This document shows, piece after piece, positions 1-64,000 of a stretch of DNA of 64,000 bases; position 1 is the stretch's first letter; each line of letters opens with the position of its first letter. The stretch is from Stygiolobus caldivivus (lineage in GTDB: Archaea; Thermoproteota; Thermoprotei_A; Sulfolobales; Sulfolobaceae), in contig NZ_AP024597.1 of assembly GCF_019704315.1 (NCBI RefSeq), forward strand, positions 2,640,501-2,704,500, in the 5' to 3' direction. The notes below the pieces were generated by a model. It did no database searches. It was not told the DNA's origin and saw only the letters and a program-made list of their open reading frames with translations. A program made the translations under genes and the position numbers.

Positions 1-560
1 AAAGACTGCTTCTAATAGGTAATTTCATACTTACATCTGGAAAAGTAAGCCCTTATTACCTAGACTTAAGGAGGTTACCAAACTATCCGGAAATATTTAG
101 TGATGTAACGAATAAAGCTATACAGCTTCTCAAAGGGATAGAGTTTGATATGATTTTAGGTATAGCTACTGGAGGAGTGCCTTTTGCGTCTTTTTTAGCA
201 TGTAAACTCATGAAACCGTTAGGATACATAAGGAGTGAAAAAAAGGGGTATGGTACTGACCGCCTGATTGAAGCTGATGTACAGAATAAAGAAGTAATAA
301 TTGTCGATGACGTAGTGACGACTGGAGGTTCTATATTAAAGGCGATTGAGGAAGTGAGGAAAGCTGGCGGTATAGTGAATTATGCCTTAGCAATAGTGGA
401 TAGACAAGAAGGCGCTTCAAAGAGGTTAAAGAACGTTGATGTGGAGCTTATTTCTGTATACAAGATCAGTGAGATACTCAATTATCTCCTCTCTTCAGAA
501 CTTGTTAGCGAAAGCGATAAGAAGGTAATTAAGGACTATTTGGTGAGTAATATTGAGTAG
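1..560 (+). CDS. pyrE: Orotate phosphoribosyltransferase, 5' end outside window
   Basis: Joins orotate to PRPP to give OMP in UMP synthesis. The frame is already open at base 3, so the N-terminus lies upstream of the window. The conserved substrate loop [16 protein letters not shown] is encoded at about 24-71, a lysine-rich loop RSEKKGYG at about 231-254, and the PRPP-binding loop [12 protein letters not shown] at about 294-332. The ATG at 150 is therefore internal and not the start. The stop codon overlaps the TTG start of pyrF by 8 bases, so the two genes are translationally linked. Confidence 0.95.
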
Positions 561-1215
561 AATTATTTTAGCGTTAGATAGTGTAATAGGTCTTTCCACC
601 CTTACAAAAATAAGGGAGTATATCTCTAGGGTAAAATTCAGTTATGTTACTCTATTACAAGGCGGGTTAGGTTATCTGAGAGAAGTATACAAATTAAAAT
701 GGGATGAGGTAATATTCGACTTGAAACTAGCGGATATAGATTCTACTATGATTAGTATAGTAAGCGCATTGAGGGACCTTTCTGATTCTTTCATATCTCA
801 TTCTTTTATAGGCTATGAAGGCGCTCTTGATTCCTTAATGACATATCTATCTCGAGAAAATAAAGGGCTTTATCTCGTATTATCTATGTCACACAAAGGG
901 TGGAATGATTCCTTTTACCCCTATCTGAAAAATATCGCGGAAAGGGTAAATCCTAAGGGTTTTGTGGTTGGTGCTACTAGACCGGAGATGATTAAGAATG
1001 TCAGGGCAGACTTCCCGCAGAAGATAATTATTTCACCTGGTGTAGGTTTTCAAGGTGCTGAAATCGGTGACGCTATATGTAACGGGGCTGACTTCGAGAT
1101 AATAGGTAGAAGTATATATTCGTCAAATGAGCCAGAAAGGATAAGTCTAGAGATAAAGGAGAAGCAGGAGGCAAAAATAAATGAGTGCAAAAAAGTTCCA
1201 AAAGATAGAAAGTAA
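553..1215 (+). CDS. pyrF: Orotidine 5'-phosphate decarboxylase
   Basis: Decarboxylates OMP to UMP, the last step of the pathway. The catalytic DxKxxD motif is [10 protein letters not shown] (D56, K58, D61), and the phosphate-binding end is seen as GVGFQG and IIGRSIYSS near the C-terminus. Translation begins at TTG 553, inside the end of pyrE; no ATG precedes the first strand ILALDS. After RSIY the protein carries a charged tail of about 30 residues that overlaps the next gene. Length, 220 residues, is normal for archaeal PyrF. Confidence 0.93.
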
Positions 1216-1834
1216 CGCACAAAGTATATTGCTTGCAAAGCTAGCCGGCCTTATCTATAAGGCAGAAGAAATCCATGAGGAAATTGGTGAAGAGCCCACA
1301 ACAGATTTAGAAAAACTTTATACGGAGTCCGGAGCGGAAGGTAGTCAGAAAGGGAAGGGGAAGCTAAGCTACTTAGTTCTCTATGACGAATTTACAAAGA
1401 ATTACATCAGCTTCATTAGCTCTGTTATGAGGAGTTATGCTTCTAGGACTAAAGAGACCGAGATAGAGTTTATCAATATTTTGCTGAACGACGGGAACTA
1501 TATAGTCCTTGAAGGAGAAGAGGATAAAGTGGTAATTCCTCATCCATCAGCAATTTCATCTACGCATACTCATCCTAATATCTGTATTTTTTCGCATAAG
1601 GATCTCGAAACAGCGTCTTACTTGTTTGTGAAGAATTACCTATTAGTTGGGGTAACTACTGATGAATGTGCCTTGTTGATTTATAGGAGAGGGGTGTTCA
1701 CGATAGAAGACCAAAAAGAATTAGAGAAGCTAGCCAAGGTCACAAAGAAGAGCAAGACGTTAGAAGAGGTACTAGGAGGATATAAGAATTCTAGGTTCAA
1801 TCAGTTAGCTCTGCGGTTGGTTCGTTTTGTTTAG
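1181..1834 (+). CDS. JAMM/MPN-like putative metalloprotease
   Basis: A 217-residue protein of uncertain function. The segment STHTHPNICIFSHKDLETA (H129, H131, S138, D141) resembles the zinc-binding HxHP...SxxD core of JAMM/MPN+ isopeptidases, with one residue fewer than usual between HxHP and S. A catalytic glutamate upstream is likely but I cannot pick it with certainty (E97 is one candidate). ATG 1181 lies inside pyrF and has a GGAGG site about ten bases upstream, so it is co-translated with pyrEF. Its last 38 bases run antisense to the end of the facing PhoU-like gene. It could instead be an inactive MPN fold. Confidence 0.6.
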   Translation: MSAKKFQKIESNAQSILLAKLAGLIYKAEEIHEEIGEEPTTDLEKLYTESGAEGSQKGKGKLSYLVLYDEFTKNYISFISSVMRSYASRTKETEIEFINILLNDGNYIVLEGEEDKVVIPHPSAISSTHTHPNICIFSHKDLETASYLFVKNYLLVGVTTDECALLIYRRGVFTIEDQKELEKLAKVTKKSKTLEEVLGGYKNSRFNQLALRLVRFV

Positions 1835-2828
1835 CTAGTAGGTCTATCGTAGCCTCAGCTATATCGATAGAGTACCTAATCGCCCTTCTAAGTGAATCCA
1901 TTATTATCAGAAGGGAACCAGTTTTCTTAGGGTCGACTTGTGATGATAAAATTGACTGAGATATGGACGAGTTAGAGCCTAATAAATCATATTCTTTTTT
2001 AATAACATCGTGTGCTATATTACCGTCTTTGTTAAAGAAAGCATTTATGGATGTCTTATAAAATTCAGCGCTGGTCTTACCGTGGTCATAAACTCTTTTG
2101 TCTTCAAGCTTTTTCAGGGTACTGAGTTGCTGCAATATCCTTACTGAATGGTCAGAGATCCTCTCTATAGACTTAGCTACAGAGAATATGTTAATGAGCT
2201 GGGTAAGATTATATCCTTCGTTCTCTAAAATCTCCGAGTATTCAACTGCTAGTGACAGTTGCCTAACGGTATAAAAGTAAAACCTGTCCACATCATCGTC
2301 TCTGTCAGAGATCTCTTTGCTTAGCTCTTCGTCGCCCTCCCATAACGCGTCCATTGAGTCCCTCAGCATGTTATAAGAGATATTAAACGCTCTACTTATT
2401 GATTTTGTCAAAGATAAGTCCTTTTCATTTACTAGGAACTGTATCATCAAACTGTTAGCGTTCTCGTCTATAACCTCAGCTCCTAAGAGCCTTTTTCTTA
2501 TAACGTCTTTTATTGTCTCCCTGTCATCTGCTGTAAATTTACTACAAGAGACGGTAACTAGGGAATAGCCAGCCATATAATAAGATATAATTTCCCTTAT
2601 TACAAAAGACAGGTCGGGCTTACTACAGTTAAGGGTAATTATTTTCTCTTTTCTCTCGTCTGCTTCGCTACTCCTCGGTGATAGAATTAGCCTTAGTTGT
2701 TTGTCCTGTCGTATTTCAATTTCGTCTCCAGGCTTTAGGGAGTGTTCCTTTACCCAGCTTTTAGGAAGTGATATGATATATGTTGAGCCACCCGTTAATT
2801 GAATTTTTCTCACTATAGGTTTTATCAT
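1797..2828 (-). CDS. AbrB-PhoU phosphate-type regulator
   Basis: A 343-residue cytoplasmic protein with an N-terminal SpoVT/AbrB swapped-hairpin DNA-binding domain (residues 1-50, including GGSTYIISLPKSWVKEH) followed by two helical PhoU repeats (about 90-340, with acidic helices such as RDDDVDRFYFYTVRQLS). This fusion is a known archaeal family annotated as phosphate uptake regulator. It is the last gene of a minus-strand run (5455 to 1797), 12 bases after the ESCRT-III-like gene. No phosphate transporter is nearby, so the signal it responds to is not shown by context. Confidence 0.85.
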   Translation of the reverse strand: MIKPIVRKIQLTGGSTYIISLPKSWVKEHSLKPGDEIEIRQDKQLRLILSPRSSEADERKEKIITLNCSKPDLSFVIREIISYYMAGYSLVTVSCSKFTADDRETIKDVIRKRLLGAEVIDENANSLMIQFLVNEKDLSLTKSISRAFNISYNMLRDSMDALWEGDEELSKEISDRDDDVDRFYFYTVRQLSLAVEYSEILENEGYNLTQLINIFSVAKSIERISDHSVRILQQLSTLKKLEDKRVYDHGKTSAEFYKTSINAFFNKDGNIAHDVIKKEYDLLGSNSSISQSILSSQVDPKKTGSLLIIMDSLRRAIRYSIDIAEATIDLLAKQNEPTAELTD

Positions 2829-2840
2829 AGTCTATTTTCA

Positions 2841-3350
2841 CTATATACTCGCTTGTGAGACTTTATATTTTTTATCGACTTCCTGTTTAGCAATATTTTC
2901 GGACTCTAAGAGTATTTTATTAGCTTCTTCTGATATGTTTGGTATAAAGGATTTATCTATGTTTATAATTGGTATCAATGAGTCTAAGATCTCATCTATA
3001 AGCGGGGTAAACTCAATCGACATACCAATATCCTTTTTTATAATTTTTACTGCCTCTAATACAGGTGCCAGATAACCCCTCAGTTCACCCAAGATTAGAA
3101 CTGTCTCAAGTCTTATCTCAAGGATTTCAAGAATTACTTTAAGTTGAAATAGTTTTGAAACTATATTTTTATTCACGTCAGCTTCCTTTATATATTCTTT
3201 ACTGAGATAGGGAAATCTCCCTATATTGGATAGGGATAACTGCTCTAAGTTCTTTACTCTACTATCTATTCTAGATATCCAAAAGTCTATTTTGTTAATT
3301 GTGATCTTAACATCGGCAATAAGCTCTGGTAGTGTCTTCTTCCTCCTCAC
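2841..3350 (-). CDS. cdvB3: ESCRT-III-like (Snf7/CdvB family) protein, CdvB3-like
   Basis: A 169-residue, mostly helical protein. The central segment with ILEIRLETVLILGELRGYL followed by LAPVLEAVKIIKKDIG matches the Snf7 core of Sulfolobales CdvB proteins, where RLET..ELG and LAPV are hallmarks. The short length and the absence of the C-terminal extension seen in CdvB point to a CdvB3-type paralogue. These proteins polymerise at the division neck or on budding vesicles. The start is GTG 3350; a TATA-like CTTAAATG at about 3370-3377 would allow a separate leaderless transcript. The paralogue assignment (B1, B2 or B3) is inferred from size and from pyrEF linkage. Confidence 0.7.
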   Translation of the reverse strand: MRRKKTLPELIADVKITINKIDFWISRIDSRVKNLEQLSLSNIGRFPYLSKEYIKEADVNKNIVSKLFQLKVILEILEIRLETVLILGELRGYLAPVLEAVKIIKKDIGMSIEFTPLIDEILDSLIPIINIDKSFIPNISEEANKILLESENIAKQEVDKKYKVSQASI

Positions 3351-3376
3351 AAATACTCAGATTTGAGCCTAAACAT

Positions 3377-5056
<1,680 letters not shown>

Positions 5057-5067
<11 letters not shown>

Positions 5068-5455
5068 GACTTTCCTTATTTCTCCTCGATAGATGGGTTT
5101 TAAGCTTTTGTAAAACGCTAACCAAGTCCTTATCTAACGTCTTTAATTTTTCTTCTGGGCATAAAGAAAGGTATTCTAACTCTGTAATTACTCCGAAGTC
5201 CTCTTTTATGTCATTTAACGACCTCGAAAGGTCTATGTATGCTTTAACGAATTTTTCCCCATCTTTGCAATTTTTAAGAATAAAACTTAATAAACCTAAA
5301 TCTACGACTCTTTTCCTCTTATTTTTTTCACTAACTATAATTACCCTAACTCCTATAGGTATATCGTCGTAAAGTTCCTGTAACGATATTTCGTCCTCAT
5401 TGACCCTTATTACCGCTTCTTCAGCCCTTAGAAATTTTTCCATTATCTTATTCAT
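5057..5455 (-). CDS. Conserved hypothetical protein ahead of lpdA
   Basis: A 132-residue protein without a recognised domain. It has an N-terminal beta-rich part containing RVIIVSEKNKRKRVV and a C-terminal helical part with heptad-like leucines (KLKTLDKDLVSVLQKLKTHL). No signal peptide or membrane helix. It is the first gene of the minus-strand operon and overlaps lpdA by 11 bases, which argues that it is translated. ATG 5455 is used here; a second in-frame ATG lies four codons later at 5443. Confidence 0.6.
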
Positions 5456-6045
5456 TAATACTTTTTAGGCTCATATTACTAAAAAGACTCGTGGATGAGT
5501 GGAAAGAGTACAAAAAGAAGGCTTGGGAAAGGATAATGAGGGATAAAGAAATCGGTTACTTAGACCCAGATATATTTGATGTACTTGAGGTATTTTTTAA
5601 GAGGGAAAAGGCTTATACTCAGAGTAGTTGTAGTGGTAGGGTATCTATTGTAGATTCCTATCTTCCATGGGAAAGAAAAGATTCTACAGTAGTTTATAAG
5701 AACCACATAACCTTTTCCCTTGAGGATCTAAAGGATACTATCTCTAAGGGGTATGTAAGGAGGCTATGGCTTATCGTTCAAGGTCCTATACTTCATGTGT
5801 ATACGAAAGATCAAGAGGAAGCCTGGAATATAATAAAGACAGCTAGGGGAGCCGGTTTTAAACACAGCGGGATCTTAACATCAAATAATAAAGGAATTTT
5901 AGTAGAGCTTAGGACTGGAGTAAAAATGGTTCATTATCTGTCCCCTTCTTTAAGTTATAAAGAGTTAGAGGAATTAGTTGGAATTTCACTTGAAGTATTG
6001 CAGAAAGGGAAAGAAAAGTTGAGGCGCTTAAAAGACAGTGTGGCA

Positions 6046-6667
<622 letters not shown>

Positions 6668-6696
<29 letters not shown>

Positions 6697-7657
6697 TTTT
6701 GATTAAGGATAATACATAATTTAAAAGCTCACCTATGCCCTCTCCTTTTTCCGCACTTATCTCAAACTGGGCGTTAGTCTCTGATTTTATCTCTGTGTAC
6801 AAGTTCTCGTCCTTTTCGTCTATTTTATTCAAAACCGGGATCACTTTTTTGCCTAGCGACTTAACCTCTTTATAGAGGTCGATCTGCTCCTTAGAACCGT
6901 ATAAGGAAGTTTTAGATACGTCAAATATGAACAGAATAATACCCTCTAAGTTCTTTATCGCATTAATAGCTTGTAATTCTATATTATTCCTTTTTGACAT
7001 AGGTCTGTCAAGGATACCAGGTGTGTCAATAACCTGGACTTTATAGACCCTCATATCTATGTGTCCTACGTGGATCTCCTTTGTCGTAAATGGGTAGGAA
7101 GCGACTTCAGGTTTAGCACTTGAAATTTTCCCTACCAGAGTACTTTTGCCTACATTAGGAGCCCCTGCAATAATGATTGTAGGTAGGGATGGGTCTATGG
7201 CGTTTAACTTCCTTAGTGTTTTAGCTACTTTAATGGACCAACTTACACACTCACTTCTTTGCCTAAGGATTGAACTTACTCTTCCAACACACTGTCTCAT
7301 CAACTTATTAGCTTCTTCCTCTGGATTTTTCCTGATAAGACTAATGTACTGTCTTGTAATTTTTCTTGATAACAAGACAGCCCTATTTATAGCACCTAAA
7401 CACATCTTTAACTTATCAACGTCTCCGCCAGAAGCGATCTTTACCATTTCTTGGTAAAATGGGTGTAACTTATCAATCCTCGGAAACGTGTTTATAAAAT
7501 CAGTATAGCGAGAGAGAGAATCTTCTAATGATTTAATTCTTCTTATTTCCCTATCCTTTACTGTAGTCCCTCCAATTGATGGTAGCTTATTAATATAAGA
7601 TTTTATAAAATCTTCTACTTCGGGCGGGATTTTTATCTTTTCAAACGGGTTTAACAT
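6668..7657 (-). CDS. NOG1-type GTPase
   Basis: A 329-residue Obg/NOG1-family GTPase implicated in large ribosomal subunit assembly. An N-terminal helical bundle (1-160) precedes the G domain with G1 GAPNVGKST near 165, switch region YPFTTK, G3 DTPGI near 210, G4 NKID near 275 and G5 SAEKG near 298. Length is that of archaeal NOG1, which lacks the eukaryotic C-terminal extension. It overlaps the upstream MetRS beta-like gene by 7 bases and queE by 29 bases, so the three genes form one unit. Confidence 0.9.
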
Positions 7658-7992
7658 ACTTTTGTTCCTGCGGGTACTTCCCCGTCTACTGTTATAACCC
7701 TAGGTTTTATTCCTTTCTCTTCATCTTCTTTACATCCTGCTGCCAAGAGCATACCTTGACTTTCAAACCCTCTTATTTTTCTAGGTTTTAAATTAGCAAT
7801 CACTATTATTCTCTTTCCTACTATCTCTTCCGGTGTGTAAAATTCCGCTATCCCGCTAATTATTTGTCTAGTTTCAGCCCCAAGGTCTACCTCTAATCTA
7901 AGTAATTTTGTCCCTTCTATGTGTTCTGCACTTTTTACGACCCCTACTCTTAAGTCTAATTTTGCGAAATCGTCAATAGTTATCTCGCTCAT
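7651..7992 (-). CDS. Methionyl-tRNA synthetase beta-like tRNA-binding protein
   Basis: A 113-residue single-domain protein of the tRNA-binding OB-fold (EMAP/Trbp111) family. Diagnostic segments are [31 protein letters not shown] and [20 protein letters not shown]. In many archaea this domain is encoded separately from the MetRS catalytic chain and binds it in trans, or acts as a general tRNA chaperone. It is the first gene of the unit ending with queE. The catalytic MetRS is not in the window. Confidence 0.87.
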
Positions 7993-8073
7993 GGTTACTA
8001 TTTTGGTTTATCGCAAAATAAAATAATGTCTTTTACTTGGTTAAGTGAATAATTTCCCTCCATCTACAATAGA

Positions 8074-8083
8074 TTTTTATACT
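8074..8083 (+). promoter_or_regulatory. TATA box of the purine operon
   Basis: The sequence TTTTTATACT sits about 25 bases before ATG 8103 and only about 16 before ATG 8094. Archaeal transcription normally starts 24-27 bases after the TATA centre, so the mRNA would begin at or near 8103. This favours 8103 as the purC start on a leaderless message. Confidence 0.6.
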
Positions 8084-8102
8084 ATTTAATGAAATGTCGA
8101 TT

Positions 8103-8807
8103 ATGGATTTCACAAAGGTCAGTGAAGGTAAAACGAAAATAGTGTATGATTATGATAAAGACCATTATTTACTCTATTACAAAGACTCTATAACAGCGGG
8201 CGATGGTGCAAGAAAGGACGAGATACCGGGAAAAGGGGTCTTAAACGCACAGACGTCCGCGATTTTATTTAGGTTATTAGAGTCTAAAGGTATAGAAACT
8301 CATTACGTAGGGATGTATGATGAGAGGACTATGATCGTGAAAAAGTTGAAAATGATCCCAGTGGAGGTAGTCCTGAGGAATATCGCTACTGGGAGTATAG
8401 TGAAACGGCTACCCATAAAAGAAGGCGAAAGATTTGACCCACCTATAATAGAGTTCTTCTTAAAGGATGATGAGAGGCATGACCCACTTCTAAACTACTC
8501 ACACATGGAATATTTTAGGTTATTTAGCAGAAAAGAAGCCGAGCAAGTAGAGGAAGTAATGAAACAAGTAAATAATGTATTATACAAGTTCTTCCTTGAA
8601 AAGGGACTTTTACTCTATGATTTTAAACTTGAATTTGGCAAATACCAAGATAGACTTGTTATAGGTGACGAAATAACGTTAGATTCGATGAGAATAAGGG
8701 AAAAAGATACTTTAAGGATCCTCGACAAAGACGTGTACAGAAAAGGTGCTGACCTAGATACAGTAAAGAAAAACTACGAGGAGTTTTTTAAGAGAATAAG
8801 CACATGA
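8103..8807 (+). CDS. purC: SAICAR synthetase
   Basis: Ligates aspartate to CAIR with ATP in purine synthesis. The N-terminal nucleotide loop is [10 protein letters not shown], followed by [28 protein letters not shown] and the C-terminal LYDFKLEFG. Of two in-frame ATGs, 8103 is preferred because the TATA box places transcription start there; 8094 would add three residues. It is the promoter-proximal gene of an eight-gene purine operon. purE, purB and the last IMP-forming steps are absent from the window. Confidence 0.94.
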
Positions 8808-8815
8808 GGTAAAGA

Positions 8816-9091
8816 ATGAAAATGATATACAACGTAGAATTAATCATCTTAAATAAGGATGGGATAAGAGACCCAGAAGGAGAAACTATACAGAAATATG
8901 TAGTGGAAAAAATAAGCAAAAATATACAGAATACAAGGGCTGGTAAATATATCCTTTTCAAGGTAGAATCGTCAAACCCCGAGGAGGCGGAAAAAGTAGT
9001 GGAAACAATAGCTGAACAAGGAAGGCTCTACAACCCAATAGTCCATAAGATTATAGTAAGGGTGATAAGGGACGAAAACAGCAGTCATTAA
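8816..9091 (+). CDS. purS: FGAM synthetase subunit PurS
   Basis: A 91-residue small subunit that bridges PurL and PurQ in formylglycinamidine ribonucleotide synthetase. It shows the ferredoxin-like PurS pattern: YNVELIILNKDGIRDPEG, then RAGKYILFKV and the helix NPEEAEKVVETIAE. ATG 8816 is preceded by GAGGT five bases upstream, overlapping the purC stop codon. Its last 20 bases overlap the start of purQ. Confidence 0.93.
   Translation: MKMIYNVELIILNKDGIRDPEGETIQKYVVEKISKNIQNTRAGKYILFKVESSNPEEAEKVVETIAEQGRLYNPIVHKIIVRVIRDENSSH
9061..9066 (+). promoter_or_regulatory. Ribosome binding site that decides the purQ start
   Basis: GGTGAT, the complement of the archaeal 16S 3' end, is followed by exactly five bases and then ACG 9072. 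The same GGTGAT-N5-start spacing is seen before purF (11848-11853, ATG 11859), and GGTGGT-N5 is seen before purM (GTG 15841) and carB (ATG 21231). It therefore points to codon 9072 as the purQ initiation position. Confidence 0.65.
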
Positions 9092-9746
9092 GTTCCCTGG
9101 CACCACTTGTGAAGTAGATGTATACAAGGCTTTAGTTGAGGCATCTGTAGACGCCGAGATTGTAAAGTTTAAGGACTTTGATCCAGATAAGTATGGAGCT
9201 GTAATCCTACCCGGCGGGTTCAGTTTCGGAGACTACCTCAGAGCCGGGAGTATAGCTGCAAGTACGGAGACTATAAAAAAAGTGAAAGAAATGGCAAATG
9301 AAGGGAAAATAATAATTGGCATCTGCAACGGTTTTCAGATCTTGGTGGAAAGCGGGCTTTTAGAAGGTGCCCTTTTACCTAATCTAAATTTGCGGTTTGT
9401 GAGTAGGTGGGTATACCTTAAAGTAGGTAGAAAAGATACAGTCCTTACTAGAGGTCTTGAAAAAGAGATCATTAAAATGCCGATAGCTCATTCTGAAGGT
9501 AGGTATTATCATAATGACCCAAGTAGGGCAGAGAGGTTCGCTGTACTCTATTATGTAGGACCGAAAGGAGAGGTAGATGAAAAATATAACCCTAACGGTT
9601 CTCTTTTAAACATAGCGTCTATTGCAAATGAGGAAGGAAATATAATAGGTATGATGCCGCACCCTGAGAGGGCCTCTTTTAAGCTTACGTCACCTGACGG
9701 AGAGACAGACGGTCTATTATTATTTAGGGGGTTAAAGAAATGGTAA
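9072..9746 (+). CDS. purQ: FGAM synthetase glutaminase subunit PurQ, apparent ACG start
   Basis: Class I glutamine amidotransferase that feeds ammonia to PurL. Nucleophile cysteine is in GICNGFQ, and the His-Glu of the triad is in MMPHPERAS near the C-terminus; GGFSFGDYLRAG is the PurQ signature. Homology of the first strand (TKTAVIKFPGTTCEVD) extends well upstream of ATG 9282, but the codon aligned with the usual Met is ACG at 9072. Two in-frame stops lie directly before it (9063, 9066) and no ATG, GTG or TTG exists in between. A perfect ribosome binding site precedes the ACG. From 9072 the protein is 224 residues, normal for PurQ. Confidence 0.88.
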   Translation, partial: TKTAVIKFPGTTCEVDVYKALVEASVDAEIVKFKDFDPDKYGAVILPGGFSFGDYLRAGSIAASTETIKKVKEMANEGKIIIGICNGFQILVESGLLEGALLPNLNLRFVSRWVYLKVGRKDTVLTRGLEKEIIKMPIAHSEGRYYHNDPSRAERFAVLYYVGPKGEVDEKYNPNGSLLNIASIANEEGNIIGMMPHPERASFKLTSPDGETDGLLLFRGLKKW

Positions 9747-11866
9747 AGCTCACTCTTTCCCCTTTTGAAATGGAAATAGCTAGGAAGAGGTTAGGCAGGG
9801 AGCCAAATGAAGCTGAGTGGGCAACTATAGACGCTTTGTGGTCTGAACACTGTTCCTACAAGTCGTCTAAAGTATATCTTAGGAGCTTTCCAAGTAGCGG
9901 AGAAAGAGTAGTGATGGGGATTGAGGATTGGCAGGACGCAGGAGCACTAGATGTGGGAGATGGCTGGGCTATTGTTTTGAAGTTAGAGAGCCATAATCAC
10001 CCTTCTGCAATAGACCCGTTCAACGGCTCAGCTACGGGTGTAGGAGGTATAATTAGAGACATAATAAGCAAGGGTGCAATTCCTATAGCCCTCTTAGACA
10101 TGATAAGGGTAGGGAATTTAAATAGAGAAAGAAATAGATGGTTGTTAAAGAATATTATTAGAGGAATAGGGTTTTACGGTAACAGTATAGGTGTACCAGT
10201 AGTCGGTGGAGAGCTTTCATTCGATGATACATACGACGATAACCCGCTAGTTGATGTGGCTGGAATAGGTGTAGTTAGAAAAGATAAGATCGTCCCCAGC
10301 GTAGTTAAACAAGCTGGGCTCAAGATCGTTATAGTTGGGCTAACCGGGTTAGACGGACTAGGCGGTGCATCCTTCGCTTCTAGGAAATTAAGCGGAGAAA
10401 ATGAAATAGGTGCCGTACAAATTGCTGATCCGTTCGCAGGGAAGATAGTACTCGACGTTACACTATCCATAGCCGATAAAGTTGAAGCTATCAAAGACTT
10501 AGGCGGTGGAGGATTAGTCGTGGGAGTTACCGAGATGGCTAATGGGTTCGGTGCAGTCGTAGACTTAGACAGAGTCCCGCTCAGAGTCAGTGATCTGACA
10601 CCGGAAGAGATCTTAATATCTGAAACCCAAGAGAGGATGTTATTTGCTGTAAAAGAAGAACGGGTAAAGGAAATCTGTGCTGAATTTGAATATTACGAAT
10701 ACCCTTGCGCTGAAATAGGGTACTTTACAGATGACAGTGTGATTAGGTTTCGTTATAGAGGCAAAGAAATAGTTAATCTGCCTTCAGAACTATTAGTATC
10801 TCCTCCTCTTTTCATGTGGGAGGTTAGAAAACATAAAAGGCCTTCAATTGAGAGGCCTAAGATTGACATAGAAGAAGCGATAAGAAAAGTAGTCTCTCAT
10901 CCAGATTTTGTAAGTAAGGAATGGGCATATTCGCAGTTTGACTATGAAGTAGGGACATCAACAGTGATCAAACCGGGAGAAGCAGATGCCGCGGTAATAG
11001 CTTTACCGAACGGAAAATTATTAGCTGTTAAAGGTGACGCAAATCCGGATTTATGTGAAAATGATGCCTACGAGTGTGGAAAATACATAGTGGCCGAGGC
11101 TTATAGAAATTTAGCTACCGTAGGTGCTAAAGGGATCGGAATAGTCGATCATTTGCAATTTGGCGACCCTAGAAAACCTGAGGTATATTATACTTTTGTG
11201 GAAGCCCTAAGGGGCATAGCTGAGGCAGCAAAGTTTTTCAATACTCCAGTAGTCGGAGGTAAGGTATCATTTTATAACGAGAATAAAGAGGGTAAAGCAA
11301 TAAAGCCTACACCCCTTGTAGTAATGGCAGGGCTAGTTGAGGACAAACTCCTAAGAGGTAGTATTGAAGAAGATCTAAGTATTGTAATGCTTGGGCTGGC
11401 AAGAGACGAGATGCGGGGTACTTTCCTGTCTAAACTGTATGGTAATTTCGGGGAAACTCCTAAAGTAAGGTTAAACGAAGATCTTGTTGCGAGCGAGTTA
11501 GTAGTCCAAGGGATAAACCGAGGTAAAATATTGTTTGCCAAAGACATTGGTAGGGGAGGCCTCGTTTCAGCATTATTTTCGATATTGGTAAGAGGATATG
11601 GGGTCGATATAAGGAGTAATGGGATTAAGGCTGATATAGGAGATGATTTATTAGTAAAGCTATTCTCGGAATCCACCGGAAGGTTTATAGTCCTGACAAA
11701 AGAGCCCGAATGGTTTTTAGAAAACAAAAAGGGAGTAATAGCCTCTGTGATAGGTAAGGTGACTAAGAGCAGTGGTGTACTTAAAATAGATGATAAGTCG
11801 CTCGAATTAAGTAAAGAGATCGATAATTATTATAATTATTTCTTCAGGGTGATAGAAAATGATTAA
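9740..11866 (+). CDS. purL: FGAM synthetase large subunit PurL
   Basis: ATP-dependent amidation of FGAR to FGAM with PurS and PurQ. At 708 residues it is the small, multi-subunit type. Seen motifs: WSEHCSYKSS near 34, LESHNHPSAIDPFNGSATG near 83-101, KDLGGGGLVVG near 250, and the second half with GGKVSFYNE and DIGRGGLVSALF. ATG 9740 overlaps the purQ stop, and its own last 8 bases overlap purF. Confidence 0.95.
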   Translation: MVKLTLSPFEMEIARKRLGREPNEAEWATIDALWSEHCSYKSSKVYLRSFPSSGERVVMGIEDWQDAGALDVGDGWAIVLKLESHNHPSAIDPFNGSATGVGGIIRDIISKGAIPIALLDMIRVGNLNRERNRWLLKNIIRGIGFYGNSIGVPVVGGELSFDDTYDDNPLVDVAGIGVVRKDKIVPSVVKQAGLKIVIVGLTGLDGLGGASFASRKLSGENEIGAVQIADPFAGKIVLDVTLSIADKVEAIKDLGGGGLVVGVTEMANGFGAVVDLDRVPLRVSDLTPEEILISETQERMLFAVKEERVKEICAEFEYYEYPCAEIGYFTDDSVIRFRYRGKEIVNLPSELLVSPPLFMWEVRKHKRPSIERPKIDIEEAIRKVVSHPDFVSKEWAYSQFDYEVGTSTVIKPGEADAAVIALPNGKLLAVKGDANPDLCENDAYECGKYIVAEAYRNLATVGAKGIGIVDHLQFGDPRKPEVYYTFVEALRGIAEAAKFFNTPVVGGKVSFYNENKEGKAIKPTPLVVMAGLVEDKLLRGSIEEDLSIVMLGLARDEMRGTFLSKLYGNFGETPKVRLNEDLVASELVVQGINRGKILFAKDIGRGGLVSALFSILVRGYGVDIRSNGIKADIGDDLLVKLFSESTGRFIVLTKEPEWFLENKKGVIASVIGKVTKSSGVLKIDDKSLELSKEIDNYYNYFFRVIEND

Positions 11867-13187
11867 AGAACATTGTGGTATAGTAGGAGTGTGGAGTAAA
11901 GACGATAAGGCTACTTTAGTCACTTACGAGGTGCTAAAACTTTTACAGCATAGGGGTCAAGAGTCTGCAGGCATCTCGTATTTAGATAGCGGAATTAAGA
12001 CCTTAAAGGGGATGGGGTTAGTAGAAGACGCTATAGACCCTATTTTCCTTAGAAATTCTAATCTATCCATTGGGCACGTTAGGTATTCCACTACTGGAAA
12101 GGGTACAATTGATGAGGCTCAACCCCTCAGTAATGGTAAAATCTCAATTGCGTTTAACGGTACTATTCCTAATTATTATAAGTTTGGGACTAGGACTGAT
12201 ACCGAATTTATTCTTAAAGTACTAAGTGAAAGCAATGATATAAAATCTGGAATTAGGAAACTCACCGATTTAGCTGACGGTGCATATTCAATAGTAATAC
12301 TAACCTCGGCAGGTGAACTGGTCGGCTTCAGGGACCCAAAAGGGTTTAGGCCTTTAGTCCTAGGTAAAATAGGTTCCAGTTATGTTATTGCATCGGAAGA
12401 CTCCGCCATAAGGCAACTGGGAGGAACAGTGGTTAGAGATATAAGACCCGGAGAGATGGTTTACATAGACAAAGAAGGAAATATTGAAAGTGAAATTGTC
12501 TCAACTAGTAGTGTTTCTTTCTGTTCGTTTGAATATATATACTTTGCAAGACCTGATTCTAAAATAGACGGAATTTCAGTTTATAATGCTAGAATTAGGT
12601 TAGGAGAGATCCTAGCCGAAAAGCATTACGTTGATGCGGATATAGTAGTCCCGATACCAGAGTCATCAATTCCCATAGCTATCGGCTATTCCAGAAAAGC
12701 TAGAACCCACCTAGAACTTGCCTTAGTAAGGAGTATGGTAGCTAAGAGGTCATTTATAATGCCAACTCAAGATAAAAGAGAGAGTGTACTAGAGGAAAAG
12801 TTCGGGGTAGTAAGTGAAGTTGTGCGGGGTAAAAGAATAGTATTAATAGATGACTCTATAGTTAGGGGTAATACTATGAAGCGGATAGTAAAACTGCTTA
12901 AAGATAATGGTGCATTACAAGTCCATGTCAGAGTGGGTTCCCCTAAAATACGTTACCCTTGTTATATGGGGATAGACTTTCCTACATCTAATGAACTCAT
13001 AGCTTATGGTAGAACTGAAAAGGAAATCGCGTTTGAAATAGGGGCTGACTCAGTTGAATACCTTACTATAGAGGAGATGATAGAGTCAATAGGCAGGAGG
13101 GACTTATGTCATGCATGTTTTTCTGGGGTATATCCCCTAAAATTTTCGTATAATATGTCCCAGTTAGAATCTATATTTAAGAGGTGA
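11859..13187 (+). CDS. purF: Amidophosphoribosyltransferase (active type)
   Basis: First committed enzyme of purine synthesis: PRPP plus glutamine to phosphoribosylamine. The Ntn nucleophile is C6 after a five-residue propeptide (MIKEH-CGIVG), so processing is expected. Glutamine-site residues are intact: LQHRGQESAG, GHVRYSTTG, AFNGTIPN, RTDTEF. The transferase half has the PRPP loop VLIDDSIVRGNT, and four cysteines matching the Bacillus-type 4Fe-4S cluster (CSFEYIYFARP, RYPCYMG and LCHAC) are present. GGTGAT lies five bases before ATG 11859. It overlaps purL and directly precedes a second PurF-like gene. Confidence 0.95.
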   Translation: MIKEHCGIVGVWSKDDKATLVTYEVLKLLQHRGQESAGISYLDSGIKTLKGMGLVEDAIDPIFLRNSNLSIGHVRYSTTGKGTIDEAQPLSNGKISIAFNGTIPNYYKFGTRTDTEFILKVLSESNDIKSGIRKLTDLADGAYSIVILTSAGELVGFRDPKGFRPLVLGKIGSSYVIASEDSAIRQLGGTVVRDIRPGEMVYIDKEGNIESEIVSTSSVSFCSFEYIYFARPDSKIDGISVYNARIRLGEILAEKHYVDADIVVPIPESSIPIAIGYSRKARTHLELALVRSMVAKRSFIMPTQDKRESVLEEKFGVVSEVVRGKRIVLIDDSIVRGNTMKRIVKLLKDNGALQVHVRVGSPKIRYPCYMGIDFPTSNELIAYGRTEKEIAFEIGADSVEYLTIEEMIESIGRRDLCHACFSGVYPLKFSYNMSQLESIFKR

Positions 13188-13192
13188 ACTTG

Positions 13193-14404
13193 ATGGGTGG
13201 AATACTAGGTATATACGCATTTGATAAGATATGGAATGTAAGCAAATTCCTATACTACGGTCTAATAGGATTACAACACAGAGGCTACTCCTATAGCGGT
13301 ATAACGGCTCTAAATGAAAAAGGGTTTTCTACAGTTCTAGATAATGTAGCGCCAGAGGATTTAGATATAAAGGGACTAGAGGGTTGGTCTGGCGTAGGAT
13401 ATAGCGGAACCAAAGGAGGTTACCCAATGGTCACGGATTACGGCGTTGCAGTCATAGATGGAGTATTGAGAGACCCAGAAAACCTCCTCAGAAGTATATA
13501 TAAAGATCCAGAGAGCGGATTGAGGGAAAGTAAAGGCGTTTTCTCATTAGTCTTCTTAACAAAGGACGGCAGGATGATAGGGTATAGGGATGAGAGTGGA
13601 ATAAAACCCCTCGAGATCGGTGGGTTCGGGTTTGACTTAGCGATACTGTCTTCAGAGACCTCAGGGATCTCTGTAATAGGTGGTGAGTTTAAGAGAGAGA
13701 TCGCGCCAGGTGAAATGGTCTATATAGACCAATACAGTGTCTCTTACGCTAAAATAAAGGAAGCTAAACCTCAGTATTGTTCCATAGACATTATTTATCA
13801 GAGCAGGATCGACAGTCACGTGTTCAATGCTGATATATACGATATCAGGGTAAAGATAGGTGAACAATTAGCTTCTGAGAGGAAGATAGAAGCTGATGTT
13901 GTCATCGGGGTACCGGATACAGCTATCCCATATGCGATCGGATATTCAAGGAAGACCGGGATACCTTTCGCATTAGGCTTTACAAGGACCGGGAGTCCTA
14001 TAAGGACGATGCTAGCATCAGACGAGTTTCTTAAGGTTATCGGCGTTCAACTTAAACTTAATCCAATAAAGGCTTCTGTAAAAGGAAAGAGGATCGTTTT
14101 AATAGACGACTCTATGGTCACCGGCAGGACATTAAAGAATACAATTTTCAGTTTAAGGTCTTTAGGGGCTAAGGAAGTCCACGTCCTGATAGGTAGTCCC
14201 AAGCTCGTGTCTTATTGCCCTTACGGTATGGAAGTGCCTGAAGAAAAAGACCTCATTGCTGCTAACCTGACGGATGAAGAGATATCAAAGGTTATCGGTG
14301 CGGACTCAATTTACTGGTTAAGCCTAGAAGGGCTATATAAAGTAATAGGTCATAGGAATTTATGCGTAGGGTGTATGACCAAATTTTACCCTAAGGAGGT
14401 GTAA
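13193..14404 (+). CDS. PurF paralogue with degenerate glutaminase domain
   Basis: A 403-residue full-length PurF homologue lying directly after purF. The glutaminase site is broken: the nucleophile cysteine position reads Gly (MGGILGIYAF), the RYSTTG block is GYSGTKG, and the FNG block is IDG. The transferase half is kept: PRPP loop VLIDDSMVTGRT (302-313) and cysteines C196, C342, C391 and C394, matching the Fe-S ligands of its neighbour. ATG 13193 is chosen because GAGGTGA (13181-13187) precedes it at normal distance; GTG 13184 lies within that site. A regulatory or ammonia-using partner of PurF is possible; function is unknown. Confidence 0.85.
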   Translation: MGGILGIYAFDKIWNVSKFLYYGLIGLQHRGYSYSGITALNEKGFSTVLDNVAPEDLDIKGLEGWSGVGYSGTKGGYPMVTDYGVAVIDGVLRDPENLLRSIYKDPESGLRESKGVFSLVFLTKDGRMIGYRDESGIKPLEIGGFGFDLAILSSETSGISVIGGEFKREIAPGEMVYIDQYSVSYAKIKEAKPQYCSIDIIYQSRIDSHVFNADIYDIRVKIGEQLASERKIEADVVIGVPDTAIPYAIGYSRKTGIPFALGFTRTGSPIRTMLASDEFLKVIGVQLKLNPIKASVKGKRIVLIDDSMVTGRTLKNTIFSLRSLGAKEVHVLIGSPKLVSYCPYGMEVPEEKDLIAANLTDEEISKVIGADSIYWLSLEGLYKVIGHRNLCVGCMTKFYPKEV

Positions 14405-14407
14405 AGT

Positions 14408-15844
14408 ATGGCTAAAGTCCTTCTTATAGGAGACGGTGCAAGGGAAAACGCATTAGCAGAAGCTCTAGGTAAGTCAAGTAAAGGTTATAAGGTATACGCA
14501 CTATCCACATATACTAACCCCGGCATAAAGGAAGTAGTAAATAACACCGGCGGTAAGTACTATCTCGGGAATATTTTATCGCCTGAGGAGGTAAGAAGAG
14601 TAATAAAGGATACCAGTCCCGATTTTGGTGTAGTAGGGCCAGAGGATCCTTTATTTGAAGGGATTGCCAACGTCTTCAGGGAAGAAGGAATTCCGGTAGT
14701 AGGGCCGGATAAGGAAGACGCAATGATAGAGAAATCTAAGGTATGGATGAGGCAATTAATGTGGAAATACGAAATTCCAGGCAGGCTTAGATTTAAAGCG
14801 TTTAATAACTTAGAAGAAGCCTCGAAATTTATTCTTGATTTTGGTGGCTCAATAGCTATAAAACCCTCGGAACAAGTAGGAGGTAAAGGCGTCAAAGTGG
14901 TCGCAGACCTTCAGGCTTATTTAAGCGAGGAAAAGAGAAACGCCTTAAGCAAAGGAGTAGACCGTATAGCGGGTTTAGTTAAGGACGATGTTAAACTTAT
15001 TATTGAAGAGAAAGTTGACGGTCCAGAATATACACTCCATGTATTAACAGATGGATACTCGTATCTTCCTTTACCTTTAGCCCAAGATTATAAAAACGCC
15101 TATGAGGACGGCATAGGTCCTGAAACTGGAGGTATGGGATCGATATCTGGCCCAAGTTGGTCACTCCCATTTATAAATGAAGAGGAGTATTCAAAGTCGC
15201 TAGACATAGTAAGGCTTACTGCTGAGGCTATTAAGAAAGAAACTGGAAAAGACTACATAGGTATTTTATCTGGGCAGATGATGTTAACGGGTTTATGGGG
15301 TCCTACAATTATAGAGTATTATTCTAGATTGGGAGACCCAGAGGCCTCTGCTATAATACCTCGGCTAGAAGGCGATTTTGGCGAAATACTTGAAATGGTC
15401 GCTACTAGACATTTGAGTAAGGCTAAGATAAATGTAACGGAAAAGCCCTCAATTGTAAGGGCTGTAGCACCCCTCGGCTACCCTTTAGACAAAAAGATGG
15501 CGAGTGGCCACAAGATCTCCTTAGATTTGCCTAAAATGAGGGAAATAGGTTGCAAAGTATATTTTGGCTCGGTAGCTATAGAAGGTATGTCTCTAGTGAC
15601 TAAAGGTTCGAGGGCATTAGAACTAGTGGTGATCGACGAGTTTAATAATGCTAGTAAAAGACTAGACCAATGTTTCTCAATGATCTCTTCCGATACTAAA
15701 CTAATCTACAGGCATGATATCGGTAATAGTATAGATACACAAGTGGAGAAAGCTGAAATTGTAAGATACACTTATAAAGCTAGAGAGAGGGCCGGAATAT
15801 TAGGCGTCTCTGCTGACTGGTCTCCAAATGGTGGTCTTTGGTGA
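14408..15844 (+). CDS. purD: Phosphoribosylamine-glycine ligase
   Basis: ATP-grasp enzyme making GAR from phosphoribosylamine and glycine. The N-terminal motif is VLLIGDGARENALAEAL; the core shows FGVVGPEDPLFEGI, KPSEQVGGKGVKVV and the metal-binding TGGMGSISGP and RLGDPEASAI. At 478 residues it is longer than bacterial PurD (about 430). GGAGGTG precedes ATG 14408. The C-terminal stop overlaps the purM start. Confidence 0.94.
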   Translation: MAKVLLIGDGARENALAEALGKSSKGYKVYALSTYTNPGIKEVVNNTGGKYYLGNILSPEEVRRVIKDTSPDFGVVGPEDPLFEGIANVFREEGIPVVGPDKEDAMIEKSKVWMRQLMWKYEIPGRLRFKAFNNLEEASKFILDFGGSIAIKPSEQVGGKGVKVVADLQAYLSEEKRNALSKGVDRIAGLVKDDVKLIIEEKVDGPEYTLHVLTDGYSYLPLPLAQDYKNAYEDGIGPETGGMGSISGPSWSLPFINEEEYSKSLDIVRLTAEAIKKETGKDYIGILSGQMMLTGLWGPTIIEYYSRLGDPEASAIIPRLEGDFGEILEMVATRHLSKAKINVTEKPSIVRAVAPLGYPLDKKMASGHKISLDLPKMREIGCKVYFGSVAIEGMSLVTKGSRALELVVIDEFNNASKRLDQCFSMISSDTKLIYRHDIGNSIDTQVEKAEIVRYTYKARERAGILGVSADWSPNGGLW

Positions 15845-16800
15845 GTGATTATACTAAAGCCGGTGTTGATTTAGATAAATTGAGGGGCTACCATTCATTT
15901 ATCTCGTCTTATCTTTCTTCATCAGAATTACCAATAAAGATAGGGCATTATGCCGGTGCAATAAAGGTCGGGGATAAGTATATTGTAATGCATGTAGATG
16001 GTGTAGGGACTAAGACTTTACTAGCGTTAAAAACGGGGATAATAGAACCTACCGGGATAGATTGTGTGGCTATGAATGTAAATGATATAGCGTGTGTAGG
16101 GGCTAGACCATTAGCCCTAGTTGATTACTTAGCACTAGAAAAACCTATGGACGACGTGGTCGAAAAGGTAATGAAAGGTTTAAAAAAAGGTTCAGATGAG
16201 TCCAATGTAGTGGTTGTTGGCGGTGAGACAGCTATAATGCCCGGGGTGATTAGCGGTTATGATTTATCATGTTCAGTAGTCGGGATAGCAGATAAATTAA
16301 AGACCGGAAATGATGTGAAGCCTGGTGATGTGGTATTGGGGCTGGCGAGTAATGGGATCCATTCTAATGGTTACTCGTTGGTTAGAAAGCTTATTGATGA
16401 AGGGAAAATCAATTTAGATAAGTGGGCAGAGGAACTTTTAAGGCCTACTCGTATTTACTCTAACTCGTTATTATCGGTTTTTGAAAAGATAAAAGCTGCT
16501 GCACATATTACCGGAGGTTCATTTTCAAAACTCAAGAGGATAACAGCTTATCGAATTAACATTAGATTGCCCGAGCCTCCCGATATTTTTAAACTTATAG
16601 AAAATAGCGGAGTTTCTCACAAAGAGATGCACAGAGTTTTTAATATGGGTATAGGTATGGTTCTGTTTGTGGATAAAGAAAAAGAGGACGAAGTTATAAA
16701 GATTTTAAGTAAAACTGAAAAAGTGTTTGAATTAGGAAGAGTAGAGGAAGGAGAAGGAATAATGATAACTACATATAAGAATCAAGTTCTTAATTTTTAA
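15841..16800 (+). CDS. purM: AIR synthetase
   Basis: Closes the imidazole ring of FGAM to give AIR. PurM/SelD-fold features seen: YHSFIS and HYAGAIKVGDKYIV at the N-terminus, VDGVGTKTLLA, CVAMNVNDIACVGARPLALVDYLA, GGETAIMPG and the C-terminal AHITGGSF and MGIGM. GTG 15841 is preferred to TTG 15838 because GGTGGT (15830-15835) is then five bases away, the spacing used elsewhere in the operon. It is the last purine gene; a T-rich stretch (TTAATTTTTAAAAAG) follows. Confidence 0.94.
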   Translation: MSDYTKAGVDLDKLRGYHSFISSYLSSSELPIKIGHYAGAIKVGDKYIVMHVDGVGTKTLLALKTGIIEPTGIDCVAMNVNDIACVGARPLALVDYLALEKPMDDVVEKVMKGLKKGSDESNVVVVGGETAIMPGVISGYDLSCSVVGIADKLKTGNDVKPGDVVLGLASNGIHSNGYSLVRKLIDEGKINLDKWAEELLRPTRIYSNSLLSVFEKIKAAAHITGGSFSKLKRITAYRINIRLPEPPDIFKLIENSGVSHKEMHRVFNMGIGMVLFVDKEKEDEVIKILSKTEKVFELGRVEEGEGIMITTYKNQVLNF

Positions 16801-16857
16801 AAAGTAACAGTAGTCCTTTTAAACTCTGGCGATAATAAAGGTGTCTAGTGACTATAT

Positions 16858-17304
16858 ATGAAACAGATGGATACAAAATCTTTAATTAATTATATAGCAT
16901 TAAAAATACTAGGAGGTAGCGACTACATAATAGATGCTCTAGAGAAATATTTAGTGAAAGGAGAAGGCCCTGCATCAGTAGCTTATGAGTATCAAATATC
17001 AAAACATCAGCTTAGGGGTTATGCACAGAGGATTATAGAGAAGAGTGGCAGTGAGTCAAGAGCAAAGAAGATTATTCCGATTATTAAAGAAATATCAAAG
17101 GACATTAAACCGATAGTCAAGAAGGGCGAAGACGAATTATATACGTGTACGATTTGTGATATTTCTGTTCCTAAAGAAGATGCGGAGGAACATGTTAGAA
17201 AATACCACAAGGACATACTTACAGCTACGATAAAAACTATGACAGAAAGGTTAGAAGAATACAAGAAAGATAAGAACGCTGTAATACTTACTTCAGTAAG
17301 TTAA
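16858..17304 (+). CDS. C2H2 zinc-finger protein with N-terminal helix-turn-helix-like region
   Basis: A 148-residue protein. Residues about 15-60 look like a helical DNA-binding region (VAYEYQISKHQLRGYAQRI). A single classical C2H2 finger follows: CTICDISVPKEDAEEHVRKYH, pattern C-x2-C-x11-H-x4-H, near residues 98-118. The C-terminal helix is strongly charged. A TATA-like CCTTTTAAAC lies about 35 bases upstream. It stands alone between the purine and arginine operons, so a regulatory role there is possible but not shown. Confidence 0.75.
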   Translation: MKQMDTKSLINYIALKILGGSDYIIDALEKYLVKGEGPASVAYEYQISKHQLRGYAQRIIEKSGSESRAKKIIPIIKEISKDIKPIVKKGEDELYTCTICDISVPKEDAEEHVRKYHKDILTATIKTMTERLEEYKKDKNAVILTSVS

Positions 17305-17391
17305 AAGTTTTTAATGAATTCAAACGCTTTTTATTAGATGTTTTTTAAAGGTTACTCTTTTAAGAGGGTAAGACTATTTTTTACTGAGAAT

Positions 17392-17532
17392 ATGAAAAAA
17401 GTTGTAAGTGTGAGACTTAGAGAAGATATTGTTTCAAAAATAGATAAGTATACAGAGGAACTAGGCTTAGACAGTCGAACCGACTTCTTAAGACAAGCCC
17501 TAGATTATTACGTCCATAGAAAGAAGGGCTAA
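17392..17532 (+). CDS. Small ribbon-helix-helix (CopG/MetJ-type) DNA-binding protein
   Basis: A 46-residue single-domain protein: strand KKVVSVRLREDIVSKI, helix A IDKYTEELG, turn, helix B SRTDFLRQALDYYV. This is the complete RHH fold, which binds DNA as a dimer through the strand. The preferred start is ATG 17392; the ATG at 17338 would add 18 residues (FFKGYSFKRVRLFF) outside the fold. It lies 90 bases upstream of argG and may regulate it, but no operator was recognised. Confidence 0.78.
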   Translation: MKKVVSVRLREDIVSKIDKYTEELGLDSRTDFLRQALDYYVHRKKG

Positions 17533-17588
17533 AGGACTGCCTTAACATTCCCTTCATAAAGAATTCGTTTTTCTGATGATAACCATAT

Positions 17589-17598
17589 CTTAAATACT
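17589..17598 (+). promoter_or_regulatory. TATA box of the argG-argX operon
   Basis: CTTAAATACT is centred about 29 bases before ATG 17622 and no ribosome binding site lies between, so a leaderless or nearly leaderless transcript is expected. Confidence 0.5.
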
Positions 17599-17621
17599 AA
17601 ATTTTCTTTGTAAAAACGGAA

Positions 17622-18797
17622 ATGAAAATAGTCCTTGCATATTCAGGCGGGCTAGACACGACAGTGGCCATAAGGTGGTTAAAGGAAACCTTTAACGCTA
17701 ACGTTATAACAGTCACCGTTGACGTAGGGCAAAAAGATAATTTTGATGATATAGAAAAGAGGGCATATATAGCTGGTGCCGAAAAACACTACACAATCGA
17801 TGCAAAAAAAGAGTTTGCAGAGAAGTTTATAGCATACGCGGTGAAAATGAACGCTCTGTATGAAGATGTATATCCATTAGCTACAGCGTTAGCAAGACCG
17901 TTAATAGCCCAAAAAGTAGTCGAAATAGCTAGAAAAGAAAACGCTGATACTATAGCCCACGGGTCTACATCAAAAGGTAATGATCAAGTCAGGTTCGACC
18001 TAGCTGTTAAAGCTCTATACCCGGAGGCTAGGATCATAGCACCTGCTAGGATATGGAAGATGACTAGAGAGACTGAACTAGAATACGCAAAACAGAAGGG
18101 CATACCGGTTAAGTCAGAAAGTAGTAAATACAGTATCGATGAGAACTTATGGGGGAGGAGCATAGAAGGGGATATAATATCCGATCCGTCAGTAGAAGTC
18201 CCGGAGGACGCTTTTGAATGGACTAAAAGGAAAAGCACTGAAAAAATTAAACTTACTGTTGAGTTCGAAAGAGGTGTCCCCGTAGCGATAAATAACGAAA
18301 AAATGGAATTAGTGAAATTGATCCAGGTGTTAAATGAAGTAGCTGGGTCTAGAGGATTCGGAAGGGTAGAACACCTCGAGAACAGAGTTGTAGGGTTTAA
18401 ATCCAGAGAAGTGTATGAAGCACCTGCAGCACTAGTCCTAATATATTCCCATAAAGATCTTGAAAAATCTACATATTCTCCGTTAGAACTTAGGTTCAAA
18501 AAGATAATTGACGCTCAGTGGTCTGACCTTGTTTATGAAGGTCTCTGGTATGAACCACTAAGGGAAACTCTTGAGTTAGCTGGAGATAACTTAAACAAAT
18601 GGGTTTCAGGAGAGGTTCAGGTAGAAATAGAAGGTAGCGGAATGAGGATACTAGGTAGGAAACCCAAATATTCACCTTTCTCTGATAAAATTGCCAGTTA
18701 TAACAAAGGCTGGTATCCTACGGATGAGATGGCGAAGGGGTTCATAGAGATATTCGGCATGCATTCGCTCCTAACTAGAGAGGTAAGAAGTGAGTGA
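17622..18797 (+). CDS. argG: Argininosuccinate synthase
   Basis: Condenses citrulline and aspartate with ATP. The pyrophosphatase-type ATP loop is LAYSGGLDTTVAI at the N-terminus, with HGSTSKGNDQVRFDLA near 108, SSKYSIDENLWGRSIEGD near 166, and EAPAALVLIYSH near 265. Length 391 is normal. First gene of the operon argG-argH-carA-carB-argX; its stop overlaps the GTG start of argH. Confidence 0.95.
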   Translation: MKIVLAYSGGLDTTVAIRWLKETFNANVITVTVDVGQKDNFDDIEKRAYIAGAEKHYTIDAKKEFAEKFIAYAVKMNALYEDVYPLATALARPLIAQKVVEIARKENADTIAHGSTSKGNDQVRFDLAVKALYPEARIIAPARIWKMTRETELEYAKQKGIPVKSESSKYSIDENLWGRSIEGDIISDPSVEVPEDAFEWTKRKSTEKIKLTVEFERGVPVAINNEKMELVKLIQVLNEVAGSRGFGRVEHLENRVVGFKSREVYEAPAALVLIYSHKDLEKSTYSPLELRFKKIIDAQWSDLVYEGLWYEPLRETLELAGDNLNKWVSGEVQVEIEGSGMRILGRKPKYSPFSDKIASYNKGWYPTDEMAKGFIEIFGMHSLLTREVRSE

Positions 18798-20136
18798 TAT
18801 GTTATATCGTAAATGGGGATCAGAGAAAGATTACGTAGTAACTTACACTTCCTCTAACGAGAGTGACAGAGAGATATTTGAGGAAGTAAAAACGGTAATG
18901 AAGGCCCATGTAATTGAACTTTACCTATCTGGTTATATAAAAAAGGATGTGGCAAAGAAAATATTACAGGCAATAAATTCTTTTAGAGAGTACGTCGGGG
19001 ACTATGAAGATGTCCATGAGGCACTTGAAGACTATATTATAAAGATGGTAGGTGAAGAAGGTGGATGGGTAGGCTTAGGTAGGAGTAGGAATGATCATGT
19101 CTCTACAGCTCTGAGGTTAAAAATGAGAGATGCGTTAGTGGACGTATTTGAGGCACTATATAATTTACGTTCCTCTTTATTGTCCAGAGCTGAAAAAAGC
19201 ACAGATATACTCCTTCCCGTTTATACTCATTTCCAGCCTGCGCAACCTTCGTCCCTTGCCCATTACTTACTTTACGTAGATGAAGAATTGGACTCCGTCT
19301 GGGACCAGCTTTTCACGTCGTTAAAACTCGTGAATAGAAGCCCTTTAGGGAGCGGGGCGATCGTAGGTACTAATGTAAAACTCGATAGGAAAAGGGAAGC
19401 TGAATTATTAGGATTTGAAGGAGTAGTTTATAACACGATTTCAGCGACAGCGTCGAGGTTAGACTTGATTTCTGCAATCTCTTCATTAACTCTTATGATG
19501 TTAGTGTTCAGTAGGTTGTCTGAAGACCTTGTGCTCTTATCATCTTCCTTTATAGGTATTATAAGGCTTCCTGACACCCACGTAAGTACCAGCAGTCTAA
19601 TGCCCCAAAAGAGGAATGCAGTTACTATGGAGGTCTTGAGGACTAAGGTAGGTGAATGTTTAGGTCATCTTATGTCTTTGATGACTATTTATAAAGCTTT
19701 ACCATCAGGTTATAATTTGGACTTACAAGAACTTAACAAGCATTATTGGGAATGTGTAAAACATGTGATCCCGACTATTTATGTGGTAAAGGACGTATTA
19801 GAAAAAATGGAAGTTATAGGCAAGTTTGATGATAAAAGTATAACGGCAACTGACGTAGCTGAGGACTTAGCTCTTACCGGAATACCCTATAGAAAAGCTT
19901 ATATGGAGGTTGCTAACAAGATTAAAGCGGGCACTTTTCAGTCAGAAATTTCATTTAAAACTTCTATAGAAAAAAAGGCAGTAATAGGCTCTCCAAACCC
20001 GGAACTAATTAAAGACGAGATAAGCTTTAAGAAAGACAAACTAGAAAGAAAATGGAATATATTTAAAGAATATAAATCACAATTTATAGATAAAATTTCG
20101 GAACTTAAGGTGATAGAAGATGGAATCCTACAGTGA
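18790..20136 (+). CDS. argH: Argininosuccinate lyase
   Basis: Splits argininosuccinate into arginine and fumarate; member of the fumarase/aspartase superfamily. The family signature is TSSLMPQKRNAVTMEVLR (near residue 275), with VGLGRSRNDHVSTALRL near 95 and THFQPAQPSSLAHY near 150. GTG 18790 has GAGGTA several bases upstream; an ATG three codons later is an alternative. It overlaps carA by 17 bases. Confidence 0.94.
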   Translation: MSDMLYRKWGSEKDYVVTYTSSNESDREIFEEVKTVMKAHVIELYLSGYIKKDVAKKILQAINSFREYVGDYEDVHEALEDYIIKMVGEEGGWVGLGRSRNDHVSTALRLKMRDALVDVFEALYNLRSSLLSRAEKSTDILLPVYTHFQPAQPSSLAHYLLYVDEELDSVWDQLFTSLKLVNRSPLGSGAIVGTNVKLDRKREAELLGFEGVVYNTISATASRLDLISAISSLTLMMLVFSRLSEDLVLLSSSFIGIIRLPDTHVSTSSLMPQKRNAVTMEVLRTKVGECLGHLMSLMTIYKALPSGYNLDLQELNKHYWECVKHVIPTIYVVKDVLEKMEVIGKFDDKSITATDVAEDLALTGIPYRKAYMEVANKIKAGTFQSEISFKTSIEKKAVIGSPNPELIKDEISFKKDKLERKWNIFKEYKSQFIDKISELKVIEDGILQ

Positions 20137-21238
20137 AAGTACAGGCTTTCTATACCTAGAAGACGGGACGATAATTAGAGGAAGTGGGTTTGGGGCTAAG
20201 GGTATTAGAGCAGGAGAAATCGTGTTTACTACTGCAATGAACGGGTACCCAGATAGCCTGACCGATCCTTCTTACAGAGGCCAGATATTAGTTTTTACAC
20301 ATCCTCTTATAGGAAATTACGGTATTCCTGAGAAAAATACGGTAAACGGGATATTAACTAACTTTGAATCAGAAGTGATCCAGGTAGAGGGGGTAGTAGT
20401 AGCTGAACACACTGAACCATTTAAGTGGAATTCATCAATGACATTGGACACATGGTTAAAAAAGGAGGGGATACCGGGACTACAAGGAGTAGACACCAGA
20501 GCAATAGTGAAAAAAGTAAGGTCTTATGGAGTTATGATGGGAGTAATATCGTCTGGCATAGATTTTGGTGACATTGATGTGAAAAAATATTTAGAGAAAA
20601 GATATGATGAAATCGATTTTACACAATATACTTCTCCTAAAGCCCCAATTATACACCAAGGTAAATCAGAGGAAACAGTAGTCTTAGTGGATTGTGGTGT
20701 TAAACACGGTATATTATATCAACTATATCAGAGGGGTTTTACTATAGTCAGAGTACCGTGCTCTTATTCTGTTAATAAGATAATTGACTTTGACCCCAAG
20801 GGGATAGTGTTCGGGAACGGTCCGGGTAATCCAAACCTACTTGTAGGTTTATCTCAGAACTTCCGAGAAATAGTTGAATATAAACTCCCTATCTTGGGTA
20901 TATGCTTAGGTCACCAGATCGCTACGATAGCATTGGGCGGTAAGGTGAAAAAGATGAAATTCGGACACAGAGCAGTAAATAAACCTGTTATTGACACTAC
21001 TGACAATAAGTGTTATATCACCACCCATAACCACGGTTATGGTATTCTATCTAAAGAAGACCTACCACCTAACACTAAGATGTGGTTTTACAACCCGGAT
21101 GACGGGACAGTAGAAGGGTGGGTTCACGAAAAACTGCCTATAATAACTACGCAGTTCCACCCTGAGGCAAGGCCAGGACCTTGGGACGTAACATGGGTTT
21201 TTGATAAATTTAAGAAGATGGTGGTTAAAAATGCGTGA
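20120..21238 (+). CDS. carA: Carbamoyl-phosphate synthase small subunit
   Basis: Glutaminase subunit supplying ammonia to CarB. The N-terminal domain has [20 protein letters not shown], and the class I amidotransferase domain has the nucleophile in LGICLGHQI and the His-Glu pair in FHPEARPGP. Length 372 is normal. It starts inside argH and its stop overlaps the true carB start, so the subunits are translationally coupled. Confidence 0.95.
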
Positions 21239-24200
21239 GTCAATTAAAAAAGTCCTATTAGTTGGTTCAGGTCCAATTAAGATAGCTGAAGCTGCGGAAT
21301 TTGATTACTCAGGGAGTCAAGCATTGAAAGCGTTGAAAGAAGAAGGGATTTCAACAATTTTAGTTAACTCTAACGTAGCCACAGTTCAGACTAGCTATAA
21401 GTTTGCTGATAAACTGTACTTACTTCCAGTGACCTGGTGGGCTGTAGAGAAGGTAATAGAGAGAGAAAGACCAGATGCTATAATGATAGGCTTTGGCGGT
21501 CAGACTGCCTTGAATGTGGGTATTGATTTATTCAAAAAAGGCGTACTCCAAAGATATGGTGTTAAAGTGTTAGGGACTCCCATTGACGGCATCGAGAAAG
21601 CGCTCAGCAGGGAGAAATTTAGGGAAACTATGATCGATGTAGGTATACCAGTACCTCCCAGTCTTTCAGCTAGAAACGAAGAAGAGGCATTAGAAAAGGC
21701 AAGACAGATAGGCTACCCAGTAATGGTCAGGGTAAGTTTTAATCTTGGTGGAAGAGGTTCTACAGTTGCGTGGAATGAAGAAGACCTAAAAAGGGATATA
21801 GGTAGGGCTCTGAGCCAAAGTTATATCCACGAGGTATTAATAGAGAAATACCTTTATCACTGGGTCGAATTGGAGTACGAAGTGATGAGGGATAAGCACG
21901 GTAACTCTGCTGTAATAGCATGCATTGAGAACCTAGATCCGATGGGCACTCACACGGGAGAGTCTACTGTAATAGCGCCATGCCAGACATTGGATAACAA
22001 AGAGTTCCAAGATATGAGGAGCATGTCTATTGATGTCGCTAGATCTATTAGTCTGATAGGTGAATGTAACGTCCAATTCGCTCTAGACCCTAAGGGTTAT
22101 AACTATTACGTAATAGAGACAAACCCTAGGATGTCTAGATCGAGTGCACTTGCTAGTAAAGCTACGGGGTATCCTTTAGCTTACGTTTCGGCTAAATTGG
22201 CACTAGGTTATGACCTTTATGAGGTGTTAAACAAAGTCTCCGGTTCTACATGTGCTTGCTTTGAGCCGAGCCTTGACTATTTAGTCGTTAAGATCCCTAG
22301 ATGGGACTTAGATAAGTTTGAAAATGTAGAGCAAAGCCTAGCCACTGAAATGAAGAGTGTAGGTGAAGTTATGAGCATTGGTAGGACATTTGAAGAGACG
22401 TTGCAAAAAGCCGTTAGAATGTTAGATATAGGTGAACCGGGTTTAGTCGGAGGGAAGATCTATGAATCTAGAATGAAAAAAGAAGAAGCCCTTGAGAGCC
22501 TTAAAAACAAAAGGCCTTATTGGTTCTTGTATGCAGCTAAAGCATTTAAAGAAGGGGCTACGATAGACGAGATATACGACGCTACTGGTGTTAGTAAGTT
22601 CTTTCTGAATAAAATTAAGAATGTAGTAGAGTTTTATGAGGAGCTAAAGAAAACTAAAAGGATTGATGAAAAGGCTCTGTTTAAAGCTAAGAAGTTAGGT
22701 TTCAGTGATTACCAGATAGCAAAGGCAATGAACATTAATGAGAGAGAGGTTAGGCTACTAAGGCAAAAGCTAGGGATAGAACCTAAAGTAAAGCAGATAG
22801 ATACCTTGGCAGGAGAATGGCCTGCCGTAACAAACTATTTATATCTAACTTATAACGGGACGGAGGACGATATCGAATTTTCAGATACTGGCTCAAAACT
22901 CTTAATTATAGGGGCAGGGGGTTTTAGGATAGGCGTATCGGTAGAATTTGACTGGAGTGTAGTTTCTCTACTTGATTCGGCAAAGCAATATTTTGATGAA
23001 GTTACAATACTTAACTATAACCCAGAAACAGTTTCTACGGATTGGGACATAACTAGAAAGCTCTACTTTGACGAGATTAACGTTGAAAGGGTCTTAGACA
23101 TTGTTAGGAAAGAGAAGTTTAATTATGTAGCTACGTTTACCGGAGGTCAAATAGGGAACAGTATTTCAAAGAAGCTAGAAGACGAGGGTGTAAGGCTTTT
23201 AGGCACTTCGGGTAAAAGCGTAGACAACGCGGAAGACAGAGAAAAATTCTCTAAATTATTAGACAAATTGGGAATAAAGCAGCCAGAATGGATTTCAGCT
23301 AAGTCAATAGAAGAAGTGAAGAAATTTGTGTCAAGAGTGGGCTACCCTGTTTTAGTTAGGCCGAGCTATGTGTTAAGCGGTTCAGCAATGAAGATAGTCC
23401 ATGACGATAATGAGCTATTAGTATATCTCAGGAGAGCTGCCGAAATATCACCTGAACACCCTGCCGTAATTTCAAAGTATATAGAGAACGCCATAGAAGC
23501 TGAGATAGATGGTGCTTCTGACGGTAAGGGGGTGTATGGGATAGTGATGGAACATATAGAAGAAGCTGGAGTGCATAGCGGAGACGCTACTATCTCAATT
23601 CCGTATAGGAAGTTGAGCGAAAATGCCGTCGATAAAATGAAAAATGAAGTATATGCTATAATGCGTGAACTAGAGATAAAAGGGCCATTTAACGTTCAGT
23701 TCGTAGTAAAGGACGGCGAACCGTATATTATAGAACTAAACTTGAGAGCGAGTAGGTCTATGCCATTTAGCAGTAAGGTTGTTGGAAAGAATATCATAAC
23801 ACTAGCATTAGAAGGTATTTTAAAGGGATATAGTTTCGATGGGTTTAAAGAGTTGAAGCCAAGTGCTTGGGGAGTTAAGTCCGCACAGTTCTCATGGGCT
23901 CAGTTAAAAGGGTCGTATCCCTTCTTAGGCCCAGAAATGAGGAGCACTGGAGAAGCTGCGTCTTTAGGTGTGGATTTCTATGATGCTTTACTCAAGAGCT
24001 GGTTAGCTGTGACCCCAAATAAAGTCCCTTCAAGGGGTACAACAGCTCTAGTATACGGTAAAAGCAACAAGGAGTACTTGGCTTTAGCAGCTAAAAATTT
24101 GGATGAATACGGTGTAGTTACTTATACCCTGCAAGGTGCAGAGATTGAAGGAGTTGAAAGCGTTGGGATAAAAGAAGCAATAACGCTTATCAGGGATAGA

Positions 24201-24386
24201 AAAGTTGATATTGTAGTAACTGATGGATATCTTAAGAAGTTAGATTATGAGGTGAGGCGTATTGCCGTCGATTATAACGTACCCATAATTTTAAATGGTA
24301 GGTTAGGAGCAGAAATAACTAAATCTTTTTCTATTCAAGATAGGTTAACATTTAAAGAACTTAAGGAATATGGTGCGGGGATATGA
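21231..24386 (+). CDS. carB: Carbamoyl-phosphate synthase large subunit
   Basis: Makes carbamoyl phosphate from bicarbonate, ammonia and two ATP, for both arginine and pyrimidines. Two ATP-grasp halves are evident: the first opens with [19 protein letters not shown] and contains [15 protein letters not shown], the second with [12 protein letters not shown] and [15 protein letters not shown] 21231 is chosen because GGTGGT stands five bases upstream and homology begins there; ATG 21201 would add ten residues from the carA end. 1051 residues. It overlaps argX by 4 bases. Confidence 0.95.
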
Positions 24387-25231
24387 GAGTAGCCTTAATA
24401 GTAGATATAATAAGGCAAGAGGAGAAGCTAATAGCAAAGGCATTAGACACCAAGCAAGTACCATATGACATTATTAATGTAGGCCAAGAACCAATACCAT
24501 TCAATAAAGGACTAGGCAGGTATGATGTAGCTATAATTAGACCAGTTAGTATGTATAGAGCCCTTTATGCTTCGGCAGTATTTGAAGCAGCAGGAGTTCA
24601 CACAATTAACTCAACTGATGCGATAAATATATGTGGCGATAAGATCCTAACATACTCCAGGCTTTACAGACACGGTATACCGATTCCAGACTCAATTATA
24701 GCAATGTCTCCAGATGCTACACTTAAGGCGTATGAGCAAAAAGGTTTCCCACTGATCGATAAGCCCCCAATAGGTAGCTGGGGTAGGCTAGTCTCATTAA
24801 TCAGAGATAATTTTGAAGGGAAAACTATAGTAGAACATAGAGAACTAATGGGCAATTCAGCCTTAAAGGTACATATCGTCCAAGAGTATATTCAGTATAA
24901 AGGAAGGGATATAAGGTGTATAGTAATGGGTAAGACATTACTGGGGTGTTATGCTAGGAATATACCCCCGAACGAGTGGAGGGCTAATATTGCCTTGGGT
25001 GGATACCCATCTAAGATAGACGTCGACAGTAAATTGGAAGAAACGGTGTTGAAAGCAGTAGGTGTTGTAGGCGGAGAATTCGTATCTATAGATATACTTG
25101 AACACCCTTCTAAGGGTTATGTAGTCAATGAGCTTAATGATGTACCTGAATTTAAGGGGTTTATGGTAGCGACTAATATTAATGTCCCAGAAAGGCTAGT
25201 GGATTATGTTAAAGAGGCTTATTCTAAGTGA
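24383..25231 (+). CDS. argX: LysW-dependent glutamate ligase, ArgX type
   Basis: A 282-residue RimK-type ATP-grasp protein of the LysX/ArgX family, which attaches glutamate (arginine branch) or 2-aminoadipate (lysine branch) to the carrier LysW. Seen: [19 protein letters not shown], the ATP-binding [36 protein letters not shown] and the metal-binding [14 protein letters not shown]. Placement at the end of argG-argH-carAB favours ArgX over LysX; the sequence alone is less decisive. No lysW gene is in the window. Its last 13 bases overlap the facing translin gene. Confidence 0.82.
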
Positions 25232-25821
25232 GCTAAGAATAAGTCGTGGTTTGTTTCCTCTAAAAGCCTCCTAAGAGAATCTATTTTCTGCCTCAGGTTT
25301 GGCACTAGGGCTTTCGGGTATTCAAGTTCCCATAGGATCTCATAAAGTTCCTCCATAACTGCATACGTCTCTTCAGCTTTATCTACTTCTCTCTTCCTTA
25401 GCAACTCCAGTACCCTTCTCCTTAATTCACCTATAGCATCAGCTATTCCTAAGACGTAGTAAACATCGGGGATCCCCAGCTCCTCACCAGTAGGTATTTT
25501 TTGACCGAAATATATTGAATAAACAACACTAGCCTCAGCTACTTCTTGAAACGCTGTACCTACATCACCATATAAAAGCTCAGGAAAATTATTAACAACT
25601 TCTTGTAATTCTTTTAGTTTTTGTATAGCCTGTTGGTACTTTTTACTAGCTTCTTCCTCCTTCATTTTATGTGACAGTGATATCGTTTCACCAGCATACC
25701 TTATTACTTCTCTAGATAATAATAGTAATTTTTCTCTACTGTCAAACCTCTCTTGTAACCTCGGTGTTATCTTTTCGACATATTCCTTTATTTGTATCGT
25801 AATATCCATTTCATGACTCAA
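25219..25821 (-). CDS. Translin-family protein
   Basis: A 200-residue all-helical cytoplasmic protein resembling archaeal translin, which binds single-stranded RNA/DNA as an oligomer. Typical pieces are [21 protein letters not shown] near 30-50, [18 protein letters not shown] in the middle and the helix [18 protein letters not shown] with the conserved GIAD/GEL. No TRAX partner is visible here. It is monocistronic, divergent from the dehydrogenase gene at 25909, and its 3' end overlaps argX. Confidence 0.75.
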
Positions 25822-25908
25822 GTGGATTAATTAATAAATAAAGCAATCGCATAATTATACTGTTTTTGGACAAAAAATACTTATACTCTTTATACTTTTT
25901 TAAAAGCT

Positions 25909-26865
25909 ATGAGACAGATACGTAAAGTCTCTGTGATTGGTGCAGGAGTAATAGGAGCAGGATGGAGTACTCTCTTGGCTGTAAAAGGCTACGAGAACTA
26001 TTTCTATACCGAGAAGAAAGAAACCTTAGATAAAGGGTTAGCTAAAATAAAAGGTTATTTGAATGTATTGCATGAGAATAAATTAGTAGAGAAAGAACCG
26101 GATTATTATATGAAGTTTATCCATCCTACAACTAGTTTCGATGAAGCTATCAAGGACACAGACCTAGTTTTAGAGGCTGTAATAGAAGAATATGACGTTA
26201 AAAAGAAGCTTTTTAAAGAACTAGACGAGAAATTGGACAAAGAGGTAATACTGGGTAGTAGTACTTCAGGCTTATTGATGACGGAAATACAGAAGGCAAT
26301 GCCAAGGCATCCTGAGAGGGGAGTGATCATACACCCATGGAACCCCCCTCACTTATTACCTCTAGTTGAAATAGTTCCCGGAGAAAAGACATCAAAGGAA
26401 GTATTAGACTCCTCGAAGGAGTTTATGGAAAACAAACTAGAGAGAGTAGTTGTGGTTCTGAAAAAGGAAGTCCCAGGTTTCTTGGGTAATAGGCTTGCGT
26501 TTGCTCTATTTAGAGAAGCTGTTTACTTGGTCGATGAAGGGATAGCCACCGTAGAAGATATCGATAAAGTAATGACCGCCGCAATAGGTCTCAGGTGGGC
26601 TTTTATGGGTCCGTTCTTAACTTACCACCTCGGTGGAGGAGAAGGAGGATTAGAATACTTCTTTAGTAGAGGCTTTGGATATGGTGCTAACGAATGGATG
26701 TATACTTTAGCTAAATACGATAAATTCCCGTACACTGGAGTGGTGAGATCTGTGCAGCAGATGAAAGAATACGAATTCCTAAAGGGCAAGTCGTTCCAGG
26801 AAATTTCAAAGTGGAGAGATGAGAAACTCATATCTCTAATAAAGCTGCTTAGGGGTAAAGTGTGA
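25909..26865 (+). CDS. 3-hydroxyacyl-CoA dehydrogenase family protein
   Basis: NAD(H)-dependent oxidoreductase, 318 residues. The Rossmann loop is [11 protein letters not shown] at residues 9-19; the catalytic His region is [20 protein letters not shown] near 140; the C-terminal helical domain contains [15 protein letters not shown] and GLRWAFMGP. The last motif is more typical of the L-gulonate dehydrogenase/lambda-crystallin or hydroxybutyryl-CoA branch, so the substrate is uncertain. A TATA-like TTTATACTTTT lies about 25 bases upstream, implying a leaderless transcript. Confidence 0.85.
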
Positions 26866-26931
26866 TAAAATAGGATAAAATAGAAAGGATAAAAAACAAT
26901 ATATCATCTACTCTATTATTTTTATTTGGTT

Positions 26932-27489
26932 CTATTCTTCTCTAAATTCTAATATTCCTAAATTCTCTAGTAGCCCCGAATCAGTCACATCAAATAATAC
27001 TGCGTCTTCTTTAGAGGTATTTACGTGATAATGAACCATATTAGCCGGTACTACAAATACATCTCCCTCTTCCCATTCTAGCTTCTTACCGTCCACTATA
27101 CTGTAGCCTTTACCTTTAACTACTAAGTAGACTGATGCCATATTATGGGAGTGCGGTTTAGTCTGCATTCCAGCTTTAATGTACTGGAAGCCTGGCATCA
27201 TAGTTGGTGTTAACCCTCTAGATCTACCTGTTGATGGTGAATAGAACATTACCTTTGCTACTCCTTTCTCTATAGGATTATCCTCAGCTAATACCCTAAG
27301 AAGTTTTATTACTTGTTGGAACTTTATTACCTTTGGCTTTACAGTCTCTGGGGGTGTAGTATGTTCCATAAAAGCTACTACTTTGAGGTCTTCGCTTTCG
27401 TTTTCAATTTGATTTATTATTTGCCTAATTTGTTCTCTCCTATCTACAATATCCCCTTGTTTGTCGGTTCTTTGAAGGACTTTAGACAT
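26932..27489 (-). CDS. Cupin-domain protein (gentisate dioxygenase-like)
   Basis: A 185-residue protein with one clear cupin barrel at residues about 95-170. Motif 1 is [18 protein letters not shown], with two histidines but no clear glutamate; motif 2 is [11 protein letters not shown]. Metal binding is likely; the reaction is unknown. ATG 27489 is preferred to 27525 because the TATA-like CTTTTTAAAC (minus strand, 27510-27519) is then about 26 bases upstream. The extra twelve residues of the longer form ([11 protein letters not shown]) look like translated promoter. Confidence 0.8.
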
Positions 27490-27523
27490 ATGTTTATATT
27501 GTTTAAAAAGTTTAAAAAGGTGC

Positions 27524-27718
27524 ATGAAAGTGGCTAAATGTTACGTTGAGATTGAAGGGAGAAAATGTGTAGAAATATGCGGCAGAGTAGTTTGTGATGA
27601 AGAGACCGTAAATGACTATATACCTTTATGCGAAAAATGTAATAAAGGAGATAAGAAAAGCTGTATCGAACTCTACAGTAGGTTCGGGTGTTGGAGTATT
27701 ACGGGTTGGTGGATATAA
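27524..27718 (+). CDS. Small cysteine-rich protein
   Basis: A 64-residue protein with eight cysteines, including [10 protein letters not shown] and [14 protein letters not shown], which could hold one or two zinc or Fe-S sites. No family is recognised. A TATA-like TTTATATT (27492-27499) is about 27 bases before ATG 27524, giving overlapping divergent promoters with the cupin gene. The 3' end overlaps the facing VIT-type gene by 20 bases. Cysteine spacing and promoter support a real gene, but short length keeps this uncertain. Confidence 0.5.
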
Positions 27719-28253
27719 GAATAGAAAGCAATGACGCTACTATTCCGGCTATGAACATCAAGATCGCTGTCCCTATTTTTTCTTTTAGGTCACCTTCGTA
27801 TAGTATACCTAGACCTGAAAGGATAACCGCTGAGATCAGTACTGTTAACATAATACTTCGTGTACTCAAATATACTATAAGGCTGACTAGACCGAAAAAA
27901 GGGGAGAGAGAGTGGGACAGTGTAGTTAAGATTATAGATATTTTAAACGAGTAGTCATAGATAGTGCCTTTTAATTTTCTCATCATTTGTAGTTCTAGTT
28001 GTCTTAATTCTTCTCTTTTCTCTTTGACCTCAACCACCATCGTATTCCACATCGAAGATATAGTTACACCTATAATCCCAGATACGACTACTGAAACTAT
28101 TTTAGGGGTGCTTTCTCTAGCCAAGACGGATGTTAGCAGTACACTGATAGCTACCAAGATCCCGTCAAAGGCACCGAGAATTATATAACGCCTAATTAGG
28201 TGCTTGTCGTTCCTCAAAGATACTCTGAACGCTTCCCACAGCTTATTGGACAC
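27699..28253 (-). CDS. VIT1/CCC1-family membrane protein
   Basis: A 184-residue membrane protein with five likely transmembrane helices. The N-terminal YIILGAFDGILVAISVLLTS is the first helix of the vacuolar iron/manganese transporter family with its membrane Asp; a charged cytoplasmic segment VEVKEKREELRQLELQMMRK follows, then three more helices. Metal-site methionine/glutamate residues are present in that loop but fewer than in VIT1, so transport is inferred. Start is GTG 28253, with a TATA box shared with the divergent gene at 28303. Confidence 0.72.
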   Translation of the reverse strand: MSNKLWEAFRVSLRNDKHLIRRYIILGAFDGILVAISVLLTSVLARESTPKIVSVVVSGIIGVTISSMWNTMVVEVKEKREELRQLELQMMRKLKGTIYDYSFKISIILTTLSHSLSPFFGLVSLIVYLSTRSIMLTVLISAVILSGLGILYEGDLKEKIGTAILMFIAGIVASLLSILISTNP

Positions 28254-28271
28254 ACTCTATTGATGAACGAA

Positions 28272-28282
28272 CTTATATATTA
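28272..28282. promoter_or_regulatory. Shared TATA box between divergent genes
   Basis: The near-symmetric CTTATATATTA is centred about 26 bases from ATG 28303 on the plus strand and about 24 bases from GTG 28253 on the minus strand. No second TATA-like element is seen in the 49-base gap, so one TBP site may serve both leaderless genes. Confidence 0.5.
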
Positions 28283-28302
28283 GGCTTAAACAAACATTAC
28301 CG

Positions 28303-28698
28303 ATGGGAAATAGCATATACCTCGTGTTGGCCTTGATAGTCATAATATTGACAGCTATAGGAGTTTACGTGACTAATAGCTCATATAAGACGGTGATATA
28401 CTCACAAAACCTGGGAGGAACTCCTTTACCTAATGGGGAATATAAGTTAGTAGTCAAAATCCTCGTTAACTACGGTCCTTTCGGGGGCGGCTCAAGACCC
28501 CTAGGTTCTGCTGATATATGGCTGTACTATAATGGAAAATTCCTAAACCAGACTTTGACAAATAGTAGCGGTGTCGCGGTGTTTTACGTTAAGCCTGGCG
28601 GATACACTTTATTATTCACGGTATTTCACATTACTAAAAATATAAATGTAAACGGCAACACAGAGGTTGTATTGGATTATGCGTACTTAAAGTCGTGA
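28303..28698 (+). CDS. Membrane-anchored extracytoplasmic beta-domain protein
   Basis: A 131-residue protein: an uncleaved-looking N-terminal anchor IYLVLALIVIILTAIGVYV (residues 5-23) and an outside domain rich in strands, with ADIWLYYNGKFLNQTLTN, SSGVAVFYVKPGGYTLLF, resembling Ig-like/carboxypeptidase-regulatory domains. N-glycosylation sequons (NSS, NQT, NSS) fit an exported domain. Function unknown. Its stop codon lies inside box C of a C/D sRNA. Confidence 0.65.
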   Translation: MGNSIYLVLALIVIILTAIGVYVTNSSYKTVIYSQNLGGTPLPNGEYKLVVKILVNYGPFGGGSRPLGSADIWLYYNGKFLNQTLTNSSGVAVFYVKPGGYTLLFTVFHITKNINVNGNTEVVLDYAYLKS

Positions 28699-28748
28699 TG
28701 AACGCGGAGTACGCCTGAAAAGTGATGTTGTGGTCCTCGCCTGATTCA
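28691..28748 (+). ncRNA. C/D box guide sRNA
   Basis: All four boxes are present in order: C GTGATGA (28695-28701), D' CTGA (28715-28718), C' GTGATGT (28722-28728) and D CTGA (28741-28744). The guides are 13 and 12 bases and the D'-C' spacer is 3, matching archaeal double K-turn guides bound by L7Ae, Nop5 and fibrillarin. By the fifth-base rule, the D' guide ACGCGGAGTACGC would methylate the A of GCGTA and the D guide TGTGGTCCTCGC the G of GCGAG in their targets. I cannot identify the target RNA. Box C includes the stop codon of the preceding gene, so it may be processed from that mRNA. Confidence 0.85.
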
Positions 28749-28784
28749 CAGTTAGATTTTATTTTTCTCTAGGATCTACAACTT

Positions 28785-29276
28785 ATGATGAGTGTAAAAA
28801 TAGATGTTGTGAGAGTAGAAATACCTGAAGGTACTAACGTTATTGTAGGGCAATCTCATTTTATTAAGACTGTTGAAGACTTGTATGAGACATTGGCATC
28901 TTCAAGCCCGACATTAAAATTCGGGATAGCCTTCTGTGAAGCTAGTGGCAAAAGGCTTATTAGATGGGACGGAAATGATGAGGAGTTAATTAAAAAAGCC
29001 CAAGAGACTGCTATGAAAATAGCAGCAGGGCATACTTTTGTAATTTATTTAAAGAACGGTTATCCAATAAATGTCCTAAACAGAATAAAAAACGTGGAAG
29101 AAGTCGTAAGGATTTTTGCTGCTACCGCTAATCCCCTACAAGTCCTAGTTGCTGAGACAGACCAAGGAAGAGGAGTTATAGGCGTAGTAGACGGATATAC
29201 GCCTTTAGGGATCGAGAGCGAAATTGATATAAAAGAGAGGAAGGAGCTCCTCAGGAAGTTCGGCTATAAGAGATAA
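28785..29276 (+). CDS. Adenosine-specific kinase-like protein (PF04008 type)
   Basis: A 163-residue protein of the small archaeal family annotated as adenosine-specific kinase. Conserved blocks are [50 protein letters not shown] and [19 protein letters not shown]. Biochemical function of most members is unproven. ATG 28785 or 28788 could be used. Its last 72 bases are antisense to the end of the DUF309 gene. Confidence 0.82.
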
Positions 29277-29666
29277 CGCATTAGATAGTAGTTTATCGGA
29301 GACGTTAACTTCGCCTTTGCAATACTTTATTAGAGAAGCAGAGATCAAGATAAGCGATTGTAAATATTTCTTTTTTTGTATGTCTTCCTCAACTTTCCAT
29401 TTCTTCTCTAATTCTTCATGTGCTTCCCAAAACCTAAAGTTAAAAAAGAGCTCTTCAAAGCTACACCTCTCGCAGTTTGTGAAAAGCGGTTTACCTAAAA
29501 GCCTTACCACTTTGTCTTCGTCGTCTTCATCAAAAAAGTCTATTTCAACATATTTACATACTCTAATATCTATTAGTTTTACCCCCTTTTGTCTCAGTAC
29601 CGCCTTAATACTATCTAAATCAGATGAAATTCCTTCCTTCTTGTAATAGTATATTTTTCTTATCAT
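29205..29666 (-). CDS. DUF309-like protein
   Basis: A 153-residue protein. The C-terminal half contains the family signature [16 protein letters not shown] followed by [18 protein letters not shown], a helical bundle found in many prokaryotes with no known function. The N-terminal half (residues 1-60) is an added alpha/beta segment ending in acidic [15 protein letters not shown]. It converges on the adenosine kinase-like gene with a 72-base overlap. Confidence 0.7.
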
Positions 29667-29722
29667 GTTCTGTATTCTAAAAGAAATGTATTTATAAGGA
29701 TTGCGTATTATATAATAACTTA

Positions 29723-30778
29723 ATGGCGAAGGAAGGTACGTTGTATAAGATAGAAGGGAACAGAGTGAGGTGCCTAGCTTGTGCTAGGAGATGTTTTATA
29801 GGAGAGGGGCAGAGAGGGTTCTGTGGGATTAGGAGTGTTAAAGACGGTAAACTTTACTTAGACGTTTACGGTAAAGTGGCAGCTGCCCATATAGACCCCA
29901 TTGAGAAGAAGCCTTTAGTCCACTTCTATCCCGGTTCCAAGGTATTCTCTTTCTCTACTTTTGGATGCAACTGGATGTGTATGTATTGCCAAAACTTTGA
30001 TATCAGTCAGAGGAGAAGAGCTGAAGGCGAGGAACTCTCTCCTCAAGAGTTGGTTGACTTAGCAAGGGCTTATGAAGCTGAAGGTATTACCTACACATAT
30101 AATGAGCCTGCTATATTTGCTGAGTTTGCACATGACACTGGGGTAATAGCCAGGAAATACGGGCTCTTTAACACTATGGTAAGTAATGGGTATTGGACAG
30201 ATGAACTAGTAGATTATGTAAGGGATTTTCTTAATGCTGTTACTATTGATTTTAAAGGCAACGGAGAAGAGAAATTTATGAGAAGATATACTGGTGCCTC
30301 AGGACCGGAACCTATAATAGAGACTATCAGGCAACTAAAATCTTATGGTATTCACGTAGAAATAACAGACCTCATAATTCCTAAAATCGGTGATGATCTT
30401 GATGCTGCTAAGAAACTACTCAATACTTTGATCGATGTTGTGGGGCCCGACGTCCCTATTCATTTCCTCAGATTTCACCCAGATTACAAGTTAGACTATA
30501 TACCGTGGACGCCAGTTGAGACACTAGAGAGGCATTATAAATTAGCGAGGGAGATAGGGTTCCGTTTTGTGTATATAGGAAATGTACCCGGTCATCCCTA
30601 TGAAAATACGTATTGCCCTAACTGTGGAAAGATGGTAATACGTAGGGACGGTTTCAGGATATTAGAGTGGCACCTGACCGAAGACATGAGGTGCTCTTAC
30701 TGCGGTTATAAATTACCAATAGAGGGAAAGCTATCTAAACATGCTTTTGAGGAAAGGTTTGAACCAGTATTTATATAA
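29723..30778 (+). CDS. AmmeMemoRadiSam-type radical SAM enzyme
   Basis: A 351-residue radical SAM protein of the pyruvate formate-lyase activase-like family. N-terminal cysteines CLACARRC and GFCGIRS resemble an auxiliary site, the radical SAM triad is CNWMCMYC near residue 90, and a C-terminal zinc-ribbon-like end has YCPNCGK and CSYCG. In many genomes it belongs with AmmeMemoRadiSam A and B proteins; neither is adjacent here. The substrate of this family is unknown. Confidence 0.88.
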
Positions 30779-30803
30779 CTTTTTTATGTCCATCTCTATA
30801 TAG

Positions 30804-31568
<765 letters not shown>

Positions 31569-31724
31569 CTTCAAAGGTAAATAGTTTCTTTCAATTTTTT
31601 ATCTGAGTAAGGTAAAAGACGAATTAATAAATTCAATAGATGGTATTTTTATCTAAATTCTCTCCAATCCTTATTTAAAGTTCTTTGAAAAAGACTTTTA
31701 AATCCTATTCCCCTAATATTACCT

Positions 31725-32288
31725 ATGGATAAGGACAAAAAACCTCTTTATTATGCTTTCTTAGGCGTCATACCTTATGCCGGGAGTAGTATAGCTTCTT
31801 TCTCTATTTCCGAATACCTTAAAGATTTCGTTGAAACCCTAAGATATATACCTTTCACCGTAGGCTTATCTTTACTCTCTACTTTTCTTATTTCTTATTA
31901 TTATTTTAGAAATTTTCTCCTTGAGATCATAGCTATAGTAAGCGTCGCTCCACTAATTATCGCTTATTTTAACACTAGAAAATTTGAAGCTTTACAAGTG
32001 AATGTTAATGAGTATTACATAGAAATCATATTTAAAGTACCAGTCAAAACACTAGATTTTGAAAGTCCCACAGAACTTTTTGACTACGTATATAGCAAAG
32101 CACTAAAGCGATTAAAACCTCCCTATTTACTAAAATTAAAAGCTTTGAATAATTGCGGTAATTTAAGGGTTACAGTAAAAGAAGAGGAAGGATATATAAT
32201 CTTAAGAAAAAGATGTGGGGATACTAGTGTAGAAGTGAAAATATATAAGGATAAGAATGCAGATTTAAAGGTAACTATGAGCTATTAA
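31725..32288 (+). CDS. Small membrane-anchored protein of unknown function
   Basis: A 187-residue protein with an N-terminal segment of two to three likely membrane helices (PYAGSSIASFSI, TVGLSLLSTFLISYYYF, LLEIIAIVSVAPLIIAYF) and a soluble C-terminal half of alternating strands and helices. No family recognised. TATA-like CTTTTAAAT is about 25 bases upstream. It precedes ctaB by 139 bases on the same strand. Confidence 0.6.
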   Translation: MDKDKKPLYYAFLGVIPYAGSSIASFSISEYLKDFVETLRYIPFTVGLSLLSTFLISYYYFRNFLLEIIAIVSVAPLIIAYFNTRKFEALQVNVNEYYIEIIFKVPVKTLDFESPTELFDYVYSKALKRLKPPYLLKLKALNNCGNLRVTVKEEEGYIILRKRCGDTSVEVKIYKDKNADLKVTMSY

Positions 32289-32427
32289 ATTAAAGTTTAA
32301 CTATTTTCATTCTACCTATAATCATATAATTTAAATTTGTCTCATTATCACAATATTTTATAGATTTAAAATGTTAGCTATTATTTGTAATAAATTTTTT
32401 AATTCGAAGACCGAATGTTATTTTAAG

Positions 32428-33300
32428 ATGTCAATTACCTTTTCGAGGAAATTAAATGATTACGTTAAACTCGCTAAACCTAGAGTAATAAGCCTACTTG
32501 ACATGGCTGCACTCACAGGGTTTGTATTGGGCCTTACTAAAGTGACAGATATAATGTCATGGGTTTACGTTATTCCAGTTTTGATTGGAGGGAGTCTAGC
32601 CGCCGGGGGTGGTATGATAATCAATGGTGGGTTAGAGATAGAAAAAGATAAGCTTATGCAAAGGACTTCATGGAGACCTACTGTAAAAGGTGAAGTGAGC
32701 AAAAAAGAAGCTTATATGGTCGGGATATTCTTAGCCATTACGGGAACTGCAATAGGGCTGTTAGATAATCTGCTTACATCTCTATTTATTGCCTTAGGAT
32801 TTTTAGTATATGTGCTAGTTTATTCTATATGGCTTAAGCCCAGGACGTGGTGGAATATAGTCATCGGAGGTCTGGCAGGTAGTGCTGCAGCATGGGCTGG
32901 TTATGCAGCATCGTCAAATGCATTTGATATAGAATCGCTTATGTTAGGGCTTTTAGTTTTTATGTGGACACCAGGTCACTTCTGGTCTTTGGCACTAAGA
33001 TTTAGGGATGATTATGCTAAAGCCGAAATACCTATGTTGCCGGTTTTGGTAGACGAGAAAACTTCTGCAAAGGCTATTGCAATATCAAACATCTTAATGA
33101 TACCCTTTGCCTTATACCTATCTGTTTATTTAGGGATCGTGTATAGTATAATAACAGCCATATTCTCGTCTATTCTTCTATACTATAACTTTAAATTATT
33201 GAAGAATCCAACAAAAGACGAGGCGTGGAGGTCCTTTAAGTTTTCATCGCCTTATCTTGCTATAATTCTCATGGTAGCTATAATACTAAAAATAATATGA
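32428..33300 (+). CDS. ctaB: Protoheme IX farnesyltransferase (heme O synthase)
   Basis: UbiA-family membrane prenyltransferase converting heme b to heme o for terminal oxidases. Motifs: [12 protein letters not shown], the first polar loop [20 protein letters not shown] (with Glu where many have Asp), and the second [17 protein letters not shown]. About nine membrane helices. ATG 32428 is preferred to 32371 because the 19 extra residues are poorly conserved-looking and a TATA-like AAATTTTTTAA lies about 30 bases upstream. Terminal oxidase genes are not adjacent. Confidence 0.9.
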
Positions 33301-33406
33301 AAAAAGAAAAAAGAAGAAAAATGTTAATATATTATTTTAGGTTATTAGAACTCCTTCTAATTCATACCAATTTTGCTACAGTAGAGTAAAGAGATTATAA
33401 AACGTT

Positions 33407-34330
33407 TTAAATGAAATTCCTTTTTAAGAGGATAAGGTCCGAGAATGCACCATAGGCTGCATTAATAGGCCCAGCTCCGGGCCCCCTAATTATGGTGGTT
33501 TGAATATCAGTCATAATCTCTAAAGCATTTTCGACCCCATCTATGTGGTATAAAGGGTCTTCAGGAGTAAGCACCTTTGGTGACACTTCGATCTCGTTTT
33601 CATCTGCATAAGCAATTAGCTTGACTTTCTTATGTCCGTCATATGCCCCTTTTATGCCTTGTATCCCTGTAAACTTTATATCTCTTATGGTAACACTCTT
33701 CTTCATCGCAAAATTAACCAAGATGGTTAACTTCGCGGCAGCATCAAAACCGTTTATATCTAAGGTAGGGTCTTCTTCAGCATACCCTAATCTCTGAGCT
33801 TCTTTTAATGCCGATTCGAAAGGTTGCCCATTATACATCATTGTAAGGATAAAATTAGTGGTGCCGTTAAGGATCCCCCGTATCCTTTTCACCTCGGAGC
33901 CCGGAAGTATCCTCAGTAAGTTTATTGAAGGTGTACCGCTCATGACAGTTCCTTGGAACCCAAGCCTACCTTTCCCAACTAGTCCCATTATTTCATTAAA
34001 CGCGAGCGCAAGAGGAGCTTTATTCGTAGTAATTACACTAGTCCCATCCTTCAGTGCTAATTTGTAAAGGCTTAAAGACGGATTACCGTCCTTATAATTT
34101 GCTGACATTGTATCGACTACTATATCGGGTTTTATTTTCTCGTATGCTGTAAAAACATCTCCCTCGATGTCCACGGTGAACTGGTCTTTATACCCTACCA
34201 TAATTCCCTTTCTATTTACAATTCCGCCTATTTCTATGTCCTTAAGCTCCTCCAACTTACCTTTCTTTTCAAAGATTAATTTTACAAAAGCCTTACCTAC
34301 ATTACCATATCCTGCTACCAAGACTTTCAT
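33407..34330 (-). CDS. hom: Homoserine dehydrogenase
   Basis: Reduces aspartate semialdehyde to homoserine for threonine and methionine. Rossmann motif GYGNVGKAF at residues 8-16; catalytic region TNKAPLA and GFQGTVMSGTPSI; signature ILNGTTNFILTMM near 155, and AEEDPTLDINGFDAAAKL. At 307 residues it lacks the C-terminal ACT domain and an aspartokinase fusion. It overlaps the B3/4 gene by 4 bases and is the third gene of the nikR unit. Confidence 0.93.
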   Translation of the reverse strand: MKVLVAGYGNVGKAFVKLIFEKKGKLEELKDIEIGGIVNRKGIMVGYKDQFTVDIEGDVFTAYEKIKPDIVVDTMSANYKDGNPSLSLYKLALKDGTSVITTNKAPLALAFNEIMGLVGKGRLGFQGTVMSGTPSINLLRILPGSEVKRIRGILNGTTNFILTMMYNGQPFESALKEAQRLGYAEEDPTLDINGFDAAAKLTILVNFAMKKSVTIRDIKFTGIQGIKGAYDGHKKVKLIAYADENEIEVSPKVLTPEDPLYHIDGVENALEIMTDIQTTIIRGPGAGPINAAYGAFSDLILLKRNFI

Positions 34331-35001
34331 AAAATCGACACCTCCTTATTCCACTTACCATTTGCATATTTAACTAGTAGTTCTGCCACTCTCTTAGTCG
34401 CCTCTTTTACCAGATCGTTATTAACACCTAAAACTCCAGCCCCGATAATAAGTACGTCTTTAGTAGTCTCGATCACATTGGTGAGTTGGGAGTCCCTATG
34501 CGGATATATGTGCATTACAATCCCCTCACTATCTACTAATATCGGGATATTAGGTGCGACCTTTTCCGGTTCTTTCTTACCTATACCGTAAAAATTTTCA
34601 GTTCCGTTACTTAACCTCAGGGTTATAGGATACTTGAACCTAGATTCGTCATATATACCTATAGGAACTAATGTATCTGCACTTACTAAATTCCCTATAT
34701 CTACTACATTATTAATACGGGGTAATTTACCGTTTCTCGATATCCTCCTCCTGAGGGCCTCTCCGCTTGGTCTCGTCTTCGTAGGGTCTATATTTATTTT
34801 CCAATAGAAATCTCTGTATGCCCTAACTACTGGGTCCTCCTTCAGTGACTCTGGGTTAATATGTTTATATTTCTCCTCTATTCTTTTCATCTCTTCTTCA
34901 AGTTCACCTTCAGTTGGTCTAACCACTATACTCGTGACTTCAGTATAAGAAATAAAGACGCCTAATTTTCTCGCGTCTTCGCTAACTACTATCTTAGGCA
35001 T
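34327..35001 (-). CDS. B3/B4 tRNA-binding-domain protein
   Basis: A 224-residue stand-alone B3/B4 domain as found in the phenylalanyl-tRNA synthetase beta chain. Visible segments are RRISRNGKLPRINNVVDIGNLVS (two pieces of the same fold), VPIGIYDESRF and YPHRDSQLTNVIETTKD. Stand-alone members may check or hydrolyse mischarged amino acids or small molecules; the role is not proven. It overlaps nikR by 8 bases and hom by 4, so is co-translated with both. Confidence 0.82.
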   Translation of the reverse strand: MPKIVVSEDARKLGVFISYTEVTSIVVRPTEGELEEEMKRIEEKYKHINPESLKEDPVVRAYRDFYWKINIDPTKTRPSGEALRRRISRNGKLPRINNVVDIGNLVSADTLVPIGIYDESRFKYPITLRLSNGTENFYGIGKKEPEKVAPNIPILVDSEGIVMHIYPHRDSQLTNVIETTKDVLIIGAGVLGVNNDLVKEATKRVAELLVKYANGKWNKEVSIL

Positions 35002-35395
35002 GCGAGTTATTTTGCACGTCTGACACTATTAACTTTACTTTGCTCACACCTTTGATGGACGCTAACTTATTTACTAAGTCTACAAGTTCCGACTTCATAC
35101 CTTTTACTGCGACTGCCTCAACGCACTTCTCGTCCCTGTGGACGTGTAAGACAGATATTATTTTATTCTCGTACTCATGTTGCACTGAGGTAACCTTAGC
35201 CGTACTTTCGTTATCATAGACGATGTTAATAATGCCAATAACATATGTTTCATCCCTCTCGTTTTCGTCAAGGAAGTCTCTTAAAGCGGTTTGCATAATT
35301 TTACTCCTATCGCTAACACCACTAGTCTGCATATACTTTTCGAGTCTATCGTAAAGTTCTTTTGGGATAGATACGCTAATCTTTTCCACATTCAT
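34994..35395 (-). CDS. nikR: NikR-type nickel-responsive regulator
   Basis: A 133-residue protein with an N-terminal ribbon-helix-helix domain ([19 protein letters not shown]) and a C-terminal ACT-like metal domain. Expected nickel ligands are H73, H84, H86 and C91 in [16 protein letters not shown]; the distance from the last His to Cys is one residue shorter than in E. coli NikR. The minus-strand TATA-like CTTTTAACC (35417-35425) lies about 26 bases upstream. It heads an operon with a B3/4 protein and hom, not a nickel transporter. Confidence 0.85.
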
Positions 35396-35426
35396 TAATT
35401 TATACTCTTTTAGCGTGGTTAAAAGT
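35396..35426. promoter_or_regulatory. Overlapping divergent nikR / tldD promoters
   Basis: Only 31 bases separate the two starts. The plus-strand TATA-like TAATTTATACTC (35397-35408) is about 25 bases before ATG 35427; the minus-strand CTTTTAACC is about 26 bases before the nikR ATG at 35395. The two initiation complexes would compete, and NikR could bind here to control both. Confidence 0.5.
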
Positions 35427-36776
35427 ATGAACTCGTTATTGGACTACGCCCAACAATTAGGTGCCACCTTTGCGGACATAAGGCGTATAAGGGTGAAAGA
35501 ATTATCGCTCTTAGTAACGGAAGATAGAGAGATCGTCTCTACGAACGGTGTAGATGACGGGTATTCTTTAAGAGTTCTCTATAAGGGTAACTGGGGGTAC
35601 TTTTCATCTAGTAAAGAGCTAACGAGGGACGACGTTAAGGACGCAGTAGATAGTGCTGTAGGGGACGAAAAGGTGAATATAGTATACTTACCCCCTAAAC
35701 ACGACAAGGTTGAAATCAAGCCAAAAGTGGAGCTAAATAAAAGCGTTGAAGAGAAGATGAACGACCTCAAGAAGTTGAGGGAGAAGCTAATAGGTCTTGA
35801 TAACAGAATTAAGAGTGTTTCAATAAGGTATCACGAAAGTGAGGTAAGAAGGGAGTACCAGAGTACAGATGAAAGGGATATATCTATGAACTATACAATT
35901 GCTGGGCTTTCCATAGTAATTACTGCAAGAGAAGGAGATAGCTTAGCTTCTGCTACGTTTTCTAGGTACACTTACATGGGTTATCCTATTGAAGTGATAG
36001 GAGAGGAAAATATACTAGAGACGTTAAAGAGAAGGATAGAGAACCAGTTCATAGGTGAAAGTGTTAAGGCAGATAGTTATGAAGTAGTCCTTGCACCTGA
36101 TGTAGTAGGTGTATTTGCACATGAAGCTGTAGGACATTTAGCTGAAGCAGATTTAGCAATAAACGGGATTTTACACCCCTTAAGGGGAAAAACTATAGCC
36201 CCGGAGTTTGTGAACATCATTGATTCTCCAGTTCAAAACTACGCGTCTGCAATAGGTGTTGTAACTTATGATGATGAAGGGGTTGAAGGGAGGGACGTAT
36301 ATATAATTAAGAACGGAGTTGTAAACGAGTATTTAACCGATAGATTTTACTCAGCATATTTGGGTCAAAAGCCTACGGGTAATGCGAGGGCTGAGGACTT
36401 CAGGAACCCGGTAATTGTTAGGATGAGAAATACATTCATAGCGCCCGGTGAACACTCATATGAAGAAATGATAAGGGATACAAGGAACGGGCTTTTACTG
36501 GTTTCACCACACGGAGGTCAAACGAGTCCTGATGGTACTTTTCAGTTCGGTATCCAAGAAGGATATGTGATAAGGAACGGGGAAATAGTTAGACCTACTA
36601 AGCTGGTCGGGATATCAGGGTACACATTGGAGACCCTAAAGAACATAACAGCTATCTCTAATAAGTTAGATTTTTGGTCGGGGTTCTGTGGTAAAGAGGG
36701 GCAATCTGTCCCAGTAGGGACAGGAGGAGCTTATGTAAAAGTAGAGAAGATGAAGGTGGGTGGTGTAGTTGGTTGA
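35427..36776 (+). CDS. tldD: Metalloprotease-family protein TldD
   Basis: Catalytic subunit of the TldD/TldE peptidase. The zinc motif HEAVGH is seen in [18 protein letters not shown] near residue 232, with a downstream [19 protein letters not shown] near the C-terminus. ATG 35427 is chosen from TATA spacing; GTG 35415 would add four residues upstream of the predicted transcript start. It overlaps tldE by 8 bases. Confidence 0.92.
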
Positions 36777-38013
36777 TGAGTATACGTTAATCCAGAGAGC
36801 GAAAGACTTGGGATACGAAGCGGAGATATATAGTGTAAAGTCTAAAAATTTCCAAGTTAAGAGAGGGGAACAGTTCTATTCTTTCAACCTCGTCGACCAG
36901 GGCTATGGGCTACGAGTTATCAAAGACGGTAGGGTAGGTTTTGCTTATTCTACCGTCCTCGATGAAGGTATACTTAATTTAGCTATAGAAAGTTCTAAAG
37001 CTTCTAAAGAGGACAAATTCAACGTCCTCCCTTCACCTGAAAAGGTAAATAGAATTAACCTTAAGTTCTTTGAGCTTAACGAAGTTAGAGAAAAGGTCAA
37101 GGAATATGAAGGAGTATTGGGAGAAATCAGAGGTTTTGCAAATGTAATTGCAGAATATTATGAGTTTACAGTGTCTGAAGTTAAGGTAATAAGCACAGAG
37201 GGTGTTGACGTTAATGAACAGAGGAGTCTAGGTAGTGTTTCGGTAGTATTTAATTTTAAGCGTGACGACTTCATAACACCTGAATTTTATGAGGGTATTA
37301 CCGTCAGGGATTTATCTAAATTAGACCCCCAGAAAATAGTAGATGAAGCAAGAAAGAAAGGGGAGATCTTTAAGAAAAGGACGGTGTTGGACAAGAAAGT
37401 TAAAGAAGCAGTCTTTACTCCTAAAGCTATTTCCTCTCTACTGTCTCCACTTTTATCTTATGCGGTGTCTTTAGAGAACGTATATAGGGGTAAGAGCACG
37501 TTAAAAGAAGGTGAAATTTTAAGTGAGAAATTAAATATTATAGATAATCCTAATATAAACTGGGCTCCGTATAGCAGGTCTTTTGACGGCGAGGGCTTAC
37601 CCTCTAAAGAGACGAGAATAGTGAGTGATGGTAAAGTAACGACATTTCTATCTAATACATACTGGGCAAATAGGGCTGGAAAAGCTAATACACATTCATC
37701 TTCTAGGTTTTATTCTTCATTACCGGTAATCTCTTCATCAATACTCGACATTGATATAGCCCCTGACGCTGAAGAGGATACGGTAGTCATAGACCAAGTT
37801 CAGGGAGTTCATACAAGCAATTTCGATACTGGTGAGTTCTCAGTAGTAGGTTCTGTAGCTTGGTATAATCAGGTCGCAATTAGAGAAGTCGTAATTACTG
37901 GCACTTTAAAGGATATGTTAAAGGGAATTATCGGGGGAATAGGTAAAGATAAGGAGGTAAAGGGAAACGTGTATACCCGCTCCCTAAAGGTAGGTAATAT
38001 TAATATAGCGTGA
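36769..38013 (+). CDS. tldE: TldE/PmbA-family subunit
   Basis: Non-zinc partner of TldD (414 residues): same fold but without an HExxxH motif. Seen are [26 protein letters not shown] near the N-terminus, [14 protein letters not shown] in the middle, and [20 protein letters not shown] and [17 protein letters not shown] later. The start is TTG 36769 overlapping the end of tldD. The pair degrades or matures peptides as a heterodimer. Confidence 0.9.
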
Positions 38014-38053
38014 GTTTTTTAAATGGATTCTAAGAAATAGAAAGTGATCATGT

Positions 38054-38482
38054 ATGTTTAAAAAAATTCTCGTAGCATATGATGGTTCGGATCACGCGAT
38101 CAGAGCACTGGATGTCGCAATAGACCTTGCAAGCAAGTACGGTGCTAAACTCGATGTAGTAGAAGTAGTCGATACAGCTGCACTACTAGGAATGGGTGTG
38201 GCACCGATCCCTGGTGAAGTCATCCAACAGGTCTACAATAAGGCTAAGACTGACGTAGAAAACGCTAAGGCTAAAGCCCAGCAAAACGGTGTAAAAGAAG
38301 TCGAGGCTGTAGTACTAGAAGGAGATCCAGCTACTGCAATCCTTGAATACGCTTCAAAGAACGGAAGCGACCTAATCGTCACTGGTAGCAGGGGGTTGTC
38401 TACTTTTAAGAGGATAATCTTAGGTAGTGTGTCGACTAAGATAGTAGAAGACGCGAAGACGCCAGTTTTAGTAGTCAAATAA
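38054..38482 (+). CDS. Universal stress protein (UspA family)
   Basis: A 142-residue single Usp domain: KKILVAYDGSDHAIRAL at the N-terminus, and the ATP-binding GSRGLSTFKRIILGSVSTKIVEDAKTPVLVV at the C-terminus, matching the GxxGx9GS(T/V) pattern of nucleotide-binding members. AGTGAT lies five bases before ATG 38054, so it is probably translated from a leader or from tldE read-through. Confidence 0.9.
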   Translation: MFKKILVAYDGSDHAIRALDVAIDLASKYGAKLDVVEVVDTAALLGMGVAPIPGEVIQQVYNKAKTDVENAKAKAQQNGVKEVEAVVLEGDPATAILEYASKNGSDLIVTGSRGLSTFKRIILGSVSTKIVEDAKTPVLVVK

Positions 38483-38544
38483 CACCGTAAAAAGTAAAAA
38501 GTTAAAAAAGAAAACACTTTCTTATATCGTTATTTTCTTTACAG

Positions 38545-40282
<1,738 letters not shown>

Positions 40283-40308
40283 TTAAAAGATTAAGAGTAA
40301 AATAAAAA

Positions 40309-40428
40309 AGTGGTGATGAGGAACCAACGAGAAGCTATTGGTGGCTGGGGCGCTCTATGCTGAGTATAATGAACGGTGATTTATGAGGTGATCACGGAGC
40401 GGTGAAGAAGGGCTTTAAAGAAGCCCAA
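40309..40428 (+). ncRNA. Candidate structured ncRNA, possibly C/D-like
   Basis: In a gene-free gap of 266 bases this part is markedly GC-richer than its AT-rich flanks. A TATA-like TTTTTAAAA (40280-40288) would start transcription near 40310. It holds a box C GTGATGA (40313-40319) and box D CTGA (40360-40363) at sRNA distance, but no good D' or C'. Hairpins ACCAA/TTGGT (40323-40342), GTGAT/ATCAC (40376-40395) and a closing GGGCTT/AAGCCC (40410-40426) are possible. It fits neither tRNA nor known RNA classes I can name. Confidence 0.45.
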
Positions 40429-40542
40429 TAATGTTTAAAAAATTGAAAAAAGATAAGCTAAACAAAAATATCAATATATATACTTTTGCACTTGCGATAT
40501 TAACTAAAGGTTTTAAGACACGGATGAGATAATCGACATGGT

Positions 40543-41157
40543 ATGTCAGACCAGTTATTACTAACCGGAAATGTCCAAGAGGCAGCTAAAAAAGCTGTTC
40601 AGTGGCTTATAAATAGACGACCTATAAAGGAGTTGAGGGATTGGGGTTTAGCGTTCTCCCTATGGCCCCCTCACTTAACCACGAGCTGTTGCGGTACTGA
40701 ATTCGGTGCTTTTGCAGCGGGTAGGTTTGATTCTGAGAGGTTCGGAGTTTTACCTTTCTCGTCAGCTAGGCAGACAAACCTACTAGTCATAGAAGGCACC
40801 TTGACGAGGAAGATGGCTAGAGCCGCTAAGATAGTCTATGACCAAATGCCTGAACCTAAGTTTGTTATTGCTATGGGTGCTTGTTCATTAGAAGGGGGGA
40901 TATTCTGGAACTCGTATAATACCGTATTACCCTCAGAGATCGGGATACCCGTAGATATATATGCGCCAGGGTGCCCTACAAGACCAGAAGCTTTAGCTAG
41001 AGCTATAATACAGCTCCAGAAGAGGATCAGAGAAGGAGATAAAAGGGTTCAAAACGGTAAAAAGATCGTTAGGACAGAAACCAAGAAAAGCACAGATGAA
41101 AGTTTGCCTTTAGGCCAAGGAGCTAAGAAAAATGAGGAGAAACCTATTGTACAGTGA
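40543..41157 (+). CDS. nuoB: NADH-quinone oxidoreductase subunit B-like protein
   Basis: A 204-residue respiratory complex I subunit carrying cluster N2. Its ligands are in SCCGTEFGA, GACSLEGG and APGCPTRPE, the full Cys-Cys...Cys...Cys set. The C-terminus (about 165-204) is a charged, repetitive lysine-rich tail not typical of bacterial NuoB. No other complex I gene is adjacent: the ncRNA candidate lies upstream and a facing hypothetical gene downstream, so it is transcribed alone. Confidence 0.9.
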   Translation: MSDQLLLTGNVQEAAKKAVQWLINRRPIKELRDWGLAFSLWPPHLTTSCCGTEFGAFAAGRFDSERFGVLPFSSARQTNLLVIEGTLTRKMARAAKIVYDQMPEPKFVIAMGACSLEGGIFWNSYNTVLPSEIGIPVDIYAPGCPTRPEALARAIIQLQKRIREGDKRVQNGKKIVRTETKKSTDESLPLGQGAKKNEEKPIVQ

Positions 41158-41686
41158 ATAATGTAAATGCGTAATCCACATCAACCAATTTTGCCTTAAT
41201 AATGTGTTTGTGATCTATTCTGAATTTAGTCGGTATTCGATCTATTTCTATACCATAATACGATTTCAAATAAGTCGTGATTTGCATTATTAGATCTTCC
41301 CTATTAGTGCTGACTATAGGTATATCATACAATATTAAAACTTTCTCTAATTTTTCTGATTTTATACCTGTGAAAATTAATGAAGTAGTAATATACTGAC
41401 TGTGTTTTTTTGCGTTAATTGTTAGTACTATACTGTCCATATCATATAATGATGTTAAACCGCCATCCCCTTCTTTTACTTCCACATCATATCTGTAACC
41501 AGTCACAATTTTCTTCCTTAACTTTTCAGATAGTAATATAAGTTTTCTAAGTTTAATCTTATCCTGATTGTATGAAGTAAATACTGGAACTTCCTCTGCT
41601 AGATAGGGAATAAACTCTGAAGTAAGCGTGATATATCTAACTTCTGGAGAGATAATTGAAGATACATCTACGTTTTGGAGTTGCAT
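41144..41686 (-). CDS. Hypothetical protein
   Basis: A 180-residue soluble protein with mixed strands and helices, no signal peptide, no membrane helix and no motif I recognise. Basic segment KIKLRKLILLSEKLRKKIV lies near residue 45. It is followed by a 491-base gap on its upstream side and overlaps nuoB tail to tail by 14 bases. Coding is supported mainly by length and by clean 3' packing against nuoB. Confidence 0.5.
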   Translation of the reverse strand: MQLQNVDVSSIISPEVRYITLTSEFIPYLAEEVPVFTSYNQDKIKLRKLILLSEKLRKKIVTGYRYDVEVKEGDGGLTSLYDMDSIVLTINAKKHSQYITTSLIFTGIKSEKLEKVLILYDIPIVSTNREDLIMQITTYLKSYYGIEIDRIPTKFRIDHKHIIKAKLVDVDYAFTLFTVQ

Positions 41687-42177
41687 ATGAGTATTTTATC
41701 TTCATACCTTATCATTTTTTCATTTAGATATGCTTTAATTAGTTTAAAATTAGAATGAACAATTTTTTACATTATAAATTTACGTTATCTTTTTTCAAGG
41801 TAGAAACCCCATATTTTCTCACCAGTTTAGATAACGCTGAAAAGTTACGAAATTAGTAATTAAGGTTAAGCATGTTATTCTGAAAACTTTTTAAAAAGAT
41901 TTACATCAAAAGGAACTTATCTAAGATATTTTAGGTCCTCTATTTCATATATTGTAAATAATCAATAAAAATTCATTTAAAATAGATAAAGAATTGGCAA
42001 AAGATTAGGATAGTTTGATATTATTATAGAAAAATAATGCTAATTCTGTAAAAACGCTACGCTTAGGATAGCTATCGAGAAATAAAAATATTATAAATTT
42101 CAGCTATGAGCAGAGAGTAACTTACGGTTAGAATTGATCGGGGTAAGGATAGTTCCTATTCTCTACTAGTTCTCTAT
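41687..42177. other. Gene-poor AT-rich gap
   Basis: This 491-base stretch is the longest without a gene. I see no ORF of convincing composition, no tRNA or sRNA boxes, no direct or inverted repeat pair and no GC-rich block. It contains promoter-like A/T runs, as expected upstream of the gene at 41686, and the downstream region of the gene ending at 42178. A decayed gene cannot be excluded. Confidence 0.6.
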
Positions 42178-43215
42178 CTAGAGTATTAGCGATGCTAAAA
42201 GTCCTATTAGATGTGTAGCGATCGCTGCACCTAATCCTAGCCCCATCATTTCTAAGCCTTTTTTCTTAGGGTTTACATCACTAAGTAAACCTATTAAAAA
42301 ACCTACAAAGAATATTGATATACCTGAAATAATGTATGATGAGACAAGACCTAGAATTCCGCTTATTCTAAGAAAATATGGTATAATAGGGATTATTGCA
42401 CCGGTTATATAAGAAATTCCAGTGATACCAGAGCTCTTCAGAGGATTTTCTTCCACCTTTGGAGCTATGATATCTTCAGCTACATCAACAAGTTGGGGTG
42501 AAATTGATTGTGCTATTACGTCCTTTATTCCAAGTTCAGAAAGAATATCCTTTAGCCTCTTTGAGACTTCATTTCTGTCAACTATCTTTTGTATTTTTAT
42601 TTTCTCTCTCTTATTTTCATTTATTTCTTTTTCAGATTTCGTTGATAAGTACGCTCCTATACTCATGGATAATGTACCGGAAATTCCTACTATTAGTCCT
42701 GATAATGCGACTACAATAGGGTTATTTATAGCGCCCGCTATTCCTGAAGTAGCTGCTAAGACTTCTATTAGCCCGTCACTAATACCGTATACAAAATCAC
42801 TAACGTCTTTAGCTTTTATTGTTGTGAGCATCTCCTCGTGTACAGCCTCATCAACGCTAATTTCTTTCATTTTTTCTCTTTCGTCTTGGTCTAGTTCATT
42901 ACTATTTGATAATTCGTGGTATTTTTGGATATCGTTCTCCTCATTGCTCTCTAGGAGTCTGAGAGTTAATTCCAGGCCAATAATTTTCCTAATTATGCTG
43001 TAAAACTTAGCATTAATTTTCTGTCTAAAACCAAGGTCTTTCACTTCTATTCCTCTTTTTTCACTAATTTCCTTCCAGATAGAAGCATGTTTCCTTTCCA
43101 TCTCTGACATTTTGGCTAAGAACGCTCTCGCTACTGGATCTTTTTCTTTCCTGCTTAATTCTCGGTATACTTCAGCGTCAAATAATTCTTCTTTATACTG
43201 TTTACTGTAATCCAT
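42178..43215 (-). CDS. Membrane-bound ferritin (MbfA-like): ferritin-like plus VIT1 domain
   Basis: A 345-residue two-part protein. Residues 1-130 are a rubrerythrin/ferritin-like four-helix domain with ExxH pairs (E40/H43 in EMERKHASIW, and DEAVHEEML). Residues about 145-345 are a VIT1/CCC1-type transporter beginning with DFVYGISDGLIEVLAATSGI and about five membrane helices, with a charged cytoplasmic loop near 205-255. In bacteria such fusions (MbfA) export iron. ATG 43215 is preferred to 43233, which lies inside the operator palindrome. Confidence 0.85.
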   Translation of the reverse strand: MDYSKQYKEELFDAEVYRELSRKEKDPVARAFLAKMSEMERKHASIWKEISEKRGIEVKDLGFRQKINAKFYSIIRKIIGLELTLRLLESNEENDIQKYHELSNSNELDQDEREKMKEISVDEAVHEEMLTTIKAKDVSDFVYGISDGLIEVLAATSGIAGAINNPIVVALSGLIVGISGTLSMSIGAYLSTKSEKEINENKREKIKIQKIVDRNEVSKRLKDILSELGIKDVIAQSISPQLVDVAEDIIAPKVEENPLKSSGITGISYITGAIIPIIPYFLRISGILGLVSSYIISGISIFFVGFLIGLLSDVNPKKKGLEMMGLGLGAAIATHLIGLLASLIL

Positions 43216-43219
43216 TAAA

Positions 43220-43242
43220 TAAATTAGAATCATTCTAATTTA
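43220..43242. promoter_or_regulatory. 23-bp perfect palindrome, probable operator of the mbfA-like gene
   Basis: Two 11-base arms, TAAATTAGAAT and ATTCTAATTTA, surround a single central C without mismatch. It lies 4 bases before ATG 43215 and directly against the minus-strand TATA-like AACTTTTAAA, so it covers the predicted transcription start. The TTAG...CTAA core resembles binding sites of DtxR/IdeR/MntR-type metal regulators, which would suit an iron exporter. The regulator itself is not in the window. Confidence 0.65.
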
Positions 43243-43397
43243 AAAGTTTTTCTAATATAGTAGGGCTGGAGCAGGAAAGTTCTCTTGGTATTAGTTTGCC
43301 ATTAACTATTAAAATTCTGTATATTATTAAAAAATAGAAAAATAGAAGGAAGTGGTGGGATAAAATTAATAAAGGTTTTCTTATTTAATTTACATAA

Positions 43398-44003
43398 ATG
43401 AAAAGGCTGATAGTCCTAATATTCTCTCTAATAGCAATAGGGGTTGTAGTCCCTGCTAATGCATATGCCCCTTTTATGGCACAGCCCCTCTATCTTAACA
43501 TTTACCCAATATATACTGTAATTAACGTAGTTAATACGACTTATATCGGTGCAACTAGCTATTTTCATAATAACGTTACCGAGATAGTTAACTTTGTAGC
43601 TCATAACTCGACAATGAAAATTGAGCTATATAATGCTACTACTGGTGTCCAAATAGGCTGTATCTCTGTCATAATCCCCCCGCAATTTTACAAGTACGTA
43701 TATTATAGTCCACAGTACGGCTCTGCGATTTTCTTAATAAATGTGACCGACAATGATACGTTCTATAAAGTCCCGGTAGCCTATTTGCACCTCGGCTTGT
43801 ATTCAGTGGAAAACGCAAGTGGATATAATGTTAACTGTATTTATGAGATACCTATTGGGTCACTATACACACTATCAGGCGGTGTCTACGTTTATGTGAA
43901 TACCACTTCCTTCTTTAACAAATATTTGAACGGAGTTCAAACTATTACATCGGACGTCAAAGCAGATATAGAAGGGGTCTACGCGTTCATTTTTGTAAGT
44001 TAA
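43398..44003 (+). CDS. Secreted glycoprotein-like protein, unknown function
   Basis: A 201-residue protein with a signal peptide (KRLIVLIFSLIAIGVVVPANA, cleavage likely after NAYA near residue 24) and an exported beta-rich domain with many N-glycosylation sequons (NTT, NVT, NST, NAT, NDT, NAS). Two cysteines (GCISV and NCIYE) could form a disulfide. No membrane anchor at the C-terminus, so it is probably released or bound to the S-layer. It is monocistronic, with a TATA-like TTATTTAATTT before ATG 43398 and a T-run after the stop. Confidence 0.65.
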   Translation: MKRLIVLIFSLIAIGVVVPANAYAPFMAQPLYLNIYPIYTVINVVNTTYIGATSYFHNNVTEIVNFVAHNSTMKIELYNATTGVQIGCISVIIPPQFYKYVYYSPQYGSAIFLINVTDNDTFYKVPVAYLHLGLYSVENASGYNVNCIYEIPIGSLYTLSGGVYVYVNTTSFFNKYLNGVQTITSDVKADIEGVYAFIFVS

Positions 44004-44006
44004 GAC

Positions 44007-44064
44007 TTTTTTTTTAACTTTAACCTCCTATCTGTTTTTTCTTTTTTTAAAAAAAATAAAAAAT
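44007..44064. terminator. Bidirectional T-rich termination region
   Basis: Nine T residues (44007-44015) follow the plus-strand gene ending at 44003, and on the opposite strand long T runs (44042-44064 read as A runs) follow the acyl-CoA synthetase gene ending at 44066. U-rich tracts are sufficient for archaeal termination. Confidence 0.6.
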
Positions 44065-44065
44065 T

Positions 44066-46045
44066 TTATTCCAAAACTATTCTAACGTCTGTGGCAAATG
44101 CACCACTTTCATTTACAAATAGTGGGTTTATGTCCATCTCCTTGATGTTTAAGTCAACGATCATCCTAGAGATGGCTACTATTGTCCTAATTAATGACCC
44201 CTCGTCATAACCCCTCTTCCTAGCGTGTAACATATCATGGATCTTGCTTTCCACCAGTACTTCTTGTGCTTCATCTTCGTAAATTGGTGATAACGCATAA
44301 GCTACGTTCTTAAGAACGTCGACATATATACCTCCACTCCCTACTAATACCACATGTCCAAACACGGGGTCTTTGAGTCCCCCAACAAACACTTCCAGCC
44401 CGGTGAGTTGCTGCTGTATCAGGACTCTTTTAGTCTGCTTGCTAAGTTCCTTATAAATACCTTTTACTTGGTCTTTCTCGACGTTAACGACTACTCCTTT
44501 TAGCTCAGTCTTATGGACAGGCTGGTCTGGAGAGATCTTCATGACTACTGGATACCCTATACTATCAGCGACCCTCTGTGCTTCTTCTTCGCTTTCTGCT
44601 ATGCCCCACTTAGGAGTCTTGACACCGTAAATCTCCATTAACTTTAATGCTTCATAGTCTCGTAAAGTCTTTTTACCCTTTACTATTTCCGTAGCAGACT
44701 CTATCGGTTGGGAGATCCTAATTTTCTTTCTCGCTTCGGGCTTCTTTACTAAATACCTGATTGCTTTTACTGCGTCTTCTGGGAAAGTATAAGCAGGCAT
44801 TCCTGCTGACTCCAAGATCTTTAACGCAAAGTCCTCATCAAGTCCCATTGTTATCCCTATGACGCCCTTGCTCTTAAAAGACGTTATAACTCTGGCTACG
44901 TCTGAACAGCTTACCATGGGTAAAGCTTGGACTATTACTAATTTGGTACAGTCTAAGTCTGATAATATCTTAAGGGCTGAGAGGTACCTTTCTCTGTTTG
45001 CGTCACCTGTAAGGTCTAACGGGTTCTTAGGGATCGAGGTAGGAGGTAAAACCTTTCTTAGTTCTTCCTGCATCCAAGACGGGATTTCTACCAGCTTTAA
45101 CCCGTTTTTCTCTATTTCATCTGAAGTTAAAACACCATGCCCTCCTGAGTTCGTGATCACGAGGACTTGTTCCCTTATTGGTTCTGAATACATCAGTATC
45201 CTTGCTAAGTTTAACATATCATGTAAGTTATCCACTAAGATCCCGCCCCCAGTCTTTACTGCAGCCTTGAAAACCTCAAAAGACCCTGCCAAAGACCCTG
45301 TATGTGTCTTTGCCGCTGCAGCACCATTAGAGGTCGTCCCTCCTTTAAGGAATATTACGGGCTTTCTCTTAGTAACGTCTGGTAGGGTCTCCAAGAACGC
45401 ATTTCCGTCTGAAACTCCCTCGATATAGACGAAAATTGCTTTGGTTTCGGCGTCATTAGATAAATATTCTAAAACCTCGTACTCCTTTATGTCCGCTTGG
45501 TTACCTAAACTTACCATGTAACTAATCCCTACTCTGTTTTTCTGTGCCCAATTGAGCATGTAAACACCTAGACCTCCACTTTGGACTACTAACGCTATAT
45601 TACCCCTTTTTACGTCAGAGTATGCAAATGTGGCGTTTAGTTCAGGCGTAATAATCCCGAAGGTGTTAGGTCCTAGCATCCTTATATTACCCTTCTTAGC
45701 AATACTCAATACTTCGTCTTCCAGTTTAGCTTCTCCTACTTCTCTGAATCCTGCTGTTATCACTATAGCAGCTTTAACTTGTTTTTCTACGGCTTCTTCC
45801 ATTACTGACGGTACAGCTTCTCTAGGGACTGTAATGACTATGAGGTCGAGCTGGTCTGGGATCTCTTTTATGCTTTTGTAAGCTTTCACCCCCTCTACGT
45901 CTTCTGCTTTAGTATTTACTGGATATAATTTCCCGTGATAAGTGGATAACAAGTTCCTGAAAACGATGTTTCCGACTTTTTCTTTGTGTCTGGAAGCTCC
46001 GATCACTGCTATACTTTTTGGTTTAAATAAAGCATCTAATGTCAT
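44066..46045 (-). CDS. ADP-forming acetyl/acyl-CoA synthetase, fused alpha-beta
   Basis: A 659-residue NDP-forming acyl-CoA synthetase converting acyl-CoA plus ADP and phosphate to acid, CoA and ATP, or the reverse. Order: CoA-binding domain (VIGASRHKEKVGN), succinyl-CoA-ligase-like domain with KTHTGSLAG carrying the expected phosphohistidine, a second flavodoxin-like domain with ITNSGGHGVLTSDE, then an ATP-grasp domain from about 450 with YPVVMKISPDQPVHKTE. Substrate acid is not visible. It is transcribed alone, 60 bases downstream of pyruvate kinase. Confidence 0.88.
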   Translation of the reverse strand: MTLDALFKPKSIAVIGASRHKEKVGNIVFRNLLSTYHGKLYPVNTKAEDVEGVKAYKSIKEIPDQLDLIVITVPREAVPSVMEEAVEKQVKAAIVITAGFREVGEAKLEDEVLSIAKKGNIRMLGPNTFGIITPELNATFAYSDVKRGNIALVVQSGGLGVYMLNWAQKNRVGISYMVSLGNQADIKEYEVLEYLSNDAETKAIFVYIEGVSDGNAFLETLPDVTKRKPVIFLKGGTTSNGAAAAKTHTGSLAGSFEVFKAAVKTGGGILVDNLHDMLNLARILMYSEPIREQVLVITNSGGHGVLTSDEIEKNGLKLVEIPSWMQEELRKVLPPTSIPKNPLDLTGDANRERYLSALKILSDLDCTKLVIVQALPMVSCSDVARVITSFKSKGVIGITMGLDEDFALKILESAGMPAYTFPEDAVKAIRYLVKKPEARKKIRISQPIESATEIVKGKKTLRDYEALKLMEIYGVKTPKWGIAESEEEAQRVADSIGYPVVMKISPDQPVHKTELKGVVVNVEKDQVKGIYKELSKQTKRVLIQQQLTGLEVFVGGLKDPVFGHVVLVGSGGIYVDVLKNVAYALSPIYEDEAQEVLVESKIHDMLHARKRGYDEGSLIRTIVAISRMIVDLNIKEMDINPLFVNESGAFATDVRIVLE

Positions 46046-46105
46046 AACTTTCTAATAAGGAAATATTATATAAAAACTTTTTATGTCTAATTAGCGAAAT
46101 AACAA

Positions 46106-47437
46106 CTAGTCTAACTCCTCGACTTTTAAGAACCTAGTAGTACCTCCATTGTCTCCACATACACCTCCAACTACTACAATGAACCCTTTCTGGCCAAGAT
46201 ATGCTGCTTCCTCTCTGGCCTTTTTTACTATTTCATCTAAACTTTTTAGCTCTTCAGCCTTCTTGGGATATACGCCGTAACAGATCCTCAATTTCTTTAT
46301 TAAATCCTCTGAAGGCGTGAGGGTGATTACGGGAACCACTGGTCTTAACCTAGATATTCTCAGCGCTGACGAACCAGACCGTGTATAAGTAATTATTGCA
46401 AATGCTGATGATAATATACTTGATATTACAGCCGAATAGGCTATGGCTTCGTCGACATTTTTATAGATATGAGTTCTTTTCGGTTTAAAGGTCCTCTCTA
46501 CGGAGATTATGAGTTCATTAAGGGTCTTAGCAGCTTCTATGGGAAACTTTCCCATGGCAGTCTCATCGCTCAACATGATCGCATCAACTCCTTGTGATAT
46601 TGAGTTAGCGACATCAATTGTCTCGGCCCTTGTTGGAAGCGGTGAGTTCACCATCGACTCAAGTACTTGTGTTGCTAAGATAACTGGTTTTCCATAAGCT
46701 CTAGCAATATTTACTATTTTTCTCTGAGTCTGTGGAAGGTTTGGCAAACCTACTTCAACACCTAAGTCACCCCTAGCCACCATTATACCATCGGCTTCTC
46801 TCACTATATTCCTGAGATTTTTTAACGCCGCTTTCTTTTCAATTTTAGCTATAACCCATGCTTTTCCTGACACTATTTCTTTTACTTTCCTTATGTCTTC
46901 TTCACTCACAACAAAAGACAGTCCTATATAAGTTGCTCCCAGTATTAACGCTTCTTTTAGTAATTCAAGGTCTCTTTGAGTTATCCCGAGAGGTATGTCG
47001 GCATCTGGTATATTAATCCCTTTCCTGGAAGTTAATATCCCTCCTTCTTTTACGATGCCTTCAGCATACCCATCATCTACTTTAGTTATTTTGACCCTTA
47101 TCCTACCGTCTGCGATCAGGACATCTGTACCTTCTTTTATTAACTTAAAGAATAATTGGTCTTCTACGGGGACTCCTTTATCCCCAAATTTAATCTGATC
47201 TCCGTTCTTCAAAATAATCGGTTCATTTTCTAGGTCTCCTATCCTAAGCTTGGGGCCTGGAAGATCTACTAAGACCGGGGCTTTGTCCCCTACTAGTTCG
47301 AAATATTTTTTATGCTGTTCCTCATCACCATGTGCAAAATTAAGCCTTATAACGTCTGTGTATTTCAACAATTCATCTACTAATTTTTCACTAGAAGGCC
47401 CCAATGTGGATATAATTTTGGTCTTTCTTTTAGACAT
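46106..47437 (-). CDS. pyk: Pyruvate kinase
   Basis: Makes pyruvate and ATP from phosphoenolpyruvate. Motifs: KTKIISTLGPSS, VIRLNFAHGD, DLPGPKLRIG, the catalytic IAKIEKKAALKN and MVARGDLGVEVG, and KPVILATQVLESM. The C-terminal domain is present (443 residues in all). It overlaps the upstream 160-residue gene by 8 bases, so they share a transcript. Confidence 0.94.
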   Translation of the reverse strand: MSKRKTKIISTLGPSSEKLVDELLKYTDVIRLNFAHGDEEQHKKYFELVGDKAPVLVDLPGPKLRIGDLENEPIILKNGDQIKFGDKGVPVEDQLFFKLIKEGTDVLIADGRIRVKITKVDDGYAEGIVKEGGILTSRKGINIPDADIPLGITQRDLELLKEALILGATYIGLSFVVSEEDIRKVKEIVSGKAWVIAKIEKKAALKNLRNIVREADGIMVARGDLGVEVGLPNLPQTQRKIVNIARAYGKPVILATQVLESMVNSPLPTRAETIDVANSISQGVDAIMLSDETAMGKFPIEAAKTLNELIISVERTFKPKRTHIYKNVDEAIAYSAVISSILSSAFAIITYTRSGSSALRISRLRPVVPVITLTPSEDLIKKLRICYGVYPKKAEELKSLDEIVKKAREEAAYLGQKGFIVVVGGVCGDNGGTTRFLKVEELD

Positions 47438-47912
47438 ATCTAGGTAGACCCTTAGTATCTCCTAGTATGTTACCGAATTTATTGTTTATCTTAGCTATTA
47501 CTAACATCCCAGCGTTTCTTACTAGATAATAAGTGTTGAGGAACTCATTAGGTGTTAGTGACTCCATGAAAACTAACCTCAATACTTGAATTACATCTGG
47601 GGTTTCCGACCCTGGAGGTAAAAAAGCGAAATCGACACCCATTTTAAGGAGGTCTTCTGTGAGCTCTTGGAAGAACTTTCTTTTCTCATCTTTCTTTAGT
47701 TCATTTATCGCCGACTTATGGTTAGGATGAATTAAAATTCCCATAGAAATAAGATAGAACTTTGAGGAGTCGTTAGGTCTTATAATATCTATTGAAGGAA
47801 ATCCTTGAGGAGGGGCTGTAACAATGTGAAAGGCTTCTTTAGCTTGTGGTGGAATAGTTATAGAAAGCCCAAGTTCTTTAATTATCGTTTCTAGTTCTTT
47901 GTCATTCATCAT
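47430..47912 (-). CDS. Conserved archaeal protein, DUF2299-like
   Basis: A 160-residue cytoplasmic alpha/beta protein with DIIRPNDSSKFYLISMGI, NELKKDEKRKFFQELTEDLLK and FLPPGSETPDVIQVLRLVFM; this resembles the archaeal DUF2299 family, which looks like a secretion-chaperone or Tir-chaperone-type fold. Its function is unknown. It is the first gene of a two-gene unit with pyruvate kinase. The family assignment is from memory of its pattern. Confidence 0.6.
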   Translation of the reverse strand: MMNDKELETIIKELGLSITIPPQAKEAFHIVTAPPQGFPSIDIIRPNDSSKFYLISMGILIHPNHKSAINELKKDEKRKFFQELTEDLLKMGVDFAFLPPGSETPDVIQVLRLVFMESLTPNEFLNTYYLVRNAGMLVIAKINNKFGNILGDTKGLPRYV

Positions 47913-47980
47913 ATTTACTTGAATTCTAATAATTTAGCACTTTCGCTTAATCTTTTAACTCTCCCTATCAGTTCAGTAGT

Positions 47981-50353
47981 GTGGAACAACATAACAAAAT
48001 AGTTACGAGTGTAATAATTTTGTTTCTCGTAATCGGTACAACAGTCACATTACATAACGAGCTGACAATTTACTATTTTATTTCTATTTTTCTGTTAGGG
48101 ATAGCGGTAAATTCTCTATTCTCCGAGGCTAGGCTGAACATACTCTTTGTAGGTGCGTCAATTCCTCTCATAATTAATTACTCTTATCCCGATTTTGCAA
48201 TATTAGTAATCGGATTAGCAGCCGTCGCTTGTTACTATTATAGGGAGTTTAGCCAGGTTGTCCTAATCTTAGCAATTAACCTCTTTGTAATCAACTTATC
48301 CGACTTGCTAATGTTTTTCTCTTTTGTATCCCTTCTCATAGCGTTGAGGCTCTCAAAAATAGACTCAAGGGCATTTATTGCAAGCGGGATAATTCTATTG
48401 TTAGTAGCTGCCTATTTATCTAAATTATCCACCACTTTGGGTGATTTAGCCTACTTTAATTTACTATTCGGTACGATCGGCATCGTGACAGAAAGTTCGA
48501 AAGTTAAATTGTCTCCCAAGCTCGCTACGCCTCTAGTGCTTTTAACGGTTCCGCTCGTTTCATGGGCTCTCCCTATCCCTTACACTTACTACTGGTGGGT
48601 CCCTTATTCGTTCTTTTTCAAATACGGTATAATTAACCTATGGCTACCCGGGTTGGGCTATTTCCCAGCAATAGAAATGTTCCCTGTATATTTCATCTCT
48701 CATTTTTTAGTATATAAATGGGGACAGTTTATAGCCGTTCATATCTTCATTTTTGTTCTGTATTATATATCCGCATTATCATCTTATCTACTTTTCTCCA
48801 TGTTCGATAAAGGGAGAAAAATACGGGTACTATCTGCTATTTTATACTCTTTACTTATGCCCATAACCTCCATACCGCTCTCTATAACTTATAGTATCTT
48901 ACCTTTATCCCTTTATCTAGCAAGGAAAATTTCAATTAGGAACTACGTACTATTCTTCATAACGTCCGTGTTGTCATCGAGCATAGCGTATCCTTTTGAC
49001 CTTACTTTTTCAGCAATAGTCAATGAAAATGTCCGAAAAGACTATGCTGTAATCGCATTTATAGCCAGTTTATTTTGGCTGACACCATATTTTATCCTTG
49101 GTTATCCCAGCAATGTTGAAATGTTTTACTCTATTTTCACGGAGCAGCTTATCTACTATATCCTCTTTTTAATAATCTTAGGGATAGCGTTTGTAACTAG
49201 GAGTAAGATTGTTGCTTTTTCAGCACTTCTTGGAGTATCGTATATAGTGTTAGGGTTCCCGTTTTTTTATTTGTTATACCCATTTGTAATATTATCAACT
49301 TTCATCGCTTTACTAAACTCAGCTAATAATAACTCTATTTTAGCCATATTTTTACTCTCTTTGTTTGTACTTTCTTCGTATTCTGTTTTAACACAACCGT
49401 TTTATCACCAATCTCCTGCGATAAATAGTGTCATTAAGCAATTAGAACGCTTACCTTTCGGAACAGTATACTGGAACTCTTCTTATCCCTTAATGTCTCC
49501 CTTACCTATTACTAACTTTACCACATTTGCGAACTATATAGTAGAGAATGATAGCATAGTCAATAATACCAATTACCTTGGTTATCCCGTTTTTACTTAC
49601 TATTCAAACACCACCCTGTACAAACATAAGTACATAACAGTGAGTGTGAAACCCCTCATTAATGCTAAGGTACAACGTTATAACGGTTCTTTTATATGGG
49701 TTGCCCAAAGCCCACATCAACAATCATCAGTATCTGTAGTCTTCACTGAACCTGAAAATTTATCTGGAGAACTAAAAGTAAATGTAAATATTACAGATCT
49801 AGAATACTTTTACGTTGAAGTTTATTCTAACAGTGGAGTCAAATATTATCATAATTCTTCAACTATACCGGTTAACGGGACAATAGACCTGATAGACCTA
49901 ATATGCTATAACCCTCAAGCCCATGAAGTATTTAACGTAAGTTTAGTATACCAAAATTCCACCCAGGAAGAGAATTTACTCATAATACCCCCAGTAATAA
50001 AGAACGAGATTATTTTTATTAAAAACGAGTCCTTTACTAATGGACACCTAGTAATTAGTATAACCTCAAATGTGAACTTCACCCTCAGGTTCGACAGTGG
50101 TATAGGTCTGACTTTTAGTTTAAACGGTATGAACGTAAGTAACCTCACAAAAACCTACGAGTTACCCCCCGGACATTACGAGATTATGGGGGTATATGAG
50201 AACCAAGGTTACATTTTTTACGGAGAACTCGCCACAGTAACCGGGTTTGCCCTAGGGCTTCTATACGCCTTAACAATGTCAAACGAGAAAATTAGAAGTA
50301 AGTTTAAGAAGGTATTCAAAGTAGAGAAAATAGAGAAATACATAGAAGGATGA
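47981..50353 (+). CDS. Large multi-span membrane protein with exported beta domain
   Basis: A 790-residue protein. Residues 1-480 contain about twelve to fourteen hydrophobic helices, including aromatic loop YTYYWWVPYSFFFKYG near 205. Residues about 490-745 are hydrophilic with many NxS/T sequons and beta pattern (VSVVFTEPENLSGELKVNVN), so exported; a last membrane helix and a lysine-rich cytoplasmic tail follow. The outline recalls GT-C glycosyltransferases, but no catalytic motif was recognised. GTG 47981 has a TATA-like CTTTTAACT about 25 bases upstream. Unknown function. Confidence 0.7.
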   Translation: MEQHNKIVTSVIILFLVIGTTVTLHNELTIYYFISIFLLGIAVNSLFSEARLNILFVGASIPLIINYSYPDFAILVIGLAAVACYYYREFSQVVLILAINLFVINLSDLLMFFSFVSLLIALRLSKIDSRAFIASGIILLLVAAYLSKLSTTLGDLAYFNLLFGTIGIVTESSKVKLSPKLATPLVLLTVPLVSWALPIPYTYYWWVPYSFFFKYGIINLWLPGLGYFPAIEMFPVYFISHFLVYKWGQFIAVHIFIFVLYYISALSSYLLFSMFDKGRKIRVLSAILYSLLMPITSIPLSITYSILPLSLYLARKISIRNYVLFFITSVLSSSIAYPFDLTFSAIVNENVRKDYAVIAFIASLFWLTPYFILGYPSNVEMFYSIFTEQLIYYILFLIILGIAFVTRSKIVAFSALLGVSYIVLGFPFFYLLYPFVILSTFIALLNSANNNSILAIFLLSLFVLSSYSVLTQPFYHQSPAINSVIKQLERLPFGTVYWNSSYPLMSPLPITNFTTFANYIVENDSIVNNTNYLGYPVFTYYSNTTLYKHKYITVSVKPLINAKVQRYNGSFIWVAQSPHQQSSVSVVFTEPENLSGELKVNVNITDLEYFYVEVYSNSGVKYYHNSSTIPVNGTIDLIDLICYNPQAHEVFNVSLVYQNSTQEENLLIIPPVIKNEIIFIKNESFTNGHLVISITSNVNFTLRFDSGIGLTFSLNGMNVSNLTKTYELPPGHYEIMGVYENQGYIFYGELATVTGFALGLLYALTMSNEKIRSKFKKVFKVEKIEKYIEG

Positions 50354-50629
50354 CATTATCCCCAAAAGCACCCATCTCCCTGAGTATATAGCCCTGAAGA
50401 CTATAGCCAAAATCGGTATAGCTATCACTAAGCCTAAAAAAGAGTTAGTTAATGTGACTATTAAGGAGCATATCATTAAGCTAAACAGAGAGGAAAAGAC
50501 CCCTCTTAAAACGCTAAAGTCCTTAAAAAATAGCTTTGACATCGCCTCTATTACAAAGAAGGATAAAGACCAAAGAAAAAGGAAATGAATTACTACGACA
50601 ACTATTCGGGGTAGGTGTATCTCATTCAC
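50279..50629 (-). CDS. Small membrane protein
   Basis: A 116-residue protein with three to four hydrophobic helices (IVVVVIHFLFLWSLSFFVIEA, GVFSSLFSLMICSLIVTL, LGLVIAIPILAIVFRA, LGIMSSFYVFLYFLYF) and short basic loops. No family recognised. Its last 75 bases are antisense to the end of the 790-residue membrane protein, whose C-terminal tail is low-complexity. Membrane composition and length support coding, but this is not certain. Confidence 0.5.
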   Translation of the reverse strand: MNEIHLPRIVVVVIHFLFLWSLSFFVIEAMSKLFFKDFSVLRGVFSSLFSLMICSLIVTLTNSFLGLVIAIPILAIVFRAIYSGRWVLLGIMSSFYVFLYFLYFEYLLKLTSNFLV

Positions 50630-50736
50630 TTTAATACACTACTTCTACTAGTTTTTAAGGTTTCTACGAAGAGTATAAACTTTTATTAAATATTTTGAAA
50701 AAAAGCTTAATTAAATTTATCTTATTTATTTTTTAC

Positions 50737-51381
50737 ATGGACTCAAACTGGAGATCTACGCCCCTTGAGATTAGGGAAGGAATAAAGTACCTTTCTGCAC
50801 ACTTCTATCCCGAAGGGATAATGGGTAGGTGGAGCGAACTAAAGAAACTTTCATTCAACGCTGCAAAGGCAATAAAACTCTACTCCCTACAGCAAGTTAT
50901 AGAAGAACTTGAGCATTTTGACTTCTTTAAGGAATACTTTAAGGACGACCCCTTAAGCACAGTAAAACTACCCCAATCCTATGTCGAGTTATTTGACGGA
51001 TTAGTAGAGGACTTTAAGACACCTAATTGGAAAGACAATGTGGCAACTAGGTTCCACATGATCACAGAAGGAGTACTAGCCACAGTAGGGTTAAAAATCT
51101 TGAACGAGACCTCCAGACGATACGGCCTTACAAAGTTTAATGAGGGCATAAAGGCTATAATCGAGGACGAAGCGAGGCATGTTAATTTCGGTTTTTCCCT
51201 CATAGAAAATAAGGAATACGCTATAAAAAGGGTCGAAGAGTTATTCCCTCTGGCTGTTAGGATAGTCAAAGACGGTAAAGAAAAAATTGAACCGATGGGG
51301 TATAATATGGATGAGTTAATAGGGCTAATGGAAGATCTAAAGAAAGCTAGGATAGAGAAACTTTCTTCCCTAAGTAAATAG
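50737..51381 (+). CDS. R2-like diiron protein (ferritin-like superfamily)
   Basis: A 214-residue helical protein with diiron ligands E57 and H60 (EELEH), E111 (TEGVLA), and E145 and H148 in EDEARHVNFG; the last motif is characteristic of ribonucleotide reductase R2 and R2-like ligand-binding oxidases. At this size and with no R1 gene nearby, an oxidase role is as likely as a reductase subunit. ATG 50737 is preferred; ATG-equivalent TTG 50695 would add a hydrophobic, lysine-poor extension that looks like translated promoter. Its end overlaps the facing methyltransferase by 35 bases. Confidence 0.72.
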   Translation: MDSNWRSTPLEIREGIKYLSAHFYPEGIMGRWSELKKLSFNAAKAIKLYSLQQVIEELEHFDFFKEYFKDDPLSTVKLPQSYVELFDGLVEDFKTPNWKDNVATRFHMITEGVLATVGLKILNETSRRYGLTKFNEGIKAIIEDEARHVNFGFSLIENKEYAIKRVEELFPLAVRIVKDGKEKIEPMGYNMDELIGLMEDLKKARIEKLSSLSK

Positions 51382-51940
51382 AGTTATTAGGTAGAATAGA
51401 GTTAACCTTGTAGTTTTTTGAAAATACTGTCCTGAACCCTACCCTCTCCATGGTCTTTTTTAGTTCCCACGGTAAATACAGCTTATAGAACCGCTCTACT
51501 CTCCTCCCAGAAACATAACTAGTTATGACGATATTTCTCTTGAAGAAGTACTTGGGTTGGACTAACCATACTGTGACCATGATACTGCCTCCCTCCTTCA
51601 GTACTCTCTTTGCCTCCATTAACGCGGCCGATGGGTCCCTGAGGTGGTGTATAGAAGAAATGTACAGAAGCGTATCGGCACTCTCGCTCCTCAAAGGCAT
51701 AAACTCCATGTCTGCAAGGACTAAGTCCTCGCACCCCCTTTTCCTTGCTTCATTTAGTTGCTTTGATGAAAAGTCTAAGCACAACTTGAGGTCTGCTTTA
51801 GCAGCTATACAGTTCTGTCCTGAACCGCACCCTACATCAACCAGTATTTTTGCTTTATCCAGCATAGTAAGGTACCCTAGGGGCTTTCTTCTGTGGACAA
51901 TGTATTCGTAAGCGTCCTTAGTCCTTTCTTTTTCATCCAC
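51347..51940 (-). CDS. Trm9-like SAM-dependent methyltransferase
   Basis: A 197-residue class I methyltransferase. Motif I is LVDVGCGSGQN near residue 34; LVLADMEFMPLRSESADTLL and SSIHHLRDP resemble the Trm9/ABH8 group, which methylates the carboxymethyl group on wobble uridine 34. The start is GTG 51940, 38 bases from the divergent ubiquitin-like gene. Without a Trm112 partner in view, a generic methyltransferase role cannot be excluded. Confidence 0.65.
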   Translation of the reverse strand: MDEKERTKDAYEYIVHRRKPLGYLTMLDKAKILVDVGCGSGQNCIAAKADLKLCLDFSSKQLNEARKRGCEDLVLADMEFMPLRSESADTLLYISSIHHLRDPSAALMEAKRVLKEGGSIMVTVWLVQPKYFFKRNIVITSYVSGRRVERFYKLYLPWELKKTMERVGFRTVFSKNYKVNSILPNNSIYLGKKVSLS

Positions 51941-51978
51941 ATAAGATTTTTCAGCCCGCTTAACTAATTAAGTATCTT

Positions 51979-52185
51979 GTGAAAATTATAGTGGATCTAG
52001 TTAGGGAAAATAAAAGGTTAGAAGTAGAGCTACCTGAAAAAGCTACAGTGAGGGATTTGCTCAAGAAGATCGGTTATCGGGTTCAAGGTAGCGTAGTTGT
52101 CAAAGACGACGTACCGGTGATCGAAGACGAAAGATTAAAGGACGGCGACACAGTAAAGGTATTTTTAGCTGCATCTGGTGGTTAG
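51979..52185 (+). CDS. Ubiquitin-like ThiS/MoaD/Urm1-type protein
   Basis: A 68-residue beta-grasp protein: strand KIIVDLVRENKRLEVELP, helix TVRDLLKKIGY, VVVKDDVPVIEDERLKDGDTVKVFLAASGG. The C-terminal Gly-Gly is the usual thiocarboxylation/conjugation end, so it may be a sulfur carrier or a protein modifier (SAMP). GTG 51979 starts it. It heads a four-gene operon; no E1-like (MoeB/ThiF) gene is present in the window. Confidence 0.88.
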   Translation: MKIIVDLVRENKRLEVELPEKATVRDLLKKIGYRVQGSVVVKDDVPVIEDERLKDGDTVKVFLAASGG

Positions 52186-52188
52186 GAA

Positions 52189-52860
52189 GTGAGTAGTGTT
52201 AATATAAAAGAGATTTTGAAAGAGAAGAGGACATGGTTAAACGGAGTGAAGAGCCCTAACCCGGAAGAGAGGGCAAAAGCATGGGAGATGATCAGGCTCA
52301 TAGTAGATACTGGGAACGGTAATGAACTCAGGAGTTACCTAGGATATTTACGTTCTCTACTTTGGCATTCCCTACAAGGGGTAAGAGACGACGCATGGGA
52401 GAATATTGATCTATACAAAAAACTACTTGTAAAAGGTGTAGAGAGGGGGCTAATGGCTAATTCTGATAGGATTAAGTGGTCAGCTTGGTCTAAGGTCATC
52501 GATATGGTTAACATGGGTATTATTTCCAAGGATCAAGTGATCCAGTACCGACATTCTTATTGGAGGCTGCTCAGGAGTAGGTGGGTGACTATAAGGAAAA
52601 AATCGTGGAGACTATTTGTAGACCTTGTAGAATACGGGATTTTTCAGAACAAAGATAAGGAAAGGTTTAAAGAGTTTTTAAGGCACAAGAAGGCTAGCGT
52701 TAGGATTTATGCATGGGAAGCCACTATAAGACTTATGAGATTAGGGTTTATCTCGAAAGATGAAGTTATGAGCGAGATAAAGTATCTAACAGAATTAACC
52801 GCATATGAAAGTAATATTAAGAAAAGAGCGGAAAAAGTCCTAAAAGGGCTTAAGAGTTGA
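52189..52860 (+). CDS. HEAT-like helical repeat protein
   Basis: A 223-residue, all-helical, basic protein. About five similar helix pairs repeat, each with a tryptophan-arginine core: ERAKAWEMIRLIVDTG, VRDDAWENIDLYKKLL, IKWSAWSKVIDMVNMG, IRKKSWRLFVDLVEYG and VRIYAWEATIRLMRLG. This spacing suggests HEAT-like repeats, as in scaffold or nucleic-acid-binding proteins. It starts at GTG 52189, three bases after the ubiquitin-like gene, and overlaps the FAD oxidase by 4 bases. Confidence 0.75.
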   Translation: MSSVNIKEILKEKRTWLNGVKSPNPEERAKAWEMIRLIVDTGNGNELRSYLGYLRSLLWHSLQGVRDDAWENIDLYKKLLVKGVERGLMANSDRIKWSAWSKVIDMVNMGIISKDQVIQYRHSYWRLLRSRWVTIRKKSWRLFVDLVEYGIFQNKDKERFKEFLRHKKASVRIYAWEATIRLMRLGFISKDEVMSEIKYLTELTAYESNIKKRAEKVLKGLKS

Positions 52861-53972
52861 AAGTAGCTATAGTAGGCGGAGGTATAGTAGGGCTATTTAC
52901 CGCGTACTATCTATCTAAAGAGAATGTAGACGTTACAGTATTTGAGAAAGCCTTTTTAGGAAATGGATCTGTGCATGCTGCAGGGCTGATAGAACCTTAT
53001 AGGTTTGACAAGATAAACAGCTTATCTATGATTAAAAAGATGATGAAATATAGAAGTATAGGGGTAACCAATATACGTTCTGTCAATGCGAACTGGCTGT
53101 TCTCGTTAATCGCTGAACTGAATAAACCGGCTCCTCCGGAAGCGTGGGAAATAATGAGGTTTATGGCCTCATATTCTCTTAAAGAATATAAGAGGATGGC
53201 AGAAGAAAGAAATGATTTTGATTATGAAGAAAACGGTCTACTTGAGCTCTACTATGACAAGTCGTCCTTAGAAAAGGCCGTCGAAGAAGAGAAAGGTAAT
53301 CCTTTCAGGCCTAAGTTTGAAGTAACTGATGTGAAAGGATTTGCAGGCGGAATATATTTTCCAGAGCTCTCTAAAGTAGATACCTTTAAGTTCATAAATA
53401 GGATGGAAAGAGAGTTAGATAACGTCAGGGTGATAATTAAGGAAGTAAAGAAAGTAGGGATTGATGGGACTTTGGAAGGGGCTAAATACGATAGAGTCGT
53501 CCTTGCCTCGGGTGTCTCGTTAAGGAACTTAGGTCTACCGATAACTGCGTTTAAAGGGTATGGATATAGGGTTAAGGGTGAAGTGGAAATAAAGTACCCT
53601 TTTGTGTTAGCTGAATACGGAGTAGCCGTAGCCAAGAACTCAGACCACATAAAAATTACCGGTGGGTTTGACGCTGATTTCTCTGAGGACTCTAATAGGG
53701 CTGAGTTCTTTCTCGGTGTCGCCTCAAAAGTAGTAGGGGTTAACTATGTCTACGACCTGACAATGGGTTATAGACCTTGTTCTCCCGACGGGTTTCCCAT
53801 CATAGGGGAATACGAGAACTTAGTGTTTTCTACTGGAGCATGTAGGCTAGGTTGGAGCTTTGCTCCAGCAATGGGAAAGATGACCTCGGATATGGTGTTG
53901 GGTAGGGCAAAAAGTTACGGTTATCTATCCCGCTATATAAGTGGAAGAAATTTAAGAGTGGACACAACATAG
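52857..53972 (+). CDS. FAD-dependent amine/glycine oxidase (DAO family)
   Basis: A 371-residue flavoprotein of the D-amino acid oxidase/DadA/ThiO fold. FAD loop VAIVGGGIVGLFTAYYLS at residues 3-20, FEKAFLGNGSVHAAGLI near 35, and C-terminal GYRPCSPDGFPIIGEYEN and STGACRLGWSFAPAMGK. The amine substrate is unknown. Following a ThiS-like protein it may recall ThiO-ThiS pairs, but no other thiamine gene is present. TTG 52857 overlaps the upstream stop. Confidence 0.85.
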   Translation: MKVAIVGGGIVGLFTAYYLSKENVDVTVFEKAFLGNGSVHAAGLIEPYRFDKINSLSMIKKMMKYRSIGVTNIRSVNANWLFSLIAELNKPAPPEAWEIMRFMASYSLKEYKRMAEERNDFDYEENGLLELYYDKSSLEKAVEEEKGNPFRPKFEVTDVKGFAGGIYFPELSKVDTFKFINRMERELDNVRVIIKEVKKVGIDGTLEGAKYDRVVLASGVSLRNLGLPITAFKGYGYRVKGEVEIKYPFVLAEYGVAVAKNSDHIKITGGFDADFSEDSNRAEFFLGVASKVVGVNYVYDLTMGYRPCSPDGFPIIGEYENLVFSTGACRLGWSFAPAMGKMTSDMVLGRAKSYGYLSRYISGRNLRVDTT

Positions 53973-53978
53973 TATCAT

Positions 53979-54506
53979 ATGACTATTGTTAAGTCAGATC
54001 TACTAAAGAGGTTAATGGACGCTAAAAAGTTCTTTCTCGATGGATATATAGATGAAGGTGTAAAGATAGTCCAGGACGTCCTTAAATCCTCACCGCAGAA
54101 GGAGGAGTATAATTGGTTTATTTGCAATTTAATAGAGAGCGTAGATTGTAAGTATCTATTCCCTGTATTAGATAGGATATCTTCTAGTTTTGATATATCG
54201 AAGTGTCAGAACGTTAAGAACGTAGTAATGTGTGGTATATTACAGAATATCTATAACTCTCACGTAGACTTAGCGCTGAATGTCCTCGTAGAACAAGGCA
54301 AGAGAGATAGACTAGAAGATATAACTAAAGAGGTCTTTAAAGTTAACCCTGAAGTAAACGGGGAGATCTTGTACAAACTAGCTGAGGCACTTAGAAAGGT
54401 AGGAGACGAGAAGACTGCTACGGTACTCCTAAACGAGGCGTGTAAAAAAGGTGTAAAAGAAGCTTGTTCCAATGCTGTAGTCCCTCCCCCTAGGTCTGTT
54501 ATGTAA
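53979..54506 (+). CDS. TPR-like helical protein, unknown function
   Basis: A 175-residue helical protein. The last part EILYKLAEALRKVGDEKTATVLLNEACKKGVKEAC resembles a TPR/Sel1-type repeat, and earlier helices LLKRLMDAKKFFLDGYIDEGVKIVQ may be another. Several cysteines (CNLIESVDC, CQNVKNVVMC) are scattered. It ends the ubiquitin-like gene operon, beginning 7 bases after the oxidase, and overlaps the facing gene by 8 bases. Confidence 0.6.
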   Translation: MTIVKSDLLKRLMDAKKFFLDGYIDEGVKIVQDVLKSSPQKEEYNWFICNLIESVDCKYLFPVLDRISSSFDISKCQNVKNVVMCGILQNIYNSHVDLALNVLVEQGKRDRLEDITKEVFKVNPEVNGEILYKLAEALRKVGDEKTATVLLNEACKKGVKEACSNAVVPPPRSVM

Positions 54507-54873
54507 CCTCTATTATTTTCCACTCTATATTTTCTTCAAATTCTTTTCCTATTTCATAAACTATAACACTTACGTCCTCGAAAAGCTCAGGGTATATTCT
54601 GTTTACAAAAATCCTAATTTCACTGCTATTATTGTCGATTTCTATTCTCTCTACGCCTCTTATAGAAACCAACTTTTCCTGAAGTTCTTCTACAAGGGAC
54701 TTTAATTCCACGTCGTCCAGTCTAAATTCGGGTTTTTTTCTTACGAATGCAACTATCTTGTTTTTATTCTTGTCATAAGCCACTTTGATCAGGTCTTTTC
54801 CCAGTTTTTCTCTCAATTCAATAAATTTCAGGGCAACCGTATAGGTCAAGTCATTGTTTCTTAGTTCCATCAA
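54499..54873 (-). CDS. Conserved hypothetical protein downstream of Bax1
   Basis: A 124-residue alpha/beta protein: LTYTVALKFIELREKLGKDL, KIVAFVRKKPEF, LVEELQEKLVSIRGVERIEIDNN and VIVYEIGKEFEEN. No recognised family. It begins 23 bases inside the Bax1 gene and is co-transcribed with it, so a link to the XPB-Bax1 repair pair is possible. Confidence 0.6.
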   Translation of the reverse strand: MMELRNNDLTYTVALKFIELREKLGKDLIKVAYDKNKNKIVAFVRKKPEFRLDDVELKSLVEELQEKLVSIRGVERIEIDNNSSEIRIFVNRIYPELFEDVSVIVYEIGKEFEENIEWKIIEVT

Positions 54874-56305
54874 TCTGTCTGATAATTACCGCGTCGGTTA
54901 TATCTTTCCATGAAATCTTATACCCTAAATATTCCAGTACCTCTACGATATAATCTCCATATTTGGCACGTAAGGCTGACAGTTTTTGTCCGTTGAAGTC
55001 AATGTTTTTTAATTTTTCAAGAAAATCTTCCCTTATATAGTAGTTTTTCAAGAAAATATACCCTTTAAACTGTTTGAGGTTTTTCCTAATTAATTCATGA
55101 GGTATATGTAATTTTTCTGCTATCTCTTTAATGCTAATAACATCTTTTTCCTCATCAAGTGTATAGTCTACTTTCACGTTTTCTAACCTTTTTCTTTCTA
55201 TTTCTTTAAGCCATTTATATACTTTCATTACATCAACTTTCCTCTTAAATTTTATTATATTATCACCTTCATAGTCACCCAAGCTTAGTTCTTCGTTTAG
55301 GAGGATTAAAATAGGGTCTTTTACCTCCTTTAGTTTCTTTATTTTTTCTTTAATATAATCTTCTGTCCAAAACCCCACTATTTCTATATAGACCTTCAAA
55401 TCGTCTTTTTGAGCTAGAAAGTCTGGGATAAATATTTTATTTCCTACTACAAGAGGTTCTGGTTCTCTAAAGAGCTTCCAACCTGTGGACAAAGCTGAAA
55501 ATTCATAGAAAAACCTTTCTTCTACAGAACTGTCAAATAGCTTTTCGTCTTCTCTCATTTCTTTCTGTATATTATTATAGTCTTCTACTTCCAGCTTATA
55601 TACCCTTTTCCTTTTTTTACCTAGTACTAGATCTGCTTCTATCCTCCAGTGCCCTGTAGATACAATAAACGGGACTAAAACAGCGAAGTTCCTGCCGTAT
55701 TTTTCATTCATTTTTAATAATGTAGCAGGACCTATGAATTCAAGCCTTAGCGGTTTATAGGCGAAGTACATTAACCCTAACCATTTAGCCTTCCTTATTA
55801 TTTCCTTCCAGTCAGAGGAGACGGCCACTGATAGCTTGTAAGCTTTAAAGAGAAGAGTTTGCAAAAGAGATAGGTTATATGTTTTAATTAGTTGGTCTGA
55901 AGTTATGGCAGGTAATTCCACAATTTTCTTTTCATCGTCTAGGTCTGAAAACATAAATTTTATAGGGTCTATTCCGAGCTCGTTTTGTATAAGTTTGATT
56001 ATCTTATCTCTTTCATCACCTTCTAAAACCGGTCCTCTCTCGAATAATTTCTTCCTTATAATTTTGGGATCTATGGGTGAATCTCCCTCGAATTTTATGA
56101 ATCTTGTAGCTGTTTTAAACAGACCTCTTACCAGCTTATAATCATAAATTTTTTCTAAGTATTTTATCTCCTCTTTTACCTCACCTAGTGTTAAACCCGT
56201 CCTAAACATGGAAAGAATTTCATTAGCTATTTCTTGGTCCTCACAGAACAACGGAATTACCCTATTCCCTTTTAGCTTAAATCTCGCAAGAGACCAAGGT
56301 AACAC
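54851..56305 (-). CDS. Bax1-type nuclease (DUF790), XPB partner
   Basis: A 484-residue archaeal protein that binds XPB and cuts DNA near the bubble in repair. The N-terminus starts LARFKLKGNRVIPLF, then a helical region, then a nuclease-like core IFIPDFLAQKDDLKVYIEIVGFWTEDYIKEK (PD...ExxGFW variant of the restriction-endonuclease fold; the two pieces lie near 305-335). A C-terminal winged-helix-like part includes EIAEKLHIPHELIRK. It is divergent from the XPB gene with 32 bases between starts. Confidence 0.88.
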   Translation of the reverse strand: MLPWSLARFKLKGNRVIPLFCEDQEIANEILSMFRTGLTLGEVKEEIKYLEKIYDYKLVRGLFKTATRFIKFEGDSPIDPKIIRKKLFERGPVLEGDERDKIIKLIQNELGIDPIKFMFSDLDDEKKIVELPAITSDQLIKTYNLSLLQTLLFKAYKLSVAVSSDWKEIIRKAKWLGLMYFAYKPLRLEFIGPATLLKMNEKYGRNFAVLVPFIVSTGHWRIEADLVLGKKRKRVYKLEVEDYNNIQKEMREDEKLFDSSVEERFFYEFSALSTGWKLFREPEPLVVGNKIFIPDFLAQKDDLKVYIEIVGFWTEDYIKEKIKKLKEVKDPILILLNEELSLGDYEGDNIIKFKRKVDVMKVYKWLKEIERKRLENVKVDYTLDEEKDVISIKEIAEKLHIPHELIRKNLKQFKGYIFLKNYYIREDFLEKLKNIDFNGQKLSALRAKYGDYIVEVLEYLGYKISWKDITDAVIIRQIDGTKKQ

Positions 56306-56337
56306 ATTTAATATGCAATGTAGAAGATAAAAATGAT

Positions 56338-57669
56338 TTGGTAACCCTGAGGTACTTTAAGGGATTAATCGTCTGTGACGCTTACGCTCCAAACACTAAG
56401 TGGTCTGATGAACTAAAAGCTTACATATCTTACGCCTACAAATACACTGAGATAAAAAAGTATTTTAGAGAAGAAGGAATAGACGTGACAGACGAAGTAT
56501 TTAACTCCGCTCCGCCTTTTCCTGCTATAACCGATGAAATTAAGTTAAGAGATTACCAGTTTGAAGCATTGAAAGCATGGATCTCCCACGGTAAAAGGGG
56601 GATAATAGTATTACCGACCGGTGCGGGAAAAACAGTAGTTGCCCTAAAGGCTCTAGCTTCCCTTAGAGAGTCGACACTTATAGTAGTCCCGACTATAGAT
56701 TTAATGCACCAGTGGGCTAATTCTATTAGGGAATTATTAAAGGCTGATGTAGGTGAGATAGGAGGAGGAGAAGATAAGGTCTCTGGTATCACTGTAATTA
56801 CTTACGACTCAGCCTATACTAGGGCAGAAGAACTAGGCGACAAATTCTTCTTCATTATTTTTGATGAAGTCCACCATTTGCCCTCCGAGGGGTACTCTTT
56901 GATGGCAAAAATGTATGCAGCTCCCCATAGGCTCGGTCTGACTGCTACTCCCGAGAGAGAAGACGGTAAACACGTCTTATACCCTGACCTAGTGGGACCA
57001 ATAGTCTATAGAAAAGGAGTAGAAGACTTCGCAGGGAAGTATATAGCGAGTTTTGATATTAAGAAAATATATGTTAAAATGACAGAAGAAGAGGAGATAA
57101 AATACAAGCAGCTGAGGCAAAAGCTGAGGAAATATCTTGAAAAGAAACACATTACTTTACGCAGTTTAGATGATTTCAATAAGTTAGTTAGGTTGGCTTC
57201 AAAGGACAGAGAAGCTAGAGAAGCCTTGTTAGCCTGGCATGAGTCTTTACGCATAGCAGTAAATTCTAAAGCTAAAGTTGAAAAGTTGAGGGAATTGCTG
57301 AAGGAATTTAAGGACGATAAGGTGATTATCTTTACAAGGGACACTCAATTAGCTTATGAACTTAGTAAGCTTTTTCTGATACCAGTTGTTACCTATAAGA
57401 CGAGTAAAGACGAAAGGAAAGAGATACTCCAAAAGTTCAGGAAGGGGACCTATAGAGTTATCGTAGCTTCTACAGTATTTGACGAGGGTGTTGATGTCCC
57501 TGATGCAAATGTGGGGATAGTCTTAGGGGGTTATGGTACTAAAAGGCAATATTTGCAGAGACTAGGTAGGTTATTGAGGGGTAAAGATAAGAACGCTCTC
57601 TTGATAGAAATTATAACTAAAGGTTCAGCAGACTATAGGCTCAGCAAGAGGAGGAGTTTCAGTACATAA
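56338..57669 (+). CDS. XPB-family DNA helicase (XPB2 type)
   Basis: SF2 helicase of nucleotide excision repair or transcription. An N-terminal damage-recognition-like domain (1-65) is followed by Walker A LPTGAGKTVVAL (K98), DEVH box IIFDEVHHL (176-179), the XPB-specific RED motif in TATPEREDGK (R207-D209), and helicase domain 2 with VIIFTRDTQLA, STVFDEGVDVPDA and QRLGRLLRG. TTG 56338 starts it. Pairing with Bax1 suggests the XPB-II type. Confidence 0.92.
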   Translation: MVTLRYFKGLIVCDAYAPNTKWSDELKAYISYAYKYTEIKKYFREEGIDVTDEVFNSAPPFPAITDEIKLRDYQFEALKAWISHGKRGIIVLPTGAGKTVVALKALASLRESTLIVVPTIDLMHQWANSIRELLKADVGEIGGGEDKVSGITVITYDSAYTRAEELGDKFFFIIFDEVHHLPSEGYSLMAKMYAAPHRLGLTATPEREDGKHVLYPDLVGPIVYRKGVEDFAGKYIASFDIKKIYVKMTEEEEIKYKQLRQKLRKYLEKKHITLRSLDDFNKLVRLASKDREAREALLAWHESLRIAVNSKAKVEKLRELLKEFKDDKVIIFTRDTQLAYELSKLFLIPVVTYKTSKDERKEILQKFRKGTYRVIVASTVFDEGVDVPDANVGIVLGGYGTKRQYLQRLGRLLRGKDKNALLIEIITKGSADYRLSKRRSFST

Positions 57670-57750
57670 TACACCTTGAGGATCCCGTCGGTTTATAGCA
57701 AAATAAGTATCTACTCAGAAATAATTGTATTAGATATGTTTGGATAAAAG

Positions 57751-57760
57751 TATATAAATA
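57751..57760 (+). promoter_or_regulatory. Strong TATA box of the Lrp-like gene
   Basis: TATATAAATA, preceded by the purine-rich AAAAG, is centred 27 bases before ATG 57782. This is close to the archaeal consensus and implies a leaderless mRNA. Confidence 0.7.
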
Positions 57761-57781
57761 GGGATACCAATAGGAGAGTTA

Positions 57782-58609
57782 ATGGATGGAATAGATAAAA
57801 AAATTATTCTTGCATTATTTAAAGATGGCAGGATATCGCAAAGGAAGATAGCTGAGGACGTGAGCCTATCAGCTACGTCTCTGAACTACAGGTTTAATAA
57901 GTTAATAGAAGACGGTATAATTAAGTCCTTTAAAGTAACTATAAACCCTAATTTCTACAATAAGTTCTATGCGTTTGTGTCCTTTAAGAACTCAAGAGAC
58001 TATATTTCACCATTTGTAAATGTTAGAGTAAGATGCTTAGAAGAACTTAACGTCTATAGGATTCAAGGGGACTCGTATAATGACCTTACGGATAAAATAG
58101 CTACCATGAGCAAAGAGCTGGGAGAACCTCAAATGACCTATATACCAGAACAAGTACCTGTTAAACCTTCCGGTGTAGATATTGAAATAGTGAAAGAGTT
58201 AATGAGGGATCCTAGAGCAGAACCCAGTGATATTGCCAAGAATATTAACATTCCCACAAAGACTATTCAGCGTAGGATAAGTGCACTTATAGGTAAGAAT
58301 ATAATAAACGTAATACCAATAGTAGACTTATCTAAAGCTGATATTGTAGTATTTGGAATATTCTCTAACCTAATATCAAAACTAGAGTTACTTGAAGGCT
58401 GCAAATTCCTTTCCTTCAAAGACGGTGATAGAGGGATTACAGTCTGTGCCGTAGAGAACATTAAGGTAGCGGATAGTTATGTTAAGAAAGTTAGAGAGAT
58501 AGATAATAGTGCGGAGATAATGATAGCGACTGAATACGACATTTATAATGACAGCGCTATGAAAGAGTTAGAAGATATAGAGAATAAAGCTATTACTTCT
58601 ATTAAGTAA
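57782..58609 (+). CDS. Lrp/AsnC-type regulator with two helix-turn-helix domains
   Basis: A 275-residue DNA-binding protein with a duplicated arrangement: HTH 1 at about 2-50 (IDKKIILALFKDGRISQRKIA and SATSLNYRFNKL), a short ligand-domain-like part, HTH 2 at about 135-180 (VDIEIVKELMRDPRAEPSDIA and PTKTIQRRISALI), then a second effector-like part. Tandem Lrp-like forms are known in Sulfolobales. It precedes the ABC operon by 94 bases on the same strand and may control it. Confidence 0.82.
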   Translation: MDGIDKKIILALFKDGRISQRKIAEDVSLSATSLNYRFNKLIEDGIIKSFKVTINPNFYNKFYAFVSFKNSRDYISPFVNVRVRCLEELNVYRIQGDSYNDLTDKIATMSKELGEPQMTYIPEQVPVKPSGVDIEIVKELMRDPRAEPSDIAKNINIPTKTIQRRISALIGKNIINVIPIVDLSKADIVVFGIFSNLISKLELLEGCKFLSFKDGDRGITVCAVENIKVADSYVKKVREIDNSAEIMIATEYDIYNDSAMKELEDIENKAITSIK

Positions 58610-58703
58610 TTATCATTCTTTTAATGTGACGATTATTACATATTTATAATTTTATTTAAAATAACCTTATAAGTAGATACTTCTCCCAACTATTCAGAAC
58701 AGG

Positions 58704-59936
58704 TTGAAGCTTAGTATATTGTTAATAGTCGTGTCCTTATTACTTCTTCTTTTAGGGATATCGCTTTCGGTATACGCTGTTCAACAAAAATTTGTCGAAC
58801 TTTACAATTTTGGTTATGGAAAATTAGCGTCTCCGCCGGAAAACTGGCAAGACTGTTATTGGGCTATATTAGTCAGGGGGTATCCTAATGCGACAATTTT
58901 CTACGACAATCATTTAATTCAACTTAATAATATATCTAATTATTCTCTCCCATCACCTGGATATTATACTTATATTATCAGCGGATATATTCAACCATAT
59001 GCGTTTCTTTCTCCATTAAGTATGTTTATGACCTTAACGGGTACCTTAATAGGGTTTAAGGGGACTACTCTTTTCTTTCAAGAGAGAATTTTAGGGGAGG
59101 ACTTAGTAAAGGGATATGCGGTAGGTGGCTCACTAAGCCGCTATGTACTAAAGCGGTTGAGCAGTGCTCTAGTATCTTTATCCATAGTGTTTATATTGAT
59201 TGTTGTTCTAGAGTATTTTCACGGTAGAAACCCTTACTTATCGCTGTTAGAATTCCTAGAATTTAATGCAGGCATTTCATCATATTTCAAAATAGATGCT
59301 ACGAGTCTGATTTTGACCTCATTGGCTTATACTGCAATGTTACTAGGTATCTCTTTCTCGCTCACCGTCTACTTAAGCGCTTTCTTGGTAATCTATGGGC
59401 TTGAAAACCCTTTAGTAAGTAAGATCATGGACAAGTGGAAATACATAGGATCAGCATTAGCTTCATGGGTGTTTGCGATGATTATTATATACGCTCTCCA
59501 TTTTTTCACCGGGCTATTACCTTATGGTACTCCTAAAGGTGAAATATTACCCTATCTGGTGATGCCCGTAATATCCTTATTTTTCCCCTTCATAGGCATT
59601 TTCGCAAATAGAATGCTTTCAACAATTCCCAAGTCGACGGCGTCTGTAAAGGGGCTTGACAAAAAAGTTATAATATATCGTCATGTACTTGGAAATGCTA
59701 CTGTAGTTATGCTTTCAACAATATCATCAGCCTTCGTGGAGATGCTCTTAGCCGAACTGTTGGTTGAAGGGATCTTTCAGTGGCCTGGTTTCGGTTTACT
59801 CCTTAAATACGCTGTATTTAATGGGGACTATAAGGTAATTGAAGGTTCTATGTTAACGTATTCCACGTTAACAGTCCTCTCTAACTTCATTACAGACGTA
59901 GTTTACGGTATTCTAGACCCTAGGGTGACGAGGTAA
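58704..59936 (+). CDS. Opp/Dpp-type ABC permease, DppB-like
   Basis: A 410-residue membrane permease. An N-terminal helix and a glycosylatable exported loop (residues about 30-105, with NAT, NIS, NYS) precede six helices. The DppB-type coupling segment survives in part: [20 protein letters not shown], and the family end [21 protein letters not shown] and [12 protein letters not shown] is well kept. TTG 58704 has a TATA-like CCTTATAAGT about 30 bases upstream. It overlaps the next permease by 1 base. Confidence 0.85.
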
Positions 59937-60703
59937 TGAGAAGGAGGTTCCTGATCGCCCTCTCTATCTTCGTTATAGTACTAGGACTCAGCTTGTTCTT
60001 TGATTTTTACACACTCCCAAAAGGTAAACCTCTACAGCCTCCATCTTATCAGTACCCTTTAGGGACTTATATAGACGGGAGTAACATGATCAACGTTAAC
60101 GCTAAGGCTATTGTTAATACCTTGTTATTTGGAGGACTTGTGGGGTTAGGAGAGGTCTTACTAGCTATCACTTACGGTAGTATAGCAGGTGCTTATGGGG
60201 GAGTAGTTAGGAGCACCATGGTCAGAGTAATAGACGCGTTAAACTCGTTACCGAGGCTCCCGTTACTGTTATCTGTTGCTCTCTTTTATGGTATCCCAAC
60301 TGGAAATTCCCTGAAGGCTAACTTTTTCCTTACAATACTGATTGTAATGCTTACTGGGTGGAATATATATGCAAGGCAAATAACAGAGATGGTCTACGCT
60401 TCGTCAATTGGTAAGTCTACAAGAAGGGTAGTAGGTAAGGTAGATCTAGGCTTAATACTCAAGAATATGAAAAGACAGGCAACAAACCTTTTAATACCTA
60501 GCTCAATTGACGGTATTTCAACTTATACCGGAATGGGAGTTATAGGTGGTGTAGGAGACCCTAATTATCCTACACTTACGACTTTGCTTAATACAGCCTC
60601 ACATTTATTGTATGACTGGTGGATGTTTTTAGTGCCCGCAGTTTTCAGAGGAATAGTGTTAGTAATACTCCTTGTCTTAGGCGACGAGGTAAGGAGGTTG
60701 TAG
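59936..60703 (+). CDS. Opp/Dpp-type ABC permease, DppC-like
   Basis: A 255-residue permease, shorter than usual DppC (about 300). N-terminal helix, then QYPLGTYIDGSNMI (the conserved HPLGTD-like block), GLVGLGEVLLAITYGSIAGAYGG, VIDALNSLPRLPLLL and GWNIYARQITEMVYASSIG. The coupling loop after this is weakly conserved and shortened. Terminal DWWMFLVPAVFRGIVLVILLVLGDEVR matches the family end. Confidence 0.82.
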   Translation: MRRRFLIALSIFVIVLGLSLFFDFYTLPKGKPLQPPSYQYPLGTYIDGSNMINVNAKAIVNTLLFGGLVGLGEVLLAITYGSIAGAYGGVVRSTMVRVIDALNSLPRLPLLLSVALFYGIPTGNSLKANFFLTILIVMLTGWNIYARQITEMVYASSIGKSTRRVVGKVDLGLILKNMKRQATNLLIPSSIDGISTYTGMGVIGGVGDPNYPTLTTLLNTASHLLYDWWMFLVPAVFRGIVLVILLVLGDEVRRL

Positions 60704-60705
60704 CG

Positions 60706-61560
60706 GTGCTTGAATACAAATGCTTAACAGTGGGTAAGAAATTGAGTTGTTTTACGGCAACAATCAGGTCTCATACGGGTATATTAGGTCAAAGAGAAAG
60801 CGGTAAGGAGGAAATCATAAAGGCGACCTTCAGGTTGATAAAAGCTGACGGTGAAGTCAAGCTAGATGGTGTAAATATTCTAGGTATGAAAGATGAAGAG
60901 TTTAGAAAAATATTATGGACTAAGATAAGCTGGGTTCCATATGACGTAATGCAACTCTTCAACCCGATCTATGATGTAGCTTCTCACTTTGTAGAGATTT
61001 TTATAAGTCACGGACTAGGTAATTCTGATTATGCGTTAGATGTCGCAAGAGAGTTTTTGAAAATTTTAGGGCTTAACCCTGAAGAGGTACTTAAGAGTTA
61101 TGTATTTCAGTTATCTCCCTTAAAGTTAAAGAAGACTGCTTTGGCTCTCGCTTTATTTACAGAACCTGAACACGTCTTGGTTGATGATATAGAGTACGGT
61201 ATAAGTGAAATAGATCAGATCCAAGTCGTGAATTCAATAATAGATGTTATGTCTACTACGTCAAGTATATTCCTTATCTCGGATAATGACCCTGCCGTTT
61301 TATCCCGCGTGGCAGATCACTTCATTGTCCTCTATAGAGGTGAGATATTAGAGGAAGGAGATAACGTCCTTGTAGACCCTCTTCACCCTTATACCATCGA
61401 TGTGCTTAGGGGGTATGTAGCCCCTGAAGGATACCTTTCAGACGGGTGTGTATACGCAAATTCTTGTTATTATTCTTCTGTAAAGTGTATGTTAAAAAAA
61501 CCAGAAATGATCAAGATAGGAAATAGGGTGGTAAAGTGCCATCTTTACCCAAATGTATAA
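60706..61560 (+). CDS. Degenerate OppD-like ABC ATPase subunit
   Basis: A 284-residue OppD homologue in which every ATPase motif is altered. Walker A is GQRESGKEE (28-36): Lys kept, Ser/Thr replaced by Glu. The Q-loop Gln is replaced (WVPYDVMQLFNP). The signature is LSPLK for LSGGQ (136-140), Walker B ends VDD for ADE (159-161), and the switch His is missing (LISDNDPA, 190-197). The C-terminal OppD extension with HPYTIDVLRG and four cysteines (C248, C254, C261, C278) is kept. GTG 60706 follows GGAGGT by about seven bases; the frame extends upstream but only into the permease. Confidence 0.8.
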   Translation: MLEYKCLTVGKKLSCFTATIRSHTGILGQRESGKEEIIKATFRLIKADGEVKLDGVNILGMKDEEFRKILWTKISWVPYDVMQLFNPIYDVASHFVEIFISHGLGNSDYALDVAREFLKILGLNPEEVLKSYVFQLSPLKLKKTALALALFTEPEHVLVDDIEYGISEIDQIQVVNSIIDVMSTTSSIFLISDNDPAVLSRVADHFIVLYRGEILEEGDNVLVDPLHPYTIDVLRGYVAPEGYLSDGCVYANSCYYSSVKCMLKKPEMIKIGNRVVKCHLYPNV

Positions 61561-62384
61561 CTTTAAGGCTAAGTTCAGTGTATGGGGACTTTGTTAAGGA
61601 CGTGAACCTAGAGGTCTCTAGAGGTGAATTTGTGCTGGTTGTTGGGGAGTGGACTAGAGGTCTTGAGGAGTTATCTAAAATGCTCACCGGAGAACTTAAG
61701 CCTAGAAAAGGTAAAATTTATCGTAATTTTGATAAGAGGGAAATAAGGCTGATTACCAGAGAAATAATAACAAGTGAACTAAGAATAAAAGATATTTTAA
61801 GACTATATGAGAAAAAATTTGGTAAAAGTGAGGGTATTTGGGTTAAATTACTATTAGGTACAAAGATCTCAGAGGATCTCAAAATTAGTGAACTTGATGA
61901 AATTAATAGGTTTAAATTGGAGCTTTTGACGATATTTTACGGCAATGTAAAACTTGTAGTAGCCGAAGATTTCCTAGGTACTATTGACACTCAGTTTAGA
62001 GAATATGCATTAAAATTACTGTTGAAAACTATTAAAATTAAATCAGCTAGTTTAATCCTTTTCAATTCTTCAATCATCCATGAGCATATCTTTAACAAAA
62101 TAGTCGTATTTTTCGGAAATGAAATAGTAGAAGAGACGTCTGAAGGCGAGTTCTATCACCCTTACTCTTTGCTTCTCCAGAACGCGAAACTCACCATAGG
62201 TAAATTTAGGGAAAAAGTAAATTTTAGTGAGATAGGCGATCCTTCACCCCATGGGTGTCCATATCACCCTTATTGTAATTTCATAAAGAAAGAGATAAAG
62301 AAGATGTGTTACACTGTGAACCCTAATTTATTCAATGTAAAAGGTAACAAAGTAAGGTGTTGGATATATGAAAATTTTAAATAA
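61536..62384 (+). CDS. Degenerate OppF-like ABC ATPase subunit
   Basis: A 282-residue OppF homologue, more decayed than its neighbour in catalysis but not in length. Walker A is GEWTRGLEE (37-45) with the essential Lys gone; no LSGGQ remains (ISELDEINRFKLELL); Walker B reads LVVAEDFLGTID; no switch His follows (LFNSSIIHEHI). The C-terminal end GCPYHPYCNF...CYTV...VRCWIY keeps the four cysteines of the OppD/F family. GTG 61536 has GGTGG four bases before it and overlaps the OppD-like gene by 25 bases. Confidence 0.78.
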   Translation: MPSLPKCITLRLSSVYGDFVKDVNLEVSRGEFVLVVGEWTRGLEELSKMLTGELKPRKGKIYRNFDKREIRLITREIITSELRIKDILRLYEKKFGKSEGIWVKLLLGTKISEDLKISELDEINRFKLELLTIFYGNVKLVVAEDFLGTIDTQFREYALKLLLKTIKIKSASLILFNSSIIHEHIFNKIVVFFGNEIVEETSEGEFYHPYSLLLQNAKLTIGKFREKVNFSEIGDPSPHGCPYHPYCNFIKKEIKKMCYTVNPNLFNVKGNKVRCWIYENFK

Positions 62385-62490
62385 TAAAAATTTATATTGA
62401 TTTTTTAAAATATAAGACATAATGTAACTAATGTTTACTTAAACTTTAGTAGTAAAACTTAAATTCGGTGTCGAACTATTTTTCCAAGCT

Positions 62491-63648
62491 ATGACCGAGC
62501 ATAGGACAAATTTAATATATACCGCAATATTTCTAGTTTTAATTACAGTATCTTCAAGAGCTACGAATAATATGGTGACCACTACGGTGCCACTTTTAGG
62601 GAAATACGTGTTGCATTTCTCTAACACTGTCGTAGGTCTGTTATCCACCGTTATTTTTGCCTTTACTTTCCTATCAACTTCTTATATTAACCCGTCACTG
62701 AATGCTACGACCAGAAAACGTGTGTTCATAATCTCTAATGGGTTTATAGTTTTGTCATTACTCCTCTATTATTATTCCAGCCCTATGACTGTATGGATAT
62801 TATCGGCGGTAGCTGGGCTTGCCTTCGGGCTCGTAATGCCAAACCTAATAACTGCAGCGAGTTTAGCAAACGATAAGAAATCTGCGGAAAGGCTTCTAGC
62901 ACTTTATTCTACTAGTTTAAGCCTTAGCCTTATAATAGGCCCCGCATTAGAGACCTTCCTCTTGACAAAGGTAGGATATAGGGAGATATTTCTCTGGTTT
63001 ATTCCGTTAGCCCTAATCGCATTTATCCTATCAGCTAGGCTAAAGTTTCCGGACGTAAAAAGGGAAGATAAAGGTATAGCGATACTACGAAACAAAGGTT
63101 TTATCTCATCAGTATTGTCAATAACTACCTATAATATACCGTTTGCAGCTTTCACGACGTTCTTAGCTATTTTAGCTAAAGAGAGGTTTAACATACCTGA
63201 CTTTGAGGCTTACTCTGTTTTCCTACCGTTTTTCACAATATCTTTCCTTACAAGATTGTCAATGACAATAAAGCCGTTTAGTAACCTCAAAGTACCGCTC
63301 GTAATCTCAATTGGTATTACTATCATAGGTTTATTAGGAATACTGTACGCCCCTTCCTATACTGCTTTCTTAGCAGTTATAGCACTATTAGGTATTCCTC
63401 ATGGCTCTATATTCCCTATGTCTACAATAATGATAAGTAGGGCGACAAGTATTGCTGAGAGAAATGCTGTAAATTCCTATTTCTTAGCATACAATAATAT
63501 TCTGTTCCTCGCTGTCCCTGCAATAGTAGGGTTTATATCTACCTTTATCGGGTTGACATTGACTATGACGTTACTAGTGATCCCGGTATTTATAACTGCG
63601 TTAATGTTCTTCAGTAAGTACTGGAATGATGAGATTTTAAAGGGTTAA
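62491..63648 (+). CDS. Major facilitator superfamily transporter
   Basis: A 385-residue membrane protein with about twelve hydrophobic helices. The second-third helix region has FAFTFLSTSYINPSLNATTRKRVF, a weak MFS loop motif with basic residues, and GLAFGLVMPNLITAASLAND; the second half repeats the pattern (PHGSIFPMSTIMISRATS). Substrate unknown. A TATA-like ACTTAAATTC lies about 27 bases before ATG 62491, so it is transcribed independently of the ABC operon. It meets the next gene tail to tail with a 4-base overlap. Confidence 0.82.
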   Translation: MTEHRTNLIYTAIFLVLITVSSRATNNMVTTTVPLLGKYVLHFSNTVVGLLSTVIFAFTFLSTSYINPSLNATTRKRVFIISNGFIVLSLLLYYYSSPMTVWILSAVAGLAFGLVMPNLITAASLANDKKSAERLLALYSTSLSLSLIIGPALETFLLTKVGYREIFLWFIPLALIAFILSARLKFPDVKREDKGIAILRNKGFISSVLSITTYNIPFAAFTTFLAILAKERFNIPDFEAYSVFLPFFTISFLTRLSMTIKPFSNLKVPLVISIGITIIGLLGILYAPSYTAFLAVIALLGIPHGSIFPMSTIMISRATSIAERNAVNSYFLAYNNILFLAVPAIVGFISTFIGLTLTMTLLVIPVFITALMFFSKYWNDEILKG

Positions 63649-64000
63649 AAAGACATGAGTATTGCTGATAGTATTATTATAAAAGAACCGAATAACTGTA
63701 AGGCAGAGAGTACTTGGTGTAAAATGAAAAAGGCTAGGATGATCGTAAATACAGGCTCTAGGGTAGAAATCACTGTAGCAGTTATTGAGTCGCTTTTTTC
63801 CATACCTCTATAAAAGAAATAATACGGAATAAGGGTTGCGAAAAATGATAAATACACACCTACGTAGACTGAGCTTAGACTAAACCCTGAAGGATCAAGA
63901 AGCAGGAAAATCAAGGAAAAGGGGAAACTCCAGAGAGACTGTGAGGCTAAGATTTCCACGTTACTTTTCCCCTTCAGCTGGAGCCTCCTCGACTGGACTA
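63645..64000 (-). CDS. EamA/DMT-family transporter, 5' part outside window
   Basis: C-terminal part of a drug/metabolite transporter. The frame is open from the window edge, so the GTG at 63959 is internal. Four hydrophobic helices are seen (SLWSFPFSLIFLLL, YVGVYLSFFATLIPYYFFYRG, TATVISTLEPVFTIILAFFIL, LQLFGSFIIILSAILM), with the typical EamA end YYFFYRGMEKSDSITATVI. The N-terminal half, and thus the full length, cannot be assessed. Confidence 0.8.
   Translation of the reverse strand, partial: VQSRRLQLKGKSNVEILASQSLWSFPFSLIFLLLDPSGFSLSSVYVGVYLSFFATLIPYYFFYRGMEKSDSITATVISTLEPVFTIILAFFILHQVLSALQLFGSFIIILSAILMSF

Follow-up and report, generated by a model that had tools for sequence, protein, structure and literature searches.

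A conserved Opp/Dpp-type gene set of Sulfolobaceae with degenerate ATP sites in both ATPase subunits, probably no longer a pump

The ATP engine is the defining feature of ABC transporters, and a set of transporter genes in which both ATPase subunits seem to have lost it raises the question of whether it still encodes a pump, is on its way to decay, or has been put to another use. Such a four-gene set of the Opp/Dpp type (B-C-D-F) is encoded at positions 58704-62384 of the window, i.e., the whole stretch of 64,000 nucleotides, from 2640501 to 2704500, of the Stygiolobus caldivivus genome that was analyzed here. Its four ORFs, coding for two permeases (B and C) and two OppD/OppF-like ATPase subunits (D and F), form a tight operon in which B and C overlap by 1 nt, C and D are separated by 2 nt, and D and F overlap by 25 nt. 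A first-pass annotation of the window had described four intact, tightly packed genes of these types, and the description stands, except that the start of D was moved from 60619 to a GTG at 60706 because its homologues begin there. The features of the locus are as follows.

58666..58673, plus strand: putative archaeal promoter, TATA-box-like CTTATAAG, 38 nt upstream of the start codon of B (near-leaderless)
58704..59936, plus strand: B, OppB/DppB-like permease of 410 aa with an extra N-terminal module
58704..59123, plus strand: N-terminal module of B, TM - beta-rich ectodomain (~70 aa) - TM, specific to the set
59936..60703, plus strand: C, OppC/DppC-like permease of 255 aa, below Pfam detection
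60389..60493, plus strand: degenerate coupling (EAA) loop region of C, judged by interspecies identity
60706..61560, plus strand: D, OppD/DppD-like pseudo-ATPase of 284 aa
60787..60813, plus strand: altered Walker A of D, GQRESGKEE (canonical GxxGxGK[ST])
61447..61539, plus strand: Cys4 domain of D (C248, C254, C261, C278)
61536..62384, plus strand: F, OppF/DppF-like pseudo-ATPase of 282 aa
61644..61670, plus strand: former Walker A of F, GEWTRGLEE, which has lost its Lys and varies between genera
62256..62360, plus strand: Cys4 domain of F (C241, C247, C258, C275)

In D of the window, the Walker A motif reads GQRESGKE, with the Mg-binding Ser/Thr replaced by Glu; the Q-loop Gln is a Tyr, LSGGQ has become LSPLK, the catalytic Glu is an Asp (VDDIE), and the switch His is an Asn. 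In F, Walker A (GEWTRGLE) is left without its Lys, the Q-loop Gln and the switch His are absent, the signature is LDEIN, and AEDFL stands in place of ADEPT. The first-pass annotation had pointed out changes in Walker A, Q-loop, signature, Walker B and switch His of both ATPases and the loss of the Walker Lys in F, and a joint alignment of D and F from 17 species with their canonical paralogues extends this observation to all of them. In D, Glu occupies the place of the Walker A Ser/Thr in 16 of 17 species, the P-loop region being rebuilt in the remaining one (G018), while in all 17 the Q-loop Gln is changed to Tyr, Ser or Pro, the signature Gly-Gly is gone, the catalytic Glu is Asp, and the switch His is Asn or Ser. 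In F, all motifs are gone in 17/17 species, and the P-loop Lys is variable or absent. That the same loss is shared by 17 species is far beyond chance.

An ABC ATP site is composed of the Walker motifs of one subunit and the signature of the other; since the site spans both subunits and the motifs are gone in D as well as in F, both composite sites are predicted to be disabled in 17/17 species. Not even one complete site (Walker A, Walker B with catalytic Glu, signature, Q-loop and switch His), of which at least one is required, can be assembled from the pair, nor is there an arrangement of one consensus and one degenerate site, both sites being motif-less. In contrast, canonical paralogous operons in the same genomes have intact ATP motifs, and intact motifs are confined to these separate operons; within the pseudo-set family, no orthologue with canonical motifs was found. 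The altered motifs of D are largely kept between genera (S[GN]KE, [FP]YDP, DD[IL]E). D may still bind nucleotide, as a Walker-like Lys is retained within a conserved altered P-loop, GxxxS[GN]KE, although the alignment of this Lys is doubtful in G018.

The set with four intact frames occurs in 17 species among the 214 genomes of the order that were searched. It is present in 17/17 examined genomes of five genera of the Sulfolobaceae (Stygiolobus, Sulfurisphaera, Sulfuracidifex, Aramenus, and Metallosphaera) and in none of the 197 other genomes of the order. The hosts are heat- and acid-loving archaea. Whole-genome protein searches gave 16 genomes, and the strongly diverged G018 (genus g10) brought the number to 17. 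A profile of the N-terminal module of B (A6) gives strong scores only for these 17 sets among the 214 genomes, and a profile of C (A3) separates the 17 members, at 343-412 bits, from all other proteins of the family, none of which exceeds 59 bits. Two further genomes (G165, G185), which belong to other families of the order, gave weak matches to the profile of this module; the matched proteins look like unrelated TM proteins, have no ABC neighbours and were discarded. A scan of genome contigs with a single sequence returned no match for the set, and a scan with an alignment returned four loci, one of them a weak match in Chloroflexi (26% identity).

In a phylogenetic tree of D and F proteins, from which four misframed rows were left out, the pseudo-D sequences fall on one side of a single branch (support 98/87), as do the pseudo-F sequences (100/98), and both group by genus; the branches are long, so that the exact point at which either group joins the canonical D and F sequences is uncertain. 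Pseudo-D and pseudo-F each have one origin followed by mostly vertical descent. All 68 genes of the 17 species have intact frames, with amino acid identity of F going down to about 24%, and the four genes are contiguous in order and strand in 16/17 species, the exception being G029, in which F is inverted but intact. In close pairs with usable dS, most dN/dS values (NG86) of the four genes lie in the range of 0.04-0.18, with one outlier of 0.30 for F that comes from a pair with a dS of only 0.09. The canonical Dpp operon L078 of the same genome, which keeps all its ATP motifs and has orthologues in 15 other genomes, served as control and gives 0.01-0.12. The pseudo-set evolves somewhat faster than the canonical genes, yet under clear purifying selection, and shows none of the marks of pseudogenes, i.e., stops, frameshifts or relaxed dN/dS. 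The case that would have spoken for a dying operon, canonical orthologues elsewhere in the family together with stop codons or decay here, is not what is observed, as all frames are open and canonical motifs are met only in paralogues.

The TATA-like motif upstream of B is identical in the nearest relative among the genomes examined (G001) and reads CTTTTAAG in Aramenus, and a TATA-like element at -22 to -42 of B is found in 10/17 species, compared to 2.4 expected from shuffled sequences; the operon therefore probably has its own promoter. Clustering of neighbouring genes revealed no partner common to all genera, and the neighbourhoods differ from genus to genus. Among these neighbours there is no constant kinase, regulator or enzyme that would point to signalling.

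With respect to fold, D and F still look like nucleotide-binding domains (NBDs). The AlphaFold model of F (pLDDT 88) comprises a complete NBD and a C-terminal domain, its best match in the PDB being E. coli DppF (8z1x_D, TM 0.79), and the PDB relatives of D by profile are MtbOppD, MtbDppD, and EcDppD. Recognition by Pfam ABC_tran is marginal, with 25.3-25.6 bits for D, barely above the cut-off, and 19.2 bits for F, below it, whereas of 11 proteins each, 8 F and 6 D proteins match oligo_HPY with E<0.01. Both subunits thus combine an NBD fold with a C-terminal oligo_HPY domain and four cysteines, and these cysteines, which the first-pass annotation had seen in both NBDs of the window, are present without exception in the D and F proteins of 17/17 species. 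In E. coli DppF, C293, C299, C306, and C323 are the ligands of a [4Fe-4S] cluster (PMC12136057). The spacing in D is identical to that of these ligands, in F the second and third Cys lie four residues further apart, and we infer that the four cysteines of D and F form sites for [4Fe-4S]-type clusters. Since Cys-to-Ser mutation of the Fe-S clusters makes E. coli DppBCDF fall apart, the clusters being required for assembly (PMC12136057), the kept cysteines may serve assembly and need not mean a new redox function.

The first-pass annotation had further proposed that the cysteine regions are the conserved part of the complex. This is true of F, where 10 of 13 invariant columns are located at or after the HPY motif (208-210) or in the Cys domain, and where conservation peaks in the C-terminal HPY/Cys region (0.41 vs. 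0.27 elsewhere; 0.62 vs. 0.64 in canonical F). It is partly true of D. The altered motif columns of D lie slightly above the rest (0.53 vs. 0.45). In canonical D and F, it is the ATP-motif columns that are most conserved (0.88 and 0.98 vs. 0.64 elsewhere). Outward-facing segments of the permeases, however, are conserved at least as strongly as the Cys regions.

The set has two type I importer permeases, one of the OppB and one of the OppC type. B matches BPD_transp_1 (PF00528) with 61.7 bits and the Opp2B/NikB type with an E of 1e-25, and its model (pLDDT 81) resembles OppB/DppB, with E. coli OppB (8z21_A) as best fold match. B differs from OppB/DppB by an added N-terminal stretch of ~130 residues (TM, beta-rich ectodomain, TM), for which the model gives the secondary structure H3-25, E29-42, E62-67, E70-74, E80-96, and H100-130. 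C is recognized by NCBIfam Opp4C (48 bits, E 9e-13), and no Pfam match was obtained for C in 11/11 members tested. An EAA coupling helix is not kept in both permeases: B retains its coupling loop, KGL..YRH.LG, in shortened form (0.55 vs. 0.47 in the rest of B), whereas that of C is nearly unconstrained, with an interspecies identity of 0.18 vs. 0.51 in the rest of the protein, compared to 0.69 vs. 0.60 in the canonical paralogue. Invariant residues of C are concentrated in PLGTY..G..M[IV]N.NA and GVGDP..PTLTT, which should face outward if the topology of DppC applies by homology.

No gene for a substrate-binding protein (SBP) adjoins the set in the window, as the first-pass annotation had reported. 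In a search for proteins of the SBP_bac_5 type (PF00496), the genome yielded three genes. They lie at 1.27, 1.53, and 2.31 Mb, in each case next to one of three canonical BCDF operons, so that none is spare for the pseudo-set, which lacks a cluster C SBP. As the SBP is needed in E. coli DppBCDF to activate ATP hydrolysis (PMC12136057), the lack of a spare one is a further argument against a functional importer.

By profile and fold, the closest known systems are DppBCDF and OppBCDF of E. coli (PDB 8z1v-8z1z, 8z21) and OppABCD of M. tuberculosis (8j5q-t), which likewise consist of two permeases and two NBDs with C-terminal [4Fe-4S]-type Cys4 domains and the same folds. Unlike these systems, the pseudo-set has no ATP motif, no EAA loop in C, no SBP, and a TM-ectodomain-TM module in B. 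The canonical Dpp operons of the Sulfolobaceae, e.g., L078, are paralogous BCDF operons in the same cells and share Cys4 domains in both NBDs with the pseudo-set, but have intact Walker A and B, Q-loop, signature and switch His, and a nearby SBP. Among ABC-derived proteins that are not pumps, CFTR is a channel and SUR1/2 a channel regulator, both still ATP-binding and of the exporter type. They reuse a transporter architecture, as is proposed for the pseudo-set, which in contrast would be an importer-type heterotetramer and is archaeal. TM287/288, TmrAB, MRP1, and CFTR are ABC proteins with one degenerate site, for which a structural role has been described (PMC7756269). Tolerated loss of catalytic NBD residues is common to them and to the pseudo-set; however, they retain one canonical ATP site, whereas the pseudo-set has lost both. 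In a literature search of incomplete coverage, we found no description of an importer whose two NBDs are both degenerate, and to our knowledge each of the known degenerate ABC transporters has at least one working ATP site.

Probably, the set now has a function other than that of a pump. In the reading that we prefer, with a probability of roughly 0.55, it encodes a conserved pseudo-transporter of single origin, under selection, independent of ATP and still assembling, perhaps in use as a receptor or scaffold. A single duplication of a BCDF complex of the Dpp/Opp type, in an ancestor shared by some of the Sulfolobaceae, would have been followed by loss of the ATP sites of both NBDs, the coupling loop between C and F and any dedicated binding protein, and the copy would since have been kept as a four-subunit membrane complex not run on ATP. 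Assembly may well be retained, because the Fe-S domains that hold E. coli DppBCDF together and the loop of B that contacts D are both kept; by analogy with that complex, the subunits would be held together by the B-D contact and by the [4Fe-4S] domain at the C-terminus of each NBD. As a weaker suggestion, the conserved outer face of B and C and the added ectodomain of B might bind something outside the cell, and the pair of pseudo-NBDs with its Fe-S domains might be an inward-facing platform for docking or signalling. A more specific version, in which the outer permease/ectodomain pair and pseudo-NBDs carrying [4Fe-4S] clusters report a redox state or a ligand inward as an ATP-independent relay, is put forward only tentatively. 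Of the repurposed membrane complex that the first-pass annotation had suggested, repurposing as opposed to dying is borne out by one origin, 17 species, motif loss in each of them and purifying selection; a sensor, a channel and a scaffold are all candidates for the new use.

After a receptor or scaffold, we rank a passive conduit second, a modulator of canonical Dpp third, and cryptic use of ATP fourth. A passive or gated conduit, in which a small solute or peptide crosses through B and C as a pore or facilitator and the pseudo-NBDs serve only as a gate or as a base for assembly, would be comparable in principle to CFTR, an ABC protein turned channel, minus its gating by ATP. It would explain why the strongest outward-facing conservation resides in the permease pair and not in the ATPases, downhill flux requires neither a binding protein nor an ATP site, and the retained coupling loop of B might act as a gate; but an open path across the membrane is costly at an external pH of 2, and the pathway of type I importers is normally closed to the outside in the resting state. 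We consider a conduit unlikely. Still less probable is a modulator that tunes or sequesters canonical Dpp/Opp systems by binding their SBP or mixing subunits with them. Canonical BCDF operons and SBP_bac_5 genes do co-occur with the set in the genomes examined, and the outer loops that face the SBP in Dpp are retained; however, the set is absent from other Sulfolobaceae with more SBPs and Dpp-like NBDs, and the coupling loop of C is unsuited to the usual docking of a canonical NBD.

An importer that is still driven by ATP, either through a new use of the altered P-loop of D (GxxxSGKE) or with B and C energized by canonical NBDs of another operon, is improbable. The conservation of the altered D motifs between genera and the retained coupling loop of B are in its favour, but the Mg ligands (Ser/Thr, Gln), the catalytic Glu, the switch His and both signatures are gone at both composite sites, the P-loop region of D is itself rebuilt in G018, and no SBP is to spare for the activation of hydrolysis on which E. 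coli DppBCDF depends (PMC12136057). A dying operon without function is hardly credible: F does evolve more rapidly than canonical F, and the G018 set has diverged strongly, but 68/68 frames are intact, dN/dS is far below 1, the Cys and HPY residues are invariant, and four-gene contiguity is preserved in 16/17 species.

The annotation "dipeptide ABC transporter" would mislead for this set in Metallosphaera, Sulfurisphaera, and their relatives. Having lost both ATP sites, the binding protein and one coupling loop, yet selected as a four-gene unit in five genera, it constitutes a natural experiment that can show what use the outer face of the permeases, the Fe-S domains and the NBD fold have without ATP, and it opens the Fe-S domains of Opp/Dpp systems, whose role is unsettled, to testing. 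If the inward relay of redox state or ligand should be true, the set would represent a class of sensors derived from ABC transporters and working without any nucleotide.

Genes surrounding the operon of the pseudo-ATPase set in the window are:

54851-56305 (-) and 56338-57669 (+), divergent gene pair of an XPB-type helicase and a putative partner nuclease
57782-58609, Lrp/AsnC-type regulator that contains two HTH stretches, immediately upstream of the operon
62491-63648, MFS transporter, downstream of the operon

From its position, the gene adjoining the helicase looks Bax1-like, and we take it to be a candidate for the usual archaeal partner nuclease. The Lrp/AsnC-type regulator and the MFS transporter are close to the operon only in Stygiolobus and Sulfurisphaera. 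In Sulfurisphaera (L063-L065), the same-strand gene just upstream of B reads like an M32 carboxypeptidase, and a P-type ATPase gene occupies that place in Aramenus (L066, L067); neither link to B is conserved outside its own genus.

Two sets from Metallosphaera are unusual in arrangement or sequence:

L074 9253-10050, inverted F of G029
L076 3308-6900, pseudo BCDF set of G018 (genus g10)

In G029, F is oriented opposite to B-C-D yet its frame is still intact, indicating that the operon was broken and the F gene was not lost. The greatest divergence among the members is seen in G018, where the P-loop region of D is rebuilt (GLLALDQIMKREL) and D lacks the N-terminal strands that carry C6 and C15. 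Despite this divergence, all four frames are intact and 8/8 C-terminal cysteines are present.

The pseudo set is not alone in having an additional ectodomain in a Dpp permease, since a canonical DppC encoded in the same genome as the window has about 200 additional residues near its N-terminus:

L078 7625-9079, canonical DppC, 484 aa

Further cysteines are absent from the canonical nucleotide-binding subunits: C6 and C15 of pseudo-D (window D numbering) are found in 16 of the 17 species, and pseudo-F has a pair aligned to residues 34 and 186, both present in 15 species and both missing in the two Stygiolobus genomes. These look like covarying cysteine pairs, and possibly they form disulphides in D and F.
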